64,000 bases of DNA from Chondrosia reniformis (taxonomy: Eukaryota > Porifera > Demospongiae > Chondrillida > Chondrillidae): the NCBI GenBank assembly GCA_947172415.1, contig OX359194.1:6764401-6828400 (forward strand). The letters are read 5' to 3'. A program made the translations under genes and the position numbers. The notes below the pieces were generated by a model. That model had not been told where the DNA came from and ran no database searches. It saw only the letters and a list, made by a program, of their open reading frames with translations. How positions within the stretch are numbered: the first letter of the stretch is position 1; each line of letters opens with the position of its first letter. Positions 1-64,000 of this stretch are shown one piece after another.

Positions 1-59
1 ACTATTTAAATAATTATTGACAACAGTTTTACAAAAATCCTATTTGCCTATCCTCAAAT

Positions 60-405
60 ACATGCTCCTTCACACATACACACCCTCTCACATATATACA
101 CACCCTCTCACACATATACACACCCTCTCACACATATACACACCCTCTCACACATATACACACACCCTCTCACACATATACACACACTCTCACATATACA
201 CACACCCTCTCACACATATACACACACCCTCTCACACATATACACACACCCTCTCACATATACACACACTCTCACATATACACACACCCTCTCACATATA
301 CACACACCCTGACACACACATATACATGCTCCTTCAAACACATACACATGGTCACCCTAACACACCCTCTCACATATATACACACCCTGACACCATCACA
401 CATAT
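60..405. repeat. 22-bp minisatellite (CACACCCTCTCACACATATA-type)
   Basis: A tandem array of units close to CACCCTCTCACACATATACA with internal length variants fills the start of SLC1 intron 1. The long reading frame across it encodes only Tyr/Thr/His/Ser repeats and is not a gene. Confidence 0.9.
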
Positions 406-411
406 ATATAC

Positions 412-929
412 CTAAATAAATCAGCTATCGAATGGGCCACTGTTAAGTTCTGACACACATTCAACTCCACTGCAACATTCTGCTCACAATTTTTATCCAC
501 TTTGAGCCCAGGCTGGATGCTAACTACTAGGATTATACCCAAAATGGCGGCTGAAATAGTAGTAGAGAGATAGTATACAACTGTTCTCCACCCGAGAGAT
601 CCAGAAGTTTTCATGTCAATCGATCCTATCCCAGAAATCAGGGAAAACATTATAATTGGTATTATAAGCATCTTCAACATGTTTAGAAATATTTCTCCCG
701 GTAGAGACACGAGGAGAACCGCCAAACTGTTTGGCTCCACCTTTATCAGGCCTCCAATTAGTCCTCCTACTAATAGACCAGCAAATATTGCCACCAAAAT
801 GGCGATAAGAAGTGCATTGGTCTTCAGACAGTTGCATAGTTTCTTCGCTTTACTAACATTGCTGGGTGCTGTCGAATCCGTCAGAGTTTCGTAGTTTCTT
901 AACGCCTTCTTACAACTGGTGGCAGACAT
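412..929 (-). CDS. SLC1-family (EAAT-type) glutamate transporter, first coding exon only
   Basis: This is a 5' exon of a sodium-coupled acidic amino-acid transporter of the plasma membrane; the rest lies beyond the left edge. The ATG is at 929-927 (reverse). The exon ends AG|GTATAT at 412, giving about 172 residues in phase 2. A hydrophilic N-terminus of about 35 residues is followed by TM1 (residues ~38-62), the family signature region around [19 protein letters not shown] (TM2), and TM3 after [11 protein letters not shown]. The spacing matches SLC1A1-3-type transporters. The last residues seen ([12 protein letters not shown]) carry an N-glycosylation sequon before the TM3-TM4 region continues. 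Intron 1 begins in the minisatellite at 60-405. It shares an 81-bp spacer with NOX5. Glutamate versus neutral amino-acid specificity cannot be told from this exon. Confidence 0.85.
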
Positions 930-1010
930 GTCTTATGGTTGCACAACCGAATATGACGTAATGTGCGAAATGGGCGTGTAGACCACAGGAGGAGTTGGGT
1001 TGTGAGCGTC
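930..1010. promoter_or_regulatory. Shared divergent spacer between SLC1 and NOX5
   Basis: Only 81 bp separate the two start codons (929 reverse, 1011 forward), so the core promoters must overlap or lie inside 5' UTRs. The spacer contains a 12-bp inverted repeat GGTTGCACAACC (937-948) and a CRE-like TGACGTAA (954-961). No TATA box is evident. Regulatory function is inferred. Confidence 0.5.
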
Positions 1011-4000
1011 ATGCACTCCTCTCGAGTAGCTCCCATATCCACAGACGAAATTAGTTCTGTAGGTTGGCAGAATCGCGAGGTCGCTGTCATTCAAGGTGGA
1101 ATAACCGTATATTCCGAAACAGCGGAATTATCTCATTGCATTGAGTGGCTTAAAGCTGCGTTTTGTAAAGTCGTAAGGAATGAAGGCAAAGTTACTTTGA
1201 AAGACTTTAAGCAAGTAGCAAAGGATATCGTAAGTCTGAAACCTTTGATAATATAACAAGAAAGTGACTTGGTAGTTAAAGTTAATGATTGTTACGTCTC
1301 CAATCTGTTTATTAATTGCAAATTGTTAAATTGAATTGAGCATAATCATTGCAATCACATTTCTAAACGCTATTTCCCTTAGTCATTTGCAGTTAATGTC
1401 TTTAAGCTCTTTGATTCTGATCACAATAAATCTGTAAGTCTTCAAGAACTGGTTGGAGGGTTAAGCAAGTTGACCAAGTGAGCATTATGAAGCATTAGTT
1501 TAGATAGTATCGTATAGTATAGTTTCCTGGTCCATAATTATATGTATGTTTTGTCTTTTATGAATTAATTTGAATATTAGATAATTGTGTAATAATTAGA
1601 TATGTCTTAAATATGGAATAAACAACATTCATTATAATGTCATAGATTGAATTGGCCACTGAAAGTATGTTAAATGTTATATAGCCTATATATAAGTCCT
1701 GGAATTATTGATGTAAACAAGATTGTCTGAGGTCTGGAGGTTATGATGTGGTTGGAATGGAATTTTGTGTTCCAATCTCCAGCAATGAATTCTGATGGCC
1801 AAGAAATATGTGCAACTTTAATACGTGACTGCAGTACATATTAAGTACCAGACTAGCTGAACACGTGTTACCTGGCCTCTGTAGGCATCCTAAACCAAAG
1901 AAACTTCTCAAGTATTTTGAGTCAACATTTGCTGCTGTATCAGGAGAAGATCACCTTCTTCAATTGGACGAGTTTCAAGAGGCACTTACCAAGAGTCTGG
2001 TTGGTGGACTGTCAGCTGACTTGTTGACTGTTGAACTTTGATTTTCATTTCGTTTACAGTTTGTGGAGAATTTATACAGGTTGATAGACCACACCAATTC
2101 TGGTAAAATATCCCTCACTGAAGTTATAGAATCTTTTGAAAGATTGACTATGTAAGTTTAAATTGTCTGAGTATCTCAGGTGGATTATATAGGATATATT
2201 GCAATCAATTTGTTTTTGAAGGATGGGGAGGGACACAAAGTGGCTTGCTTGGTTGGAGCAGCAGTTCACACTAGTTGCTGGAGATGACAGGCAAATAGAC
2301 AGAGAGGAGTTTAGGAGAGCACTCAGAGTGAAACAGGTGGGCGAACTTGCATTTTGTTTCCGCTGAGACCCTTCTTACACTCTTCATTGTTCCTGTCCCT
2401 CTCTCCCTCCTTGCAGTCATTCTTTGCTGATAGGTTCTTCCAGTTATTTGATCAAGATGGCAATGGCACAATTAGCTTAAAGGAGTTAATGGATGGACTG
2501 TGTGTATTAACCAATGGCTCTGATGTGGACAAACTGAAGTTCTTATTCCAAGTGTATGATGTTGATGGTATGTATGTTTGCACCTATTGAACTGTCATAA
2601 TTGTCTATCATGTTCAAAACCTAATTTATACACTATTTTGTATCCCTTTAATGTATGCAACTGTAAAAGGTGTGTTTTGAATTGGCTGATTTATTTCTGC
2701 AGCATCATTGCTCAAATCTTTAATTAAATTTTACATTAAACATAATAATGAAACTCAGCAGTATAACATTTTATATAAGTAATTAATCAAACCAGTAATT
2801 AATTGTTGGTACCCAATTCCACCCCGGTATAGGTAATGGAGTGATTGATTTTGACGAGCTTAGAACTGTACTGAAGTCTTGCATGTCTGAAAGTGCTCTG
2901 GTATTTAGTGAAGATCACTTGGATGATTTAACTTCTGCACTCTTCGATGATGCAGACACAGATGGGAATGGATCAATCAGCTTTGAAGAGCTGCAAGCGG
3001 AGCTGGACAAGCACCCAGGAGTTGTCGAGAACTTAACCATTAGGTCAGCCTCAGTGTCATGTGATGGTCATGTGATAGTCATATGAGAACTAGGAATTCC
3101 CATACTCAGGAATTATAACACGTATACTAGTCAAATGAAAGCAAATTCTTTAATTTATAGACATTTCAATAATCATACAATTACCATCTTCAGTGCAATA
3201 TGTCATGTGATGGTCATGTGATGGTCATGTATCACATACTGAATTTATTGTTTACAGTGCAGCAAACTGGCTTCAGCCCCCAAAGCCTTCACAAAAGAGA
3301 ACATTAGCCAGCTTCATTCCAAAGTGGTGTACATGGAAGTACCTTAGAAACAACATCAGATCATTAGTCTATGTGTTTCTCTTTTTCTTCATTAACATTG
3401 CTTTGTTTCTGGTTGGAGCAATTCTCTATCGAGAGAGTGGAGTTGCTGTTGCCATAGCAAGGGGGTGTGGCCAATGTCTCAATTTCAATCCTGTGTTGGT
3501 TATTATATTAATGATGCGTAGAGGATTGACACTCCTCAGATCCACCAGATTTGCAAACTTTCTTCCTCTGGACCAGCACATCGAGCTCCACAAGCTGACT
3601 GGATACACAATTGTCTTCTTTGCCACCCTACACACAATAGCACATCTAATCAATTTTGGTAAGCATTTCTAAAAGTTAGTTCCTCTTAACTTCTCTTTGT
3701 GATTGATAAGATATTTTGTACAAAGAAACACTCACGCTATTGTAGTTTAAGCTCTATCTATTGCCAATAATAATAGAAACAGCTATCAAACTTGTAACAA
3801 CTACAAGTATGAGAATTAAGCCATAAAAATCTAAAAATTATTTATGACAACATTTTGTGTGCTTGGAACATATACGTATGTATGTTACTAAACTAGGCCT
3901 CTGTAAAGTGGTCTGCCCCTAGGGGGAGGGGAGGGGATACCAAATTTTGCAGCTTCAGTCTCACTTGTAACTGTTACATGTTTGTTATATATGGCTATTA

Positions 4001-7000
4001 TTAGCAATAGAACAGGATCTTCATCACATGAAATACATGTGACATTTAACCCATGTACACCTGTACTCCAATCTATTAGCATTATCAAAGCATGTCATTT
4101 TCAGGGCACTGCGTACTTAGCATATCACTTTCTAACTGTGTTCCTTAAAGGTTTAAAGGAATTTACTGGAGTCAATGCATATAATTACACAACAGAGTAC
4201 AAGTTTGTGTTTTCTTGCGACAAACAAAGTAAGAAAACGAACAGAGGTACACAAAAACTTTGACCTTTGACTACTAATGTCTTTCTTCTCCAGCTGATAC
4301 CAACCGAACAGATGGAGGCTTGCCTTATCCGTTGTGGCAGTATTTTTTTCTGCTGGGAACTGACATTGGGTGGGTATGTGGCTCAGCGGGACTGACAGGA
4401 CTGCTGCTTCTCTTAATACTGTACATAATGACAATCTCTTCTCTGCCTTGTGTTAGAAGAAGGGGACACTTTGAGGTGATTCAATATGATGCCCAATCTA
4501 GTATGACATTATCTACTAGTTCAATGTAACTATTATGTTATCTCCTTTGATGACAATGCATGGTGTAGTCCCCTGTCATGTATGTGTTTACTGTTAAGTA
4601 AATGATGTCGGTACACCTCTAAAACTGGAAAAAATTTTAAGCTAAGCTAATACGTATGCATACTTTTTTTCCTTAATTAGGCGAATTTGACTATACTTTA
4701 GTTTTTAGTTTGATTACATGGACTGCTAAATATTTATGTCACATTCTCTTATGCTGTCCATGCTGTCCAGTTATTCTACTGGACCCACATGCTGTTTGTT
4801 GTCTGGTACGTGTTGCTGATCCTGCACGGCCCTAACTTTGGTTACTGGTTTGTCCTCCCTGGCCTTGTGTACATCCTTGAACGCGTACTGAGATCAAAGA
4901 TTGTCAAATACTGTCAGCATGGCAGGTTTTACCTGACAGCAAGCTCTCTTCTTGCATCCAAAGTCACTCACCTAGTCATCACAAAACCAGGCAGTTTTCA
5001 CTTTCAACCGGGAGACTATGTTTACCTACAGATTCCAGAGATAGCAAAATATGAATGGCACCCTTTTACCATAAGCTCCGCCCCAGAACAAAATGGCTAC
5101 TTCTGGCTACATATTAGAAGTGTTGGTACATGGACAAATAAACTTTATTACTTTATTGAAGAAAGGAATAAGAAAAAGAAAAGGAGCGTTATCAAGCTTC
5201 AGATTCCAAAGGACCACTCGAGATTTCAGGAGACACAAGAACTAGAGCAAGCCGCCCAAGCCTTAGCCAATGATGAAGGAGATGTGGTTCCCATGGCAAC
5301 ATCAGATGTACACCCTCTTGCACCTCAACATGGTTACCATGACTACAACAATGATAATGCCACCTATCATACACAAAATTTTTCCCACATGATATCATCA
5401 CCAACAATAATTGATGTGACTAGAGAAGAGGAAGAACCTGGAATTAGGGTAAGGTGTGACCAGAAGTCTGCATGTAGGATTCCCGTTTTTGTTGCATACC
5501 AGTCTGTACATGTCTTGTGTGCCTGTCCTCGTACAGGTCAACATAGATGGTCCTTATGGAACCCCAAGTGCCCACATCTTCCAAGCAGAGCATGCAGTGC
5601 TGATTGGTGCTGGTATAGGAGTCACACCATTCGCATCAATACTACAGAGTATAATGTTTAAGTGAGCCCCAACAAGTCTCAGCCATTAAGTAGCCTTCCA
5701 TGTATAATGTACAGTACATAGCCAAGGACTCACAAAAGATCAAGAAGAACCCAGGGTCACTGATGAAGGGGGGGAATTCCCAGAAAAGAGCTGTTTGGCT
5801 CAGTGGAGAAAAGAGAAGTAGAAGGAGAAAACTCTTGTATCCTCATCCAAAGATCTCACTAGGTTTAGTTCCCTCTCATGCATTAAGTTTAGTTCACTAT
5901 AGACCTTTTTCTAAAGTAAATGTAGCATGACTATTGGCATATCAGGACTTAATTATCGGGAAGCTCAATTTATCTAATCTAATATGTAATCATCCTATAA
6001 ACCCTTTTGGATATGTCATTGCCTACATCCTTGCAGATACAAAGCTGCTCAACAAATGTGTCCAAAGTGTAACTACAGTTGGGCCAAAGACATTAACACA
6101 TCAGGGATGAGATTGAGAAAGGTGTGATGCACTATATTGCTTATTGCCTTGTACACACCCCCTTGCTTGTTGCCCTGCCCATTTTATAGGTTGACTTCTT
6201 TTGGATCAACAGAGATCAGAGATCATTTGAATGGTTTATGACTTTGCTGAGTCAGCTTGAGATTGAACAGCGGGATCATGGAGGATTTGATTGCTTCCTA
6301 GAGATGCACATGTACATGACCTCTGCACTCAGTAAAACTGACATGAAAGCAATTGGACTGCAAATGGCACTGGATCTCATTCACAAGAAAGAGAACAGAG
6401 ATCTTATTACTGGTTTAAAGACTAGAACACAAGCTGGGAGACCCAACTGGGACAAGGTGAGCACTTGACTCAGATTTTCAATTTGGATTAGATTAATTAA
6501 TTACACTGTATAATGAGTTCCTTTTTAAAAAAAATCAATCTGGTTGTGTACAAGTTTAGAATTCATTAACCTTTCACTTATGCATTACAATGTGGTTCAA
6601 CCAGTCTTGTTTAGGCAAATTCTCTTTGCTGATCAACAAAACTTAAACTTCTTTTAACTTTTATACTAGATCAGCACTAGGATGAGGTTAAAAGAGTAAC
6701 ATCTATTCTTAAATTTTCCCTATTCTTGTAATCCTCACATTACAGCAATTTTTCCTTCATTTCCACTAAAAACTGAAAAAGTATATATTTTGTTTGCTAC
6801 ACTTACAATATTTTGGCTGTAACAATTTCAGCTGCTTGCTATACCCCTGTATTACCTTTGGTATTGAGAAGTAGACTCTCTGATTTATATTGATTTGATA
6901 TTTTTTGAAAGGTATTTGATAAGCTAAGCCAAGAAAGAAAGGGAAAGGTGACTGTCTTCTTCTGTGGGTCTCCTGCCATCAGCCATGTCCTCAAATCAAA

Positions 7001-7043
7001 ATGTGCTCAATACAATTTTGAATTCAGAAATGAAAATTTTTAA
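1011..7043 (+). CDS. NOX5: NOX5-like calcium-regulated NADPH oxidase
   Basis: The enzyme transfers electrons from NADPH through FAD and two hemes across the membrane to make superoxide, gated by Ca2+. Exons: 1011-1229, 1383-1477, 1885-1999, 2060-2151, 2222-2336, 2417-2567, 2833-3043, 3258-3658, 4151-4228, 4294-4475, 4771-5448, 5537-5661, 6037-6121, 6190-6456, 6912-7043; they join to 981 residues. EF-hand loops are DSDHNKSVSLQE, DHTNSGKISLTE, DQDGNGTISLKE, DVDGNGVIDFDE (split over exons 6/7) and DTDGNGSISFEE (~304). Heme histidines lie in DQHIELHKLTGY...HTIAH and YWTHM...LHGPN. FAD motif is HPFTISSAP; NADPH motifs are GPYG, GAGIGVTPF, FFWINRDQRSFEWF and FFCGSP; the end is FRNENF. It is longer than vertebrate NOX5 because of ~200 extra N-terminal residues with additional EF-like units. 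ATG 1011 was chosen; upstream in-frame GTG at 963 is not a eukaryotic start. AATAAA lies at 7066. Confidence 0.95.
5756..5908. repeat. Dispersed repeat R1, copy 1 (in NOX5 intron 12)
   Basis: The block begins near CACTGATGAAGG and contains CTTGTATCCTCATCCAAAG and TTTAGTTCCCT. It recurs at 38433-38512 (CCDC93 intron 1) and 55096-55235 (cathepsin Z intron 7). Size and dispersal suggest a SINE-like or short nonautonomous element; no RNA polymerase III boxes were confirmed. Confidence 0.6.
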
Positions 7044-8008
7044 CTTTTGCTATACATGTATAGCAAATAAATGGTCATTCATTACAGAAACCAAGTTTTA
7101 ATTTCATACTTTTGTAATATTAAAATCATGTTCATACATTGAAAGAATTAAAGTATTCTGAACAAGAGAGAAAATTTAACTACTATGTATAAGACAAACG
7201 AGGTGCTACTAGGGGCTGGGAGGACCTCTACTCCATTGGAAAAATGTAAGTTACCCAAACATCAGTTCCCATGGAAACCTCTCTCTAAGAGACTATGAAC
7301 TTATAATGTGCACTTTGAACAGTTTTTCAAATAATTTCGCGAGTGATAATAAAGTTTTGCATAATAACCTACCAATCCGACAGTTTAGAACACGTACAAC
7401 ACCAACTAAACATAAACAGCCATATGTCTTCAGTTTCAGGGACGGCCATTTTGGGTGGAACATTGTGCAATAACAATGTCAAGCAGGAAGATTTTTGAAG
7501 TCATAAATTTATAGCATTGATGTAATATAACTGTTGTAGTTCCTGAAATTACACTATTATCGAGTCTAAAGTGCATGTGAAACCTTTCCCTAACGACGTG
7601 GTTGACAAAAATGTGAGACTAGGAAATTAAAATGCACTAAATACACTACTTTCATTGGTTAAGTAATCTATAGAGTTTTAGATGCTTTCAGATTGTACAA
7701 AATAATGCAGGGATTTATCATTTCATTTATTATTCATTAAAAAGTAGCTAATAATAAAAGGAATATGTGAATCTGGTTATCAGCTAATCAATCTATTTCT
7801 GACCGCAGTTTGAGTATAATGCTAAGATTTATTATTACTTAGAAAGTCTTATGTTGTTAGTTGACTAATGCTACAAAACAATTAGAGGCTCTAGCATTGG
7901 AACAGTTTTTGATTGAGCGCTTCTATTCATGAGGTCACTTGCCATGTAGCGATTTGTTTGGCGAGCCTGGATTCGATAACAATAACAACTTGGTGAATAG
8001 GCTGGGTC
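7044..8008. other. Intergenic region after NOX5
   Basis: AT-rich, with no credible exon on either strand. It holds the NOX5 poly(A) signal (7066-7071) and a palindromic X-box-type match GTTCCCATGGAAAC at 7265-7278. About two matches to the loose X-box consensus are expected by chance in a window this size, so this one is weak evidence alone. Confidence 0.5.
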
Positions 8009-9008
8009 ATGTACTACAAATTGTCTATTCTTCCCGAACATGACATCGAAAACAATCAACAAAATTTTGGTTCACGATTTTCCGCCAAGTTCACGGATGT
8101 TTCCCGCCGGCATTTTCTAATAAATAGTCGAGGAAATTTCCAGTCTTTGGCCTCCGGGCTATCAACTCTGGAGGTCTACTTTGGTGTGGATCGATGCGAA
8201 AACCATGGTAGGAGCACGATCATGGTACACGTCTATCCGAAGGGTCATCGGTGTTCGTATAGTGGGGTGGTCTCTCTACCTATGGGTTAGTGCCTGGAGA
8301 TGTATCTCACTATTAATCCTGCTTGTGTGTTAAATTGGCACTTGCGGATTCTTGCTATACGACCCGTACCTGGAGGTTGCGTGGTCCAGTGCCACTACGT
8401 AGTCGGTCAGGAAGCTATTGTAGGCTGCCACATCAGGTTGGTTTGGAAGTGCATTTGGATTTTACGCATGCATGCTTGCTTGCTATGTACAATTGTGCAT
8501 ATTCTCCATTGTTTGCATTGTGTATTTGGCAATTTTTGCTGTTAATTATATGTATTTCTTTATTCTCTCTTCTTGTAGTTCATCGATGGGTCCCTACCCT
8601 AAAACAACCTGGCCGATCCCAATGAGCTAAAGTCTGTGTACAGTGTTCCCAAGCTGCGTTGTGTGCACATGATGATTCTCATTGGTGGGAGTTTGTGGTC
8701 CGCCAGGGTCGGGCTTGTTCTGTCCGTAGCGTGAGGCAGTGCAGGACTAGTAACTGGTCACAGGTCGGTCAGGTACGCCGGACCGTTCCCGAGCAACTTC
8801 TCTTACGACGCAAGTAGTGGAAGTGTCAAACAGAGTTGAGAAACCGGAGGCCTTTTGGGGCACCAAGTACTTCTACCTCCACGTGGTGTGCCCTGGGATC
8901 ACCTACGGTGATGCAAAGAGAAGTACAGTAACTGTGGCTTCATTTCCAGTAGAAAGGATTCGAAACAAAGCTAAGAAGATGGCGAACTATAATTTAAGAA
9001 CTAGATAG
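8009..9008 (+). other. Unassigned segment with discontinuous coding-like frames
   Basis: This kilobase is visibly GC-richer than its flanks and has several short open stretches: 8009-8213 (starting MYYKLSILPEHD), parts of 8300-8625, 8641-8814, and 8817-9008 ending MANYNLRTR before a TAG. The first stretch ends CCATG|GTAGGA and a pyrimidine-rich acceptor lies at about 8570-8579. Splicing 8213 to 8580 would give an ~80-residue protein ending LKQPGRSQ, but the last stretch does not join it. I do not recognise any family. It could be a spliced taxon-specific gene, a decayed gene, or a structured noncoding RNA. Confidence 0.25.
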
Positions 9009-9353
9009 TTTGAACATTTTTTTTATTTCTTTGTAATTGTCAAACAAAAAACAAAAATTATTATATAAATGATCATTGAATTCAAAATAAGTCTATGTAT
9101 AAGTCTTAGGTATAACCCAGGAATCATTACAAATGCATTCACATCCGCATTTAGTATACTCTTGTAAATTATTGCATAAGAAGTTAGTATAGTATTGTAT
9201 TTAACAACATAAAATACTCCATAAAACATTCTTCATACTAAAACTGAACTTTTTAATATGATTGCAATTGTCTAACTTGTAATGCACTATATATAATTCA
9301 TTACATCATGTTAATATGAACAGAGAAATTATGTATTACATAAAAAAAAGGAA

Positions 9354-9665
9354 ATGAAAAAATGAAAAAAAGGAAAAAGAAAGAAAAAGGAAAAAGGAAA
9401 AAAAGGAAAAAGAAAGAAAAAGGAAAAAGGAAAAAAGGAAAAAGAAAGAAAAAGGAAAAAGGAAAAAAGGAAAAAGAAAAAAGGACAAAGGAAAAAAAGG
9501 AAAAAGAAAGAAAAAGGACAAAGGAAAAAAGGAAAAAGAAAGAAAAAGGAAAAAGGAAAAAAAGGAAAAAGAAAGAAAAAGGAAAAAGGAAATAAAGGAA
9601 AAAGAAAGAAAAAGGAAAAAGGAAAAAGAGAGAACGAGATAAGGAAAAGGAAGAGATAAATAAAG
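9354..9665. repeat. Purine-only minisatellite (GGAAAAAGAAAGAAAAA)
   Basis: About 300 bp of almost pure A/G on the + strand, with a 17-23-bp higher-order period. Long frames run through both strands (Lys/Glu on +, Phe/Ser/Leu on -) only because of composition. Confidence 0.9.
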
Positions 9666-10294
9666 AAAAAGGGAAGATGATATAGGGCAAGTCAATGCAA
9701 CAACCCATCTATTATGCATCCACATTACACATTAATCCCCTCATAGATGTGAAATATTAAGGGAAGTTTCATTGTACAATATTTGTATGCACAAAGGCTA
9801 TATATAATCTAGTAATTCTACATATTTGGGTGTATCTTGCATCAAAGAAGTACAGCAAAGAGCCTTAACATTGAACGGAAGGATCGATTCGAAAGAACAA
9901 ATTGCTATTAATACTGGACTCGTATCTCTGATTACTTTATCATAGAACTTCTATATTTGAATTTTAATGACGACAAATATCAATTGAATCATGCCACAGC
10001 AGCTAAGGGAAAGTCCCTTCATGTTACCGTACGCCTTCGCTAGATCTACAAAATATGCACTTTGACGTTCAAAGACTTTGGATGGAACGTGCCACTATAA
10101 TCTCATGAGAAGATATCTGCAATACATCATTAATTAACAACCCTATATAGCTATATACTTCATCTATATTATGGTGCACCCAAGAATTATATGTATAAGG
10201 TTTATTATTTTTGATGTGTATACAGCCAGTAACGCGTTACAGCTTGATTATAAACGGAAACATATGGCATCTGCTATGTTCCCGCAGCTGCAAA
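9666..10294. other. Intergenic region / 5' flank of the esterase-like gene
   Basis: AT-rich. It presumably contains the promoter and 5' UTR of the gene starting at 10295. An upstream in-frame ATG at 10214 would add a 27-residue leader that hides the signal peptide, so it is not preferred. No other feature is seen. Confidence 0.4.
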
Positions 10295-12253
10295 ATGTTT
10301 TCAAAGGGCGTATTTCTTATCTCTATACTTTACCTTATTCATAATTGTTACATCGGTGGTACGGTTTCGTACGTATTGAACTGCAATCCCAACATCGCGG
10401 ATACTCTTTGTGAACCCATGCTAGCTACAGCCGCAAGCCAACCAAGACATCCAGGAGTATGCTATAACCAAAGCTGTCTCTTACCTGACGAGTTCGCTTT
10501 AAAAATTAGAATTCGAATACAGTACAGACCGAAAAGAATTCAAAAGGATGCAACGGATATGTGGATTCGAGTCCGTGGACCTGGTTTCTCCTGGAGTACG
10601 CTGTTGGAAACAAGAGCGACTGGATCCATTGGTGTATGGACAAGGGAAATAAAAAATGTGCTACGTTCAATCTGTAACAAGTCCGACTGCCAACCGCGAC
10701 AGTGGAATTACGAAATTCGAGTGTCCAAAGACGAGAATGTAGTAGATGGAGACATGATTGGAGCCAGTTTCTTCTATCATTTACCAATCAGTAGCTCTAA
10801 AAATTATCTTCCGTCAGATGTAGTTAAACTTCTTCCCTGGTTCCATGGCTCCAGGGTGGCCTTAAGGAAATACACACTTAAGGTGCCTGCGCAATTGTTG
10901 ACAGATGTAAGTAACACTACTGAAAAGGCTACATTCTCACTACAAGTGATATACCCTCCAAGCTATGAAGACAACACGAGTATCCAATATGCACTCACAC
11001 TTTTAATTGGAATACCAAATATACATCTACTTGCTTTGAGTCTAGAGCATTCATTCATTCGTGAAAGATCACTAAAAGAAATGATTGTGGTAGTTCTGGA
11101 TCATCCAAATGAGCGGAATTGCTCCATAATGCCCTACACCATGATTGCATCAGAATGTAAGGCCGGGTTGTGTGGCACTAATTGTCAGACATGCCAAAAT
11201 CCCAAAAGAAACAAGTCTTGTACAGCAGACCAATTCAAAGAAGAGCAGGCAAAATGTAGTCGGCAATACCTGTGTGGAGGAAAAGCTAACAGTTTTATTG
11301 ATTTTATTGAAAACCATGTGCTACCATATCTAAAAGTGCTACTGTCCAATCGTATTGATACACATCACACTATTATTGGTCACCAGTACGGGGCTGTGTT
11401 TGCAAGTTATCTTGGCATAAAGAAGCCTGAATTATTCTCTCATATAGGTTCTCTTACGCCTTTGATGGTAGATTCAACTCTGACAGAAACGTTTCTAAAT
11501 ACAATTCAGAAGAACAGTGAAGACTTTGGTACAAGATTATTATATGCAGCTCAAAGTTATTATTTTGATATTGGATTGAAGAGTTCCTATCAATTGCCCA
11601 TCTTAGAAAGTATTAAAAGTATCAAAATAGTGTCTTCAGCACTTCAAAAGGAATTTGGTGTAAGGAAAGAGAGAATACACTTCAAAAAGCATCATGAATT
11701 GCCTTTCATCTCACCACCTGACACAGCTGAACTCAGCCTCATAAGTCGTGTTCTGCTTACCCTTAAGGTGTTTCACTCAACAGAGAGTGGATTGGTGAAG
11801 GAGAGACTTCTGTCACCTTTACAAATTAAAAAGTCTCCATCACAAGCAGAGATACACTCCTACTTTGAAAGAACTGCATCTCAAACTCATGAGGACACAA
11901 ATGAAGAACCTATGTCAGAAGCCTCCAGTAGTCACATGTTTGCAGAAAAAGAGAAAATAAGATCCTCAATGCTGTATCCCCAGAGTACAGAGAAGGAATG
12001 CTTGAAGAAACACATTACTATTGCCATATTCCTGGCCAGTATTGCTGCAGCTGCTACTCTATCAGTTCTTCTAACTATAGTTTGTCACTGCAGCATGGCA
12101 TACCTCTCTTTGGGAAGGGAAAAGAGCAACACTAACGATGACGAGGATTTGGATGGCGAGGATTTGGATGGCGAGGATTTGGATGGCGATGATGGCGATG
12201 ATGCTGATGATGCAGATAATGTAGAGTCCCAAAGCGATAACGAGTCCATGTAA
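10295..12253 (+). CDS. Type I membrane protein with esterase-type alpha/beta-hydrolase domain lacking the nucleophile serine
   Basis: Intronless, 652 residues. It has a hydrophobic N-terminus (MFSKGVFLISILYLI) fitting a signal peptide, an N-terminal domain with paired cysteines (to ~residue 210), and a putative-esterase-like domain: CGGKANSFIDFIENHVLPY, then HTIIGHQYGAVFASYLGIKK, where active relatives have GHSxGG or GSSYGG. Gln (~residue 364) sits at the nucleophile position and Ala replaces the final Gly. A candidate acid (YFDIG) and His (HHELPF) remain. A helix at ~575-598 spans the membrane, followed by an acidic tail with EDLDG/GEDLDG repeats (12141-12190). The signal peptide starts at ATG 10295. 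An adhesion, binding or receptor role, as in neuroligin-like pseudo-esterases, is inference; the exact family is not identified. Confidence 0.75.
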   Translation: MFSKGVFLISILYLIHNCYIGGTVSYVLNCNPNIADTLCEPMLATAASQPRHPGVCYNQSCLLPDEFALKIRIRIQYRPKRIQKDATDMWIRVRGPGFSWSTLLETRATGSIGVWTREIKNVLRSICNKSDCQPRQWNYEIRVSKDENVVDGDMIGASFFYHLPISSSKNYLPSDVVKLLPWFHGSRVALRKYTLKVPAQLLTDVSNTTEKATFSLQVIYPPSYEDNTSIQYALTLLIGIPNIHLLALSLEHSFIRERSLKEMIVVVLDHPNERNCSIMPYTMIASECKAGLCGTNCQTCQNPKRNKSCTADQFKEEQAKCSRQYLCGGKANSFIDFIENHVLPYLKVLLSNRIDTHHTIIGHQYGAVFASYLGIKKPELFSHIGSLTPLMVDSTLTETFLNTIQKNSEDFGTRLLYAAQSYYFDIGLKSSYQLPILESIKSIKIVSSALQKEFGVRKERIHFKKHHELPFISPPDTAELSLISRVLLTLKVFHSTESGLVKERLLSPLQIKKSPSQAEIHSYFERTASQTHEDTNEEPMSEASSSHMFAEKEKIRSSMLYPQSTEKECLKKHITIAIFLASIAAAATLSVLLTIVCHCSMAYLSLGREKSNTNDDEDLDGEDLDGEDLDGDDGDDADDADNVESQSDNESM

Positions 12254-12740
12254 CACATTGTATAGTATACATACGTACCATATAATTATATAAGAGATGT
12301 AACATGATTGAATTGTATATTATATGCAGTATGAATGCTTAAGTGTCCCAACCTTAATTCTTTGCATGGAGGCACAAGATAGCTGCTTTCAAAGATACTG
12401 TTTGCTGATGAAGACCTATGGGTTGAAACGTCCTATTATCAATAATTTATGTTGCTGTTGCAATTGCTCAGTAATACCTCTGGATTCAATCATGATCGCA
12501 ACAAACAACCCTTATCACTTCAAAGATACTTGTGGCCCTTTTCAAGGTGTACGTAATACCATGTACTTGACGAGATACCATAGCTATAAGATCGGCTTCA
12601 GATCTTAAAGTCCCTTATTTTTTCATATATATATATATACCACTTGGTCTCATACTGCTAACAAAATGAATAATTACACAAATTGATAACGATAAAGTTA
12701 CTCATGCAGGCTGTTCATTTAATTGTGTTAAGATTATTAA
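12254..12740. other. Intergenic region holding dispersed repeat R2, copy 1
   Basis: Bases 12400-12531 contain TGATGAAGACCT, GGTTGAAACGT and CGCAACAAACAACCCTTATC. These are shared with 61683-61806 (SPEF2 intron 10) and, more weakly, 63028-63090 (SPEF2 intron 14). The block looks like a short interspersed element. It lies between the + esterase-like gene and the - coiled-coil gene, which converge here. No gene is seen. Confidence 0.5.
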
Positions 12741-13783
12741 TTACAAATTTTCCAGGCTGTGAAATCTCCTTGGATGATCTTCCTTTCCTTGCTTAGCAGG
12801 TTTCTGTCTCACTGCACATGGTCTGTTGATTTCTCTTTCTAGCAATGCAACTTCTCTTTGTGCTACATTATCTTCTCTCTTTGCCACTTCAGCTTCCCTC
12901 TGTACCACTCTCTCCTCCCTTTCCTTGATCTGAAGGAATTCTTTCATTTTTCTGTTTAGATAAGCAATTTCACCTTTTAATTGCTCAATTTGTATAGAAT
13001 ATTCTCTCTTTTCTGTCCCATTTTGTCCCAGCATTTTTTGTGAGTCTACACTTGGAAGACAAAGTGTAGTTGATGAAGTAAAACCAGATTCAGCCTCTGA
13101 CACTGTTATGATGTAATCTTCCTCAGAGTTCTACATATATATTAGCAAATATATATGTGACACTTGGTCATGCATGGATGCCATTACTCATGATGCCTGG
13201 ACATATATACAGTATATGATTCTGTTAAAATAAGAGTTATGGGAGTTCCAGAGGGAAAAAACCTCTAAGCCACACCCATATTTACAGGAAGTAATTAAGT
13301 TCATTATTATTATGTATACAGTACTTATGAGAAGATCACGGCTCTCAATTTACTGGTATAATACACAGCCAGATGACACACTGATAGTTGCTATATGGCT
13401 ACAGAATAATATACCTAAATATATGTACATTTATATATGCTGATGGTTGGAGTATATATCAGCTAATATATATATATTAAAGTCAAATTTTTAAAATTAT
13501 ATTCCTTTAAAGCCTTGTCTATACATAATATATGCTGGCCATCCAGCTATAAGTACGTATATCGTATATACGTATATATAAGGAAGGTAGTGTACATTGT
13601 ATATATATACGTAAAATATTTGGATATAAAAGCTGTACAACACTGAATGCTGTAGTTAAATATACTGTATCTATTCACTACTGGATAGAATATCTTATCT
13701 AAGACACCAGATCCAGCCACTATGAAATCACCTTTTCAGAACACCAACAAAATTTATTTACGTACCTGTGAATTATCAGACAT
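12741..13783 (-). CDS. Small coiled-coil protein, unrecognised
   Basis: Two exons: 13783-13766 (18 nt, MSDNSQ, donor CAG|GTACGT) and 13130-12741, joining in phase 0 to 135 residues. Residues ~20-45 are Ser/Thr-rich. From ~50 to ~115 a charged helix with heptad-like spacing and an imperfect seven-residue repeat (REAEVAK-REDNVAQ-REVALLE-RE) predicts a coiled coil. The end is basic then Glu-rich (HPRRFHSLENL). The tiny first exon is supported by the frame and by good splice sites. No family is recognised. Confidence 0.6.
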
Positions 13784-14421
13784 TTCAACCTTTACCACAG
13801 AAAACAACTATCTCGCTAACTGAAATGTGTGTTTCTGTGCTAACTGAGATCCTTAAATAGTGGGAGTCACAATTATATGGTTCCGTCAATACATTTTTAG
13901 AATACTGCATAGTTCCGGGTAATTCATCAAAAGGGAAATAATAATGCAATGTTATCTAATAGATGGAATACATAAGTATGCAGGCATCTATCATAATATA
14001 ATTAATTATATACAGTACTAGTAAAATTAATCTGAATCTATATACAATCATTATAAATGTATTCATTGTAAGAATCATAGATATATATAGGGCATGAATA
14101 TACAGACATCGACAATATATACATATATATTATGATTATATTAAATATTATATAAAAGAAATTCTCTTCATTTATATATTCCTTGTTTTCGTCTATAGGA
14201 AACAAATCCATTGAAACTATATAATTGGTGTAACCTGTGTTGGGGGTGTATATATATAAATCATTATATTTACTTGTAGAGAAGTTACTGTACTGCATAT
14301 GCAATCTTGCATGTAAGCTTTAAAAGATCAGCATTTGAGATCATTATTTTTTTTCCAAAAGTACGTACATATATACACATCAAAAATTTAAAATTTGCAT
14401 AAAACATTTTGTTTGTCAACA
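13784..14421. other. AT-rich intergenic region
   Basis: Very AT-rich with TATA/TACG microsatellite stretches. It is presumably the 5' flank of the coiled-coil gene and the 3' flank of the CIMAP2-like gene. The small frame at 14038-14304 is Tyr/Ile-rich low-complexity translation with no supporting features. Nothing else is seen. Confidence 0.4.
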
Positions 14422-17400
14422 TTAACATGGAGCCTCAACTGGAATGAGGAACTGGCGATCTTTCACAGAAATGCTTTTTGGCTGGATTCTCTTTCTAAAT
14501 GAGAAAAATACAAGATTTTGAGCATCTATATTTGGTTGATATGAATCTAAAGATTAATTAATGAAACATGAGCTGTACATGTATGTATGTTTCAATGTTA
14601 ACTAAAATATGACACACTGAAATAATCCATAATTACACTATCAATTTGTGGTGTGCTGATTTCAATTTCTAACCTTAACATTCTTTCTTTTGGCGAATCA
14701 ACATTTTCTGGTAGTCGGGCTGTTTTGGATACAAAGGCACTTTCATTTCCATTTACATGTTGGAACTTCTCCCATCTGTCAAGAATATACTGTCCAGCAC
14801 CGACCTGGTTCTGTGTAGATCAATACGTAGGCAGATACATGTAAATAGATGGATGAATGGATTAATTGGTGGTTGAGTGAATAGATCAATGGATGGATTG
14901 ATGGTTGGGTCGGTGGATGGTTAAATGTGTGATTAGATAAATGGATGCATGTACATACGTATACAAGGGTGGCTAGGTTATTAGATGGATGGATGGAAGA
15001 ACAAACCATATTTCCAAGAAAGAATTTTTGACTTCTTTTGTCTCCTCTCCCGACTGACACACCAAATGGTGCATTAGTAGGATTGGGTGCTGTTGTCGGG
15101 CGAGATCCGACTTCATATTCACAAGGACCTGGTTCATACTACAAACAAAAGGTTTACATATATAGACACACTAGTACCATTGTCCAAATAGGTTATATTA
15201 CATAGCTATACAGATCTGTAAGAAATACGGTCAAAAGAGATAGTGAGATAAGTACGTATATGTAACTTATACCTGTGTTCTTGGCCACTGACTGAGGGTG
15301 GAGCAGAAGATTCTCTCAGTTGGGACACTGGGGTACTGTGGTGCTTGGCTAAGTTTTCCATGCTTAGCATGATAAACGTCTATTGATACAAAGAAGCTTT
15401 GGTCAGGATAGGATTATACATACATATGTACATCTATAGGAGACTAGCTTTACTAAATTGTGTAAGCTATACATCCACTGCAGACTCCTCATACATACAG
15501 TTGGCTACATGTACTGTCAATTACATATACTATTCTTGACTGTTTATAATAAGATTGGTTACCAGGGTTAAATAATTGTTTTTGTCAATTTAAACAAATA
15601 TAGGTGCATAAAATAAGGGTTTTATCAAAGTGAACTTTTGAACTGTATTATTAATTATTAACTCTTTGTACGTACATGTACATATGTCTAAAGAAGCCGT
15701 TTTTGTTGTTTACCATTTGTAAGACATAACCAACCCAAGAAGGGTCCTCTAACAAAGGATTACGTATGTCCAACAAAGGATTACAGGACCTGAGGTACGC
15801 ACGTACGTACATACCATTAAATTAAGTCCTGAAACACTCGTAAGCTCAAGACCACATCATTCAAACGATCAGATACATACGTACGTACATATGTACATAC
15901 GTAGGCATTAAGGATTGAATGGTAACTGGTAACATACATAGGTATCAAATATCTGTCTATTTCCACAACAATAGCTGACTCACCATCCCACTTGGAGAAT
16001 AAGGAAGGCAGATCATATTTCCCTGGACCTAGGTGGCGCTGGTCAGTCTGGATCTACATAGCAAAACATCAATGAGAGTGTTTCCATGGTAACCGTAGAT
16101 AACATTCATGTGTGTGAATAAACTTTGCTGAATAGAAACACAAAAATGTACACCCACCCACATATGCTACATACCTGCTGGACTGTACGAAACCCAAACC
16201 TACCTATGTACCTAGCTATAGTGGGCTTGCATGTGCTTGCACTACTAATTATGAGTTATACTCTGTTGTTCATCCAATTAGAGATTTTGTGTGCATTGCA
16301 TGGATGAAGAACGAGAAGAAGCCCAATGATATCCTCATCCAAGGTTAGCCCTAAGAAACTAGTCTAAGGAAACTGTGTTCCAAGTCTATCCTCTATATAC
16401 GTAATTCCTTAGCTTCATGATATATGGTATATGGTGTTCTAGATTGTTCATTAGCCTAAGTATAGTCACATTATATGATTGCTCACTTTTGAGGGTTTAT
16501 CCCTTTCTCCAGTGAAGAGATCATAAGGTCCTCTCTTACTGATGCTGTGCTTCAGTAGCTCATTGATGGAGCTCTTCTGATTGTACTGACCAGGTCCCAG
16601 ACGAGATCCCTACAGACAATATACATATTGTGACTGTATGTACATAGGATGATACGTATCTAAATATATACGTAACTTCATGTATCCATTCATATGTATA
16701 TACATACATACACTTTGATCCTACATACATACGTATGTACACTTTTAACAGAGAAATCAGTCTCACTCATGTATATACGTACGTAGTTTTATGCATAATT
16801 AAAAATTAGTGTGAATATTTATACACATTGCTGCAGTATATGAACACATGTACGTATGTACGTATGTATGTATTTTTGAAATCTTGAAAGCAGGCTTGTT
16901 TACAATCTTATTGGTTATATGACAGAGAGGCTACTACTCACTGTGGTTGGCAGCTTTCTCAATGCAGCTCCTCCATTGTTCAACATTCCCATGGTACCAG
17001 GGGACTGACTGTACTTTTCTTCCAACTTCTTCCAGGGGTCTCCCCCCTTCCCATAAGAACCTGGCCCTGGAATACCATCACGGAACTACCAGCACAGAGA
17101 GATACAACACTAATAGCATTCTACTCATTACTAACCAGACGTGTACAAACATGTATTCTATGTATGTCCACTAGCTATATACGTACAGTACATCCACTAG
17201 CTACATACAGTACATCCACTAGCTACATTTCGCTGTATAGCCTGACTAACTTGGCTCTCTGCTTTAAACCTTGTCTCTCGGGTGCTACAGACTCCTAGCT
17301 TGCTAGCTGGTTTGGAGTTTAGTTCATCTACAAAGTCTTGTGCTTGGTACATGCCAGGACCTCTCCTCTCCTGAATGAGGTGCTTCTGCTCCCACTGCTC

Positions 17401-18302
17401 CTTGTACAGTAAATGCGGAATGGCAGAGAGCTGGGCAGACTCGTATGCCTTCTTCCATCCTGGTCCGCTGGCTCGCTCCTCTACCTGTTTCTGATCAAAG
17501 TCACCTAGGAGTGCTTCTACCTTGTAAGTCCCTGGACCAAGATTTCTGCTCTAAAGAGTGATACACATTCTGCATAGCAACTGAACTGAAGATGATCTAG
17601 CTGTCTTGTATTTATACCATACCACCAGAGTTCTAATACAAACTTGCCAGATATTAACCCACTGCTTTAGTTGCATACATGTAGCTGTATAAACAGTGAT
17701 ATGAGGTCGTTGACCATTCTTTGGTCCACAATCCCCCATGTTTGGTCACCATATGCAAATCAATACAGTATCAAATACAAAATGGCTGCCCACTTGTACG
17801 TACCTCCTACATACTGTATATATTACACCAACTCACTAGTTCAGATGTAGCCTTCCTGCAATAGGGAACTTGTGTATAGGTACCCGGCATCTTATTTTGA
17901 GGGTGCACTCCGGATATATCGAACCTATACAGTGTACAATAAAATAGAACACATTTGGTTTCGTTAAAAGGAAAACGTGTAACTGGGCCGCTAAGTCGCA
18001 GCTAGGCTGAATTAATCTAGATTGGGGCTTTCCCTATCCATATCATATAACGAATACCACAACTCCTAAAGCAATGAATAATTGGTCAATCGATCCTATA
18101 AAGCGTAACCTTAGTAAATAGAACACTATACAATGTAGGTTGAACGTCAATACGTAGGAAGTTAGCAAATTTGTAGTTGTAAATACGGAAGCTTAGAGCA
18201 TCTTTTGTAAAAGGCCAAATACCCTTTATATTTCCGTGCGTCTTGCGCTCACCTTGCTGTTTGCGTACCGAAAGGAGCGCCTCTAAACTTCTTATCAGAC
18301 AT
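14422..18302 (-). CDS. CIMAP2: CIMAP2/LEXM-like ciliary microtubule-associated protein
   Basis: Ten exons on the reverse strand: 18302-18253, 17924-17837, 17550-17251, 17085-16942, 16609-16487, 16053-15984, 15379-15273, 15138-15007, 14810-14674, 14494-14422; 407 residues in one frame. The N-terminus has APFGTQTARF and DISGVHP. Scattered Pro-Gly-Pro/Gly-x-Tyr units follow (MPGTYTQ, LGPGTYKV, RGPGMYQ, IPGPGSYG, LGPGQYNQ, LGPGKYDL, YEPGPCEY, VGAGQYIL), typical of the STPGR/SHIPPO class of ciliary inner-microtubule or axoneme-associated proteins. Length and N-terminus fit CIMAP2 (LEXM, C1orf177) rather than ODF3/STPG1, from memory. An X-box-like site lies 72 bp upstream of the ATG. The function in this animal is inferred from the family. 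Confidence 0.75.
16080..16093. promoter_or_regulatory. X-box-type RFX site in CIMAP2 intron
   Basis: GTTTCCATGGTAAC fits the RFX X-box consensus RYYNYYATRRNRAC at all 14 positions. It is intronic, and loose matches occur by chance at a rate of about two per window, so function is only possible. Confidence 0.3.
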
Positions 18303-18373
18303 CTTTGCACAGCTAGCTGATTTATTGTCCAACCTGATATGTCCAAACTAAGGGCTAAACTGACTGGACAACT

Positions 18374-18386
18374 GTTGCTAGGTTAC
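18374..18386 (-). promoter_or_regulatory. X-box-like motif upstream of CIMAP2
   Basis: On the reverse strand this reads GTAACCTAGCAAC, 72 bp upstream of the CIMAP2 start. It is two RFX-type half sites with a one-base spacer. The same 13-mer form recurs upstream of SPEF2 and, with one mismatch, EFCAB7. Confidence 0.5.
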
Positions 18387-18908
18387 CATTAAAATGGCCA
18401 ACCTCTGCGAAGTGATGTAATGCATATTTAGATTCATAAGCGCTTACCGACCCCAATGCTTGATATCTCCAGATTGTATAGAAACTATAAATCGTTCATT
18501 TACACAAAAGTCTAAATATTTTAATTATAAAGAATAAAAGTGAGAAAATTTTATTTGCTTTATGTTCCTTCGCCTTAAACTTCGCCGTCAGCTATAAAGG
18601 TGAGTAATCTTTAAGTTTAGAATGAAATTACAGATACACTTGGGTGCATTAGTAAAATAGACCTCCCGGAATGTTTTATAGGAACTTGAACGCGATCTTC
18701 GCCTATACATATATACAGGTGTACTGTGGTAGAGTTCAGAATTAATAATTTTGTCACCTTAGAGCTATAGCTATATTATGGTAATGCAATTATTGAATAA
18801 ATAAGTAATAAATTTAATTCAAAACTGTTTTATTATAGGTGAAAAATACTTATAAGAAATTGATTATTAAAATTAAATTTAATGAAATGTAGTCCATGCA
18901 GAGTTTAA
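18387..18908. other. Intergenic region between CIMAP2 and the YDxP receptor gene
   Basis: AT-rich, between the CIMAP2 5' flank and the 3' end of the next - strand gene. Several A/T runs could supply its poly(A) signal on the reverse strand. No coding evidence. Confidence 0.4.
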
Positions 18909-21900
18909 TTAATATTGATACTGCTGTGTTGCCCTGGGAAAGCCACCAGAATGGTGTGAATGTGGGTGGTTTAGACTTTGACCAGAGGGCGGGCCTGGAG
19001 GGGCACTCCCACTCAAGACATCATATATACCTGCAGGCTTATTAATGGCTGCTCCCATGTGATGAGATGGAGTGGAATAGTGGTCCTCCTGGATTGGAGC
19101 ATTCTGCTTTTCCTGCAGTTCTTCCATCATTCGGTCCAAGTACATGTCTCGTGCAGTACTGGTGCCTTTGAGTTGGGATGCTGATATCATATTCATATAG
19201 TTGTCATCTTGGTAAGATTTTGGTATGTTGTATTGCTCTCCTAACCTACTACCAGTATTGGGATGTGATCTTGGGTGATCATAGGAAGAATCTGTGGGAT
19301 AATTTCTTGGAGTGTCATACATGTCGGAAGCTACAGGCCCTCCTCCTCGTGGAGCGTCATATGTGTCGGAAGCTACAGGCCCTCCTCCTCGTGGAGTGTC
19401 ATATGTGTCAGAAGCTACAGGCCTTCCTCCTCGTGGAGCGTCATATGTGTCAGAAGCTACAGGCCTTCCTCCTCGTGGAGCGTCATATGTATCAGAAGCT
19501 ACAGGCCTTCCTCCTCGTGGAGCGTCATATGTGTCAGAAGCTACAGGCCTTCCTCCTCGTGGAGTGTCATATGTGTCAGAAGCTACAGGCCTTCCTCCTC
19601 GTGGAGTGTCATATGTATCAGAAGCTACAGGCATCCATCCTCGTGGAGTGTCATATGTGTCAGAAGCTATAGGCATCCCTCCTCGTGGAGTGTCATATGT
19701 GTCAGAAGCTATAGGCATCCCTCCTCGTGGAGTGTCATATGTGTCAGAAGCTACAGGCATATTACCCTGTGGACTGTCATAGGTTGCTGCTTGAAAATCC
19801 AGTGCTCTATTGACATTGCTCTGATTTACTCCTCGTGTGTGGTGGGTGGGTGACCCTGACGGAACCCTATTCTCAAGTACCCTTGCCAGCTGATCTATTG
19901 GATTAGGTGTTCCAGCTGACTTGGGGTGGTTGTAGGTGTCATCAGGTGGATGAACTGATCTAGGAACATTGTATGTATCATTAGCTAAGCCAGTGTGCAT
20001 CTGACTAGCTGAAATACCTTGAAATTCAAAGCCAGTTGTTTGAGGGACAACTGATGTGCTGTTATAGTTGGGTAAGGTGGACCCTCTCGGTGCATCGTAA
20101 GTAGCGTCCATCTGAGGGGGACATCTAGATGGATGACCAAGTGGTGCAGAAAGGTGGGGTTTAGGATGGTCATAGCAAACTTCTTGGATAGCATCATGGC
20201 CTGTTATGGGGACATATCCAGGTCTGTCTGCAAAATTCTGAATATCATTTTGTGAAGTGCTTCGTTTCTTTGGTGCTACTGCTGGTGGTTTTGTAGTTTT
20301 GGCATGATGGATGAAAGGTTCACTTCCTGATCGGCTGGTCTTGACAACAGGAAGTGGCTGCTGTGTAGAGTTGACATATTCGTGACAATCACTCTCACTT
20401 TGCCTACGCTCATCACTACCCATCTGGGCCATTGGTAAAAAAGGCACTGGAGCAGGAACATGCTGAGGTGATGCATAATGTCTCAGCGTTTCCTTGATAG
20501 TTGGTGAAGTGACATTCAATCCACGATGATGCTCTTCTGAAAATGGCACTGGTTGATGAATATGACCTGTCCTAGAAGATTCAGTAGTACGGGTGTTTAC
20601 ATTTTCATTTTCATCATCCACTTTAATTCCAAAACCAAATGTATTTCCATGGTTACCAACTTTGGTATCAGAACTGAAATTAGTTTCCCTAGTATTGCTC
20701 ATTGGACCAATATTCCCTGAAGATGATGCAATGTTCAAATTTTCTTCCTTGAGCGTATCAGCACTAGTTGGTTGATGCATTCCATTCTCACTAACTGAAC
20801 CACTACAAGCAAAAAACAGGAAATCTTTGTTGAATAATTTTAAAACTAAATTTATACTAGTTCAATGTTAACACAAATTTGTTGCCCTTTCAGTTTACAC
20901 TGTATCTAACATCAGTTTCAATGGTACAGTTTGCAATAACTGTCCCTTCCTAGAGCACTTGTGAACTTGTGTGTAGCCTGCTTTAGTATTATATGGGAAT
21001 ACGTGCGTATATATACGGCTATATTCATTGTATTTTACAGTGAAACCTCCATAAACCAAACACCCTTGGGAACAACTATACATTCTCTTGGCCATACTAG
21101 TACATTTAACAATTTTGACAGGGTGCCATTTTCTCCAATTTGATTTGTATATCTACAAATCATGAAAGTACTTAGTTTGGTACTTAGTATGATATTAGAG
21201 CTACTAAAGTGGTCTTCAGGACATAAAGGGTTAACTACAGTACTATTGTGAACTTGAACTGAGATTATGTTACCCATACACAAGTAAAAGAGCATAAACA
21301 ACACTTGCTTTCTTTTTTGAAGACTTTATTTTACTGGGTCAGCATTCCTTTACAAATGGTGTAGGTGTTACAATTATGACAGCGCCTACCTCTTTCTCTT
21401 GCAGTGGCCTCTTTTACAGCAAATGCAGCATACCAACAGCAACACTATGAAGAGTAGCAACAGAATTACACCAACAATGCCCCCAACCACTGGCCACAGG
21501 TAGAGAGGAAGCTCTGTAGTTGCAGAGAAAAGGAAGTAATTAGCAGCTACATCCTGTAACCATATTACATTAATGATAAATTTAGGTCACAATATGTAGC
21601 CATTATTTGCTGTTTCAGAAAACTTACTGGGTTTGTTAGATAGTACAAAAAGCCATTCTGGGAGCTTAAAAAATCTATGCATTTATTACAGATTTTTAAG
21701 GTGACAATCCGTAATACATTGAATATGTATAGGTGGCCATGTTTTTGTACCATCCGTACTTAGGAGTACTGCTGTACTCTCTAATACTACTTAGATTATG
21801 TATGTGTATCCTACTGAAGTATGTTCACTTTCACTTGACAACTATTGATGTAATTCCTATATAGTAGACGTTATTACCTAGCAACATAAAAATGAATGGT

Positions 21901-24754
21901 TGTATTGCTTAATGCACAAAACATTCAACTCTACAGAGCTCCCAGTCTAGTCACTAGCCTGTACGTACATCTCATGACAAAGTAGGAGCTAGGACTAGGC
22001 TAGAGATGTGTACAATGTAACCAACTGTAACAGACCATAAATATTACATTTCCTTTGAGGCCACTTCAAAGCACACTAGGTAGAGGAAATAGTGTGAAGG
22101 ATATAGTTCACACAATGTAGGTATACTTGACCTAAGGTAAGAGGAGCCTGTCCTTTACTTGAAATTCCAAGAAAACTACATGCAAAGGTGCTAATGTTAC
22201 AGTAGGAAAATTAAGGCCCATCAATAAAGAGATGGCCTTATAGCTTTGCTCCCAATGATACAATGTATACTCATTCTACATATACTTAATAAGCAGTGCT
22301 CTGTAGATAGATAGTGGTAACCTCCTGCATAGGAAAGGAGCTGCATAGACTGATTGATTGAAAATTGTGTTGTTACATTCAAATAAAATTACAGAATTCA
22401 CACATGATTTAGTGATTATGTCACATTATGTACAAATAGACATTTAGTCTAGTATTTTGTACATCACATTGCTTACATATGTGTATGTGTCAGTGTAGTG
22501 TGTCCCTTTGCATAACCATAAAATTACTGTATGCAATACATTTTCAGCAATTACAAATAAAAAATGCATAACAGTAGACAATTCCCATGACAATTGTCAA
22601 CTTGTGAGCCCCAATTATGTAGCCAACAGAGTGCCTTAGTCACCATGGCAACCAGAAGGCTAAAGGATTAGTTTAGTAAACTTACCTTTTACCCAAAACT
22701 TTCTTCATCTTCATACACAAACAAGTCTACAATGTGTCGGATTACAAGCTACAAGAAACTCTGTTATAAAAATCATAATTTTTGTAATTACACCGTAGTT
22801 TCAAGGCAGCCTGTGTCTGAATTACAGATACACATTGTTGGCAAGCTTATATACACCCTCTTGGGCCCACAAGTGACAAAATGGTTACTACTTTACAAAT
22901 CTGTAAATCAGTGTCCTTTAAGCATTCCATGCATCTTCTCTTAAAGGAAGAATGCTTATTGTATGCCACTCTGCGCTTGTAAAGGGTATGTAGTAAGTGC
23001 ATGGATGTTGAATTGATCACAGATTTTAGTCCTAACAAGACACCACATTCCAGTTTGTGATTCTCAGTGGAGCTTACTTTGACATCGTTGCCTCAATAAA
23101 AGCTAAATGTCCTTTAATTAGAGTATATCTATTTTCATATTAAATCTACACATAATTGATGTTATGGTTGGGTGTGCAGAACAGTGTCCATTAAGACAGA
23201 AGTCACTAGACTGTACCTCTGAGGGTTTCTATTTGACGTACGTATGTACCTGCTGTAGACACATCACACCTATGTGAACCAGCTTCATGTCCTTTCAACC
23301 TCAAAATGGCACTCAGGTTAATACACATACACTACAATACACTTATGTCAGCTTTTTTATGATTAAAGGTCACACCTCCTTACTAGTGACAAGCCAGTGA
23401 CACACCTCCCTACTAGTGACAAGTGACACACCTCCTTAGTGGTGACAAGTGACATACCTCCTTAGTGGTGACAAGTGACATACGTACCTCCTTAGTAGTG
23501 ACAAGTGACATACCTCCTTAGTGGTGACAAGTGACACACCTTCACCTCAAAATTGACAAGTGACAGCTTGTAAGCTTGTAAAGACAAACAAGGCCTTTGC
23601 ATTACGTAGCCATGCCATTTTTAAAAAGTACCATAGCTGTTGATTATGAAAACACACATATTCTGTTTTAGTTTGCTATTATATTATTATTAGAATATAG
23701 ATTCAAAATAAAATATTTTGATAATTTTAACATTAATACTAAAGGATCATATAGTGGTACATCTTAAACAAACATTCATCTGCACAAAAGTACAGCAACA
23801 AGACAATATACAGTAATTTTATTAGCTAATCTGTGTGTAAGAAGTTCAATGACAACGGCTGAAAGTAGTTAATTGTAGTTCTGTATGAACAACAGCATCT
23901 TAATTCTTTGGAAAACATCACTTTCAGAAAGAATATATAGTATATCGAGGATAATCCTGTTAATTAGTAAACAGGATAGGAAACCTTTCGTGTGGCCTAG
24001 CTGTGGTGAGCACTCAATGAATAGTCACAGCTCGATCTTGAAACACATGACATCTACTATATCCACACTTCTGTTCTCGCATTTGTCCCTCGAATGATTA
24101 GTTCTACCAACCAGCTGCTAAACAATTTTACCTTGTACCAACAGTGGTAAGAGAAGCGGCTTTGGAATTATACGATAGGTTAAGCAGATAGCTCGCCTAT
24201 CAATCCAAAGAAATGGTTCGAGATAAAATAAAGTCGGTCTTGACCCATTTCTATTACCCGTTAAAACTAATCTTTTTTTAACTAGCTGATCCATTCATTA
24301 AAACAACAGTCAACTTCTAATTGACTTTCTCGACCAAGTATACTGACGCGAGGCCTCCTGCTAGGGCCTAAGACGGCTTCTGAACACAGTTCAGTGGCAT
24401 ACAGAGCCCAGTGCTACTAAGACGTTCTTATACCACACAAGATATAGGGTGCGCTTCACAGACTAGGGGTTTTGGCTGTAGCGAGTGAAAGCTCAGCTTA
24501 CCTGTAGCTGGAGGAGTACTTGTCGCGTTCGTGTCGTTCATCCCGTACGATAGGCTGGACGTTGCTGAATATCTTGGAGTAGTGTTTAAGATGGGATAAC
24601 CAGAGGCGGTGTGTAGTAAATGATAGTTAGTGTTACTATAAGCAGTGGATGGCGAAGGACTAAGGATTCCGATTATCGCAGTGCTGTGGATTTCCGCTGT
24701 TGCACTTGTATATTGAAACTTAGGCGTATTCATTGCTCTAAAAGTCGTGCTCAT
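18909..24754 (-). CDS. Single-pass membrane docking protein with YDxP-repeat cytoplasmic tail
   Basis: Three exons: 24754-24502, 21513-21390 and 20802-18909; the phases close to 756 residues. Exon 1 encodes a Ser/Thr-rich, sequon-bearing ectodomain (~84 aa) without a clear signal peptide. Exon 2 encodes the membrane helix (LWPVVGGIVGVILLLLFIVL) followed by Cys and basic residues (CKRGHCKRKR). Exon 3 is a ~630-residue disordered tail with about 19 YxxP motifs: YDHP, YDAP, YNVP, YNHP, YDSP, YNIP, YSTP and an 11-unit 14-residue array ending YD[TA]PRGG. It also has an SH3-type motif (PPAVAPKKR). Phosphorylated YDxP is a preferred ligand of Crk-type SH2 domains, as in p130Cas. The predicted role is a tyrosine-kinase substrate linking the membrane to Crk-like adaptors. 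No ortholog is recognised. A further upstream exon supplying a signal peptide is possible. Confidence 0.7.
19312..19773 (-). repeat. Coding minisatellite, 11 x 42 bp, in the YDxP tail
   Basis: Eleven 42-bp units each encode G[GNW][MRG]P[VI]ASD[TM]YD[TA]PR. Variation is confined to a few codons and the YD[TA]P core is invariant, so the array is kept in frame and conserved at the tyrosine motif. Confidence 0.95.
21695..21790. repeat. Terminal fragment of the CCATCCCTACTTA-type element (copy D)
   Basis: Shares TACATTGAAT, GGCCATGTTTT, CCATCC[CG]TACTTA and a following AGTACT..GTACTCT with the end of the element at 37930-38000. It is probably an old, diverged copy in the YDxP gene intron. Confidence 0.5.
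22686..22726 (-). other. Possible stop-containing cassette exon in the YDxP gene
   Basis: A 41-nt segment on the reverse strand is bounded by TTGTAG| and |GTAAGT. Entered in the phase left by exon 1 it adds DLFVYEDEESFG and then a stop, before the membrane helix. If used, it would make a short ectodomain-only product or a nonsense-mediated-decay target. Based on splice sites only. Confidence 0.25.
23366..23545. repeat. ~28-bp tandem repeat (CACCTCCTTAGTGGTGACAA)
   Basis: Six to seven imperfect copies of a unit around ACCTCCTTAGTGGTGACAA-GTGACA lie in the large intron of the YDxP gene. Noncoding. Confidence 0.8.
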
Positions 24755-24967
24755 TGCCTTGCAAATAAAACAACTAAATAAATGCTGTATCGCATCTATG
24801 TAACGACTCCAGAAACTGCCTTTATAAGGGACTAGACATTGCTGCCATATATTGAAACTTAACAACATTAAATGCCTATTATATAAAAGTATAATACAGT
24901 AAATACATAGCACAATATTCAGTTACACTTTGTATGTTTAGTGAAATTAAAAAGTAAAAGTTGTTTG

Positions 24968-27900
24968 TTACGGTTCTTTGTTTATGATAGAAATAAGTCC
25001 TGATACCTATGTGTGTAAACATGAGGAAAACATGACTTAGATACAATAGGTAACATATTATACATGTAATTGGTACTATTCTGTCAATTAGCTTTGCAAA
25101 CACAATGTATTGAAGCAGGCTTACAGGATCTGCTGATTGTGTAACATTCCTCATCTGATATACTGACACCTTACCACCTGTATCGCCTACTAAGAGTACC
25201 TTGAGAGAGTAATGACAGGAGAGGTGGAGGAAGTGGAAGGGATATGTAGGTCGTGTGGTGTGGTGAGGTGAGGTGAGGTGAGGTGAGATGAAGGGAGAGA
25301 GGGAAGGAAGTGAGGTGAGGTGGTGGAGGCAAAGCAAGTGGAAGTGAGAATGTGATGAGATGAGATAAAAACAATTACTATTACGTATGTACTTGTGCAG
25401 TTGTGCTAAACAACAGGCTACAGTGTCCTTGCCCACTGGATGTCTTGTGGACAATATATGGATCCAATCTACAGTGAATATACATATATTACAATGTACC
25501 ACTGTATTGCATGCTTATGATGAAGTGGGCATGTCTCACATGTTGTGGGTGAGGTCCCACACCTCCACCCTGCTGTCACTGACGGTAGCAAACATGGCAG
25601 GATTCCATGGACACCAGTGAATATCAAACAAAGATTTCTACAAAGTACAGTCAAAACAATATCATCTCCTCACAATATAGACATCAACTGAAAACACTGT
25701 AAGAGTACCGTATAATGTACGTATGTACAGCAATAGGAATACAGTACACTAATAATAATAGTAACCATCATTAATTACACAGCCTATTTATTATTGAGAC
25801 ATATGTATACGTATCTCCAGTTCTTTACTTACAGTTGTACTATCCTGAGGAGTTCTAAATGTGACACTCACTTGTAATGTCTATGCTACCATTACTAGAT
25901 TTACCAGCTGTACCTTTGATGATGTGAATGTCATAAGGGGCTTGCTGTGATCCTGGTTCCAGAGCCTCACACTCCAGTCTGTACTGCAGCTGACAAAGAG
26001 GTGAGGGAGGGACGGACACCACCTGATCCTGTACACTGAGCCCTACATACAAACATGACTGCAGTGATGAGACTAGATAGGAAACACCAAAGGAAAGCAA
26101 GAGTACTTGTATACATTAGCACACATGTATGTACCCATTGTGGGCTACCTTGACTGGACAGATATCATACAGAATCTGACAGGTAACACACATTGATGAG
26201 TTCACAGTTGGGCCACAGTGAACTGTTACAGTTGGGCCACATTGAACTGTTACAGTTGGGCCACATTGAACTGTTACAGTTGGGCCACAGTGAACTGTTA
26301 CAGTTGGGCCACAGTGAACTGTTACAGTTGGGCCACAGTGAACTGTTACAGTTGGGCCACATTGAACTGTTACAGTTGGGCCACAGTGAACTGTTACAGT
26401 TGGGCCACATTGAACTGTTACAGTTGGGCCACAGTGAACTGTCACAGTTGGGCCACATTGAACTGTCACAGTTGGGCCACATTGAACTGTCACAGTTGGG
26501 CCACAGTGAACTGTCACAGTTGGGCCACATTGAACTGTTACAGTTGGGCCACATTGAACTGTTACAGTTGCTTATCTATAGATTAGGCTTCTTCCAGGTT
26601 TAAATAGTCCATTACAGATACAACTAATTGGAGCATTTAATTGGTGCAGAGTATATAAATTGAATGAAAAACATGTTTGTTATAACAGCCTGCCTATGAT
26701 GAATAGGTTTGGTGTCCACTGTAACATACTGTATGGCCCTCATATGTCTCCAGGAACTGTTCATTATAGGAGCAGGAGCACTTGTGGATCAGTCCCTCCT
26801 CCGTGCCCACTAGATAGCTACATAGGTGGAGATACAGAAAACAGTAATAAACACTAATAATTAGCCCACATAATGGGTTCATTTAACTTTAGCAGCTGTC
26901 CTCCTAGAAGCTCACACAAACACCATTCATTCTTTTCCTTTTGTGAGTGAACCATCAGACCACCTTGGTTGGTCATACACACACATACATACAGTACATA
27001 CATACAAGTATGTATGTTCACAATGCAATGTTGTCGTTTCAGAGCACAAATCTCAATATTAATCTGATGGCTTCTAATGTAGTATCATATTCACTTTCTG
27101 TGTGACACAGATTTTTGTGTACAGAAAATTACATATACACACATATATGTATATAGTGATACTGAAAATAGATACGTTTACTGGTGGTGGGTCTTTCATA
27201 GACTAGATAAATATGTACTCACAAATTGCTAATTGCTATAGCCCCCCTCCACATTAGAGTACATCAGACTATAATCATATTGCATTACACTTCGATTACA
27301 GCTATGTATGTATTGTAATGTACATTGCCTCAAATTGATTATGTGATACTTGCAATATTCATAAAATGATTTAAACATGTTTATTTACATACATAGCTAT
27401 AAGAGCTTCCTATCTGAGTGTTTTGACAACATTCTAACAAAAACATTAGGATATCACAATAACTTGTCATCTAAACTATTTCTCTCTGATCAGTGAGTGT
27501 TGTTTCTCATTCTAATGCAGTACATACATACGTACGTATAAAGGCACATTCTCTGAAAATGCACAAGTGTTGGATGTGTGCATTAATAACAGATTTCTAT
27601 ATGAGGCATGCTTCCTAATGAGGTATACCATGATCTAACCTTATCTTGAACAGAATCACAACAAGGCTGAGTTCATTGGTCACAGTCTGTTATATGTGAT
27701 GTGTATGTACATATGTACAAAGGTATACATATGTATGTATAAATGTTTGTATGAGTGTTTGTAGTAGGAAATTGATGGTGAACTGTACATCAAAGGCTTC
27801 ACAGCTAGCTGGTAACTTCACTATCACATTCAGCAATCATTAGTGCCTCAAAGATGATCTGTTAGGAGACCTTGTGTAAGAGGACACTTCACACCACACT

Positions 27901-30900
27901 GGTTGCCTAGCTACAGTAATCCCAAACAGTCTGTAGCTGCTCACTCCAGTGATATACAGTTTGATTTGAGAGAGTGCTCGAGGTGATGGTATGCTGTAGT
28001 GAATGTCTCACATGTTTGAGTCCTTTTGCCAAAAGTCAAATCCTAATCCTGCTGAGAACTGGGAAATTGGTGCTCCTGAAGAAGAGACTTCTTCCTGAGT
28101 GCCTGAAACATTCTTTTTGCTGCCCACCTTCCTTTCAGCCACCTTTTCTCCACTTGATAAGTGGGCGGGTCTCTTAATCCTCATGAGTTGGCTGCCTTCA
28201 AAGCCTTTCCTAATGGACCACTGGGTGACACGCCCATCAGCTCCAATGGAGACCAAGACCTAATACATGCAGGGGAGGTATGTATGTATATCTCACCAGC
28301 CACATCCTCTTGTTAATGACATTACATTTAAGGTAAACATTCATTGTTTTGACTTTAATTAAAATAGTTTGTGATGTACCTCAAATACCAGTGACTGGAT
28401 AACAAGGATCATTTTCAATAATAAGGAGTCACTTTATAAATTCCACTTTTATAAACACAATCAATCACCTCAGTACACACACACACCTACGTACCTATGT
28501 AGGTACCTCAGTACATAAAGACCTCAGTACGTACACACATGTTTTTTAATAGGACTTCAGTCCCCCAGCCAAGAGTAGACTTTGGTCACTTGGCTGGTTT
28601 GGTGTAATATCTCTGCTTATCACACATATGAACATACAGACCTCAGTGCGATCCTCTACTGTGGATCGTTCCTTCTCAACCCAATCCACCTGCCAGATCG
28701 GACCAAAGTGTGAATTAGCATTATCCCTACACATGAATATGTACCATATCAATGCAGTGGTAATGGAGTATATATTCAAGTACAATGCCAGTCAAGTACA
28801 TATATATATTCACTCCACCCACCACATAATCAGACTAAGGTACCTCTACAAATATTACATACTACACTCGTTCTCTAGAAAGAGGTAATTATTGGAGAAG
28901 AAGACTTATCTGTAACATCTGTTCTACATTGTCTAACTACATCTCATGGTAATTGAGCTATATAATCCATTTAGGAACATTTGATACACTAGATTGTGGT
29001 GCAGGACAGGACACTATCATTAATATGATTACACACTGTACAATGGTATACAGCATCCTGACACAAACTAAATAACTCAATTAGTCTGGGAAATATAGAC
29101 ATGTACACATATGTACATACTACATTTATATGCTATTCAATGGACAGACTACTAGCTGATGGCATAGAGATGGGCTGGTACTAGGAGGCTGAAGGAGAAC
29201 AAAGAAGCACCAGGTGTTACCTTGTGTCAATGAGGCATTCTTCATTCTTACTTCTCAGATTGTACAAAGCAATGTTACCATCATACAGACCAGCCTGAGG
29301 GGAGGGGCAGAGGGGAGGGGCAGAGGGGAGGGGCAGAGGGGAGGGGCAGAGGGGAGGGGCAGGCACATATAGCATATGCATATATAGGTGAATGTGTGCT
29401 ACTTACAGCGAGAAGGTTTGGGTGAGTTGATGAAAATGAGAGAGATGTGACAGTACTGTGTGCCTTGAACACTCGCTCAGGATGCTGCATGTACAGGAAG
29501 AAGACAAATACATACATACGTACGTAGATGCACAAAGGTAATGGAAGCAGGGTAGTGGTTACAAAGTCAGGGGCCTAGGGCTGTATATCCCCCCCAGGAT
29601 TGATTTTGCCCCCCAGATAACTTCATTAGAGAACATGAACCCTCTAAACTGCTTCGACACCCTCATACCTTGCCCCCCCACCCTAAATTTTGAAAATTCT
29701 CATTTTGCCCCCTCTGGCCCCAAGTTCTGCATGCAGCCCTGAAAGTAGCTATCACAATCTAAAGTGAATGCAATATTTGTCTCTCAGAGGTGACATTTGA
29801 GTGTTGCTCAATAATACAAGGTTGGAATGACAATCAGAGGATACTGCGTAAATACACCAACAAGATGGCTGCCATGGTAGACATAGGTATACCTGGTGGT
29901 CTGGCTTCCCACTCTTGTCTACATGCCAGCAGATGTGATGCTTATGTATGTATGTATATACCTCTGGGTTCTTGAGAGACCAACAGCAGATGAGACCTTG
30001 TGACTGTGCATCAAAGTTGAGGTTGCCATAGCCAACTGCCAGTATATCCTAGTTATGTGCAAATAAAATTATAAATGGCTTTTCAGATAATTGCTATCAA
30101 TGTATTGGCACAGATGCACAAATTAGGTTAATATGATGGTCAATGGCTCAAGTTACTGGTACACTGTCCCCTGAAACTAGATAAGACATATATCTGTAGT
30201 TGGTCATAAAGGACTTGTAGGCACTTTGCTAGTTTCTGTTGTGTTGTGGTATTCCCTACATACGTAACTACACTTGTTGTACTTCAGATTGTGTACTGTA
30301 CTACCTCATTGGGCATGAAGTCCCTTCTGGTCTAATTCATTAGCCAAATTATATGAAGAATAATCATACTTTATTTAAAATAATATTTCTATGCATTTAT
30401 TAATTGTCATAGTTTAGTTGATTAAAGTCATCATTGTGGCTAGTATATATACCTCAGTGACAGGGCACTGGTTGCTATCTCGTTAGTTACCTAACAATAC
30501 CCCTCTTTCACCTTTCCCTCTATGTGATATATATTAATTATTAAATAACTGTGGTTTGGTTATCAGTAAGTTATGTTTCACATGGATACACTTCAGGAGA
30601 TGCCCTTACACTGTTGACTTTATTCCAGGCCAAGCTCAGTGCTGATGTGTTTTTGGTGATGTCAGCAGAGTAGCTCCACAGTCTGTTCAGATGGGGCTTG
30701 TGGACAGTGAAGGCCCTGTCATCAGCCAACACCTCCGCATCAGGATCTGAACACAGAGAGATATTCTCCATCAGCTTGACATCAGAGGAGATGAAACATT
30801 CACACACAATACTGTTAATTTTAGATTGGACACATTAAATTTTGAAGGAAGATGTAAAGATTCAATAGTTGCCTAGGAAACAGCTTTTGGTGGTGTCAAC

Positions 30901-33900
30901 CTTACCAATTCTACATGTGTCTCTGGTTCTAAAAGTTAAGCAACACTTGGGATTGGCAAGTTTTAATAGCAAACATACATGAACTATGCACGTAGGTAGG
31001 TTGCCTCCTCAAATTTTTCTATATTGTATTTTGTCTATGTATGTATTACATACATACATACGTACATAGGTTGGTATTTAACCTAATTTCACAGCACACA
31101 CTACACAGACTGACAACGCTTGCTCATCTCTTACGGTGTCGTTTTGCATACCTTCTACTACTGGTAACCCTCTGTAAAGAGCCTGCTTCTGCTGGTAGGT
31201 GTTCTGTATGACAATCCTCTCTGATATCTGTAGCTTTTCCAAGAAGCTGTCCATTTGAAGGATGGGGTGATTGTTGGGCTCAGAGGGGTCCAACTCATCT
31301 TCACCCTTCTGGTCCATCTTATCAGTGACATCTGCTCCTCTCCTCTCCAAGGTAGACACTGCAGTGGAGCTGGCACCAATCATCTGGCTAGGAGCTGGGG
31401 GCGTGGCAGGAGGAGGGGAGGGAGTGGTATCTTCAAGGTATATATGCACATTATGTTTGAAAGGCTATTTTAACTACACATAAATATGTACGTATGTACA
31501 TAATGGTAATGAATAGTACGTAGGTACACGCAAACAATTCCTGATATATGCTATATGTACATGACCAAAATTGTAGTAGCCAATCAATATCATACAATCC
31601 TTCTCATCATGTTCAAGTATGAAAATATGTAGGAAATGTAGAAGTTAAATTTGAAATGTGAATATTACTTGTATTAATAACTGCATTAGTTCTCACCGAT
31701 GTAAGTACTTGCTTCATTGGTTGCTTTGGCAGCACTAGGGGGCGGCACTGTGGCCCCTGAGGACACACCCACTGACTTGCTGACATGAGAAGAATCAGCT
31801 CGACTTGCTGCCTCACTCTTCTTCTCCTCCCCAGCCTCATCTGTCAAGTGCATAATGACAAAATGAGACTAGTTACTTGTTAGGTAAACAAGTATCTCCT
31901 GAAGGGAGCTAATTGCATTATTTAAGTACTCCAGTGTTATGTGAAGGTATTAATTGCATTATTTAAGTACTCCAGTGTCTTGTGAAGGTATTAATTGCAC
32001 TATTTAAGTACTCCATCCTAGGTACCCAGTGTAATAATAATGTAATGATGGGAGAATTAGATGGCTACTACGTACGTATATTATATTAAGCATCTCTGTT
32101 ATCATACCTTGCTACCAGTAGACACTGCCAAAATACATATTATTAATGTGCTGGTGATACATACGTACGTAGCTCATAAGTAAGATTTCCGTATATAACC
32201 AGATCCATGGGCACAACTAGAACTACGTACATGTACGTGCACCTCATGCATTGTTACACAAGTACGTACGTATGTACCTTATAGTAAACTAATAAGTACG
32301 TACGTATGTACCTTATAGTAAACTAATAAGTACGTATGTATGTACCTTATAGTAAACTAATAAGTACGTATGTATGTACCTTTACCCAGCCTTTCCTCTT
32401 GTAGATAACAGTCATAAATATCCCAGTTGGTGGCCCAAATTCCACAGGACTAAAGGGGGAGGATATGGAGAGCAGAGGGAGGGATAAAGAGGGAGGAGGG
32501 AGGGAGGGAGGAGAGAGGTGAGTAGAGAGAGGAGAGATGTGAGTAGAGAGAGGAGAGAGGTGAGTAGAGAGAGGATAGGGAGGGCATACAAAAGGGAGAG
32601 GGAGGAAGAAGCAAGGATACATTGGCATACTATACGTATATGTAGTACAAGTACTGATTGACATACATACGTATGTACGTACCTTCTTATCAACTGGAAG
32701 TGTTTGAGTAATCTTTGACTTTGGAAGATAGTTTATAGTCTGGGCACCTTTATGGACATATCTGTCATTGCCTTCTCTGCTGCTTTTGAGCTTTGGGAAG
32801 CAGGAGTAAGTTTAGAGTTCAGACCTCCATAAAGAGGATCACATGCATGTCAACTCCAAACCTGTTTATACATTTCGTTCCTCCTGGTAACTTCTTCACA
32901 CTCCTCCGAGTCCTTAGCGACACTGGTACTGTCCTTATCAAGCAGCCAGATAGTGTCCGTCTCTGAGAGAGTGATGACCACCTGTATGAACAAGCGGATA
33001 AGGGGGTGCACTAAGTTACGTATAGATTATAGAGTACACACACCGGAGCATCCAAATCTTTATCCGTGAGCATTTCAACATTTTCATGATGCTTCTTATC
33101 ATCTATCTCCACTGCACAACCACAACCATATGGAACAGAAGCATTTACACTCAGTGCACACTAGTCTAGTGAAGGATAGCATACTTCCATATAAGGAAAA
33201 GCCAACCTTTGGTTTTTCTGCCAGTTTGTTGACTGTCAATGGACCTCATGATAGTGCTCCCAGTGGTACCAATATCAGATATACTGCCAAACACTGAGCT
33301 ATATGCATAGTACAACTAACACATATACCCATATCTACCATACCCCTAATAAGGTACGTATACCCATATCTACCATACCCCTAATAAGGTACATATACCC
33401 ATATCTACCATACCCCTAATAAGGTACATATACCCATATCTACCATACCCCTAATAAGGTACGTATACCCATATCTACCATACCCCTAATAAGGTACGTA
33501 TACCCATATCTACCATACCCCTAATAAGGTACATATACCCATATCTACCATACCCCTAATAAGGTACATATACCCATATCTACCATACCCCTAATAAGGT
33601 ACGTACGTATACCACAGCACACTATCCACCTAGGTACGTAGGTGGAATACACATGTCACAAGATGGAGAAGCTAGCGCTGAGTATGTACGTACCTTGAAA
33701 ATGGCTGTTCCATAACACTCTTAGTATCAATGCTCCTTCCATATAAAGACTGCTGTAGGGCAGTTGATCCCTATAAGTTCGTTGACATGTATGTGACATG
33801 CATGTGACATGTGTGTAAACATAAGAGTAAATAGCACTGTTCTTACAACTATACTGTCCTTGTCCATAAAACTCTGGTTCTTCCTGTAGAATACAAACAT

Positions 33901-34951
33901 TATGTACATACGTACGTACATACCAGAATAGATGTGACATGTGAACTACATACATACGTACATATATACGTATAGCCCTACTTCATGTACATACATACAT
34001 ACAGCCATGCATGTACTTACAGCCCCTTATAGCCCCACCCACTGTACTTACAGCTCCACCCACTGTACTTATAGCCCCACCCACTCTACTTATAGCCCCA
34101 CCCACTGTACTTACAGCTCCACCCACTCTACTTATAGTCCTACTCACTCTATACTTACGCTAGAGCAGTCAAATCAGGCTGCAGCAATGGCTGAGGAGTG
34201 ACGTCTTGACCATCATCATCCAATAACTACAGCAAGCAGAACACATTGTAAACACAGTGGAACCTCACTACAAGGGTACATTTGAACATACAGTATAATC
34301 TTTGTATATAGAATAATATTCCTTGTCTCTTAAATTAGGGTCCATACGTACATACATACACAAATGAACAACAGCTATATTTAGTTAGACAGAACGTTAC
34401 ACTGGGGTTGTGCTGTGCAATTAGCAATTGTTTACACACTCAACAAGGGCTATCTTGTTATTTTAAAGGTCTACTAATAGATACTTACTGAATTGTATGG
34501 CAGTATGCAGCTCTATATACAGACACATACGCACGTACACATACGTATTCAACATATAAAGATGTCCAATTATATAAAACTCAATTTTACGTTTTCAATG
34601 CTCCAGCCTTACATTGTATGTAAATACTCGTGTTAGAGTGTCTATGGTTCAGATCTCCTCTGCATTTACAATGGAATAACATACCTGCAAGGTGGACTTT
34701 ACAGGCTCTTGAGCTAGGTTTTTGCGACTCGTGCTTGCGAGGCTGAGTCGCGATCCCATGGTAGATCTTGATGGTGCAAATGAACCAGTCATTGACTTGT
34801 TTGTCGATCTAGAGCTCGCGTAGTAGGAAGTTTGAATATTCTTCCTAAACAAAAAAGGTGAAGGACGCGTTGCTATCACCGCGTGAGATACTATAGTAGT
34901 AGTTATGTTAAGCAACCTCGAACTGCTGCGCAATTCCCCCTTCTTTTGCAT
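24968..34951 (-). CDS. DNAI4: DNAI4/WDR78-like axonemal dynein intermediate chain
   Basis: A WD-repeat intermediate chain of inner-arm dynein f/I1 (relative of IC138), needed for ciliary beating. Exons, reverse: 34951-34917, 34844-34685, 34226-34159, 33883-33847, 33770-33694, 33298-33207, 33111-33044, 32981-32862, 32790-32683, 32449-32380, 31840-31697, 31430-31152, 30746-30610, 30048-29962, 29484-29407, 29294-29221, 28726-28642, 28259-28012, 26817-26730, 26175-26135, 26028-25914, 25637-25540, 25468-25393, 25199-25125, 25006-24968. They close to 832 residues (human WDR78 ~850). Markers are [12 protein letters not shown] near the N-terminus, [18 protein letters not shown], then WD blades: [118 protein letters not shown]. 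The first donor (AG|GTTGCT) is the weakest splice site. WDR63/DNAI3 is the alternative but fits less well. Confidence 0.88.
26205..26571. repeat. 24-bp minisatellite (CAGTTGGGCCACAGTGAACTGTTA)-type, ~15 copies
   Basis: About fifteen near-identical 24-bp units lie in the DNAI4 intron between exons 26817-26730 and 26175-26135. Because 24 is divisible by three, all frames stay open on both strands, creating false ORFs. Confidence 0.95.
28565..28597. repeat. Hairpin repeat, copy 1 (DNAI4 intron)
   Basis: CCAGCCAAG and CTTGGCTGG form a 9-bp stem around a 15-base loop. The same hairpin with similar flanks recurs at 49720-49752 and 63360-63392. Confidence 0.7.
29288..29363. repeat. 14-bp G-rich tandem repeat (GAGGGGAGGGGCAG)
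   Basis: About five units directly upstream (in gene direction) of the DNAI4 exon at 29294-29221; the polypyrimidine complement on the reverse strand abuts and forms that exon's acceptor tract. Confidence 0.85.
31905..32010. repeat. ~42-bp tandem repeat, ~3 copies
   Basis: Units containing TTAATTGCATTATTTAAGTA and CTCCAGTGT lie in a DNAI4 intron. Confidence 0.75.
32275..32385. repeat. ~34-bp tandem repeat next to a DNAI4 donor
   Basis: Units of CGTATGTACCTTATAGTAAA are repeated about four times; the final GTAC/CTTTA boundary is the exon 32449-32380 donor. The repeat unit itself contains decoy GTAC donors on the reverse strand. Confidence 0.75.
33336..33604. repeat. ~35-bp minisatellite (ACCCATATCTACCATACCCC)-type, ~8 copies
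   Basis: Tandem units with a CTAATAAGGTA tail lie in a DNAI4 intron. Noncoding. Confidence 0.9.
34020..34150. repeat. ~21-bp tandem repeat (CCCACCCACTGTACTTATAG)
   Basis: About six units lie immediately 3' of the third DNAI4 exon, within the intron. Confidence 0.85.
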
Positions 34952-35041
34952 CTTTGACTTTTTTAGCTGGTGCGCGTAATTTAGAATACGTTGTCATGGA
35001 CACAATTAATTAGACTTTTTATTTGGGAATTTCTCCAACAA
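34952..35041. promoter_or_regulatory. Divergent promoter DNAI4 / fucosyltransferase with X-box-like site
   Basis: The two start codons are separated by 90 bp. GTTGTCATGGACAC (34990-35003) matches the X-box consensus RYYNYYATRRNRAC at 13 of 14 positions, 39 bp upstream of the DNAI4 ATG, fitting RFX control of a ciliary gene. The fucosyltransferase would share the same open chromatin. Confidence 0.5.
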
Positions 35042-36532
35042 ATGGTCATGAAATGCTCGAAAACGTTAATTGTCGTGACAGCCAGCGCCACCTGTTTCTT
35101 ATCTATCCTGTTTGCTGGATACATCTTTGATGAAGCAATAGATGAAGAAATAATTCTTACAGAATACTTGGAAGATGATAACTATGTATTTCAAAATCCT
35201 CTCCCTGACGGACAAGAGATGTTTGGTATGAAGTTTGCAAAGGAGGAACCAGACAACGGCGATGTACGTCGTAGGAAGAAGGTCTTTCTTCCGAAAGAAG
35301 AAAATAATAGCCTTCCTATGTTGATTTGGTGGACGCCATTTACTCCATTTGCCCGTTTAATTAGAAAGTGTCCGAAAGGAAGCTGTTTGTTCACGCAAAG
35401 TCGAACAGAGTTCGATGATCCGTTGACCGAAGGTATGGTGTGGTATGCCACTGATCTGGATTGGATGGATCTCCCCCTCCCCCGCAATCCTCAGCACCTC
35501 TGGATCATCCTTCAGGAGGAGTCACCCAAGAACAACTGGTTGCTGGCTTTTCAGGACGGAATTAGTCTATTTAACTACACCTCCACTCCCAGCAGGTACT
35601 CCAACTATCCACTGACAACCCAGTACCTGCCCGGGATGGACTATCTGATGTCCCGCAAGCCAGTCCCCACTCGGTATAAGAGTAAAGATGGACTTGCTGC
35701 CATCATGTACCTCCAGTCTGACTGCAATCCTCCGTCTGACCGTGACAGTTATGTACAGGAGTTGATGAAGTACATCAAAGTGGATTCATATGGCAGCTGT
35801 CTGCACAACAAGGACCTTCCGAAGAGGCTGGTTGATCCGATGACTATGGACGATAATGACCTACTGGATATTCAGGCTAAATATAAGTTCTCTTTAGCTT
35901 TTGAGAATGCCATTTGCCATGATTATATTACAGAGAAACTCTGGCGTCCTTTCAGTGTCGGGTCTGTTCCTATCATCCGAGGATCACCAACTGTAAAGGA
36001 CTGGTTACCGCATGACAAGAGTGCCATTGTAGTGGATGATTTTGCTAGCCCTAAAGAGCTTGCCAAATTCATTAAAGAATTAGATGAAGATGATGCAAAG
36101 TACGAAGAGTACCTCTCATGGAAGTATAGTGGAGTAACTAACCAGAGACTTTTGAAGCACTTGGATGAGAGGGAGTGGGGGGATGAGAAGCACATCAGCT
36201 CGGTCGACACATTTGAGTGCGCCATCTGTGACTTTGTACACACACGTAAGGAGATGGAGAGGAAAGGAGAGGTCTTTATCAGCGTGGCTAGCACAGAGCA
36301 TTATCAGTGTGATCTGGTAAAGCCAGCTATGGGAAGCCTGGAAGATAGAGAACAGATTTTAAAACATGCAGTATTCCATGACAACCATGATTTGGTGTAT
36401 TGGATGCAGCATGACAGCTGTGCGGAGAAGAAGGCTCGTGTCATAAGAGAACTTCTTGAGAGGAATGCTTCCAAAGAAGAATATCCCAAAAGGGCAGGTA
36501 AAAACAAGTTTATGGATTGTACGTGGACCTGA
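35042..36532 (+). CDS. GT10 alpha-1,3-fucosyltransferase, FUT10/FUT11 (POFUT3/4) type
   Basis: Intronless, 496 residues, the usual length for FUT10/11. A short cytoplasmic N-terminus and signal-anchor (~residues 7-27) predict a type II ER/Golgi protein. The GT10 donor-binding core is clear: YKFSLAFENAICHDYITEKLWRP, then VGSVPIIRGSPTVKDWLPHDKSAIVVDDF. The N-terminal acceptor half includes WWTPFTPF, CLFTQSR and a FNYTSTPSRYSNYPL segment. A Cys-rich tail (FECAICDFVH..YQCDL..DSC) matches the FUT10/11 subfamily rather than Lewis-type FUTs. In mammals these enzymes O-fucosylate EMI domains. It probably represents the pre-duplication FUT10/11 gene, so no single symbol is given. An upstream TTG-initiated extension was not used; ATG 35042 precedes the anchor. 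It lacks introns although its neighbours are intron-rich, suggesting retroposition origin or intron loss. Confidence 0.9.
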   Translation: MVMKCSKTLIVVTASATCFLSILFAGYIFDEAIDEEIILTEYLEDDNYVFQNPLPDGQEMFGMKFAKEEPDNGDVRRRKKVFLPKEENNSLPMLIWWTPFTPFARLIRKCPKGSCLFTQSRTEFDDPLTEGMVWYATDLDWMDLPLPRNPQHLWIILQEESPKNNWLLAFQDGISLFNYTSTPSRYSNYPLTTQYLPGMDYLMSRKPVPTRYKSKDGLAAIMYLQSDCNPPSDRDSYVQELMKYIKVDSYGSCLHNKDLPKRLVDPMTMDDNDLLDIQAKYKFSLAFENAICHDYITEKLWRPFSVGSVPIIRGSPTVKDWLPHDKSAIVVDDFASPKELAKFIKELDEDDAKYEEYLSWKYSGVTNQRLLKHLDEREWGDEKHISSVDTFECAICDFVHTRKEMERKGEVFISVASTEHYQCDLVKPAMGSLEDREQILKHAVFHDNHDLVYWMQHDSCAEKKARVIRELLERNASKEEYPKRAGKNKFMDCTWT

Positions 36533-36855
36533 CAGAGCAGTTTAATTTTCCAACTCCAAACTAATGATATTAAATGTAATCATTGCTTTTGGTTAAATTA
36601 TATTTTTGGATTGTTTTTGATTTTTTATAGATCAATGAAGGTTGTGTTATTTAATGAACTGCCTGAATGATATCTCTCTACTAAATCATTATACATGAGC
36701 AAATGACTGTCTAATCATAGTCTAATGTATACATATGTACACATAGCTACGTATATAATCTCATGAACTAATAATACTACTAATAATGGTGGCTTGTCAG
36801 GATGCATTAATTTTCACTACTTTGAAACCTTGTGATCTTGCAGATGCTTCATACT

Positions 36856-37229
36856 AAGTTAAATAAAAACATTCAAAAATGAAGTTAAAAGTAGGGATGG
36901 CACTATAACAGTGATTGGCACATCTAGAAAAAGTAACGAAACAAGAAAGTGATCATATGGTAAGGCTAACATTGCAGAAGTGGCATACTGAAACTTAACT
37001 ATACACATCACTTCTATGTTTGGGCGCATCATGGATATACTAGAAGTAGGGATCGATGCGCCCAAACATAGAAGTGATGTGTATAGTTAAGTTTCAGTAT
37101 GCCACTTCTGCAATGTTAGCCTTACCATATGATCACTTTCTTGTTTCGTTACTTTTTCTAGATGTGCCAATCACTGTTATAGTGCCATCCCTACTTTTAA
37201 CTTCATTTTTGAATGTTTTTATTTAACTT
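36856..37229. mobile_element. 374-bp near-perfect palindromic element (foldback/MITE), copy A head
   Basis: Two ~175-bp arms (36856-37030 and 37055-37229) are reverse complements around a 24-bp spacer. The arms contain GTAGGGATGGC and GATGCGCCCAAACATAGAAG. It abuts a ~760-bp body (37230-37990) ending GGCCATCCCTACTTA. It encodes no protein, so it is a nonautonomous DNA-transposon-like element. Confidence 0.85.
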
Positions 37230-37990
37230 GTATTGCTCCTTTTTTCTTGTTAATATTTGTTTTGAAAGTTTTATTGGCGAAAACTCGAAATAAAGTAGCA
37301 GAATAGACGATATAATAGAGAGCTCTAAATTAAAAAAATGGCGTCCGAAAAGATCCCAAATTTGATAAGATGTTTTCTACCGTTCTTTAACATTCAGTTT
37401 AGGATATTAAAGGGTCCATAATCGTTAAGAATACGACTGTATATAGGCCCTGCAAAGCGACTAAGAAATTCGATCGCGGGTAACGGCAGTACCACAAATA
37501 TTACTCATTCGGGTTACTTATTTTATATACAGAGAATTTGAAACTTAATTAAAAAATGGCGTTCAAAGAGGCCCTAAATTTGGCACTTTCAAAAGTAACA
37601 CGCTTCGGTTGGAGCGCGTTGAAATCTAGGGTAGCCTATTCCCTAGTTCGGAAACATTTATGACGATTTAGTATTTGTATGTACCTGCGTAAGTTCGCAT
37701 GTTAGCGCTAGCTCATTTGAAAAAAGAAGAAGAAGAAGAAGAAGAAGAAGAAGAAGAAGAAGAAAAAATGAGGAATTGCAGAATTTGGCCTATTTCGGTT
37801 TAACCACTTTGCGAAGGTTGTAGAGCATCGTAACATGTTTTGGCGTTTAGAAAAGCATGCAAAAACGACTGCAAACACACGAATGCAACCGAAAATCTGA
37901 ACGTTGTTGATTTATGAGGTGTTAATTGATAATACATTGAATAGGGCGGCCATGTTTTTTTTCGGCCATCCCTACTTATAGAGTACTACC
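37230..37990. mobile_element. Body of foldback element, copy A
   Basis: Includes TTTTATTGGCGAAAACTCGA and a (GAA)n run (37724-37765), and ends CCATCCCTACTTA near 37982. The same features occur in inverted order at 39733-40280, so copies A and B are opposite-oriented members of one family. It fills the gap between the fucosyltransferase and CCDC93. Confidence 0.75.
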
Positions 37991-38083
37991 GTACTCTATG
38001 ATAAAATATACGACGTTTTCTCTCTAAAGTGAGATACTTGTGGTTAAGGAACCGCTAATCTTATCAGACCTCGCCTACCGAAA

Positions 38084-41000
38084 ATGTCTGTCTTTGAGGT
38101 TGCGCAAAAGAAGGCAGCAAAGGATCGCCTTGTGAAAAAGGAGGTGGATTCAGAAGGACAAGCAGTTGAGGTAACGTCACTATTAGTTAAAACATTGGCA
38201 TATTTGTCTCACCAGATATAAGCCAGATCACGTGATAGCCAACTTGACCTCTTGAGCTTTCGTTTGATAGCTTGTTAAAGTACTCAAGCTGTTGTTCCAC
38301 TTAATGTTAGCAGAGCTCTTAAATGAGTCACGGTATGCATAAATTTCAAGTGCTATATTTCACAATAATTCTGCATGAATAACCCAAAATTTTCCTATGT
38401 AAGGCTGATGACTTATTACTTAATATTTATGTCCAGTGGAGAAGACGAGAAGTAGAAGGAGAAAACTCTTGTATCCTCATCCAAAGGTTTAGTTCCCTGT
38501 AGGCCTTTTATTCAAAATTAGAAGTAGCATATTGAAAAACGTGTTAGATTGTATGTACATGCAGCTAAGCTAGCCTGCCTCTCGCTGTCTTTGTGTGTAG
38601 TATGTACATGCAGCTAATAGCCTACCTCTCGCTGTCTTTGTGTGTAGTATGATGTCAGAGTTGATGAGGAGCAAAGAGTAAAACTTTCAGAGACAATAGA
38701 CCTGCTCTTGGCAGCAGGCTACTTTAGAGCAAGAATAAAGACACTCTCTCCCTTTGATAAGGTTGTGGGAGGAATGACCTGGTGTATCCAGATGAGTAAC
38801 TTTGACGTTGATGTGGACCTGCTATTTCAGGAAAACTCTACTATTGGACAGAAAATGTGAGCTCATATTTGGTTGTGGGTGTGGTCATGGGGCTTCTGCT
38901 GCAGATTTTGCTCAGAACTGGTAGGGCTTCTGCTGCAGATTTTGCTCAGAACTGGTAGGGCTTCTGCTGCAGATTTTGCTCAGAACTGGTAGGGCTTCTG
39001 CTGCAGATTTTGCTCAGAACTGGTAGGGCTTCTGCTGCAGATTTTGCTCAGAACTGGTAGGGCTTCTGCTACAGATTTGCTCAGAACTGGTAGGGCTTCT
39101 GCTGCAGATTTGCTCAGAACTGGTAGGGCTTCTGCTGCAGATTTTGCTCAGAACTGGTAGGGCTTCTGCTGCAGATTTGCTCAGAACTGGTAGGGCTTCT
39201 GCTGCAGATTTTGCTCAGAACTGGTAGGGCTTCTGCTGCAGATTTGCTCAGAACTGGTAGGGCTTCTGCTGCAGATTTACTCAGAACTGGTAGGGCTTCT
39301 GCTGCAGATTTACTCAGAACTGGTAGGGCTTCTGCTGCAGATTTGCTCAGAACTGGTAGGGCTTCTGCTGCAGATTTTGCTCAGAACTGGTAGGGCTTCT
39401 GCTGCATATTTGCTCAGAACTGGTAGGGCTTCTGCTGCAGATTTTGCTCAGAACTGGTAGGGCTTCTGCTTGGTGTGTTCACATTCATTATAATTCACTT
39501 GAGTGGGCGGGGTTGTACCAGTGATACTTTCCTATGATTATATTCTGAAAGACCTCCATTTTGAGAGTTATTTTCTCATTTGCAGCGCTCTGACAGAGAA
39601 GATTGTAGCTGTTCTTCCTCGTATGAAGTGTCCTCACAGAATAGAGCCTCACCAGATCCAAGGAATGGACTTTATACACATCTTCCCAGTTGTGCAGGTA
39701 ATGACATCATACCTATATCAGAGAGTACAGTAGTACTCTCTAAGTAGGGATGGCCCGAAAAAAATGGATGCCGTATTCAATGTATTAAGGGTTAACACCT
39801 TATAAGTAGGCAGCGAATGCGTTTTTACCTCTTTTAAACTCATAATGTGTCTTTTTTGTACGATTTCAATTGAGGGAAGCTGTTTTCAAGAGCGCATAAA
39901 GGCTCCAAGTTTGTAAAACGGTTTCAGGCCTACTTCCGGTTTTCCTCATTTTCTTCTTCTTCTTCTTCTTCTTCTTCTTCTTCCTTTTATTTCACACTAG
40001 TGCATAAACGCGCTTGTAGATAAATACATTTTAGGGGCATATCGTCTAAAAGTTTTAGCAACTAGGGAATAGGCACCTTTCTGTCTTCAAACGATTTGTG
40101 CAAAGACGGTTTTCTGTGGCGCGTAAGCAAATTGGAACCTTTTTGTCGCCATTTTCTAATTAGGAGTTCTTGGTCATCTCCTGATTGCCTTCGACTACGA
40201 CGTTATATTTCGAGTTTTCGCCAAAAAAATTACAAAACTAATTTTAATAAGTATATAACATTACAAAAAAAGAAGGAATACAAGTAAATAAAAACATTTA
40301 AAAAATGAAATGAGAAGTAGGGATGGCAGTCCCTGCAACAGTACCTATCACATCTAGAAAAAGTAACGAAACAAGAAAGTGATCATATGGTAAGGCTAAC
40401 ATTGCAGAAGTGGCATACTGAAACTTAACTATACACATCACTTCTATGTTTGGGCGCATCGATCCCTACTTCTAGTATATCCATGATGCGCCCAAACATA
40501 GAAGTGATGTCATATCTATATATAGTAAGGGTTATAAGAGAATGGAGCTGAGGTACTAGTATTCACTGGGCCACTACTATTATCAGCCTTCTATTCCATA
40601 TCTCCATTGCTCCTACACTGGACCCCCAGCTCCCTCACTCTAAAGTAATAAATCTCCTTCTCTAGTGGTTGGTTAAAAGAGCTATTGAGACGAGAGAAGA
40701 AATGGGAGATTACATAAGGACCTTCTCCGAGTCTCAGTTCAACAAGGATCACTGTCTTCCATCAGACCAGGAGTTCTCTGCTAAGAAGGACGTGGTCACT
40801 GCTTCACTTTTGGATGTCAAGGTAGGCCCATTTGAATTAAGAGAAGCTGAAGTTACCTAGCAACAGATACATATCAGTTGCTAGATAGAATACAGACATT
40901 TGCAGAAGTTTTAGCATGCCACTTCTGCATGGTTAGCCTCACCATCTGTTCACTATCTTGTTTCAATACTTTTTCCAGATGTGCCAATTACTGTTGTAGG

Positions 41001-44000
41001 CACTGCCATCCCTACTTCTAACTTCATTTTTTTGAATGTTTAACTTGTACTTATTGGTGTTGTGAAGTAACCTAGCAACTTCTACCCGTACACAGAGTAT
41101 ACATTGGTGCATACCTTAGCACACTCCCTGCTAGGGCATTCTATGAACAACATTATGTATTCCAAACATTTTATCTAAATGACAATTGGACTTTGATTAT
41201 GGTACTAGTTATATATTAGATTTTCTGGCCCTCTTATCATGTCAATCATAGTTATAGGAAAATGTTTTAGATTATTCATAAATTGCTTTTATTCTTAGTG
41301 TTAACACTCTCTCTCCTCCCCCAGACAGTGTACCGACCAACTAGAAAGTTCAAGAAGCCCTCCTCCCTCCAGGAGGAAGATGAGGAGACACAAGTCAGCT
41401 GTACTCTGCTGGAGTACGGGAGGAGGTATGCACTGGGTCAGCTGAAGAAGGCTGGCAAGGGAAAGGAGTCCAAAGAGGCTGCCAAAGCTGCCATTGCTGC
41501 TAGCCTGGGAGGCAAGGAGGAGGATGCATCAGCTGAGGAGGTTCGGGAGACTAAACTGATGTGTGTAGTTTAGGGAAGAGATTGGTTTAGCTTGTTGTAT
41601 TATGCACAGTTTGAGTTCTACTGTTATACTATTTTTAGTTTATACACTGAAATCTGCTGTGTCATTTGTGACTTTTAGTATCTTCATTTCTGCTGTTTGT
41701 GCCTGATGTGTCATTTTTTAATTGATTGCAGAAACGAATGAATGTGCTAATGAAAGATATGGAAGAAACTAAAGAGAAAGAGGTAATCAAGCTAAAGGAT
41801 TTGAGTCTGAGTTGTCATTGACACCTCTACACCTCTACACCTCTAGCACCCTTACATTCTTTAGGAAAGGGTCAAGTGCATATTATATTGTGTATGTAGG
41901 GTCACATCAGTAGTCAGTTGCTGGGCAGCATTGTTGGAATGCAGTCGGAGGAGATTAAGCAAATGGCTAAGGAATATGAGGGAAAGGTAAAATAGAATCA
42001 TCAAAGTTACTTAAAAGGTATAACCCAGCAGTTCTATGTATGTATTCTTTTGTGAATAGTACTATTCCCACTACAAGCTGAACAGGTTTACAAATTACTA
42101 AAGGGATAGCCCATACAGTCACACAACAAATATATCCATTATAGTATTTTTATTTGTACATCAAGATGCATACAATTGCAAATGCATACGATGCATACAC
42201 ACTGAATTTAATTTGTAGTCATTATTTAGAAGAATTGCATTAATTTTAAGTACAGCAGTTATATGGTAGCTCCACATACAGTAGTTCTGCACTAAATCCT
42301 GCCATGCACTACTTCACTGCAGTAGTACACCACACGTTTGTTATCCACATATGTCTCTCTTGTATCAGTTAGAGGAAGGCTTATTCTAGTGCCAGTCACT
42401 AGAGCTGATACTGAGTTGTATCCTGTCTCTTCTACTGGACAGTGCTCCCTTCTCTCCCTCTCCCTCTTGTTACCTCTCTCTTCTCCTTCTCTTCTCCTTT
42501 GTCTGCCTCTCTCCTCTTTCTCTCTTCTCCTCTGTCTCCCTCTCTCTTCTCCTTCTCTTCTCCTCTGTCTTCCCCTCCCTACTGGACAGTGCCCTCTTTC
42601 CAATCTCTCCCTCTCCCTCCTGTTTCCTCTCTCCTCTTCCTCTTCTCTCTTCTGTTTGCCTCTCTGCTCTCTCCTAGTCAGTGCTACTACAGTTGCTAGT
42701 ATCCACTTCACCAGACACCTCAGATTGCAGCACATGGTTACTGAAATGGGCTTTATTTAGTTAGCTTTCCTTTATAGTCCAAACTGAACAGTTGTAACTG
42801 AAACGGTTGTATATACCTTAAAAATTAGTTGTTATGATAAACTATGCTGCTAAGGAAAGTTTGCATTAAAGTTTGTACACAATGGCAATTAAATATTCAT
42901 AACATTTTAATGATATTCATATTTTAGCTATGAATATCCAGCGGCATGGTTAAAATTCAGAATTTAAAAATTTAGGTATATACTGTACCTAAAGCTGCAC
43001 GTGGTTATTAAATAATAAGGATTGCTGTATGTGATTAACCCTTTCATGCACTGGTTTACATAATCCTACTCCTTAATACACTGTAGAGAGCTACAATGGA
43101 GCAGACAGATGGACCTCGAGTGATGGGAGTGCAGGCTCACCAGAGAATGGTAGCCTCCCTTAAGAAGCAGATAGCAGTTCAGGAGAAGAAACTAGAAGAG
43201 GTGATCTATATTCATTTTTCTATACAGACCACATCTAATATGAGAGATTGGAGATTAGTGACCATTTGTGTGTGTAGTATGTGTATTTGGGTATAGGTTG
43301 TGTGTATCAAATAATTATTATATTCAAAGATTTTAGATTGGCTTTAGACCTTGAAGTCTCTAATGCTCGTATACTGACCTGTTAGGTACAGGGACCATAG
43401 TCCTGTCCTATATTAGTATATAAGGTACCTAATGGTATGTTATTTACTCATGATCTGCTAGGTGTCTGTGAGACATGCTGAGTTAAAGGAGGTGTACACA
43501 GAGGTACAGAACAAACTGGTGGTAGCCCAGCAGCGAGCTGATAAGATACAAGAGGCTACACAGAAACTGGAAGACATGGTCACTGATGAGAACAGAGTGT
43601 GAGTCATGCAACTGTCACATGACCGTCACATGACTGTACAAGGTAATTGTACTTGTGATTGAGAAATTGTTAGGCTTGTTGGAAAGTTGAATTTTATACA
43701 AGTCTTTGATTGAAGCTCCATTATACTTGCATTCATTTCCTAGTAGCTGGATGAATAAATGTCTTTATATGGTGTGTGTGAAGTTCTATTTACTATTTCT
43801 AGCACATTTACGTATTTACTGCCTCTCTTTTTCCATGTACTCAGTGTCCTGGAAAGATTGAGGAGTTTGGTTGCTATGAATGAGAGTCTAAAGCGTCAGG
43901 AGCAACAGTTCAAAGGTCACTGTCAGGAGGAGTTGGCTCGCTTGAAGCAAGCCATAGAAGACCTCAAAGAGGGCGGGGCCATTGAAGAGGATGAGAGGAA

Positions 44001-45410
44001 AGGGACACTGATGACAAAGTACGAAGCTGACAAGGAGAAGCTGCAGAAGATTAGACAGCTCCTGGTGAGAGGCTTAGCATCAAATGACTGTCACATGATT
44101 GTCACATGCCAGTAGTTAGAGTGATGTCCATATATCCTACAGGCTCGCAAGAACCGTGAGATAGCTCTTATTCAGAGGAAGATTGATGAAGTTCCTTCTC
44201 GAACAGAACTCACTCAATATCAGAAGAGACTTGTTGAACTAATCAGTCAAGGTAACACTTTCTCTCTTCCTGGTCTTCCATCACTACCTTGTTTCCTATC
44301 CTCCCCTCTCCTCTCCTCTCCTCTCCTCTCCTCTCCTCTCCTCTTCTCTTCTCTCCTCTCCTCTCCTTACCTATCCTCCCCTCTCCTCTCCTCTCCTGTC
44401 CTCTTCTCTTCTCTCCTCTCCTCTCCTTTCCTATCCTCCCCTCTCCTCTCCTATCCTAACCTCTCCTCTCCTTTCCTCTTTACTTCACTCCTCTCCTCTC
44501 CTCTCGTGTTGTACGTAGTGTCAGCCACTGGTACTGATACAAGACAGTTTTATGACTTGTACAACAGTGCTGTGGATGAAAGGGATTATTTGGAAAAGGA
44601 GGTTGGTTGCTATGGCAATGATTTGCTACTAGAATTTGAAAATAATATTCTCCTTATACAGTGTAAGGTTGTAGCAAGTATCCATGAAAACTATGATGCG
44701 TAAGTTATTAGTAAGAATGTCACCTGCACCAAAGTGAATGTACTGTACTTTGGTAAGATTATTGTTAACATTTTTTTCTGCAACAATAGCATCAACTTCA
44801 TTATTACTTTACAACAATAGTCATTAAGTCACTTAACTACGTAGGTAATCACATATACTAGTTTTCATAGTATATGTACACAGTTGCTGTAATCAAGACT
44901 ACTCTAAAAGTTAAGTGACTTAAAGTAATAATGAAGTTGATGCTATTGTTGCAGAAACTAAGTGACAAAGTGTGTATTGTACTGCAGAGCAATGACTAGT
45001 GAAAGAAACAAAGAACTCTTCTTGAAGCAGTTTGATCAAATCTTGGAGAACACTAAAGCAGAGCAGTTGAAGGTAAGCATATCATCAGATGTCAAACTGT
45101 GGTGTAGGTCATTGATACATGTACAGTCTGCTCAACCTCTCTATTCACTGTGCAGTTTGAAAGACTGAGAGATGTTGAAAAGTCTGTTAAGGACAAGGCA
45201 AATGATGACTATTTGGCTCTTGTAGATAAACAGAGGCAATACTATAAGACTGTCAAAGCCTTTCAAGATGTTAGTTGAAAAGACTTTAGTATACATTCAA
45301 TTAGAGCATTACTGTTGCAGTATTACAGTCTCTGCCATGACCAAAATCTTTTGTTATTTCAGGAGTGTAAGAAGAATGAGATGCTGCTGATGAAGAGTCA
45401 ACGTGCTTAA
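38084..45410 (+). CDS. CCDC93: CCDC93, CCC/Commander complex subunit
   Basis: CCDC93 works with COMMD proteins, CCDC22 and VPS35L in endosomal recycling of membrane cargo. Sixteen exons: 38084-38170, 38648-38856, 39586-39697, 40666-40821, 41325-41540, 41732-41782, 41900-41986, 43087-43200, 43462-43598, 43845-44064, 44143-44251, 44519-44601, 44668-44699, 44988-45072, 45156-45269, 45363-45410; 619 residues (human 631). The conserved N-terminal NN-CH-type region reads [48 protein letters not shown]. The second half is coiled coil ([31 protein letters not shown]). The C-terminus is [21 protein letters not shown]. Exon 5 is taken to end GAG|GTTCGG; a donor at about 41569 would add 10 residues in frame. 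Its TAA is only 81 bp before the EFCAB7 ATG. Confidence 0.93.
38433..38512. repeat. Dispersed repeat R1, copy 2 (CCDC93 intron 1)
   Basis: Shares CAGTGGAGAA, AGTAGAAGGAGAAAACTC, TGTATCCTCATCCAAAG and TTTAGTTCCCT with 5756-5908; a 5'-truncated copy. Confidence 0.6.
38893..39471. repeat. 34-bp minisatellite in CCDC93 intron 2, ~17 copies
   Basis: Units of about 33-34 bp (CTTCTGCTGCAGATTT, GCTCAGAACTGGTAGGG) vary mainly by one T. The CTGCAG core supplies many potential AG acceptors inside the intron. Confidence 0.95.
39733..40508. mobile_element. Foldback element, copy B (inverted relative to copy A)
   Basis: Begins near CTAAGTAGGGATGGCC, includes a (TTC)n run (39951-39983) and TCGAGTTTTCGCCAAAA, then the left palindrome arm, the inverted spacer and only ~25 bp of the second arm, ending near 40508. 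It lies in CCDC93 intron 3. Confidence 0.8.
40893..41055. mobile_element. Foldback element, partial copy C
   Basis: A diverged single palindrome arm (GCCACTTCTGCA, AGATGTGCCAAT, GCCATCCCTACTTCTAACTT) in CCDC93 intron 4, close to copy B. Confidence 0.7.
42440..42680. repeat. Polypyrimidine tract in CCDC93 intron 7
   Basis: Nearly pure C/T tract with TCTCTTCTCCT periodicity and two ACTGGACAGTG inserts. Open frames on both strands here are compositional. Confidence 0.85.
44290..44508. repeat. (CTCTC)n polypyrimidine array in CCDC93 intron 11
   Basis: CTCTCCTCTC/CTTCTCTT repeats directly precede the exon 12 acceptor and provide an unusually long polypyrimidine tract. Confidence 0.85.
44778..44954. 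mobile_element. ~177-bp foldback element in CCDC93 intron 13
   Basis: Outer arms are inverted: CTGCAACAATAGCATCAACTTCATTATTACTTTA at the left (from 44778) and its complement ending GTTGCAG at 44954. TTAAGTCACTTAAC-type inner palindromes are also present. It has no coding capacity and is unrelated to the GGGATGGC family. Confidence 0.75.
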
Positions 45411-45461
45411 CACTCTATAATAATTGTTAATTTTAAGCTACATAGTATGTAGTTTTTCTTT

Positions 45462-45474
45462 GTAACTTAGCAAC
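45462..45474 (+). promoter_or_regulatory. X-box-like motif upstream of EFCAB7
   Basis: GTAACTTAGCAAC lies 17 bp before the EFCAB7 ATG, inside the 81-bp gap after the CCDC93 stop. One base differs from GTAACCTAGCAAC at the CIMAP2 promoter. It may lie within or overlap the transcription start. Confidence 0.45.
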
Positions 45475-45491
45475 CATTTTCTGGGTAGAAA

Positions 45492-48400
45492 ATGGCTTCC
45501 ACGTATCACCGACACACCCAAAGGCGAAATGAATTTGATAGCGATTGTCAGTCAGCTTGGCTGAGTTTAAAGGATACATTTGAAGATCGGATAAGTAGCA
45601 AGAGTGATCTTATGTACGGTAAGTTATTTGATCACAATAAGCTACCCATAGGCCCCTACAGTTCAGCACGTTCACGTACGAGAGTTTCTCTCCCTCCCCT
45701 TCCACTGTGCAGCTCTGCAGTCCTTCGGTTGCAATCCCACGACACGCAAAGTGGACCGTTACTGGTCACAATACTGCGATAATGGCGGCATGAGCTATGA
45801 CAAGTTCAAACAGGTCATGATGAGAGAGCAGCCGGCAGGAATGGGAGATCTGATGAGAGCGTTCCGTAAACTGGACACCAATGGCGATGGTTACCTTACT
45901 GCGGACGAACTTATCAAATTATTGACCAAAGTTAGTTATAACTGATCATTATATATGGCGCTAACACTGTTGCATCCATCATGCCATTTACATGCAACAT
46001 TAAAGTACTCGAGAGATTCTCTTGAATAAAAATCCCTAAATGCCACACTGGCTGTGTCTCTTGGCCTCTTGACCCACGGGCCATTTTCATATTAATTTTC
46101 TGTAATCATAATGTAAATAAATGTGAAGCATGCCATGATGTAGTTCCTCTTTGTGCTATCCTTGTATGTAGAGAGGAGAGAAGATGACACTGGAGGAGGT
46201 ACAGTCTATTATAGCTGAAGCAGACAAGAATGGAGATGGGAGACTTGACTATGCTGAGGTGAATACATTGTACGTGTATGATACCTTGTGCAATATTCAT
46301 GATATCTTGCACAACATTTATGGTCTTTTGCGCAATATTGATGATCAACCTAATATATGTGTACACTGCACCTTTGTGCTGAGCTTTTGCCAACATGTGT
46401 ACGTACATACTCAAATATGACATTCTCTCAAAATAGTATCATATCAAATAAAAGAACATGTACATCTGTGTCATACGTATGTACATACGTAGTTCAATTA
46501 CAATCTCTTCTTGTATTATGTACGTACATACATACGTACCTATAGCTTACCTACGTAGATGTACGTATATACGTATGAAGGTAATCACCACTAATGTTCA
46601 TCTTACCTTTCCATTTAGTTTAGTCACATGATGCTCAACACAGCAGAAGAGAGCAGGAGACTGTGCAAGGAGAGAGCGGAGAAGATTCTCATCAGAGCTA
46701 ACAAGAAGAGCTCTCCTAATAAAACTCCAAAGGAAAACAATCAAAAAAAGCAAGAAGAAACAGCTCCCATTGAAGAAGTACCAGGAGGGGAATCCCCAGA
46801 AACAGACAGGAACGATGCTCAATTGAATTCCTCTCAAAAGTCCCTTTCACTCAGTACACCACAGTCAAGTGATCAGCTTCAGAATGGGGATCCCCCCTCC
46901 AATGATGTCATGTCACATGACCAGCAGACCAGCAGCACAGGAACTGAAGTATCCATTAAACACACTCTAAACACACTTCATGCAAAGAGTTTAGTTCTCA
47001 GTAGTCCTCAAGATGCAGAGGGCAACAAAGCCACCAAGTCTACATCGTATCTTGTCCATGCTTCCTTTAAGGGAGAAGATGAGTTACATAAACCTTTAAA
47101 TATAGCTATTGGAGAGCCTGAACAAGAAGGGACAGTGGTTACCAGGACAACCTCACAGCCCTCACTAACAGAAGAGGAAAGCAGGGACATTCCCCAAGAT
47201 GATACCACACAGCAACATCCCAGAAAGGCATCCGACGTTGAGTCATCCAGCTCTCAGTCAGTCACCTCATCTCCACCAAATACACCAACTGCTTCCAAGT
47301 CCTTATTAGGGGAGGCGGAGTCTCAAGGGAATGATGTACCTAATAAGCCACTCCCCCTCAAGTCTGAAGGGGAAATCTCTCCTAATCAGGAGAGAGGAAT
47401 GGGATCTGAAAGGAGAAGTCAGAACACTCAGCAAGAGCTATCTAAGAGTGAACACAGCCTTTCAACTGTAGACGGTCAGAAAGGTCAAACCAGTCATACT
47501 CCTGGACGCAGAAGTCTTCCATCTGTGCCTTCCTCTCTAGTGAGCCATTCCACCTCCAAAATAGGTCAGATCAAGTTTATAGGCCTGGAGACCTTGAAGA
47601 GCCAGCCTATGACCTCTGACCTTTCCCCTCCAACCTCTACTGTTGAAGGGAATACTCCTAGGAGTGAACCTGCTAAAGAGGAGAAGGTTGTCCAGCTAGG
47701 AAAGCTAACCTCAAAAAGTGAGCATGCGGCATCATTAACTAAACTACAAGATAACCCCGGAATTAAAAGTACTTCACAAATGGAAAAGGCTAAATTTGAA
47801 GGAGATGAAAACGTAAGGCAACCTTTGCCTCTTAGTGAACCCAACCCCAGTGACCTTCCAGAGGAGGAAGAGGAAGCGACAAAGGCTACTTCTGAACAAG
47901 CCCTCCAGCTAGAGGAAGAAGAAGAGAACAAAGTGACAGCCACAAAAGAAGTTGTTAAAGAAAAGGCGAGCAGTAAGGAAAACCTTACTAGCAAGAAGGA
48001 AGGATCTCCAGCTTCATCTAGCACGACAGCCATGTTGTCTAAACCTCAAGCATCATCCCTCCCTCCCCTCGCCAGGCAATCCTCTACTTCCCTTGGGAAG
48101 ATAGATTTCAAGGATTTAGACAATCTCCTTGGAAGCAACCAGGACAGACAAGAAGTAGACACTTTATCTTCAGCTGTAGACGACAGTAAAAAGCTTACAA
48201 AGAGACCAAATCTATCCTCAACAAGCGAACACAGCTTGCCTCTAACTGTCAGACCTGTACAGTCGGCACACTCAACATCAGAAATGACAGCAGTGGAGCT
48301 TAAAGGAATTGACTTCTTAAGAAACAGAAAGACAGACTCGCCAGAAGAATCTAACATGAAGGATCCCAAGAGGGACACTAAGGAAGAAGTGGAAAGACCT

Positions 48401-51400
48401 CCAGAAGGGGATGGTCCTTCAAAGGAGACTAGCAAGACTATGCCTCCTGTTGGCACTAGTATGGAGACAGCTCCCCCGCTCCCCACCTCTCTTGACATGA
48501 AGCTGACCTCTGCAAGTGCTAGAACCATAACTGACACACCCCCAGCCAAGCAGGAAGCCCCTCCCCTTACAAGCAGGTCCCTCTCCAAACTGGACCACCA
48601 GCAGGATGTAGCAACTCTCGTTGTTGTCTCAAAGGACAAGAAGGATGAGAAGATGGACTCCCCTCCAACAACATTCAGTGCTATCACTCCCGGCTCTACC
48701 ACAGAGAGCCTGCCCTCAGTGACAGATGTGAGTCTAATGGACTCGGGGAAGTCCCTTGGAGACACAGGAAACTCCGCCCATCCCCCCAGCACCATCCAGC
48801 TGGGTCTTGTGTACCATCCCCCCACCCTCACACCTCCCAGTGAACTCAAGGTAAGGTAATTCAGTATAGTGACTAATACGTATGTACATTGTGAATGAGC
48901 AAAGAAAGTGACATATATGTACTTGGCCATCCATTTTGTATAGTCTTGGCACACTATACCAGCTAAAGGATGCCTTTACCTGTCAAAGGGAGAGGAAGAT
49001 CCTATAATTAAGTGCCACCATTACAAGCTGATCCTTCCTTCAGCCACTTCAGTGTGGATAGACATATCAAAAACTGCTGATGGTAAATCACATGACTATC
49101 ACATGATTATCAGCCATATAGGTTACTAATGTATGGAATTTATTCTCTATTTGTACACAGTGTCAGTACCAGTTGATGTAGCCATTTTCCTCTTCAAAGT
49201 TGACAGTGAAGGAGAGCCTACAGACCTCATCACATTCACACAGCACAACATTGAAGGGAGGTGGTCCTTTAAAGAGAGCCTGGAGGCCGGATCCTATGCC
49301 TTGGTACCCTCCAGCAGTGGTTGCTGGTTGAAGAAAGACGAAGAAGATGACAACAGGGGAAGGGGGGAAGAAGGAAAGATTGTAAAGAGAGATGGTTCCA
49401 GTTTGAGTCTGACTGAAGACTGCAAGTACGTAAGCATCAAGAATAGTGATACACCTACGTACGTACGTATGTAGTGTGAATATTCTATTAATAGTCTTTT
49501 TCACTATAAATCCTCACCTTCACTTGTCATAAACTACAAATGTTCTCATGTGGAGGGTTAATGAGTTGAAGGCAGTCATTCAACCTCACCACCAAAAGTG
49601 TACCATATTGATGAATCCTAAGGAGGATTAAACAGCTGTCTGTGATTCTTTTATATTTTTCCATCTTGGATGACTGGGAGGTGATCACTGGTTGCCTCTT
49701 TCAATTGGACCTTGGTCTCCCAGCCAAGATAAGACTTTGATTACTTGGCTGGTATATAATTATCTCCCTTTTCGTGTACATACATGTACATACACGTATA
49801 AAAGTGTGTACATGTCTGCATGAAGCTACTATGTTAAATTGAATGTATGTACGTAGGCTAGCGCTAAAGGAGGTATACATGCGGATTGATTTGGACAGTA
49901 ATGGATCCATCAGCAGAACTGAATTTGACTTCTTTCAAGAGTCAGCTAATGATGAAGTATGTGATGATGACACTTGGCAAGTTCTTAAAGGTGGGTTGCT
50001 AGGCAACAGGTCATTTAAAGGATAACGTATACAAATATAAATACATATACGTATATAAATTCTTAATTTTAGAAAACTTTGAAATGACTTCTGATGACGA
50101 GCTAACATTAGAAGGATTTTACTCTTTGCACAAAATGACAGCTACTGATTCAGAAGATGGAGTGGCTGAATTATGGGATATCTTGGTTGCCATGGGATAC
50201 AATAAGGATCTAGCCCTGCAATATGTATGTAAGGTTATGTTGTTGTATTGCTTGTTTCCGAGTAGATTCAATGGCTATTAGATAAATGTTACCAATTTTC
50301 CCTACCTCTCACCCAGAGTTGTCCATTTGAGATGGCTGTCTACACTGAGAAATGTGAAGCCGAACTTGAGATAGTTGATATTATGTCATGTGACTCAGTG
50401 GAGCCTGCACTTTGTACCCTGGCTGTGCAGAGGGGTGTGGCAGCAGAGGTAAAGGGGTGTGACAATGGGTTGGTCACAGGACACGCCTATCCACTTCCAC
50501 ATTGGATCATCCTTGCACTTCAAAATAAGGTTAGCAAAGCTGTTGTGCAATATTGCGCAATAAACCAAAAATTTTAGATAATTCAGTTTCTTTTTGAAAG
50601 TAGTTTCTACCTATTGTAAATTATGAATATAGTCTTTTAAAAATGAAAATGTTGAATGTACGTACGTACTATTAGTGTACAAGTAGTCAAAATGTAATGA
50701 GAGTGAAAATATATGTACGTACGTATGTACGTACGTATGTACGTATGTGTGTGTGTAATCTTCTATACATTTTCATTAATATCTCTGCACATGTAGTTTA
50801 ACCACAACTATTTCCTGACCCTTTGTATGGTGGTGCTAATGTGGTGTAACTTTGGCTTTATTCTGTAGACCAGTAAAGATGTCACTGTACAAGTTGACTG
50901 TAGTCTTAGCACTAATACTGTACACAATCAGGATAGCCTACTTCAAGTAGTCTCCGTTGCCAAGGAAACCTCCAAGGTGGGTAAAGTCATTGCCAACACA
51001 AAGAACTAACATAAACTACGTACGTATGTATTTATGGGTATGTTTTTGCTATTAAAATTGCCCCCCTACCCCCCTAAAGAAAGGACTGAATAGCTGGTCT
51101 CCCATACTCTCCCATTGAATGACTACTACACAATGCCCATTATGTGGAGGAGCTAGTTTATGGGATAGGTACATACATGTACTAGAATGAGGTGGTCAGT
51201 GGCCATGTTCACTTGTAAGGTTTATGTTTCCCATTTCCAGTGGATTTCCACCTACATACAATGGAGCCGTGAAATTGAAAACATGCACCTAATATCGTAC
51301 ACGTGACATCTTCAACCATTTTAATGAGAATCTGATGTTCTGTCTTCTGTTACACGATGTTCTTGCTATGCGTTTAGGTTGTGTACCATTTGATGAAACA

Positions 51401-51455
51401 AGATGAAAACAAGGAGTGGCTACCACATTGTCTGCTCAATAAAATACACCATTAA
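45492..51455 (+). CDS. EFCAB7: EFCAB7-like EF-hand ciliary protein with a ~740-residue disordered insert
   Basis: In vertebrates EFCAB7 tethers the EVC-EVC2-IQCE module at the ciliary base for Hedgehog signalling. Exons: 45492-45618, 45713-45930, 46172-46258, 46619-48850, 48944-49082, 49161-49425, 49857-49990, 50073-50224, 50317-50529, 50869-50976, 51378-51455; 1250 residues against ~630 in human. Collinear conserved parts are ALQSFGCNPTTRKVDRYW, the EF loops DTNGDGYLTADE (~98) and DKNGDGRLDYAE (~133), RGEKMTLEEV, then SWHTIPAKGCLYL, a beta-rich middle (AGSYALVPSSSGCWLKK), EF loop DLDSNGSISRTE (~1034), LWDILVAMGYNKDLAL and CPFEMAVYTEKC. The extra length is exon 4 (2232 bp, residues ~145-888), rich in Ser/Thr/Glu/Lys/Pro, with five degenerate STS..F.G units. 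The exon is one continuous open frame, so it is genuinely coding. Confidence 0.9.
49720..49752. repeat. Hairpin repeat, copy 2 (EFCAB7 intron 6)
   Basis: CCAGCCAAG / CTTGGCTGG stem with AT-AAGACTTTGATTA loop; see 28565 and 63360. Confidence 0.7.
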
Positions 51456-51673
51456 CACAATCAATTCCACATCACAGACACTTTTGAATTTTGTAAGACA
51501 ATATAGTTTTAAATACATAATAATCAGATGAATTGAGACAGACAATACAATATTAGTTTTAAATTAAATAATATTTAGCTGATCAAATGCATATTTTTAT
51601 TATTACTACAGCAGCATTTTATTAGTAAAAATGAGGAAAAAAATTACATGTGCTGCATTGAAAGCCTAATCGT

Positions 51674-52434
51674 TTATTTCAAATTTAGACTTTCAAGAAA
51701 TTCGTCTATATCCTCAGCTAGTTTGACATGACCATCTATTGACGTGTCCTTCTTCAACGCTTCAGACAATGCCTTCAGTTTTCTCGTACTAGGATCGTCG
51801 TTCAGAATACAGTACAAATTGGAGTTCGCCCTGTCCAAGTTAACATCGTAATTGATCCGTTCGACATCTCCCCTGCTAATGACACCAGCCGCTAAAAGAT
51901 CTCCCGCCACAACTCTAGCATCGCAAAACTTCTTCATGTGGTCGTGTTCCTTCCTAAGGAACTCCCTCACCGCTTTAGGTCTCAAATTATCTGTGATAGA
52001 GAGAGGAACAGATTCAAAAGATACAAATCATTTGTTAGATCGACACAGGCCATGAAACTGGTATTGTAACAAAGGTGGCTATGAATCAAGCTTAAATCAG
52101 GGAGGCATATGAATAAATCGAAAGTTATCAAAAAGTTCACTTTTCTACACAAAGTCAAAAAGAAAAATCACGAATATCCTTACATATCAGCAGCTAACAG
52201 CCTACTATATTACTACCTACCCATTATCTAGTACTCGAGAAGTACAGCAGATTCATCAATAGGAGCACTAGAGATCTAATTAGTCTCGCATAGTCACTCC
52301 GTTTCCGTTCCCACTGTCACCGCAGGAAAAACGTTCAACCTATCTAATATGCTACGTATATCCTACATTAAGATTGTGCGCGGTTTAACCCATTATTAAA
52401 ACCGAGATTAAAGCTCACCAATGGTGAATTCCAT
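51674..52434 (-). CDS. Small death-fold (CARD-like) protein
   Basis: Two exons, reverse: 52434-52419 (16 nt, MEFTI) and 51990-51674, joining to 110 residues. The sequence is almost entirely helical: RPKAVREFLRKEHDHMKKF, DLLAAGVISRGDVERI, NSNLYCILNDDPSTRKLKAL, AEDIDEFLESLNLK. The pattern 'L-x-x-x-V-I-[ST]-x-x-D-x-E-x-I' after a first amphipathic helix resembles CARD/death-fold proteins, where it mediates homotypic interactions in immune or apoptotic signalling. Similarity is at fold level only; no ortholog is claimed. The gene converges on EFCAB7 and is divergent from cathepsin Z (236 bp between start codons). Confidence 0.6.
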
Positions 52435-52670
52435 TCCTGATGAACTGGAGTGTAATTATCTTCAATCTTGTAACAATGGTAGGTTTCATCTAAGTGCTCA
52501 TGATCACATTTATAAATAGAAGTGACTTGTTCTAGAACAGTCCAACTATCTGTATGTCACACTTTTAATGACATCGGTACACGACAGCAAAGTTCGTCTA
52601 GGATCGTGAACTCAGCTGGAAGCCACGCCCTTTCCATGACGTCATCACTTAGTCATATGACCTGTAAAAG
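52435..52670. promoter_or_regulatory. Divergent spacer between the CARD-like gene and cathepsin Z
   Basis: Contains a full CRE, TGACGTCA (52637-52644), and the palindrome GTCATATGAC (52652-52661), an E-box form resembling MITF/TFE-type sites of lysosomal genes, just before the cathepsin Z ATG at 52671. Site identity is by consensus only. Confidence 0.4.
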
Positions 52671-55600
52671 ATGAGGAGTGTTCTAGTACTGTCTGCAATC
52701 TTGCTGCCTATTCTGGCCAGTCAAGTACACCACAAACCGTGTAGGGACCCGACAAGTGAGTTCAGTGTTGACTCTAGTCAAGTGGCTATCACAAGCTTTA
52801 GACTATATTGTGCTAGTTTGTTTAATCAAAAAGTCCTCAACAATTAGTCTGTTAATTAGCCTCTGCTATTTATTACAAGTAGAATTGGCCTTTTGTTTAG
52901 TGATGTCTCTCTTTGTGTCTCTGTAGCTGTCTTCCCCAATGGAGAGCATGTCACTGCTCCACGACCCCACGAGTACATCAAAGTGGAGGACTTGCCTGAG
53001 AGCTTCACTTGGGCCAATGCTAGCGGAAAGAACTACCTCACAATCACCAGAAACCAGCATATTCCACAATGTAAGTCTGGGCATATAGACCAGCTATACA
53101 GTTTATCCAGTCAGCCATGTTGATAATGGATTGCATGCTACATAAATGTGACTGTGACACTTGTAGTGGATTCTACTCCTGTACATGTTGCACAGATTGT
53201 GGTTCTTGCTGGGCCTTTGGGACCACGTCTGCTCTCGGTGATCGGCTACGCATTCATCTTAACGGTAGCTACCCACAAGTCAACCTAGCTCCGCAGGTAC
53301 TCATTAACTGTGGGGGCGGTGGAACCTGCGAAGGTTAGTTACACTAAATACGCCTAAAATGAAAATCCTGTATCATTTTTAACAGAGGTAGTAGTTAATA
53401 GATGGTTGTGTTCTTCTAGGTGGTAACCCAGGGGGAGTGTACGAGTATATCCATGACAACGGAATCCCTGACGAGACTTGCCAGAATTATGAGGCCGATG
53501 ATGGAGAGTGTAAGCCATTGGGAATCTGTGAAAACTGCAGTCCAGGATCAGGTGTAAGTCACTTACAAGTTCTCATCTGCATCTCTGATAAAGAGAGGCA
53601 AATACCTTCAAGAAACCTGTGCCATTCCTCTAGTGTGCAGAGGTTCAGAAACACCCGACCTACTATGTGGGGGACTATGGTAGTGTGAGAGGAGCGGACA
53701 AGATGAAGGCAGAGATTTATGCTCGAGGTCCCATTGGCTGTGGAATAGATGCAACTTCAAAGCTGGAGAAGTATACAGGCGGCATCTTCTCAGAGTTCAA
53801 ACTCCTGCCTTTAATTAACCATGAGGTAATTTCCTATCTTAATGGTTGTGGTTAGGGCAGTGTGATAAGAATATTGACTGATGCATTTACAGGGCCATAG
53901 CAAGTTAATTTGCTAACTGAAATAGTACAGTCAAACACTATTGTTCCATTCAACAAGGTGTGACTGTAGTTATATAGTTTTCTATATGAGTGTATTATTT
54001 TAATTATGCCAATTAATTAATTGATTATTAACAAAATGCAAGGTGAGAATCCTAGTTGAAGGTATAATGTATTATCCTTTGTATAATATGTGTGTGTCTC
54101 TGTGTAGGTTTCAGTAGTCGGATGGGGAGTTGAGGATGGTGTGGAATTCTGGTACATGCGCAACTCTTGGGGTACCTACTGGGGGGAGGAAGGCTTTGCT
54201 CGTATCATGATGCACAAGGACAACTTGGGACTGGAGAGGGATTGTGACTGGGGGGTTCCCCTTCTCAAACCAGCCTCTGACTACAAGGGAGATGTGATGA
54301 TGCAGGATATTAGACATGATCAGGTGGTCAGTAAGCCAACGCCTCGAGTACCCAAGGGGACCTACTTTGATTACAAGAATCCTTCAGTCCGAAAGAGCAA
54401 GGTGGGTGGGGCTTGTGTGACTAGTTTAAGTGGGTGTGGTCAGTGGGACTGCCCAAAGTGGGTGTATCTAGGAGTTTTGTAATCTGGGATGGGGGGGGTG
54501 GAGCTGGCAATCTTGTAATGAATCTAGTTATTTATGGTCCCTCTCGTTTGCAGGTTCCAGTGAAGACTCATGTTGTGTCTCCACTTCCTCACACTTACAT
54601 GAAGCCTGGCAGCTTGCCAACGTCATTTGACCCTCGCAACATGAATGGAGTCGATTTGACCACTTGGAATAAGAACCAACACATTCCTCAATGTAAGTAT
54701 CCACTATATACTTGTAAGAGCCCCTCATTCAGTCACTATATACTTGTAAGAGCCCCTCATTCAGTCACTATATACTTGTAAGAGCCCCTCATTCAGTCAC
54801 TATATACATGTAAGAGCCCCTCATTCAGTCACTATATACTTGTAAGAGCCCCTCATTCAGTCACTAATACTTGTAAGAGCCCCTCATTCAGTCACTATAT
54901 ACTTGTAAGAGCTCCTCATTCAGTCACTATATACATATAAGAGCCCCTCATACAGTCACTATTATACATGTAAGAGCCCCTCATTCAGTCACTATATACA
55001 TGTAAGAGCCCCTCATACAGTCACTATATACATGTAAAGCCCCTCATACAGTCACTATTATACATGTAAGAGCCCCTCATACAGTCACTATATACATTCC
55101 TCACTGGTATCACTGATGAAGGGTAGAATTCTCAGAAACAGTTGTCTGGTCCAGTTGAGCATAAGATGAAAGGGAAGACTCCTGTATCCTCATCCAAAGT
55201 TCTCACCAGATTTAGTTCCCTATAGGCTTTTAATTTGTTAGACAGAGTAGGCATAAGATGTATGTAGGAAAGTGATTATTCATGTGACTCATGTCATGTG
55301 ACCTGCAGATTGTGGTTCCTGTTGGGCTCAGGGTTCTACCTCTGCACTGAGTGACCGCATCAAGATGCTGCGTAAAGGCGCCTTCCCTGATATTAACCTC
55401 TCTCCTCAAGTCTTGGTTGATTGTGTCACTGTGAGTAAGCAGATAATGTGATTTGTATGCTGGCGTACCTAATGTGGTATTGGAAATGTTTCTTTTTCAT
55501 TCTTGTTAGGCCAACGACACTCATGGCTGTCAGGGAGGAGATCCAACTGCAGCTTACTCTTGGATCTTTCAAAATGGCATATCGGATGACACTTGCATGA

Positions 55601-56969
55601 ATTATCTGGCCAAGAATCAGCAGTGCACTCCCGAAGACATTTGTCGTACTTGTTCACCGGGTGGTGGATGTACTGCAGTACAGAAGTATAGCAGGGTAAG
55701 CAGAATATGTAGCCATCCATCCACCCACCCATCTGCACATCCACTCACCCATCTGCCCATCCACTCACCCATCTGCCCATCCTTCCATCCATCTACCCAT
55801 CCTTCCATCCATCTGCCCATCCACTCACCCATCTGCCCATCCTTCCACCCATCTACCCATCCTTCCATCCATCTGCCCATCCACTCACCCATCTGCCCAT
55901 CCACTCACCCATCTGCCCATCCACTCACCCATCTGCCCATCCACTCACCCATCTGCCCATCCTTCCATCCATCTACCCATCCTTCCATCCATCTGCACAT
56001 CCACTCACCCATCTGCCCATCCACTCACCCATCTGCCCATCCTTCCATCCATCTACCCATCCTTCCATCCATCTGCACATCCACTCACCCATCTGCCCAT
56101 CCTTCCACCCATCTACCCATCCTTCCATCCATCTGCCCATCCACTCACCCATCTGCCCATCCTTCCATCCATCTGCCCATCCTTCCATCCATCTGCCCAT
56201 CCACTCACCCATCTGCCCATCCTTCCATCCATCTGCCCATCCACTCACCCATCTGCCCATCCACTCACCCATCTGCCCATCCTTCCACCCATCTACCCAT
56301 CCTTCCATCCATCTGCCCATCCACTCACCCATCTGCCCATCCACTCACCCATCTGCCCATCCACTCACCCATCTGTCCATCCACTCACCCATCTGCCCAT
56401 CCACTCACCCATCTGCCCATCCACTCACCCATCTGTCCATCCACTCACCCATCTGCCCATCCACTCACCCATCTGCCCATCCACTCACCCATCTGCCCAT
56501 CCACTCACCCATCTGCCCATCCACTCACCCATTTGTCCACTCCTCCACTCATCCATTACTATGTAGTACTATGTTGAGGAACATGGTCAGGTAAAGGGAG
56601 AACAGAATATGATGGCAGAGATAGTAGCCCGGGGCCCTATTGCATGTACCATTGCTGTAACAGCGGCCTTTGAGAATTATGTTAGTGGAATATTCAATGA
56701 CACTACAGGAGCTCGTGTGAGTTATCCAATTGAAAAGTACCAATCAGTATTCAGAAGTGGACTTCCATTTTATTTTACAGGGTCTGGATCACGAGATTTC
56801 TGTAGTAGGGTATGGTGTTTCCAGTGAAGGTGTGAAGTATTGGATTGGAAGAAACTCCTGGGGTACCTACTGGGGGGAGAATGGCTGGTTCAGGATTGTG
56901 AGGGGAACCGACAACCTTGGAATTGAATCTACCTGTGACTGGGCTACTCCAAAACCTACTTGGAAGTAG
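52671..56969 (+). CDS. CTSZ: Cathepsin Z (X)-like protease with two tandem peptidase domains
   Basis: A papain-family (C1) lysosomal carboxypeptidase. Exons: 52671-52755, 52927-53070, 53196-53333, 53420-53553, 53634-53825, 54108-54401, 54554-54692, 55309-55430, 55510-55695, 56567-56716, 56781-56969; 590 residues, about twice human cathepsin Z (303). A signal peptide ([18 protein letters not shown]) and short propeptide precede domain 1. Both domains keep the cathepsin Z mini-loop and active site: NQHIPQ-YCGSCWA with catalytic Cys ~81 and ~380, His ~230 (LINHEVSVVGWG) and ~532 ([11 protein letters not shown]), and Asn ~250 and ~553 ([10 protein letters not shown] in both). A ~50-residue linker separates them. 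The intron before YCGSCWA has the same position and phase in both halves, pointing to tandem exon duplication. Splicing into one mRNA is supported by frame, and no start or signal peptide precedes domain 2. Confidence 0.92.
54699..55095. repeat. 32-bp minisatellite in cathepsin Z intron 7, ~12 copies
   Basis: Units of ACTTGTAAGAGCCCCTCATT plus CAGTCACTATAT. Each unit carries a consensus-like TTGTAAGAG donor-like string, so the real donor at 54692 is followed by a dozen decoys. Confidence 0.95.
55096..55235. repeat. Dispersed repeat R1, copy 3
   Basis: CACTGATGAAGGG, CTCCTGTATCCTCATCCAAAG, TTTAGTTCCCTATAGGC as in 5756-5908. Confidence 0.65.
55710..56545. repeat. 20-bp minisatellite (CATCCACTCACCCATCTGCC), ~41 copies
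   Basis: Fills almost all of cathepsin Z intron 9. Units fall into two variants (CATCCACTCACCCATCTGCC and CATCCTTCCATCCATCTGCC) in a higher-order pattern. The >900-bp open frame through it is not a gene. Confidence 0.97.
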
Positions 56970-57221
56970 TGTAACAGATCTAAAAGTGTTAAAGTCAACG
57001 TAGCTTTCCATGCTACATATATAACTTATGATATATATTATATTGTATAGTATATTGGGATATTAAAGGTGTTGCCAAGTAATAAACTTGAGGCATGATT
57101 CGTGAACCTGACCGATCGCGACGAATATATATAAAGGAGATTAATGACGTCAACGAATGCCTATATTATACACCCGCATACCACAGGTAGAGTAGTTTAT
57201 TGTTGACCAGAAGAGCGCAAG
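56970..57221. other. Spacer between cathepsin Z and PLGRKT
   Basis: A poly(A) signal AATAAA for cathepsin Z lies at 57081-57086. The remaining ~135 bp must hold the PLGRKT promoter; no further motif is claimed. Confidence 0.4.
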
Positions 57222-58332
57222 ATGGGTTCGATAGCCAGCACGATGAAGGAGACAATGGACAAGAACTTGAAGGAGCAACAAGACTTTATGTTGACAACAC
57301 AAAAGATGCAAGTAAGGCGAGATTAGAGGAAAATAGCTTTGAAAGGAATCCATTTTCATTTGATGATTTCATGGGATAACCTTTGTCTACTGGCTAGTTT
57401 GATTAAAATGGGGTGTATGAAATAGTTTACTGCAATCATTGTTGCCGTATTGGAGGAGTTGTACTCTAAATTGTGAAGTACACTCTACTACAGTAGTTTA
57501 GTGTGAGAGCACTGGCTATAACTAGATACATTTTGCATTGGGATGTGTAGATAATGTGTTAACTGTTTTGTTATGTTAGCTGGAGCGGCAGATTCAGATG
57601 CAGCTACAAATGCGGAATCGTCAACTTGCCCAGCAACTGGCTATGGTGAGGGAGAGGACGTATTGGTACGGAACATTCTACGTACTTGCTGCGCTAGGCC
57701 TGACACGCGGCTATCTAAAGAATAAACAGCCCTGGGCGCTAGCCCCACTTCTCCCTCTCACCTTCATAGTGGGGTACCAGATAGACATGGCATTTGGCAA
57801 CAAGATGGACCGTATCATTTGTGAGTGTTTGGTGTACAACTGCACTCAGTAACGTCTAATTACTGACCTGGTAGTACTGTATACCTTTAGTAAAGGTAAT
57901 TATTTGTAAACCAATTTACCAAATTATTGCAAAGTTGGCTATTTGTAAATATAGAAGTGACTTGTTGTGGATGCAGCTTGGCCCAGTACGAACATCACTC
58001 TACCTGTCAATGTAATAAATATATTATCAAGTTTGGAAACCTTTGAACTCTTCCGAACCTGTTAGAGTTGTAGAACAGTGTCCCATGTACTTATAAACCT
58101 AAGACTTATATTTCAAGTGCAGTTTCTTTAACAAGATCATTGGCCAGTAAATATTGTAATGAATTACATTGAACGCATGTTTATATCCAAAAAGCAATTT
58201 TCTATACTCTTCATTTCTTGTCCTTTAGCTGAAGCTGACAGTATTTTGGAACATGAAAAACCCCTGCTAGCTGTACCTGGAGGACCACCCACCATCAAGT
58301 CCATTGATGAAGCAAGACTGAGGGGAAAATAA
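57222..58332 (+). CDS. PLGRKT: Plasminogen receptor with C-terminal lysine (PLGRKT)
   Basis: Three exons: 57222-57311, 57580-57820, 58229-58332; 144 residues (human 147). An N-terminal amphipathic helix (MGSIASTMKETMDKNLKEQQ) leads to a Gln/Arg-rich helix (RQIQMQLQMRNRQLAQQLAM) and two membrane helices (YWYGTFYVLAALGLTRGYL and PWALAPLLPLTFIVGYQIDM). The tail has LLAVPGGPPTIKSIDEARLRGK. The final residue is lysine, the feature that lets the mammalian protein bind plasminogen, so it is retained in a lineage that may lack plasminogen. Poly(A) signal AATAAA at about 58470. The family is also found at mitochondria in some reports; the ancestral role is open. Confidence 0.95.
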
Positions 58333-58626
58333 ATTCTCTACAGACTAGCACTGTAACATCCATACACAGTTGAACATTTTTGTCCTTTAGAGGTCAGATT
58401 TCATGTCTTGTACATCCCAAAATTTTCAGATGAATTATTGAAAACATTATTATATTCATAAGTACAACAAATAAATAAAACCTGACTCTCTACAAATTAG
58501 GTACGTAGGGACGTTTATTGCCTTGAATTGGTGAGTGTATGTGTTCTCAGAAGAATTTGAATGAAGCTGACATGAAGGAACTACCATAAGGGAACTGTCA
58601 AATTGTCAATTTTGCTTCCTCTATAG
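58333..58626. other. Convergent 3' region of PLGRKT and the next gene
   Basis: AT-rich, with the PLGRKT poly(A) signal; the reverse-strand gene ends at 58627. No other feature. Confidence 0.4.
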
Positions 58627-59496
58627 TTAGACCCATTTCTCGCTCTGTGAGGTGACATGTGATGAGGTCATGTTGGCTGTCACATCAGTGGACACCTCAG
58701 AGGTGAGAGGTGTCCCCGTCCATTGCTCCCTGACAATGTCCCTTACCCTCCTGGGGTCCATTCGGGCCCACGTTGGGGACTCCATGATGGAGGTGGTCTG
58801 CATATAGCTGCTCTCCCCGCGCATGTGCGTTGTGTTGCTCCCCTGAGTAGCCGCATGAGAGGCAGAGTAGGTTTCGCTGTCAGTCAGTGGCACATTCGGC
58901 TTGCTAGTTTTGACGTCTGCCACTCTTCCCCTCGGCATCCTCAGAGAGAAGGAGCGAGGATTTCCAGGAATGAAGAGGTCAGAGCTGGAACATCTTCGCT
59001 CCCTTTTCTGGTTCCCCTTGGCCAAGCTTCCCAGAGTGCACACAGTGGTTGGGTTGGCAGTGACGCTGATGCAATTGGATGAATGTCTTCTTTCCATTCT
59101 GCCTTGATAGATTGGTGGATCTGCGGAAATGCTGGAAACTGTGAGACGTTCGTCCGCTTGCCCCAGGGTGGGGGCGCTGGCGTACACGTGTTGCGCGCTG
59201 TGCGGCCAGTTAGCCAGTTCAGTTTCCGCCCGTGCCTTCAGCAAACCGATGGCTCTGATTCGTCTGTTTGTTATTTCCAACTGATGGGCATATCTTCTCT
59301 TTCTTCTTATCTGCCTTCGTCGGAAAACTATGCAAGCAACCACTAGAGAGATTATAATTGCAGCAATAACTACTATAATGGGGAGGATGGTTTCTGGGCC
59401 GTCAAACTCATCTATCTCTTTAGCTGGTTGATCCCTAGGAGAATAGGTAGGAGGAGGGAAACTGGTAGGGAGCGTCACGTTTGTTGAATTGCTCAT
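58627..59496 (-). CDS. Intronless single-pass membrane protein, unrecognised
   Basis: 289 residues from ATG 59496. A short N-terminus with two sequons (NSTNVT) and a PPPTYSP motif precedes one membrane helix (~36-58, ILPIIVVIAAIIISLVVACI) and a strongly basic stop-transfer (FRRRQIRRKRR), so an N-out/C-in single-pass protein without a cleavable signal is predicted. The tail holds basophilic kinase-type sites (RRHSSNC, RRCSSSD) and Ser/Thr-rich segments, ending SQSEKWV. The architecture (short Ser/Thr/Pro ectodomain, helix, long tail) parallels the YDxP receptor but without its repeats. No family is recognised. It is head-to-head with SPEF2, 188 bp between start codons. Confidence 0.65.
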   Translation of the reverse strand: MSNSTNVTLPTSFPPPTYSPRDQPAKEIDEFDGPETILPIIVVIAAIIISLVVACIVFRRRQIRRKRRYAHQLEITNRRIRAIGLLKARAETELANWPHSAQHVYASAPTLGQADERLTVSSISADPPIYQGRMERRHSSNCISVTANPTTVCTLGSLAKGNQKRERRCSSSDLFIPGNPRSFSLRMPRGRVADVKTSKPNVPLTDSETYSASHAATQGSNTTHMRGESSYMQTTSIMESPTWARMDPRRVRDIVREQWTGTPLTSEVSTDVTANMTSSHVTSQSEKWV

Positions 59497-59634
59497 GTGA
59501 AATTCTAGTTCTTTAATATTCTAGAGTTTCCACTTCCCCCTATAGTTGCTGCACCACGCTAAACATTTGCAGCTTTCCAGTGACTGCAGTTGAGGAATTA
59601 ATCATATTCATACGTAGATGACGACATTAACGTT

Positions 59635-59647
59635 GTTACCTAGCAAC
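59635..59647 (+). promoter_or_regulatory. X-box-like motif upstream of SPEF2
   Basis: GTTACCTAGCAAC lies 37 bp before the SPEF2 ATG, with the same half sites and one-base spacer as the CIMAP2 site. It is consistent with RFX control of a flagellar gene. Confidence 0.55.
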
Positions 59648-59684
59648 TTAATAATCAAAATGGCGTCCTAGTTTACTCGACAAA

Positions 59685-62600
59685 ATGACAGAAATACTTT
59701 GTCGTTGGCTAAATCAAGAATTACAGAGGGATCCTTGTATAGGTAATTTTATAGCTCGCATAAAAAGAATCATTTATTACCATCCGCTCGGTTGATTACT
59801 TCTCTGTTGAAGGCCCAAATGATATTCCGGAACTGTTTTCAAGTGGCTATTTGTTTGGACTGATTCTACATAAACATGGAATACAAGAAGACTTTAAAAG
59901 TTTTAAAAACTCGCAGTAGGTATTTATGTCTGTTATGCAAATTATGTCATTAGCTGTTTCACCATACTTCAGTGCTGCAGAGGCGAAATTGAACAATTTT
60001 ATTCGTTTAGAATCTTCTTTTCATTTGTTGAACATTCAATTTGATACAAACATGGTCAGTGCAGTCATGTTACACAGGATGACCTTTGACCTAACATTGT
60101 GCATTCCAAGTTCAAATGCGAGATCTCCGTCTAACAATAGGCTAAGGATCTGATGTCTGAGAAGAAAGGCATAGCAACTCGTATCTTATATCAGCTCTAT
60201 GTTGCTCTACAAAGGAAAGATGTGAGTATAACTTGTGCTGCTTGTTTTTATAAATCTGTGTCAACTGGAACTGAATGATGAGAAGGTATGTAATTTGGTG
60301 CAGAAACAAAATTTAACTGGTCAGTCTTTGAGATGCATGAAACCGAGCAGTAAAGCAACTCTAGAATCAATGGAGTCAGCCTTCTTTCAAGGAGTAAGTC
60401 CCTCTCATTAGTTAGCCTTCTTTCGAGGAGTAAGTTCCTCTCATTAGTTAATAGTCAGCCTTCTTTCAAGGAGTAAATTCCTCTCATTAGTTAGCCTTCT
60501 TTCAAGGAGTAAGTCCCTCTCATTAGTTGATGGCCAGTCCTTAGCAGTTCAATCTTCTACTATGTAGCGCATGAAGCAGGCACCCAGACAAGTTGACATT
60601 GATTTTGGAGAACTTGTGAAGACTTTTCAGAGCAAGCAAAAGCAAAGAGAGGAAAAGATTATAACTGATATGTACATTTGGTGCAGTCGACAATGTATCT
60701 ACACAATGACCATATCCTCTTGGTGCCATTCTCCATGTAGGAAAGCTGAGGAGGAGAGGTTGCAGAAAGAGAAGAGAGACTCTCACCAGAAGGAGCTTGA
60801 AAAGGTGAGAATCTAAAGAAACAGAACCTGGTACTAACTACGTAGATGGTGTGCTGTGTATTCATTCACTATACCTTCTAATCACTAGCTGTGTAGTAAC
60901 CGTTAGGTTTGTGGCTCATTGCCTTCCTTTTCTGCTCGTATGATACAGTTTCGCCAGACGAGAGAGGGACAGACCCAGCTGTACTCTAAACTAAAGCCCA
61001 TTCCAACACAGAAATACTCACCTGCTAAAAATGTCAAGCAGAAAGAGAAGAAAATGTCCAAAAATAAGGCAGCATTGGCTGAAGTGAGTTGACCTACAGC
61101 CTATTAGCTTTTTAGGTATGTACGTATGTATGTATATATATACGATTTGTAAGTCTACAATTTGATTGGTCTCTTATGTTTTAGGAGGTGAGAAAGAGCA
61201 TCAGTGCCTTTGAAGCCACCCGAGGGCCCTCTCTTCCGGAGTCTACAGACCGGCCATCCACCACTGGTGGAATGGACCAACAGACCAAGATCAAAGTACG
61301 TGCAGTCCAATAATTGCATATTGCTAAGGCATGTTGCTAAGGCATGTTGCTAAGGCATGTTGCTAAGGCATGTTGCCAAGGCATGTTGCCAAGGCATGTT
61401 GCTAAGGCATGTTGCCAAGGCATGTTGCTAAGGCATGTTGCCAAGGCATGTTGCTAAGGCATGTTGCCAAGGCATGTTGCTAAGGCATTATTGCTCATTC
61501 GCCTTCTCCTCCCACACCAGAGGCAGGACAGTGAGGACTACATGGTACAGATCAGTAAGAGGGCACAGGACAACAGCTTTGCACAAAAGGAAAGAGAGAG
61601 GAGACGCAGAAAGGTTCTCATGGATCAAATGAAGGCACTCAAATCACAGGAAGTGAGCACCTCACACTGTAATGTCCCACATTATGCTGATGAAGACCTC
61701 CAGGTCAAAACGTTCAATTTGTTTTTAAATACAATTGTTGCTGAGTCTCAATAAATTAGTATACTCATTATGAGCGCAACAAAAACCCTTATCACTTCGG
61801 AGATAAGTACATACGTACATATGATATGTGTGTGTTTGTAATAGGAGAGCCATCGTCAGGAGCTGCTGGTGACTCGAATGTTGAGGCAGTCCCAACAGGA
61901 GCAAAGGATTGCCACTCAACTGATGCAGATCAAGAAGGAAAAGGATAACATTAGAAACACTAGGATTGAACTGCAGAGGCAATTTGAAGAACAGAGACAG
62001 AAAGACTTTGAGGAGTACCTCAAGAAAGAAGCAGTAAGTTCCTTCAATATCCCTCGGCATTTCTATTGACAGTCCATTGAGGCATGCATAACTGTATTAC
62101 CACTTACGTACCTATGTAAGTACATACATACAGTGTATCAAGTACGTATATATGTAGTACGATGCACATATGTACGTATGTAAATACACAAAATATTAGG
62201 AACTCATAAAATGTGAAAATGAAGAGAAGAGAGCTCAACTGGCCCGGGAGAGGGAATACCACAAGAGGCTTCTGGAGGAGAAAGCTTTAGCCAAGCATGC
62301 CAAGATCCAGTGCATAGCTGAAGACACTCTAGATCGAGTCCTAGAACTAGCATTCAAAGTAGTGTGCTACAAGAGAGAGACAGAAGGGTGGGTTTGTGGG
62401 GCTTGTTATCCACCAATCCAGAAACTCATTGTACAAATATACGTACATACATATTTACTTATTTATGTACGTACGTATGTAGGCTATGTCCAGCTAACCT
62501 CGTGAGAGATTGGAAGGCCAAGTTTATTCAGGGACAGCCCCTCCTCAATCAAGAGACTCCAGTAAATGACACTGATGTGAACCTATACAAGCTCTACATA

Positions 62601-64000
62601 CATACATTACGTATATGCACTATACGAAAAGACCATGTAGAATTGTATGAGGCTAAGAAAACATATAATAAATGTACTTAATACATAGATAAAGCCTATA
62701 GAACTACGTACATTGAAATAGAACACATATTACACATTGTTCTCTTGATTGAAGTGTTATATACACACACTAGACAGCCTATCCACCTATCCAGGGTATC
62801 TTCTTGTAGGAATCTCAAACTAGTTTGGTGAGCTCCTCAGGCCAAGGAAGCGAAGTTCAAATGTTACTGGATAACAACGACTACTTTGAATATCATGTAA
62901 GCAATAGCTATATATGTACATTTACATTTTATGTAAAATGATATGGTGTGATCATAGTCAGTTAACAAAGTTAATGGAGCAACAGCTGCAAAAATCTTTG
63001 AAATGGAACATTTTAACTTGTAGGTCCTATTGCTGATGAATACTTTGGGTTGAAATGTTTTGTTTCAAAAATGCTGTTGCTCAATAACTTGTTTTTACGT
63101 ACGATGTATGTATGTGTATGTCATGTGTATGTCACACGTATGTCATGTGTATGTCATGTGTATGTCATGTGTACATTGTTTATTTTGTGTATTAGGAATG
63201 TAGTGGGTACTGGATACCATCTGATGACCTCAGGGGGAGGCTGCCTCCCTCTATCAATTCCATCCTCACCCATCTTGTACACAAACTGGCTTTGCAAGTA
63301 GAACCACCAAAAGTATGTACGTACATATGTATGTATACGTATGTTAGTAGTTCAGTCCCCCAGCCAAGATAAGACTTCAGTCACTTGGCTGGTTGGCGTA
63401 TTATTCCCCAATTAAAAACTCCCTTAATGAATTGTTAGTAGTAGTACGTAATATACGTATGTATGTACGTACATGTACAGATACGTATCAGGTAGTACGT
63501 ATGTATTGTAGAGGAAATAGAACATACATTCGTACATGTGTTTGACTGCTCCATTCGTAGCCTCCCTCAGATCCACCAGTGTTTCCGGTCTTTCCTTTGA
63601 GAGCATGCTGTCTTGGTAGACCACACTCAGGAGGCACCAAGCTATTGCAGAAACTTGTGAAAGGTAAACACTTCCCACTTGTGTATAAAGGTTGAGTAAA
63701 TTTTTCATGTTTCCATTACAGACTATAGTATTGAACTGATATTGGTTGAAAGTTTGGTTGAGAAGGCTGTCTCTGCTTATGAGCAGACCCAGAAGGACCA
63801 CACTCCCACCCCTGCTGCAAGTCACTCCACGCTAGTGCAATCTCAGAGCGACCTATCTGTAGGAGCTAGCCTATCCAACATGACAAGGGAAGAGAGGATG
63901 CCCAAGGGAGACAATCCATCTGATAATGACCCTACCTCACCACCACAAGAAGCAAGTCAACAGGGCACCACAGCTACACATACAACAGATGTTGATAAGC
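59685..64000 (+). CDS. SPEF2: SPEF2-like sperm flagellar / central apparatus protein, 5' part
   Basis: SPEF2 (CPC1 in Chlamydomonas) is a central-pair C1b protein with CH and adenylate-kinase-like domains. Exons: 59685-59742, 59813-59915, 59973-60054, 60141-60221, 60304-60393, 60568-60671, 60741-60804, 60949-61083, 61185-61295, 61521-61652, 61845-62033, 62200-62387, 62483-62561, 62810-62896, 63196-63312, 63561-63663, 63722-64000 (open); ~667 residues seen. The N-terminus starts MTEILCRWLNQELQ, with CH-type GYLFGLILHKHGIQEDF, AKLNNFIRLE and IATRILYQLYVALQRK. RQVDIDFGELVKTFQSK and long charged helices (QRIAT..REYHKRLLEEK) follow, then CPANLVRDWKAKFI, a Cys-Leu-Gly-Arg-Pro nucleotide-binding-like loop (CLGRPHSGGTKLL) and a Ser/Thr-rich insertion. 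The gene continues past the right edge. Confidence 0.9.
60378..60529 (+). repeat. Tandem duplication of the SPEF2 exon 5 donor, four copies
   Basis: AGCCTTCTTTCAAGGA followed by GTAAGT (GTAAAT in copy 3) is repeated about every 35-44 bp. Only the first donor (60393) keeps the frame open; using a later one reads into a TAG within a few codons. Confidence 0.85.
61322..61490. repeat. 13-bp tandem repeat (AAGGCATGTTGCT/C), ~13 copies
   Basis: Lies in SPEF2 intron 9. The unit contains TTGC half sites like those of RFX motifs. Confidence 0.9.
61683..61806. repeat. Dispersed repeat R2, copy 2 (SPEF2 intron 10)
   Basis: TGATGAAGACCTCCAGGTCAAAACGTTC and GCAACAAAAACCCTTATC are shared with 12400-12531 at the same spacing; a third, weaker copy lies at 63028-63090. 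Confidence 0.55.
63360..63392. repeat. Hairpin repeat, copy 3 (SPEF2 intron 15)
   Basis: CCAGCCAAG / CTTGGCTGG stem as at 28565 and 49720; the 5' flank TTCAGTCCC matches copy 1. Confidence 0.7.

Follow-up and report, generated by a model that had tools for sequence, protein, structure and literature searches.

The window analysed here, a stretch of 64,000 nucleotides from the genome of the sponge Chondrosia reniformis, contains on its minus strand a predicted three-exon gene that we read, with a probability of about 0.6, as encoding a single-pass plasma-membrane adaptor with its N-terminus outside and its C-terminus inside the cell, which would work in a manner similar to LAT or PAG and would carry a substrate tail similar to that of Cas. 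In this explanation, the gene anatomy, the enrichment of tyrosine motifs in the tail, and the presence of partner genes in the same genome constitute the observed part. The design is of a known kind, unusually rich in repeats here, and what appears to be new is the combination of an adaptor built in the manner of LAT/PAG and a Cas-like tail that a minisatellite has expanded; no such combination was found among the works listed on sponge YxxP proteins (where PMC5043372 was the only on-topic work found), on minisatellites in connection with phosphotyrosine or SH2 domains, or on transmembrane adaptors of sponges and choanoflagellates. A preceding sequence-only reading of this DNA had seen a novelty in a transmembrane version of a Cas-type motif array, made by minisatellite expansion; this argument falls because transmembrane YxxP proteins have already been published in choanoflagellates (PMC5043372) and, with DCBLD1 and DCBLD2, in vertebrates (PMC6029619).

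Gene structure and predicted membrane topology

The gene model predicts a protein of 756 aa, with 24754 and 18909 as the outermost coding bases, and includes the following exons and membrane-associated features:

24502 to 24754, minus strand: exon 1, encoding the S/T-rich N-terminus (residues 1-84 and one further base)
21390 to 21513, minus strand: exon 2, encoding the transmembrane segment, CCICC next to the membrane and the basic KRGHCKRK, with phases that fit both neighbouring exons
18909 to 20802, minus strand: exon 3, tail residues 126-756 and the stop codon, with 20 YxxP, one YMNM and one YVNS
21431 to 21490, minus strand: predicted single membrane helix (approximately residues 93-112), from hydropathy
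21416 to 21430, minus strand: CCICC, candidate palmitoylation motif of the CxxC type (residues 113-117), from sequence

As a prediction from sequence, this three-exon model is well supported. GT or AG is present at each of the four splice sites, and the intron phases (1, then 2) are consistent across both introns. With regard to codon usage, exon 1 scores higher than 95% of the intron segments and the non-array part of exon 3 has its own frame as the best of six, while the score of exon 2 (124 bases) lies under the intron-segment mean and does not favour its frame. The non-array tail is stop-free over 464 codons, as compared to a longest run of 186 in 500 base shuffles.

The proposal of one membrane helix followed by a long tail rich in YDxP motifs was borne out by the 756-aa model, in which one strongly hydrophobic segment reaches a score of 3.62 over a 19-residue window, as compared to a best score of 0.76 elsewhere in the protein. 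A Pfam scan of the 756 aa yielded four matches, all of which were below the cut-off and located over this membrane segment. Basic residues mark the cytosolic flank of a membrane helix (the positive-inside rule) and, because such residues flank the predicted helix on the tail side, the sequence suggests that the tail lies on the cytosolic side of the membrane. The N-terminal 85 residues contain 29 S/T, no Cys, and three N-glycosylation sequons (N57, N73, and N76); by eye, no obvious signal peptide was found at the N-terminus.

YxxP motifs and the repeat array

A total of 21 YxxP motifs, including 15 YDxP and 18 Y[DN]xP, were identified in the predicted protein. As 20 of the 21 are in the tail and one (Y89) is at the outer edge of the helix, the previous estimate of about 19 YxxP in the tail was of the right order and slightly low. 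The motif-bearing features of the tail are:

19284 to 19781, minus strand: array of repeats with the unit YDTPRGGxPVASDT (residues 467-632), containing 12 motifs of the form Y-D-[TAS]-P, one every 14 aa
19920 to 20174, minus strand: four non-array motifs in unlike contexts, Y336 DHPK, Y361 DAPR, Y403 NVPR and Y416 NHPK
19218 to 19283, minus strand: Y633 DHPR and Y650 NIPK, downstream of the array
19188 to 19199, minus strand: Y661 MNM, from sequence

The array, which TRF placed at 19308-19758 (period of 42 bp, 10.7 copies, 95% matches), is in frame and coding, and its 12 motifs follow each other at an exact spacing of 14 aa from residue 467 to residue 621. Its period is exact and its copies are non-identical; the sequence-only reading had counted 11 motifs in it. 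The unit types succeed one another in an ordered series (position 8 is M in three units, R in five, and G in two), as slippage or unequal exchange would be expected to leave them. Eight tail motifs are found outside the regular series (Y235, Y336, Y361, Y403, Y416, Y633, Y650, and Y701), and the YMNM at Y661 is presumably of the PI3K/Grb2-type SH2 motif class. The tail beyond the helix is rich in P, S, G, and T. PxxP in the protein is limited to PFLP and an overlapping pair in PPGPP; the SH3-type proline motif that had been proposed has a likely candidate in KPPAVAPKK, even if its spacing is PxxxP and not PxxP.

Over the whole tail, 18 Y[DN]xP were observed as compared to a mean of 0.45 in 20,000 shuffles. 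When residues 467-633 were removed, 7 YxxP were left as compared to 1.6 expected (P 0.00035; 20,000 shuffles), 5 Y[DN]xP as compared to 0.195 expected, and 5 Y[DN]xP[RK] as compared to 0.016 expected, an approximately 300-fold excess; each of the latter two counts was reached by 0 of the 20,000 shuffles. This excess of Y[DN]xP[RK] outside the array, where the motif is retained between differing spacers, is the principal evidence for selection on the motif itself. The array alone proves nothing with regard to function, because pN (0.075) is close to pS (0.10) between its copies (10 units) and purifying selection is thus not shown; likewise, the invariant Y, D, and P in the array are not significant alone, as the amino acid varies at 5 of the 14 codons (approximately 0.23 by hand arithmetic).

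In an ad hoc set of 53 sequences (332 open frames of at least 100 aa, duplicates included), two or more Y[DN]xP were found only in this gene and in the Cas gene of the same genome. Three further loci in this set (L028, L032/L040, and L043) have open frames with at least 5 YxxP and zero Y[DN]xP. L043 (C4:8850000-8856500), which starts with an open frame with 6 YxxP, contains two tandem sets of SH3-SH2-SH3 segments approximately 1.5 kb apart, suggesting two neighbouring Grb2-like genes.

The window has 47 TRF rows of tandem repeats, with overlapping periods counted. A second in-frame coding minisatellite (12137-12193; 15 bp, 3.8 copies), which encodes EDLDG repeats, ends an esterase-like open frame of 684 codons (PF00756), in which a hydrophobic stretch can be seen by eye close to the C-terminus.

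Partner genes and search for relatives in the same genome

A Pfam scan of the 756 aa at E values up to 1 found neither an SH3 domain nor the C-terminal FAT-like CAS_C domain, and the only CAS_C match in the genome (E 1.6e-8) belongs to a true Cas gene on a separate chromosome (C12). For these two reasons, the YDxP protein is not considered a member of the Cas family. The Cas gene has an open frame of 642 aa with an SH3 match, for which the best matches among solved structures are BCAR1/CRK-associated substrate; four of the gene's seven YxxP are Y[DN]xP, and its motifs YDVPRR, YDRPRA, YDYPKS, and YDVPRS share with the tail gene the consensus Y-D-x-P-[RK].

Genes for other components of phosphotyrosine signalling were also found. 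A Crk gene on C7 has an SH2 domain in two exons (joined by eye), with E values of 8e-28 to solved CRK and 3e-27 to CRKL; an SH3 exon comes after them. On C13, a single exon with SH3 and SH2 shows a match to ABL1 (3e-41), and a gene on C9 that starts with MGCASSK shows the Src-type order of SH3, SH2, and kinase (the kinase by reading). A further gene on C5 encodes three SH3 followed by one SH2, which we take to be the domain order of Nck; its best solved matches by total score are GRB2, and as NCK1/2 domains were also matched, we refer to it as Nck-like. Overall, the genome contains at least 82 SH2 and at least 95 SH3 segments. With Crk, Nck-like, Abl, and Src-type genes present, writers and readers of the motifs are likely to exist, and the products of these genes could, in principle, phosphorylate or bind the YDxP motifs. 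On C6, two matches to SH2 exons share the same score and are located approximately 12.6 kb apart (6841715-6841870 and 6854356-6854511), the nearer one approximately 13 kb past the end of the window; they may stem from a recent local duplication.

A search of the C. reniformis genome with the whole protein gave 40 matches (59 of the 107 candidates were scored); three are exons of the gene itself, one represents the array read on the opposite strand, and the remaining 36 all fall inside query residues 446-632. No paralogue of the non-repeat part was thus found among the 59 candidates scored. Five of these loci (L037-L041, on C14, C9, C10, C13, and C1) lack YDxP in all frames of at least 250 aa and were set aside as low-complexity resemblance; another array on C14, with a period of 35 bp and containing TATGATACACCA, was rejected as unrelated, as the length of its unit cannot be divided by three and no YDTP array is present in its listed open frames. 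With the tail as query, contigs of prokaryote genomes, which might hold stray sponge DNA, gave 11 pattern matches, none of which was confirmed as a relative.

Comparison with known YxxP and adaptor proteins

The predicted protein is best read as resembling several known scaffolds in how it would work, without proven membership of any named family. Five choanoflagellate transmembrane proteins with cytosolic YxxP have been described, including PTSG_05573, PTSG_12435, and PTSG_12436 of S. rosetta, with 10, 9, and 5 YxxP, respectively, as well as A9VAL3 and A9V449 of M. brevicollis (PMC5043372). The SH2 domain of choanoflagellate crka1 binds pYDVP peptides of PTSG_05573 (pYDVP-R[SN] sites), and no SH3 or other Cas-like domain is reported for the three S. 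rosetta proteins (PMC5043372). The sponge protein is similar to this group in its predicted membrane helix, in having several YxxP, for which a cytosolic location is inferred here, and in lacking an SH3 or Cas-like domain. Unlike the sponge protein, the choanoflagellate proteins carry extracellular domains (DUF5011, C2, EGF, TSP1, or others), and three of the five have C-terminal SH2-like domains (PMC5043372), while Pfam found none in the sponge protein. Compared by description, the sponge protein further differs in its 20 tail motifs, its 42-bp array, and its animal host, which also has Cas.

DCBLD1 and DCBLD2 have 8 and 7 intracellular YxxP, respectively, and bind the CRKL SH2 domain after phosphorylation by Fyn or Abl; binding of the Abl SH2 domain to DCBLD2 has been suggested to need YxxP motifs as well (PMC6029619). 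The sponge protein shares with them a single helix and several YxxP, placed on the cytosolic side by the basic flank. By contrast, the CUB, LCCL, and FV/FVIII domains of the DCBLD1/2 ectodomain have no Pfam match in the 756-aa sponge model, and the sponge tail has a repeat array, which the accessible portion of PMC6029619 does not mention for DCBLD1/2.

With regard to overall architecture, the sponge gene model, with its predicted 5' end and topology, would resemble LAT and PAG: it has a putative outer part of 85 residues, a single helix, CCICC as a candidate palmitoylation site, and a long tail. Tyrosine motifs of LAT/PAG-type adaptors are mostly not YDxP. Pfam includes LAT and PAG models, and no match of the 756 aa to a family of this type was found at E values up to 1. 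The lymphocyte transmembrane adaptors LAT, PAG/Cbp, LIME, and NTAL/LAB have a short extracellular part, one helix, a juxtamembrane CxxC that is palmitoylated, and a long tail with up to 10 tyrosine motifs (PMC2803307). Human BCAR1/p130Cas, finally, has 15 YxxP in its substrate domain (PMC5043372), and the 20 tail motifs of the sponge protein form a similar domain of repeated YxxP; however, BCAR1/p130Cas is cytosolic and has SH3, Ser-rich, and FAT-like domains, while the sponge protein lacks these and has a predicted helix.

Proposed mechanism and alternative explanations

In the adaptor reading, the helix and perhaps a palmitoylated CCICC would hold the tail at the membrane beside a Src-type kinase, and Src and/or Abl, judging from their known substrates, would phosphorylate many of the 20 YxxP tyrosines. 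The SH2 domain of Crk, which is conserved in the sponge, would then bind pYDxP, with YMNM as a minor site of the PI3K/Grb2 type. In other systems, Crk SH3 partners signal to Rap/Rac and the cytoskeleton, and the sponge Crk may pass its signal on in the same manner. Multivalency would set avidity and clustering, while valency would depend on the 42-bp minisatellite, through slippage or unequal exchange; the copy number of the 42-bp units may plausibly differ between individuals.

At the 5' end, an acceptor-like TTTGCAAG stops three bases 5' of the ATG, the open frame extends upstream of the ATG as far as 24922, and a donor-like GTAAGC is found at 25124 in an exon of the upstream neighbour, in compatible phase (by eye); because of these features, there may be an unseen 5' exon before the ATG, or a longer or different 5' part. 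The exons described here could then represent the stalk, helix, and tail of a conventional type I receptor, with upstream exons for a signal peptide and for an ectodomain that folds and binds ligand, as in DCBLD1/2 or PTSG_05573, and ectodomains are indeed present in DCBLD2 (PMC6029619) and in those choanoflagellate proteins for which domains are given (PMC5043372). However, the ATG is only approximately 370 bp away from the nearest exon described for the apparent same-strand neighbouring gene, a TATA-like stretch is present near 24885 (by eye), and nine open frames of at least 45 aa in intron 1 have codon-usage scores of at most 0.007, with smaller exons escaping such a screen; we thus consider a receptor of this type unlikely. 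Still more doubtful, in our assessment, is a purely neutral expansion, in which an ordinary in-frame minisatellite would have grown in a fast-evolving disordered tail and the number of YDxP would carry no functional meaning. While the repeat-rich window with its second coding repeat and the similar pN and pS between array copies are in line with such an expansion, it does not account for the approximately 300-fold excess of non-array Y[DN]xP[RK] in unlike contexts.

A separate question concerns which SH2 domain reads the tail. With at least 82 SH2 segments to choose from, an Nck-like gene present, and the suggested dependence of Abl SH2 binding to DCBLD2 on YxxP (PMC6029619), the main reader could be Abl, the Nck-like protein, or an SH2 protein special to sponges; pYxxP is, however, a demonstrated ligand of Crk-type SH2 domains (PMC5043372), and solved CRK and CRKL are close matches of the sponge Crk SH2, such that a reader other than Crk appears the less likely choice, at perhaps somewhat better odds than those of the type I receptor.

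Possible evolutionary meaning

According to a published proposal, transmembrane YxxP proteins provided the membrane link of Crk in pre-metazoans, and animals later co-opted Cas; the same work lists a Cas for the sponge Amphimedon, with 6 YxxP (PMC5043372). Our data allow for a far-reaching and, taken as a whole, improbable extension of this proposal, in which the pre-metazoan transmembrane YxxP scaffolds described in PMC5043372 would have persisted into animals, a sponge would keep a membrane-anchored YDxP scaffold alongside its true Cas, and the number of Crk docking sites, and hence signalling strength, could differ between individuals by way of an in-frame minisatellite. If both kinds of scaffold are indeed encoded in one sponge genome, the change from membrane YxxP proteins to Cas proposed in PMC5043372 becomes directly testable. 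If copy number varies in the population, the array would also provide a natural series for studying how signalling is tuned by the number of sites for phosphotyrosine docking.

Other genes in the window

The minus-strand exons of the upstream neighbour (25100-26100) read as WD40-like by eye, and we take them to resemble the WD40 repeats of axonemal dynein intermediate chain; the single frame of this gene that was scanned (24882-25514) gave no Pfam match. On the minus strand at 58627-59520, an apparent single-pass membrane protein has a basic stretch after its helix (by eye) and no Pfam match. Exons similar to those of NADPH oxidase/ferric reductase genes are located at 3211-3672 and 4714-5661 (PF01794 below and PF08022 above the cut-off), and a single open frame of 515 codons at 34985-36532 encodes a fucosyltransferase (GT10, E 1.4e-40).
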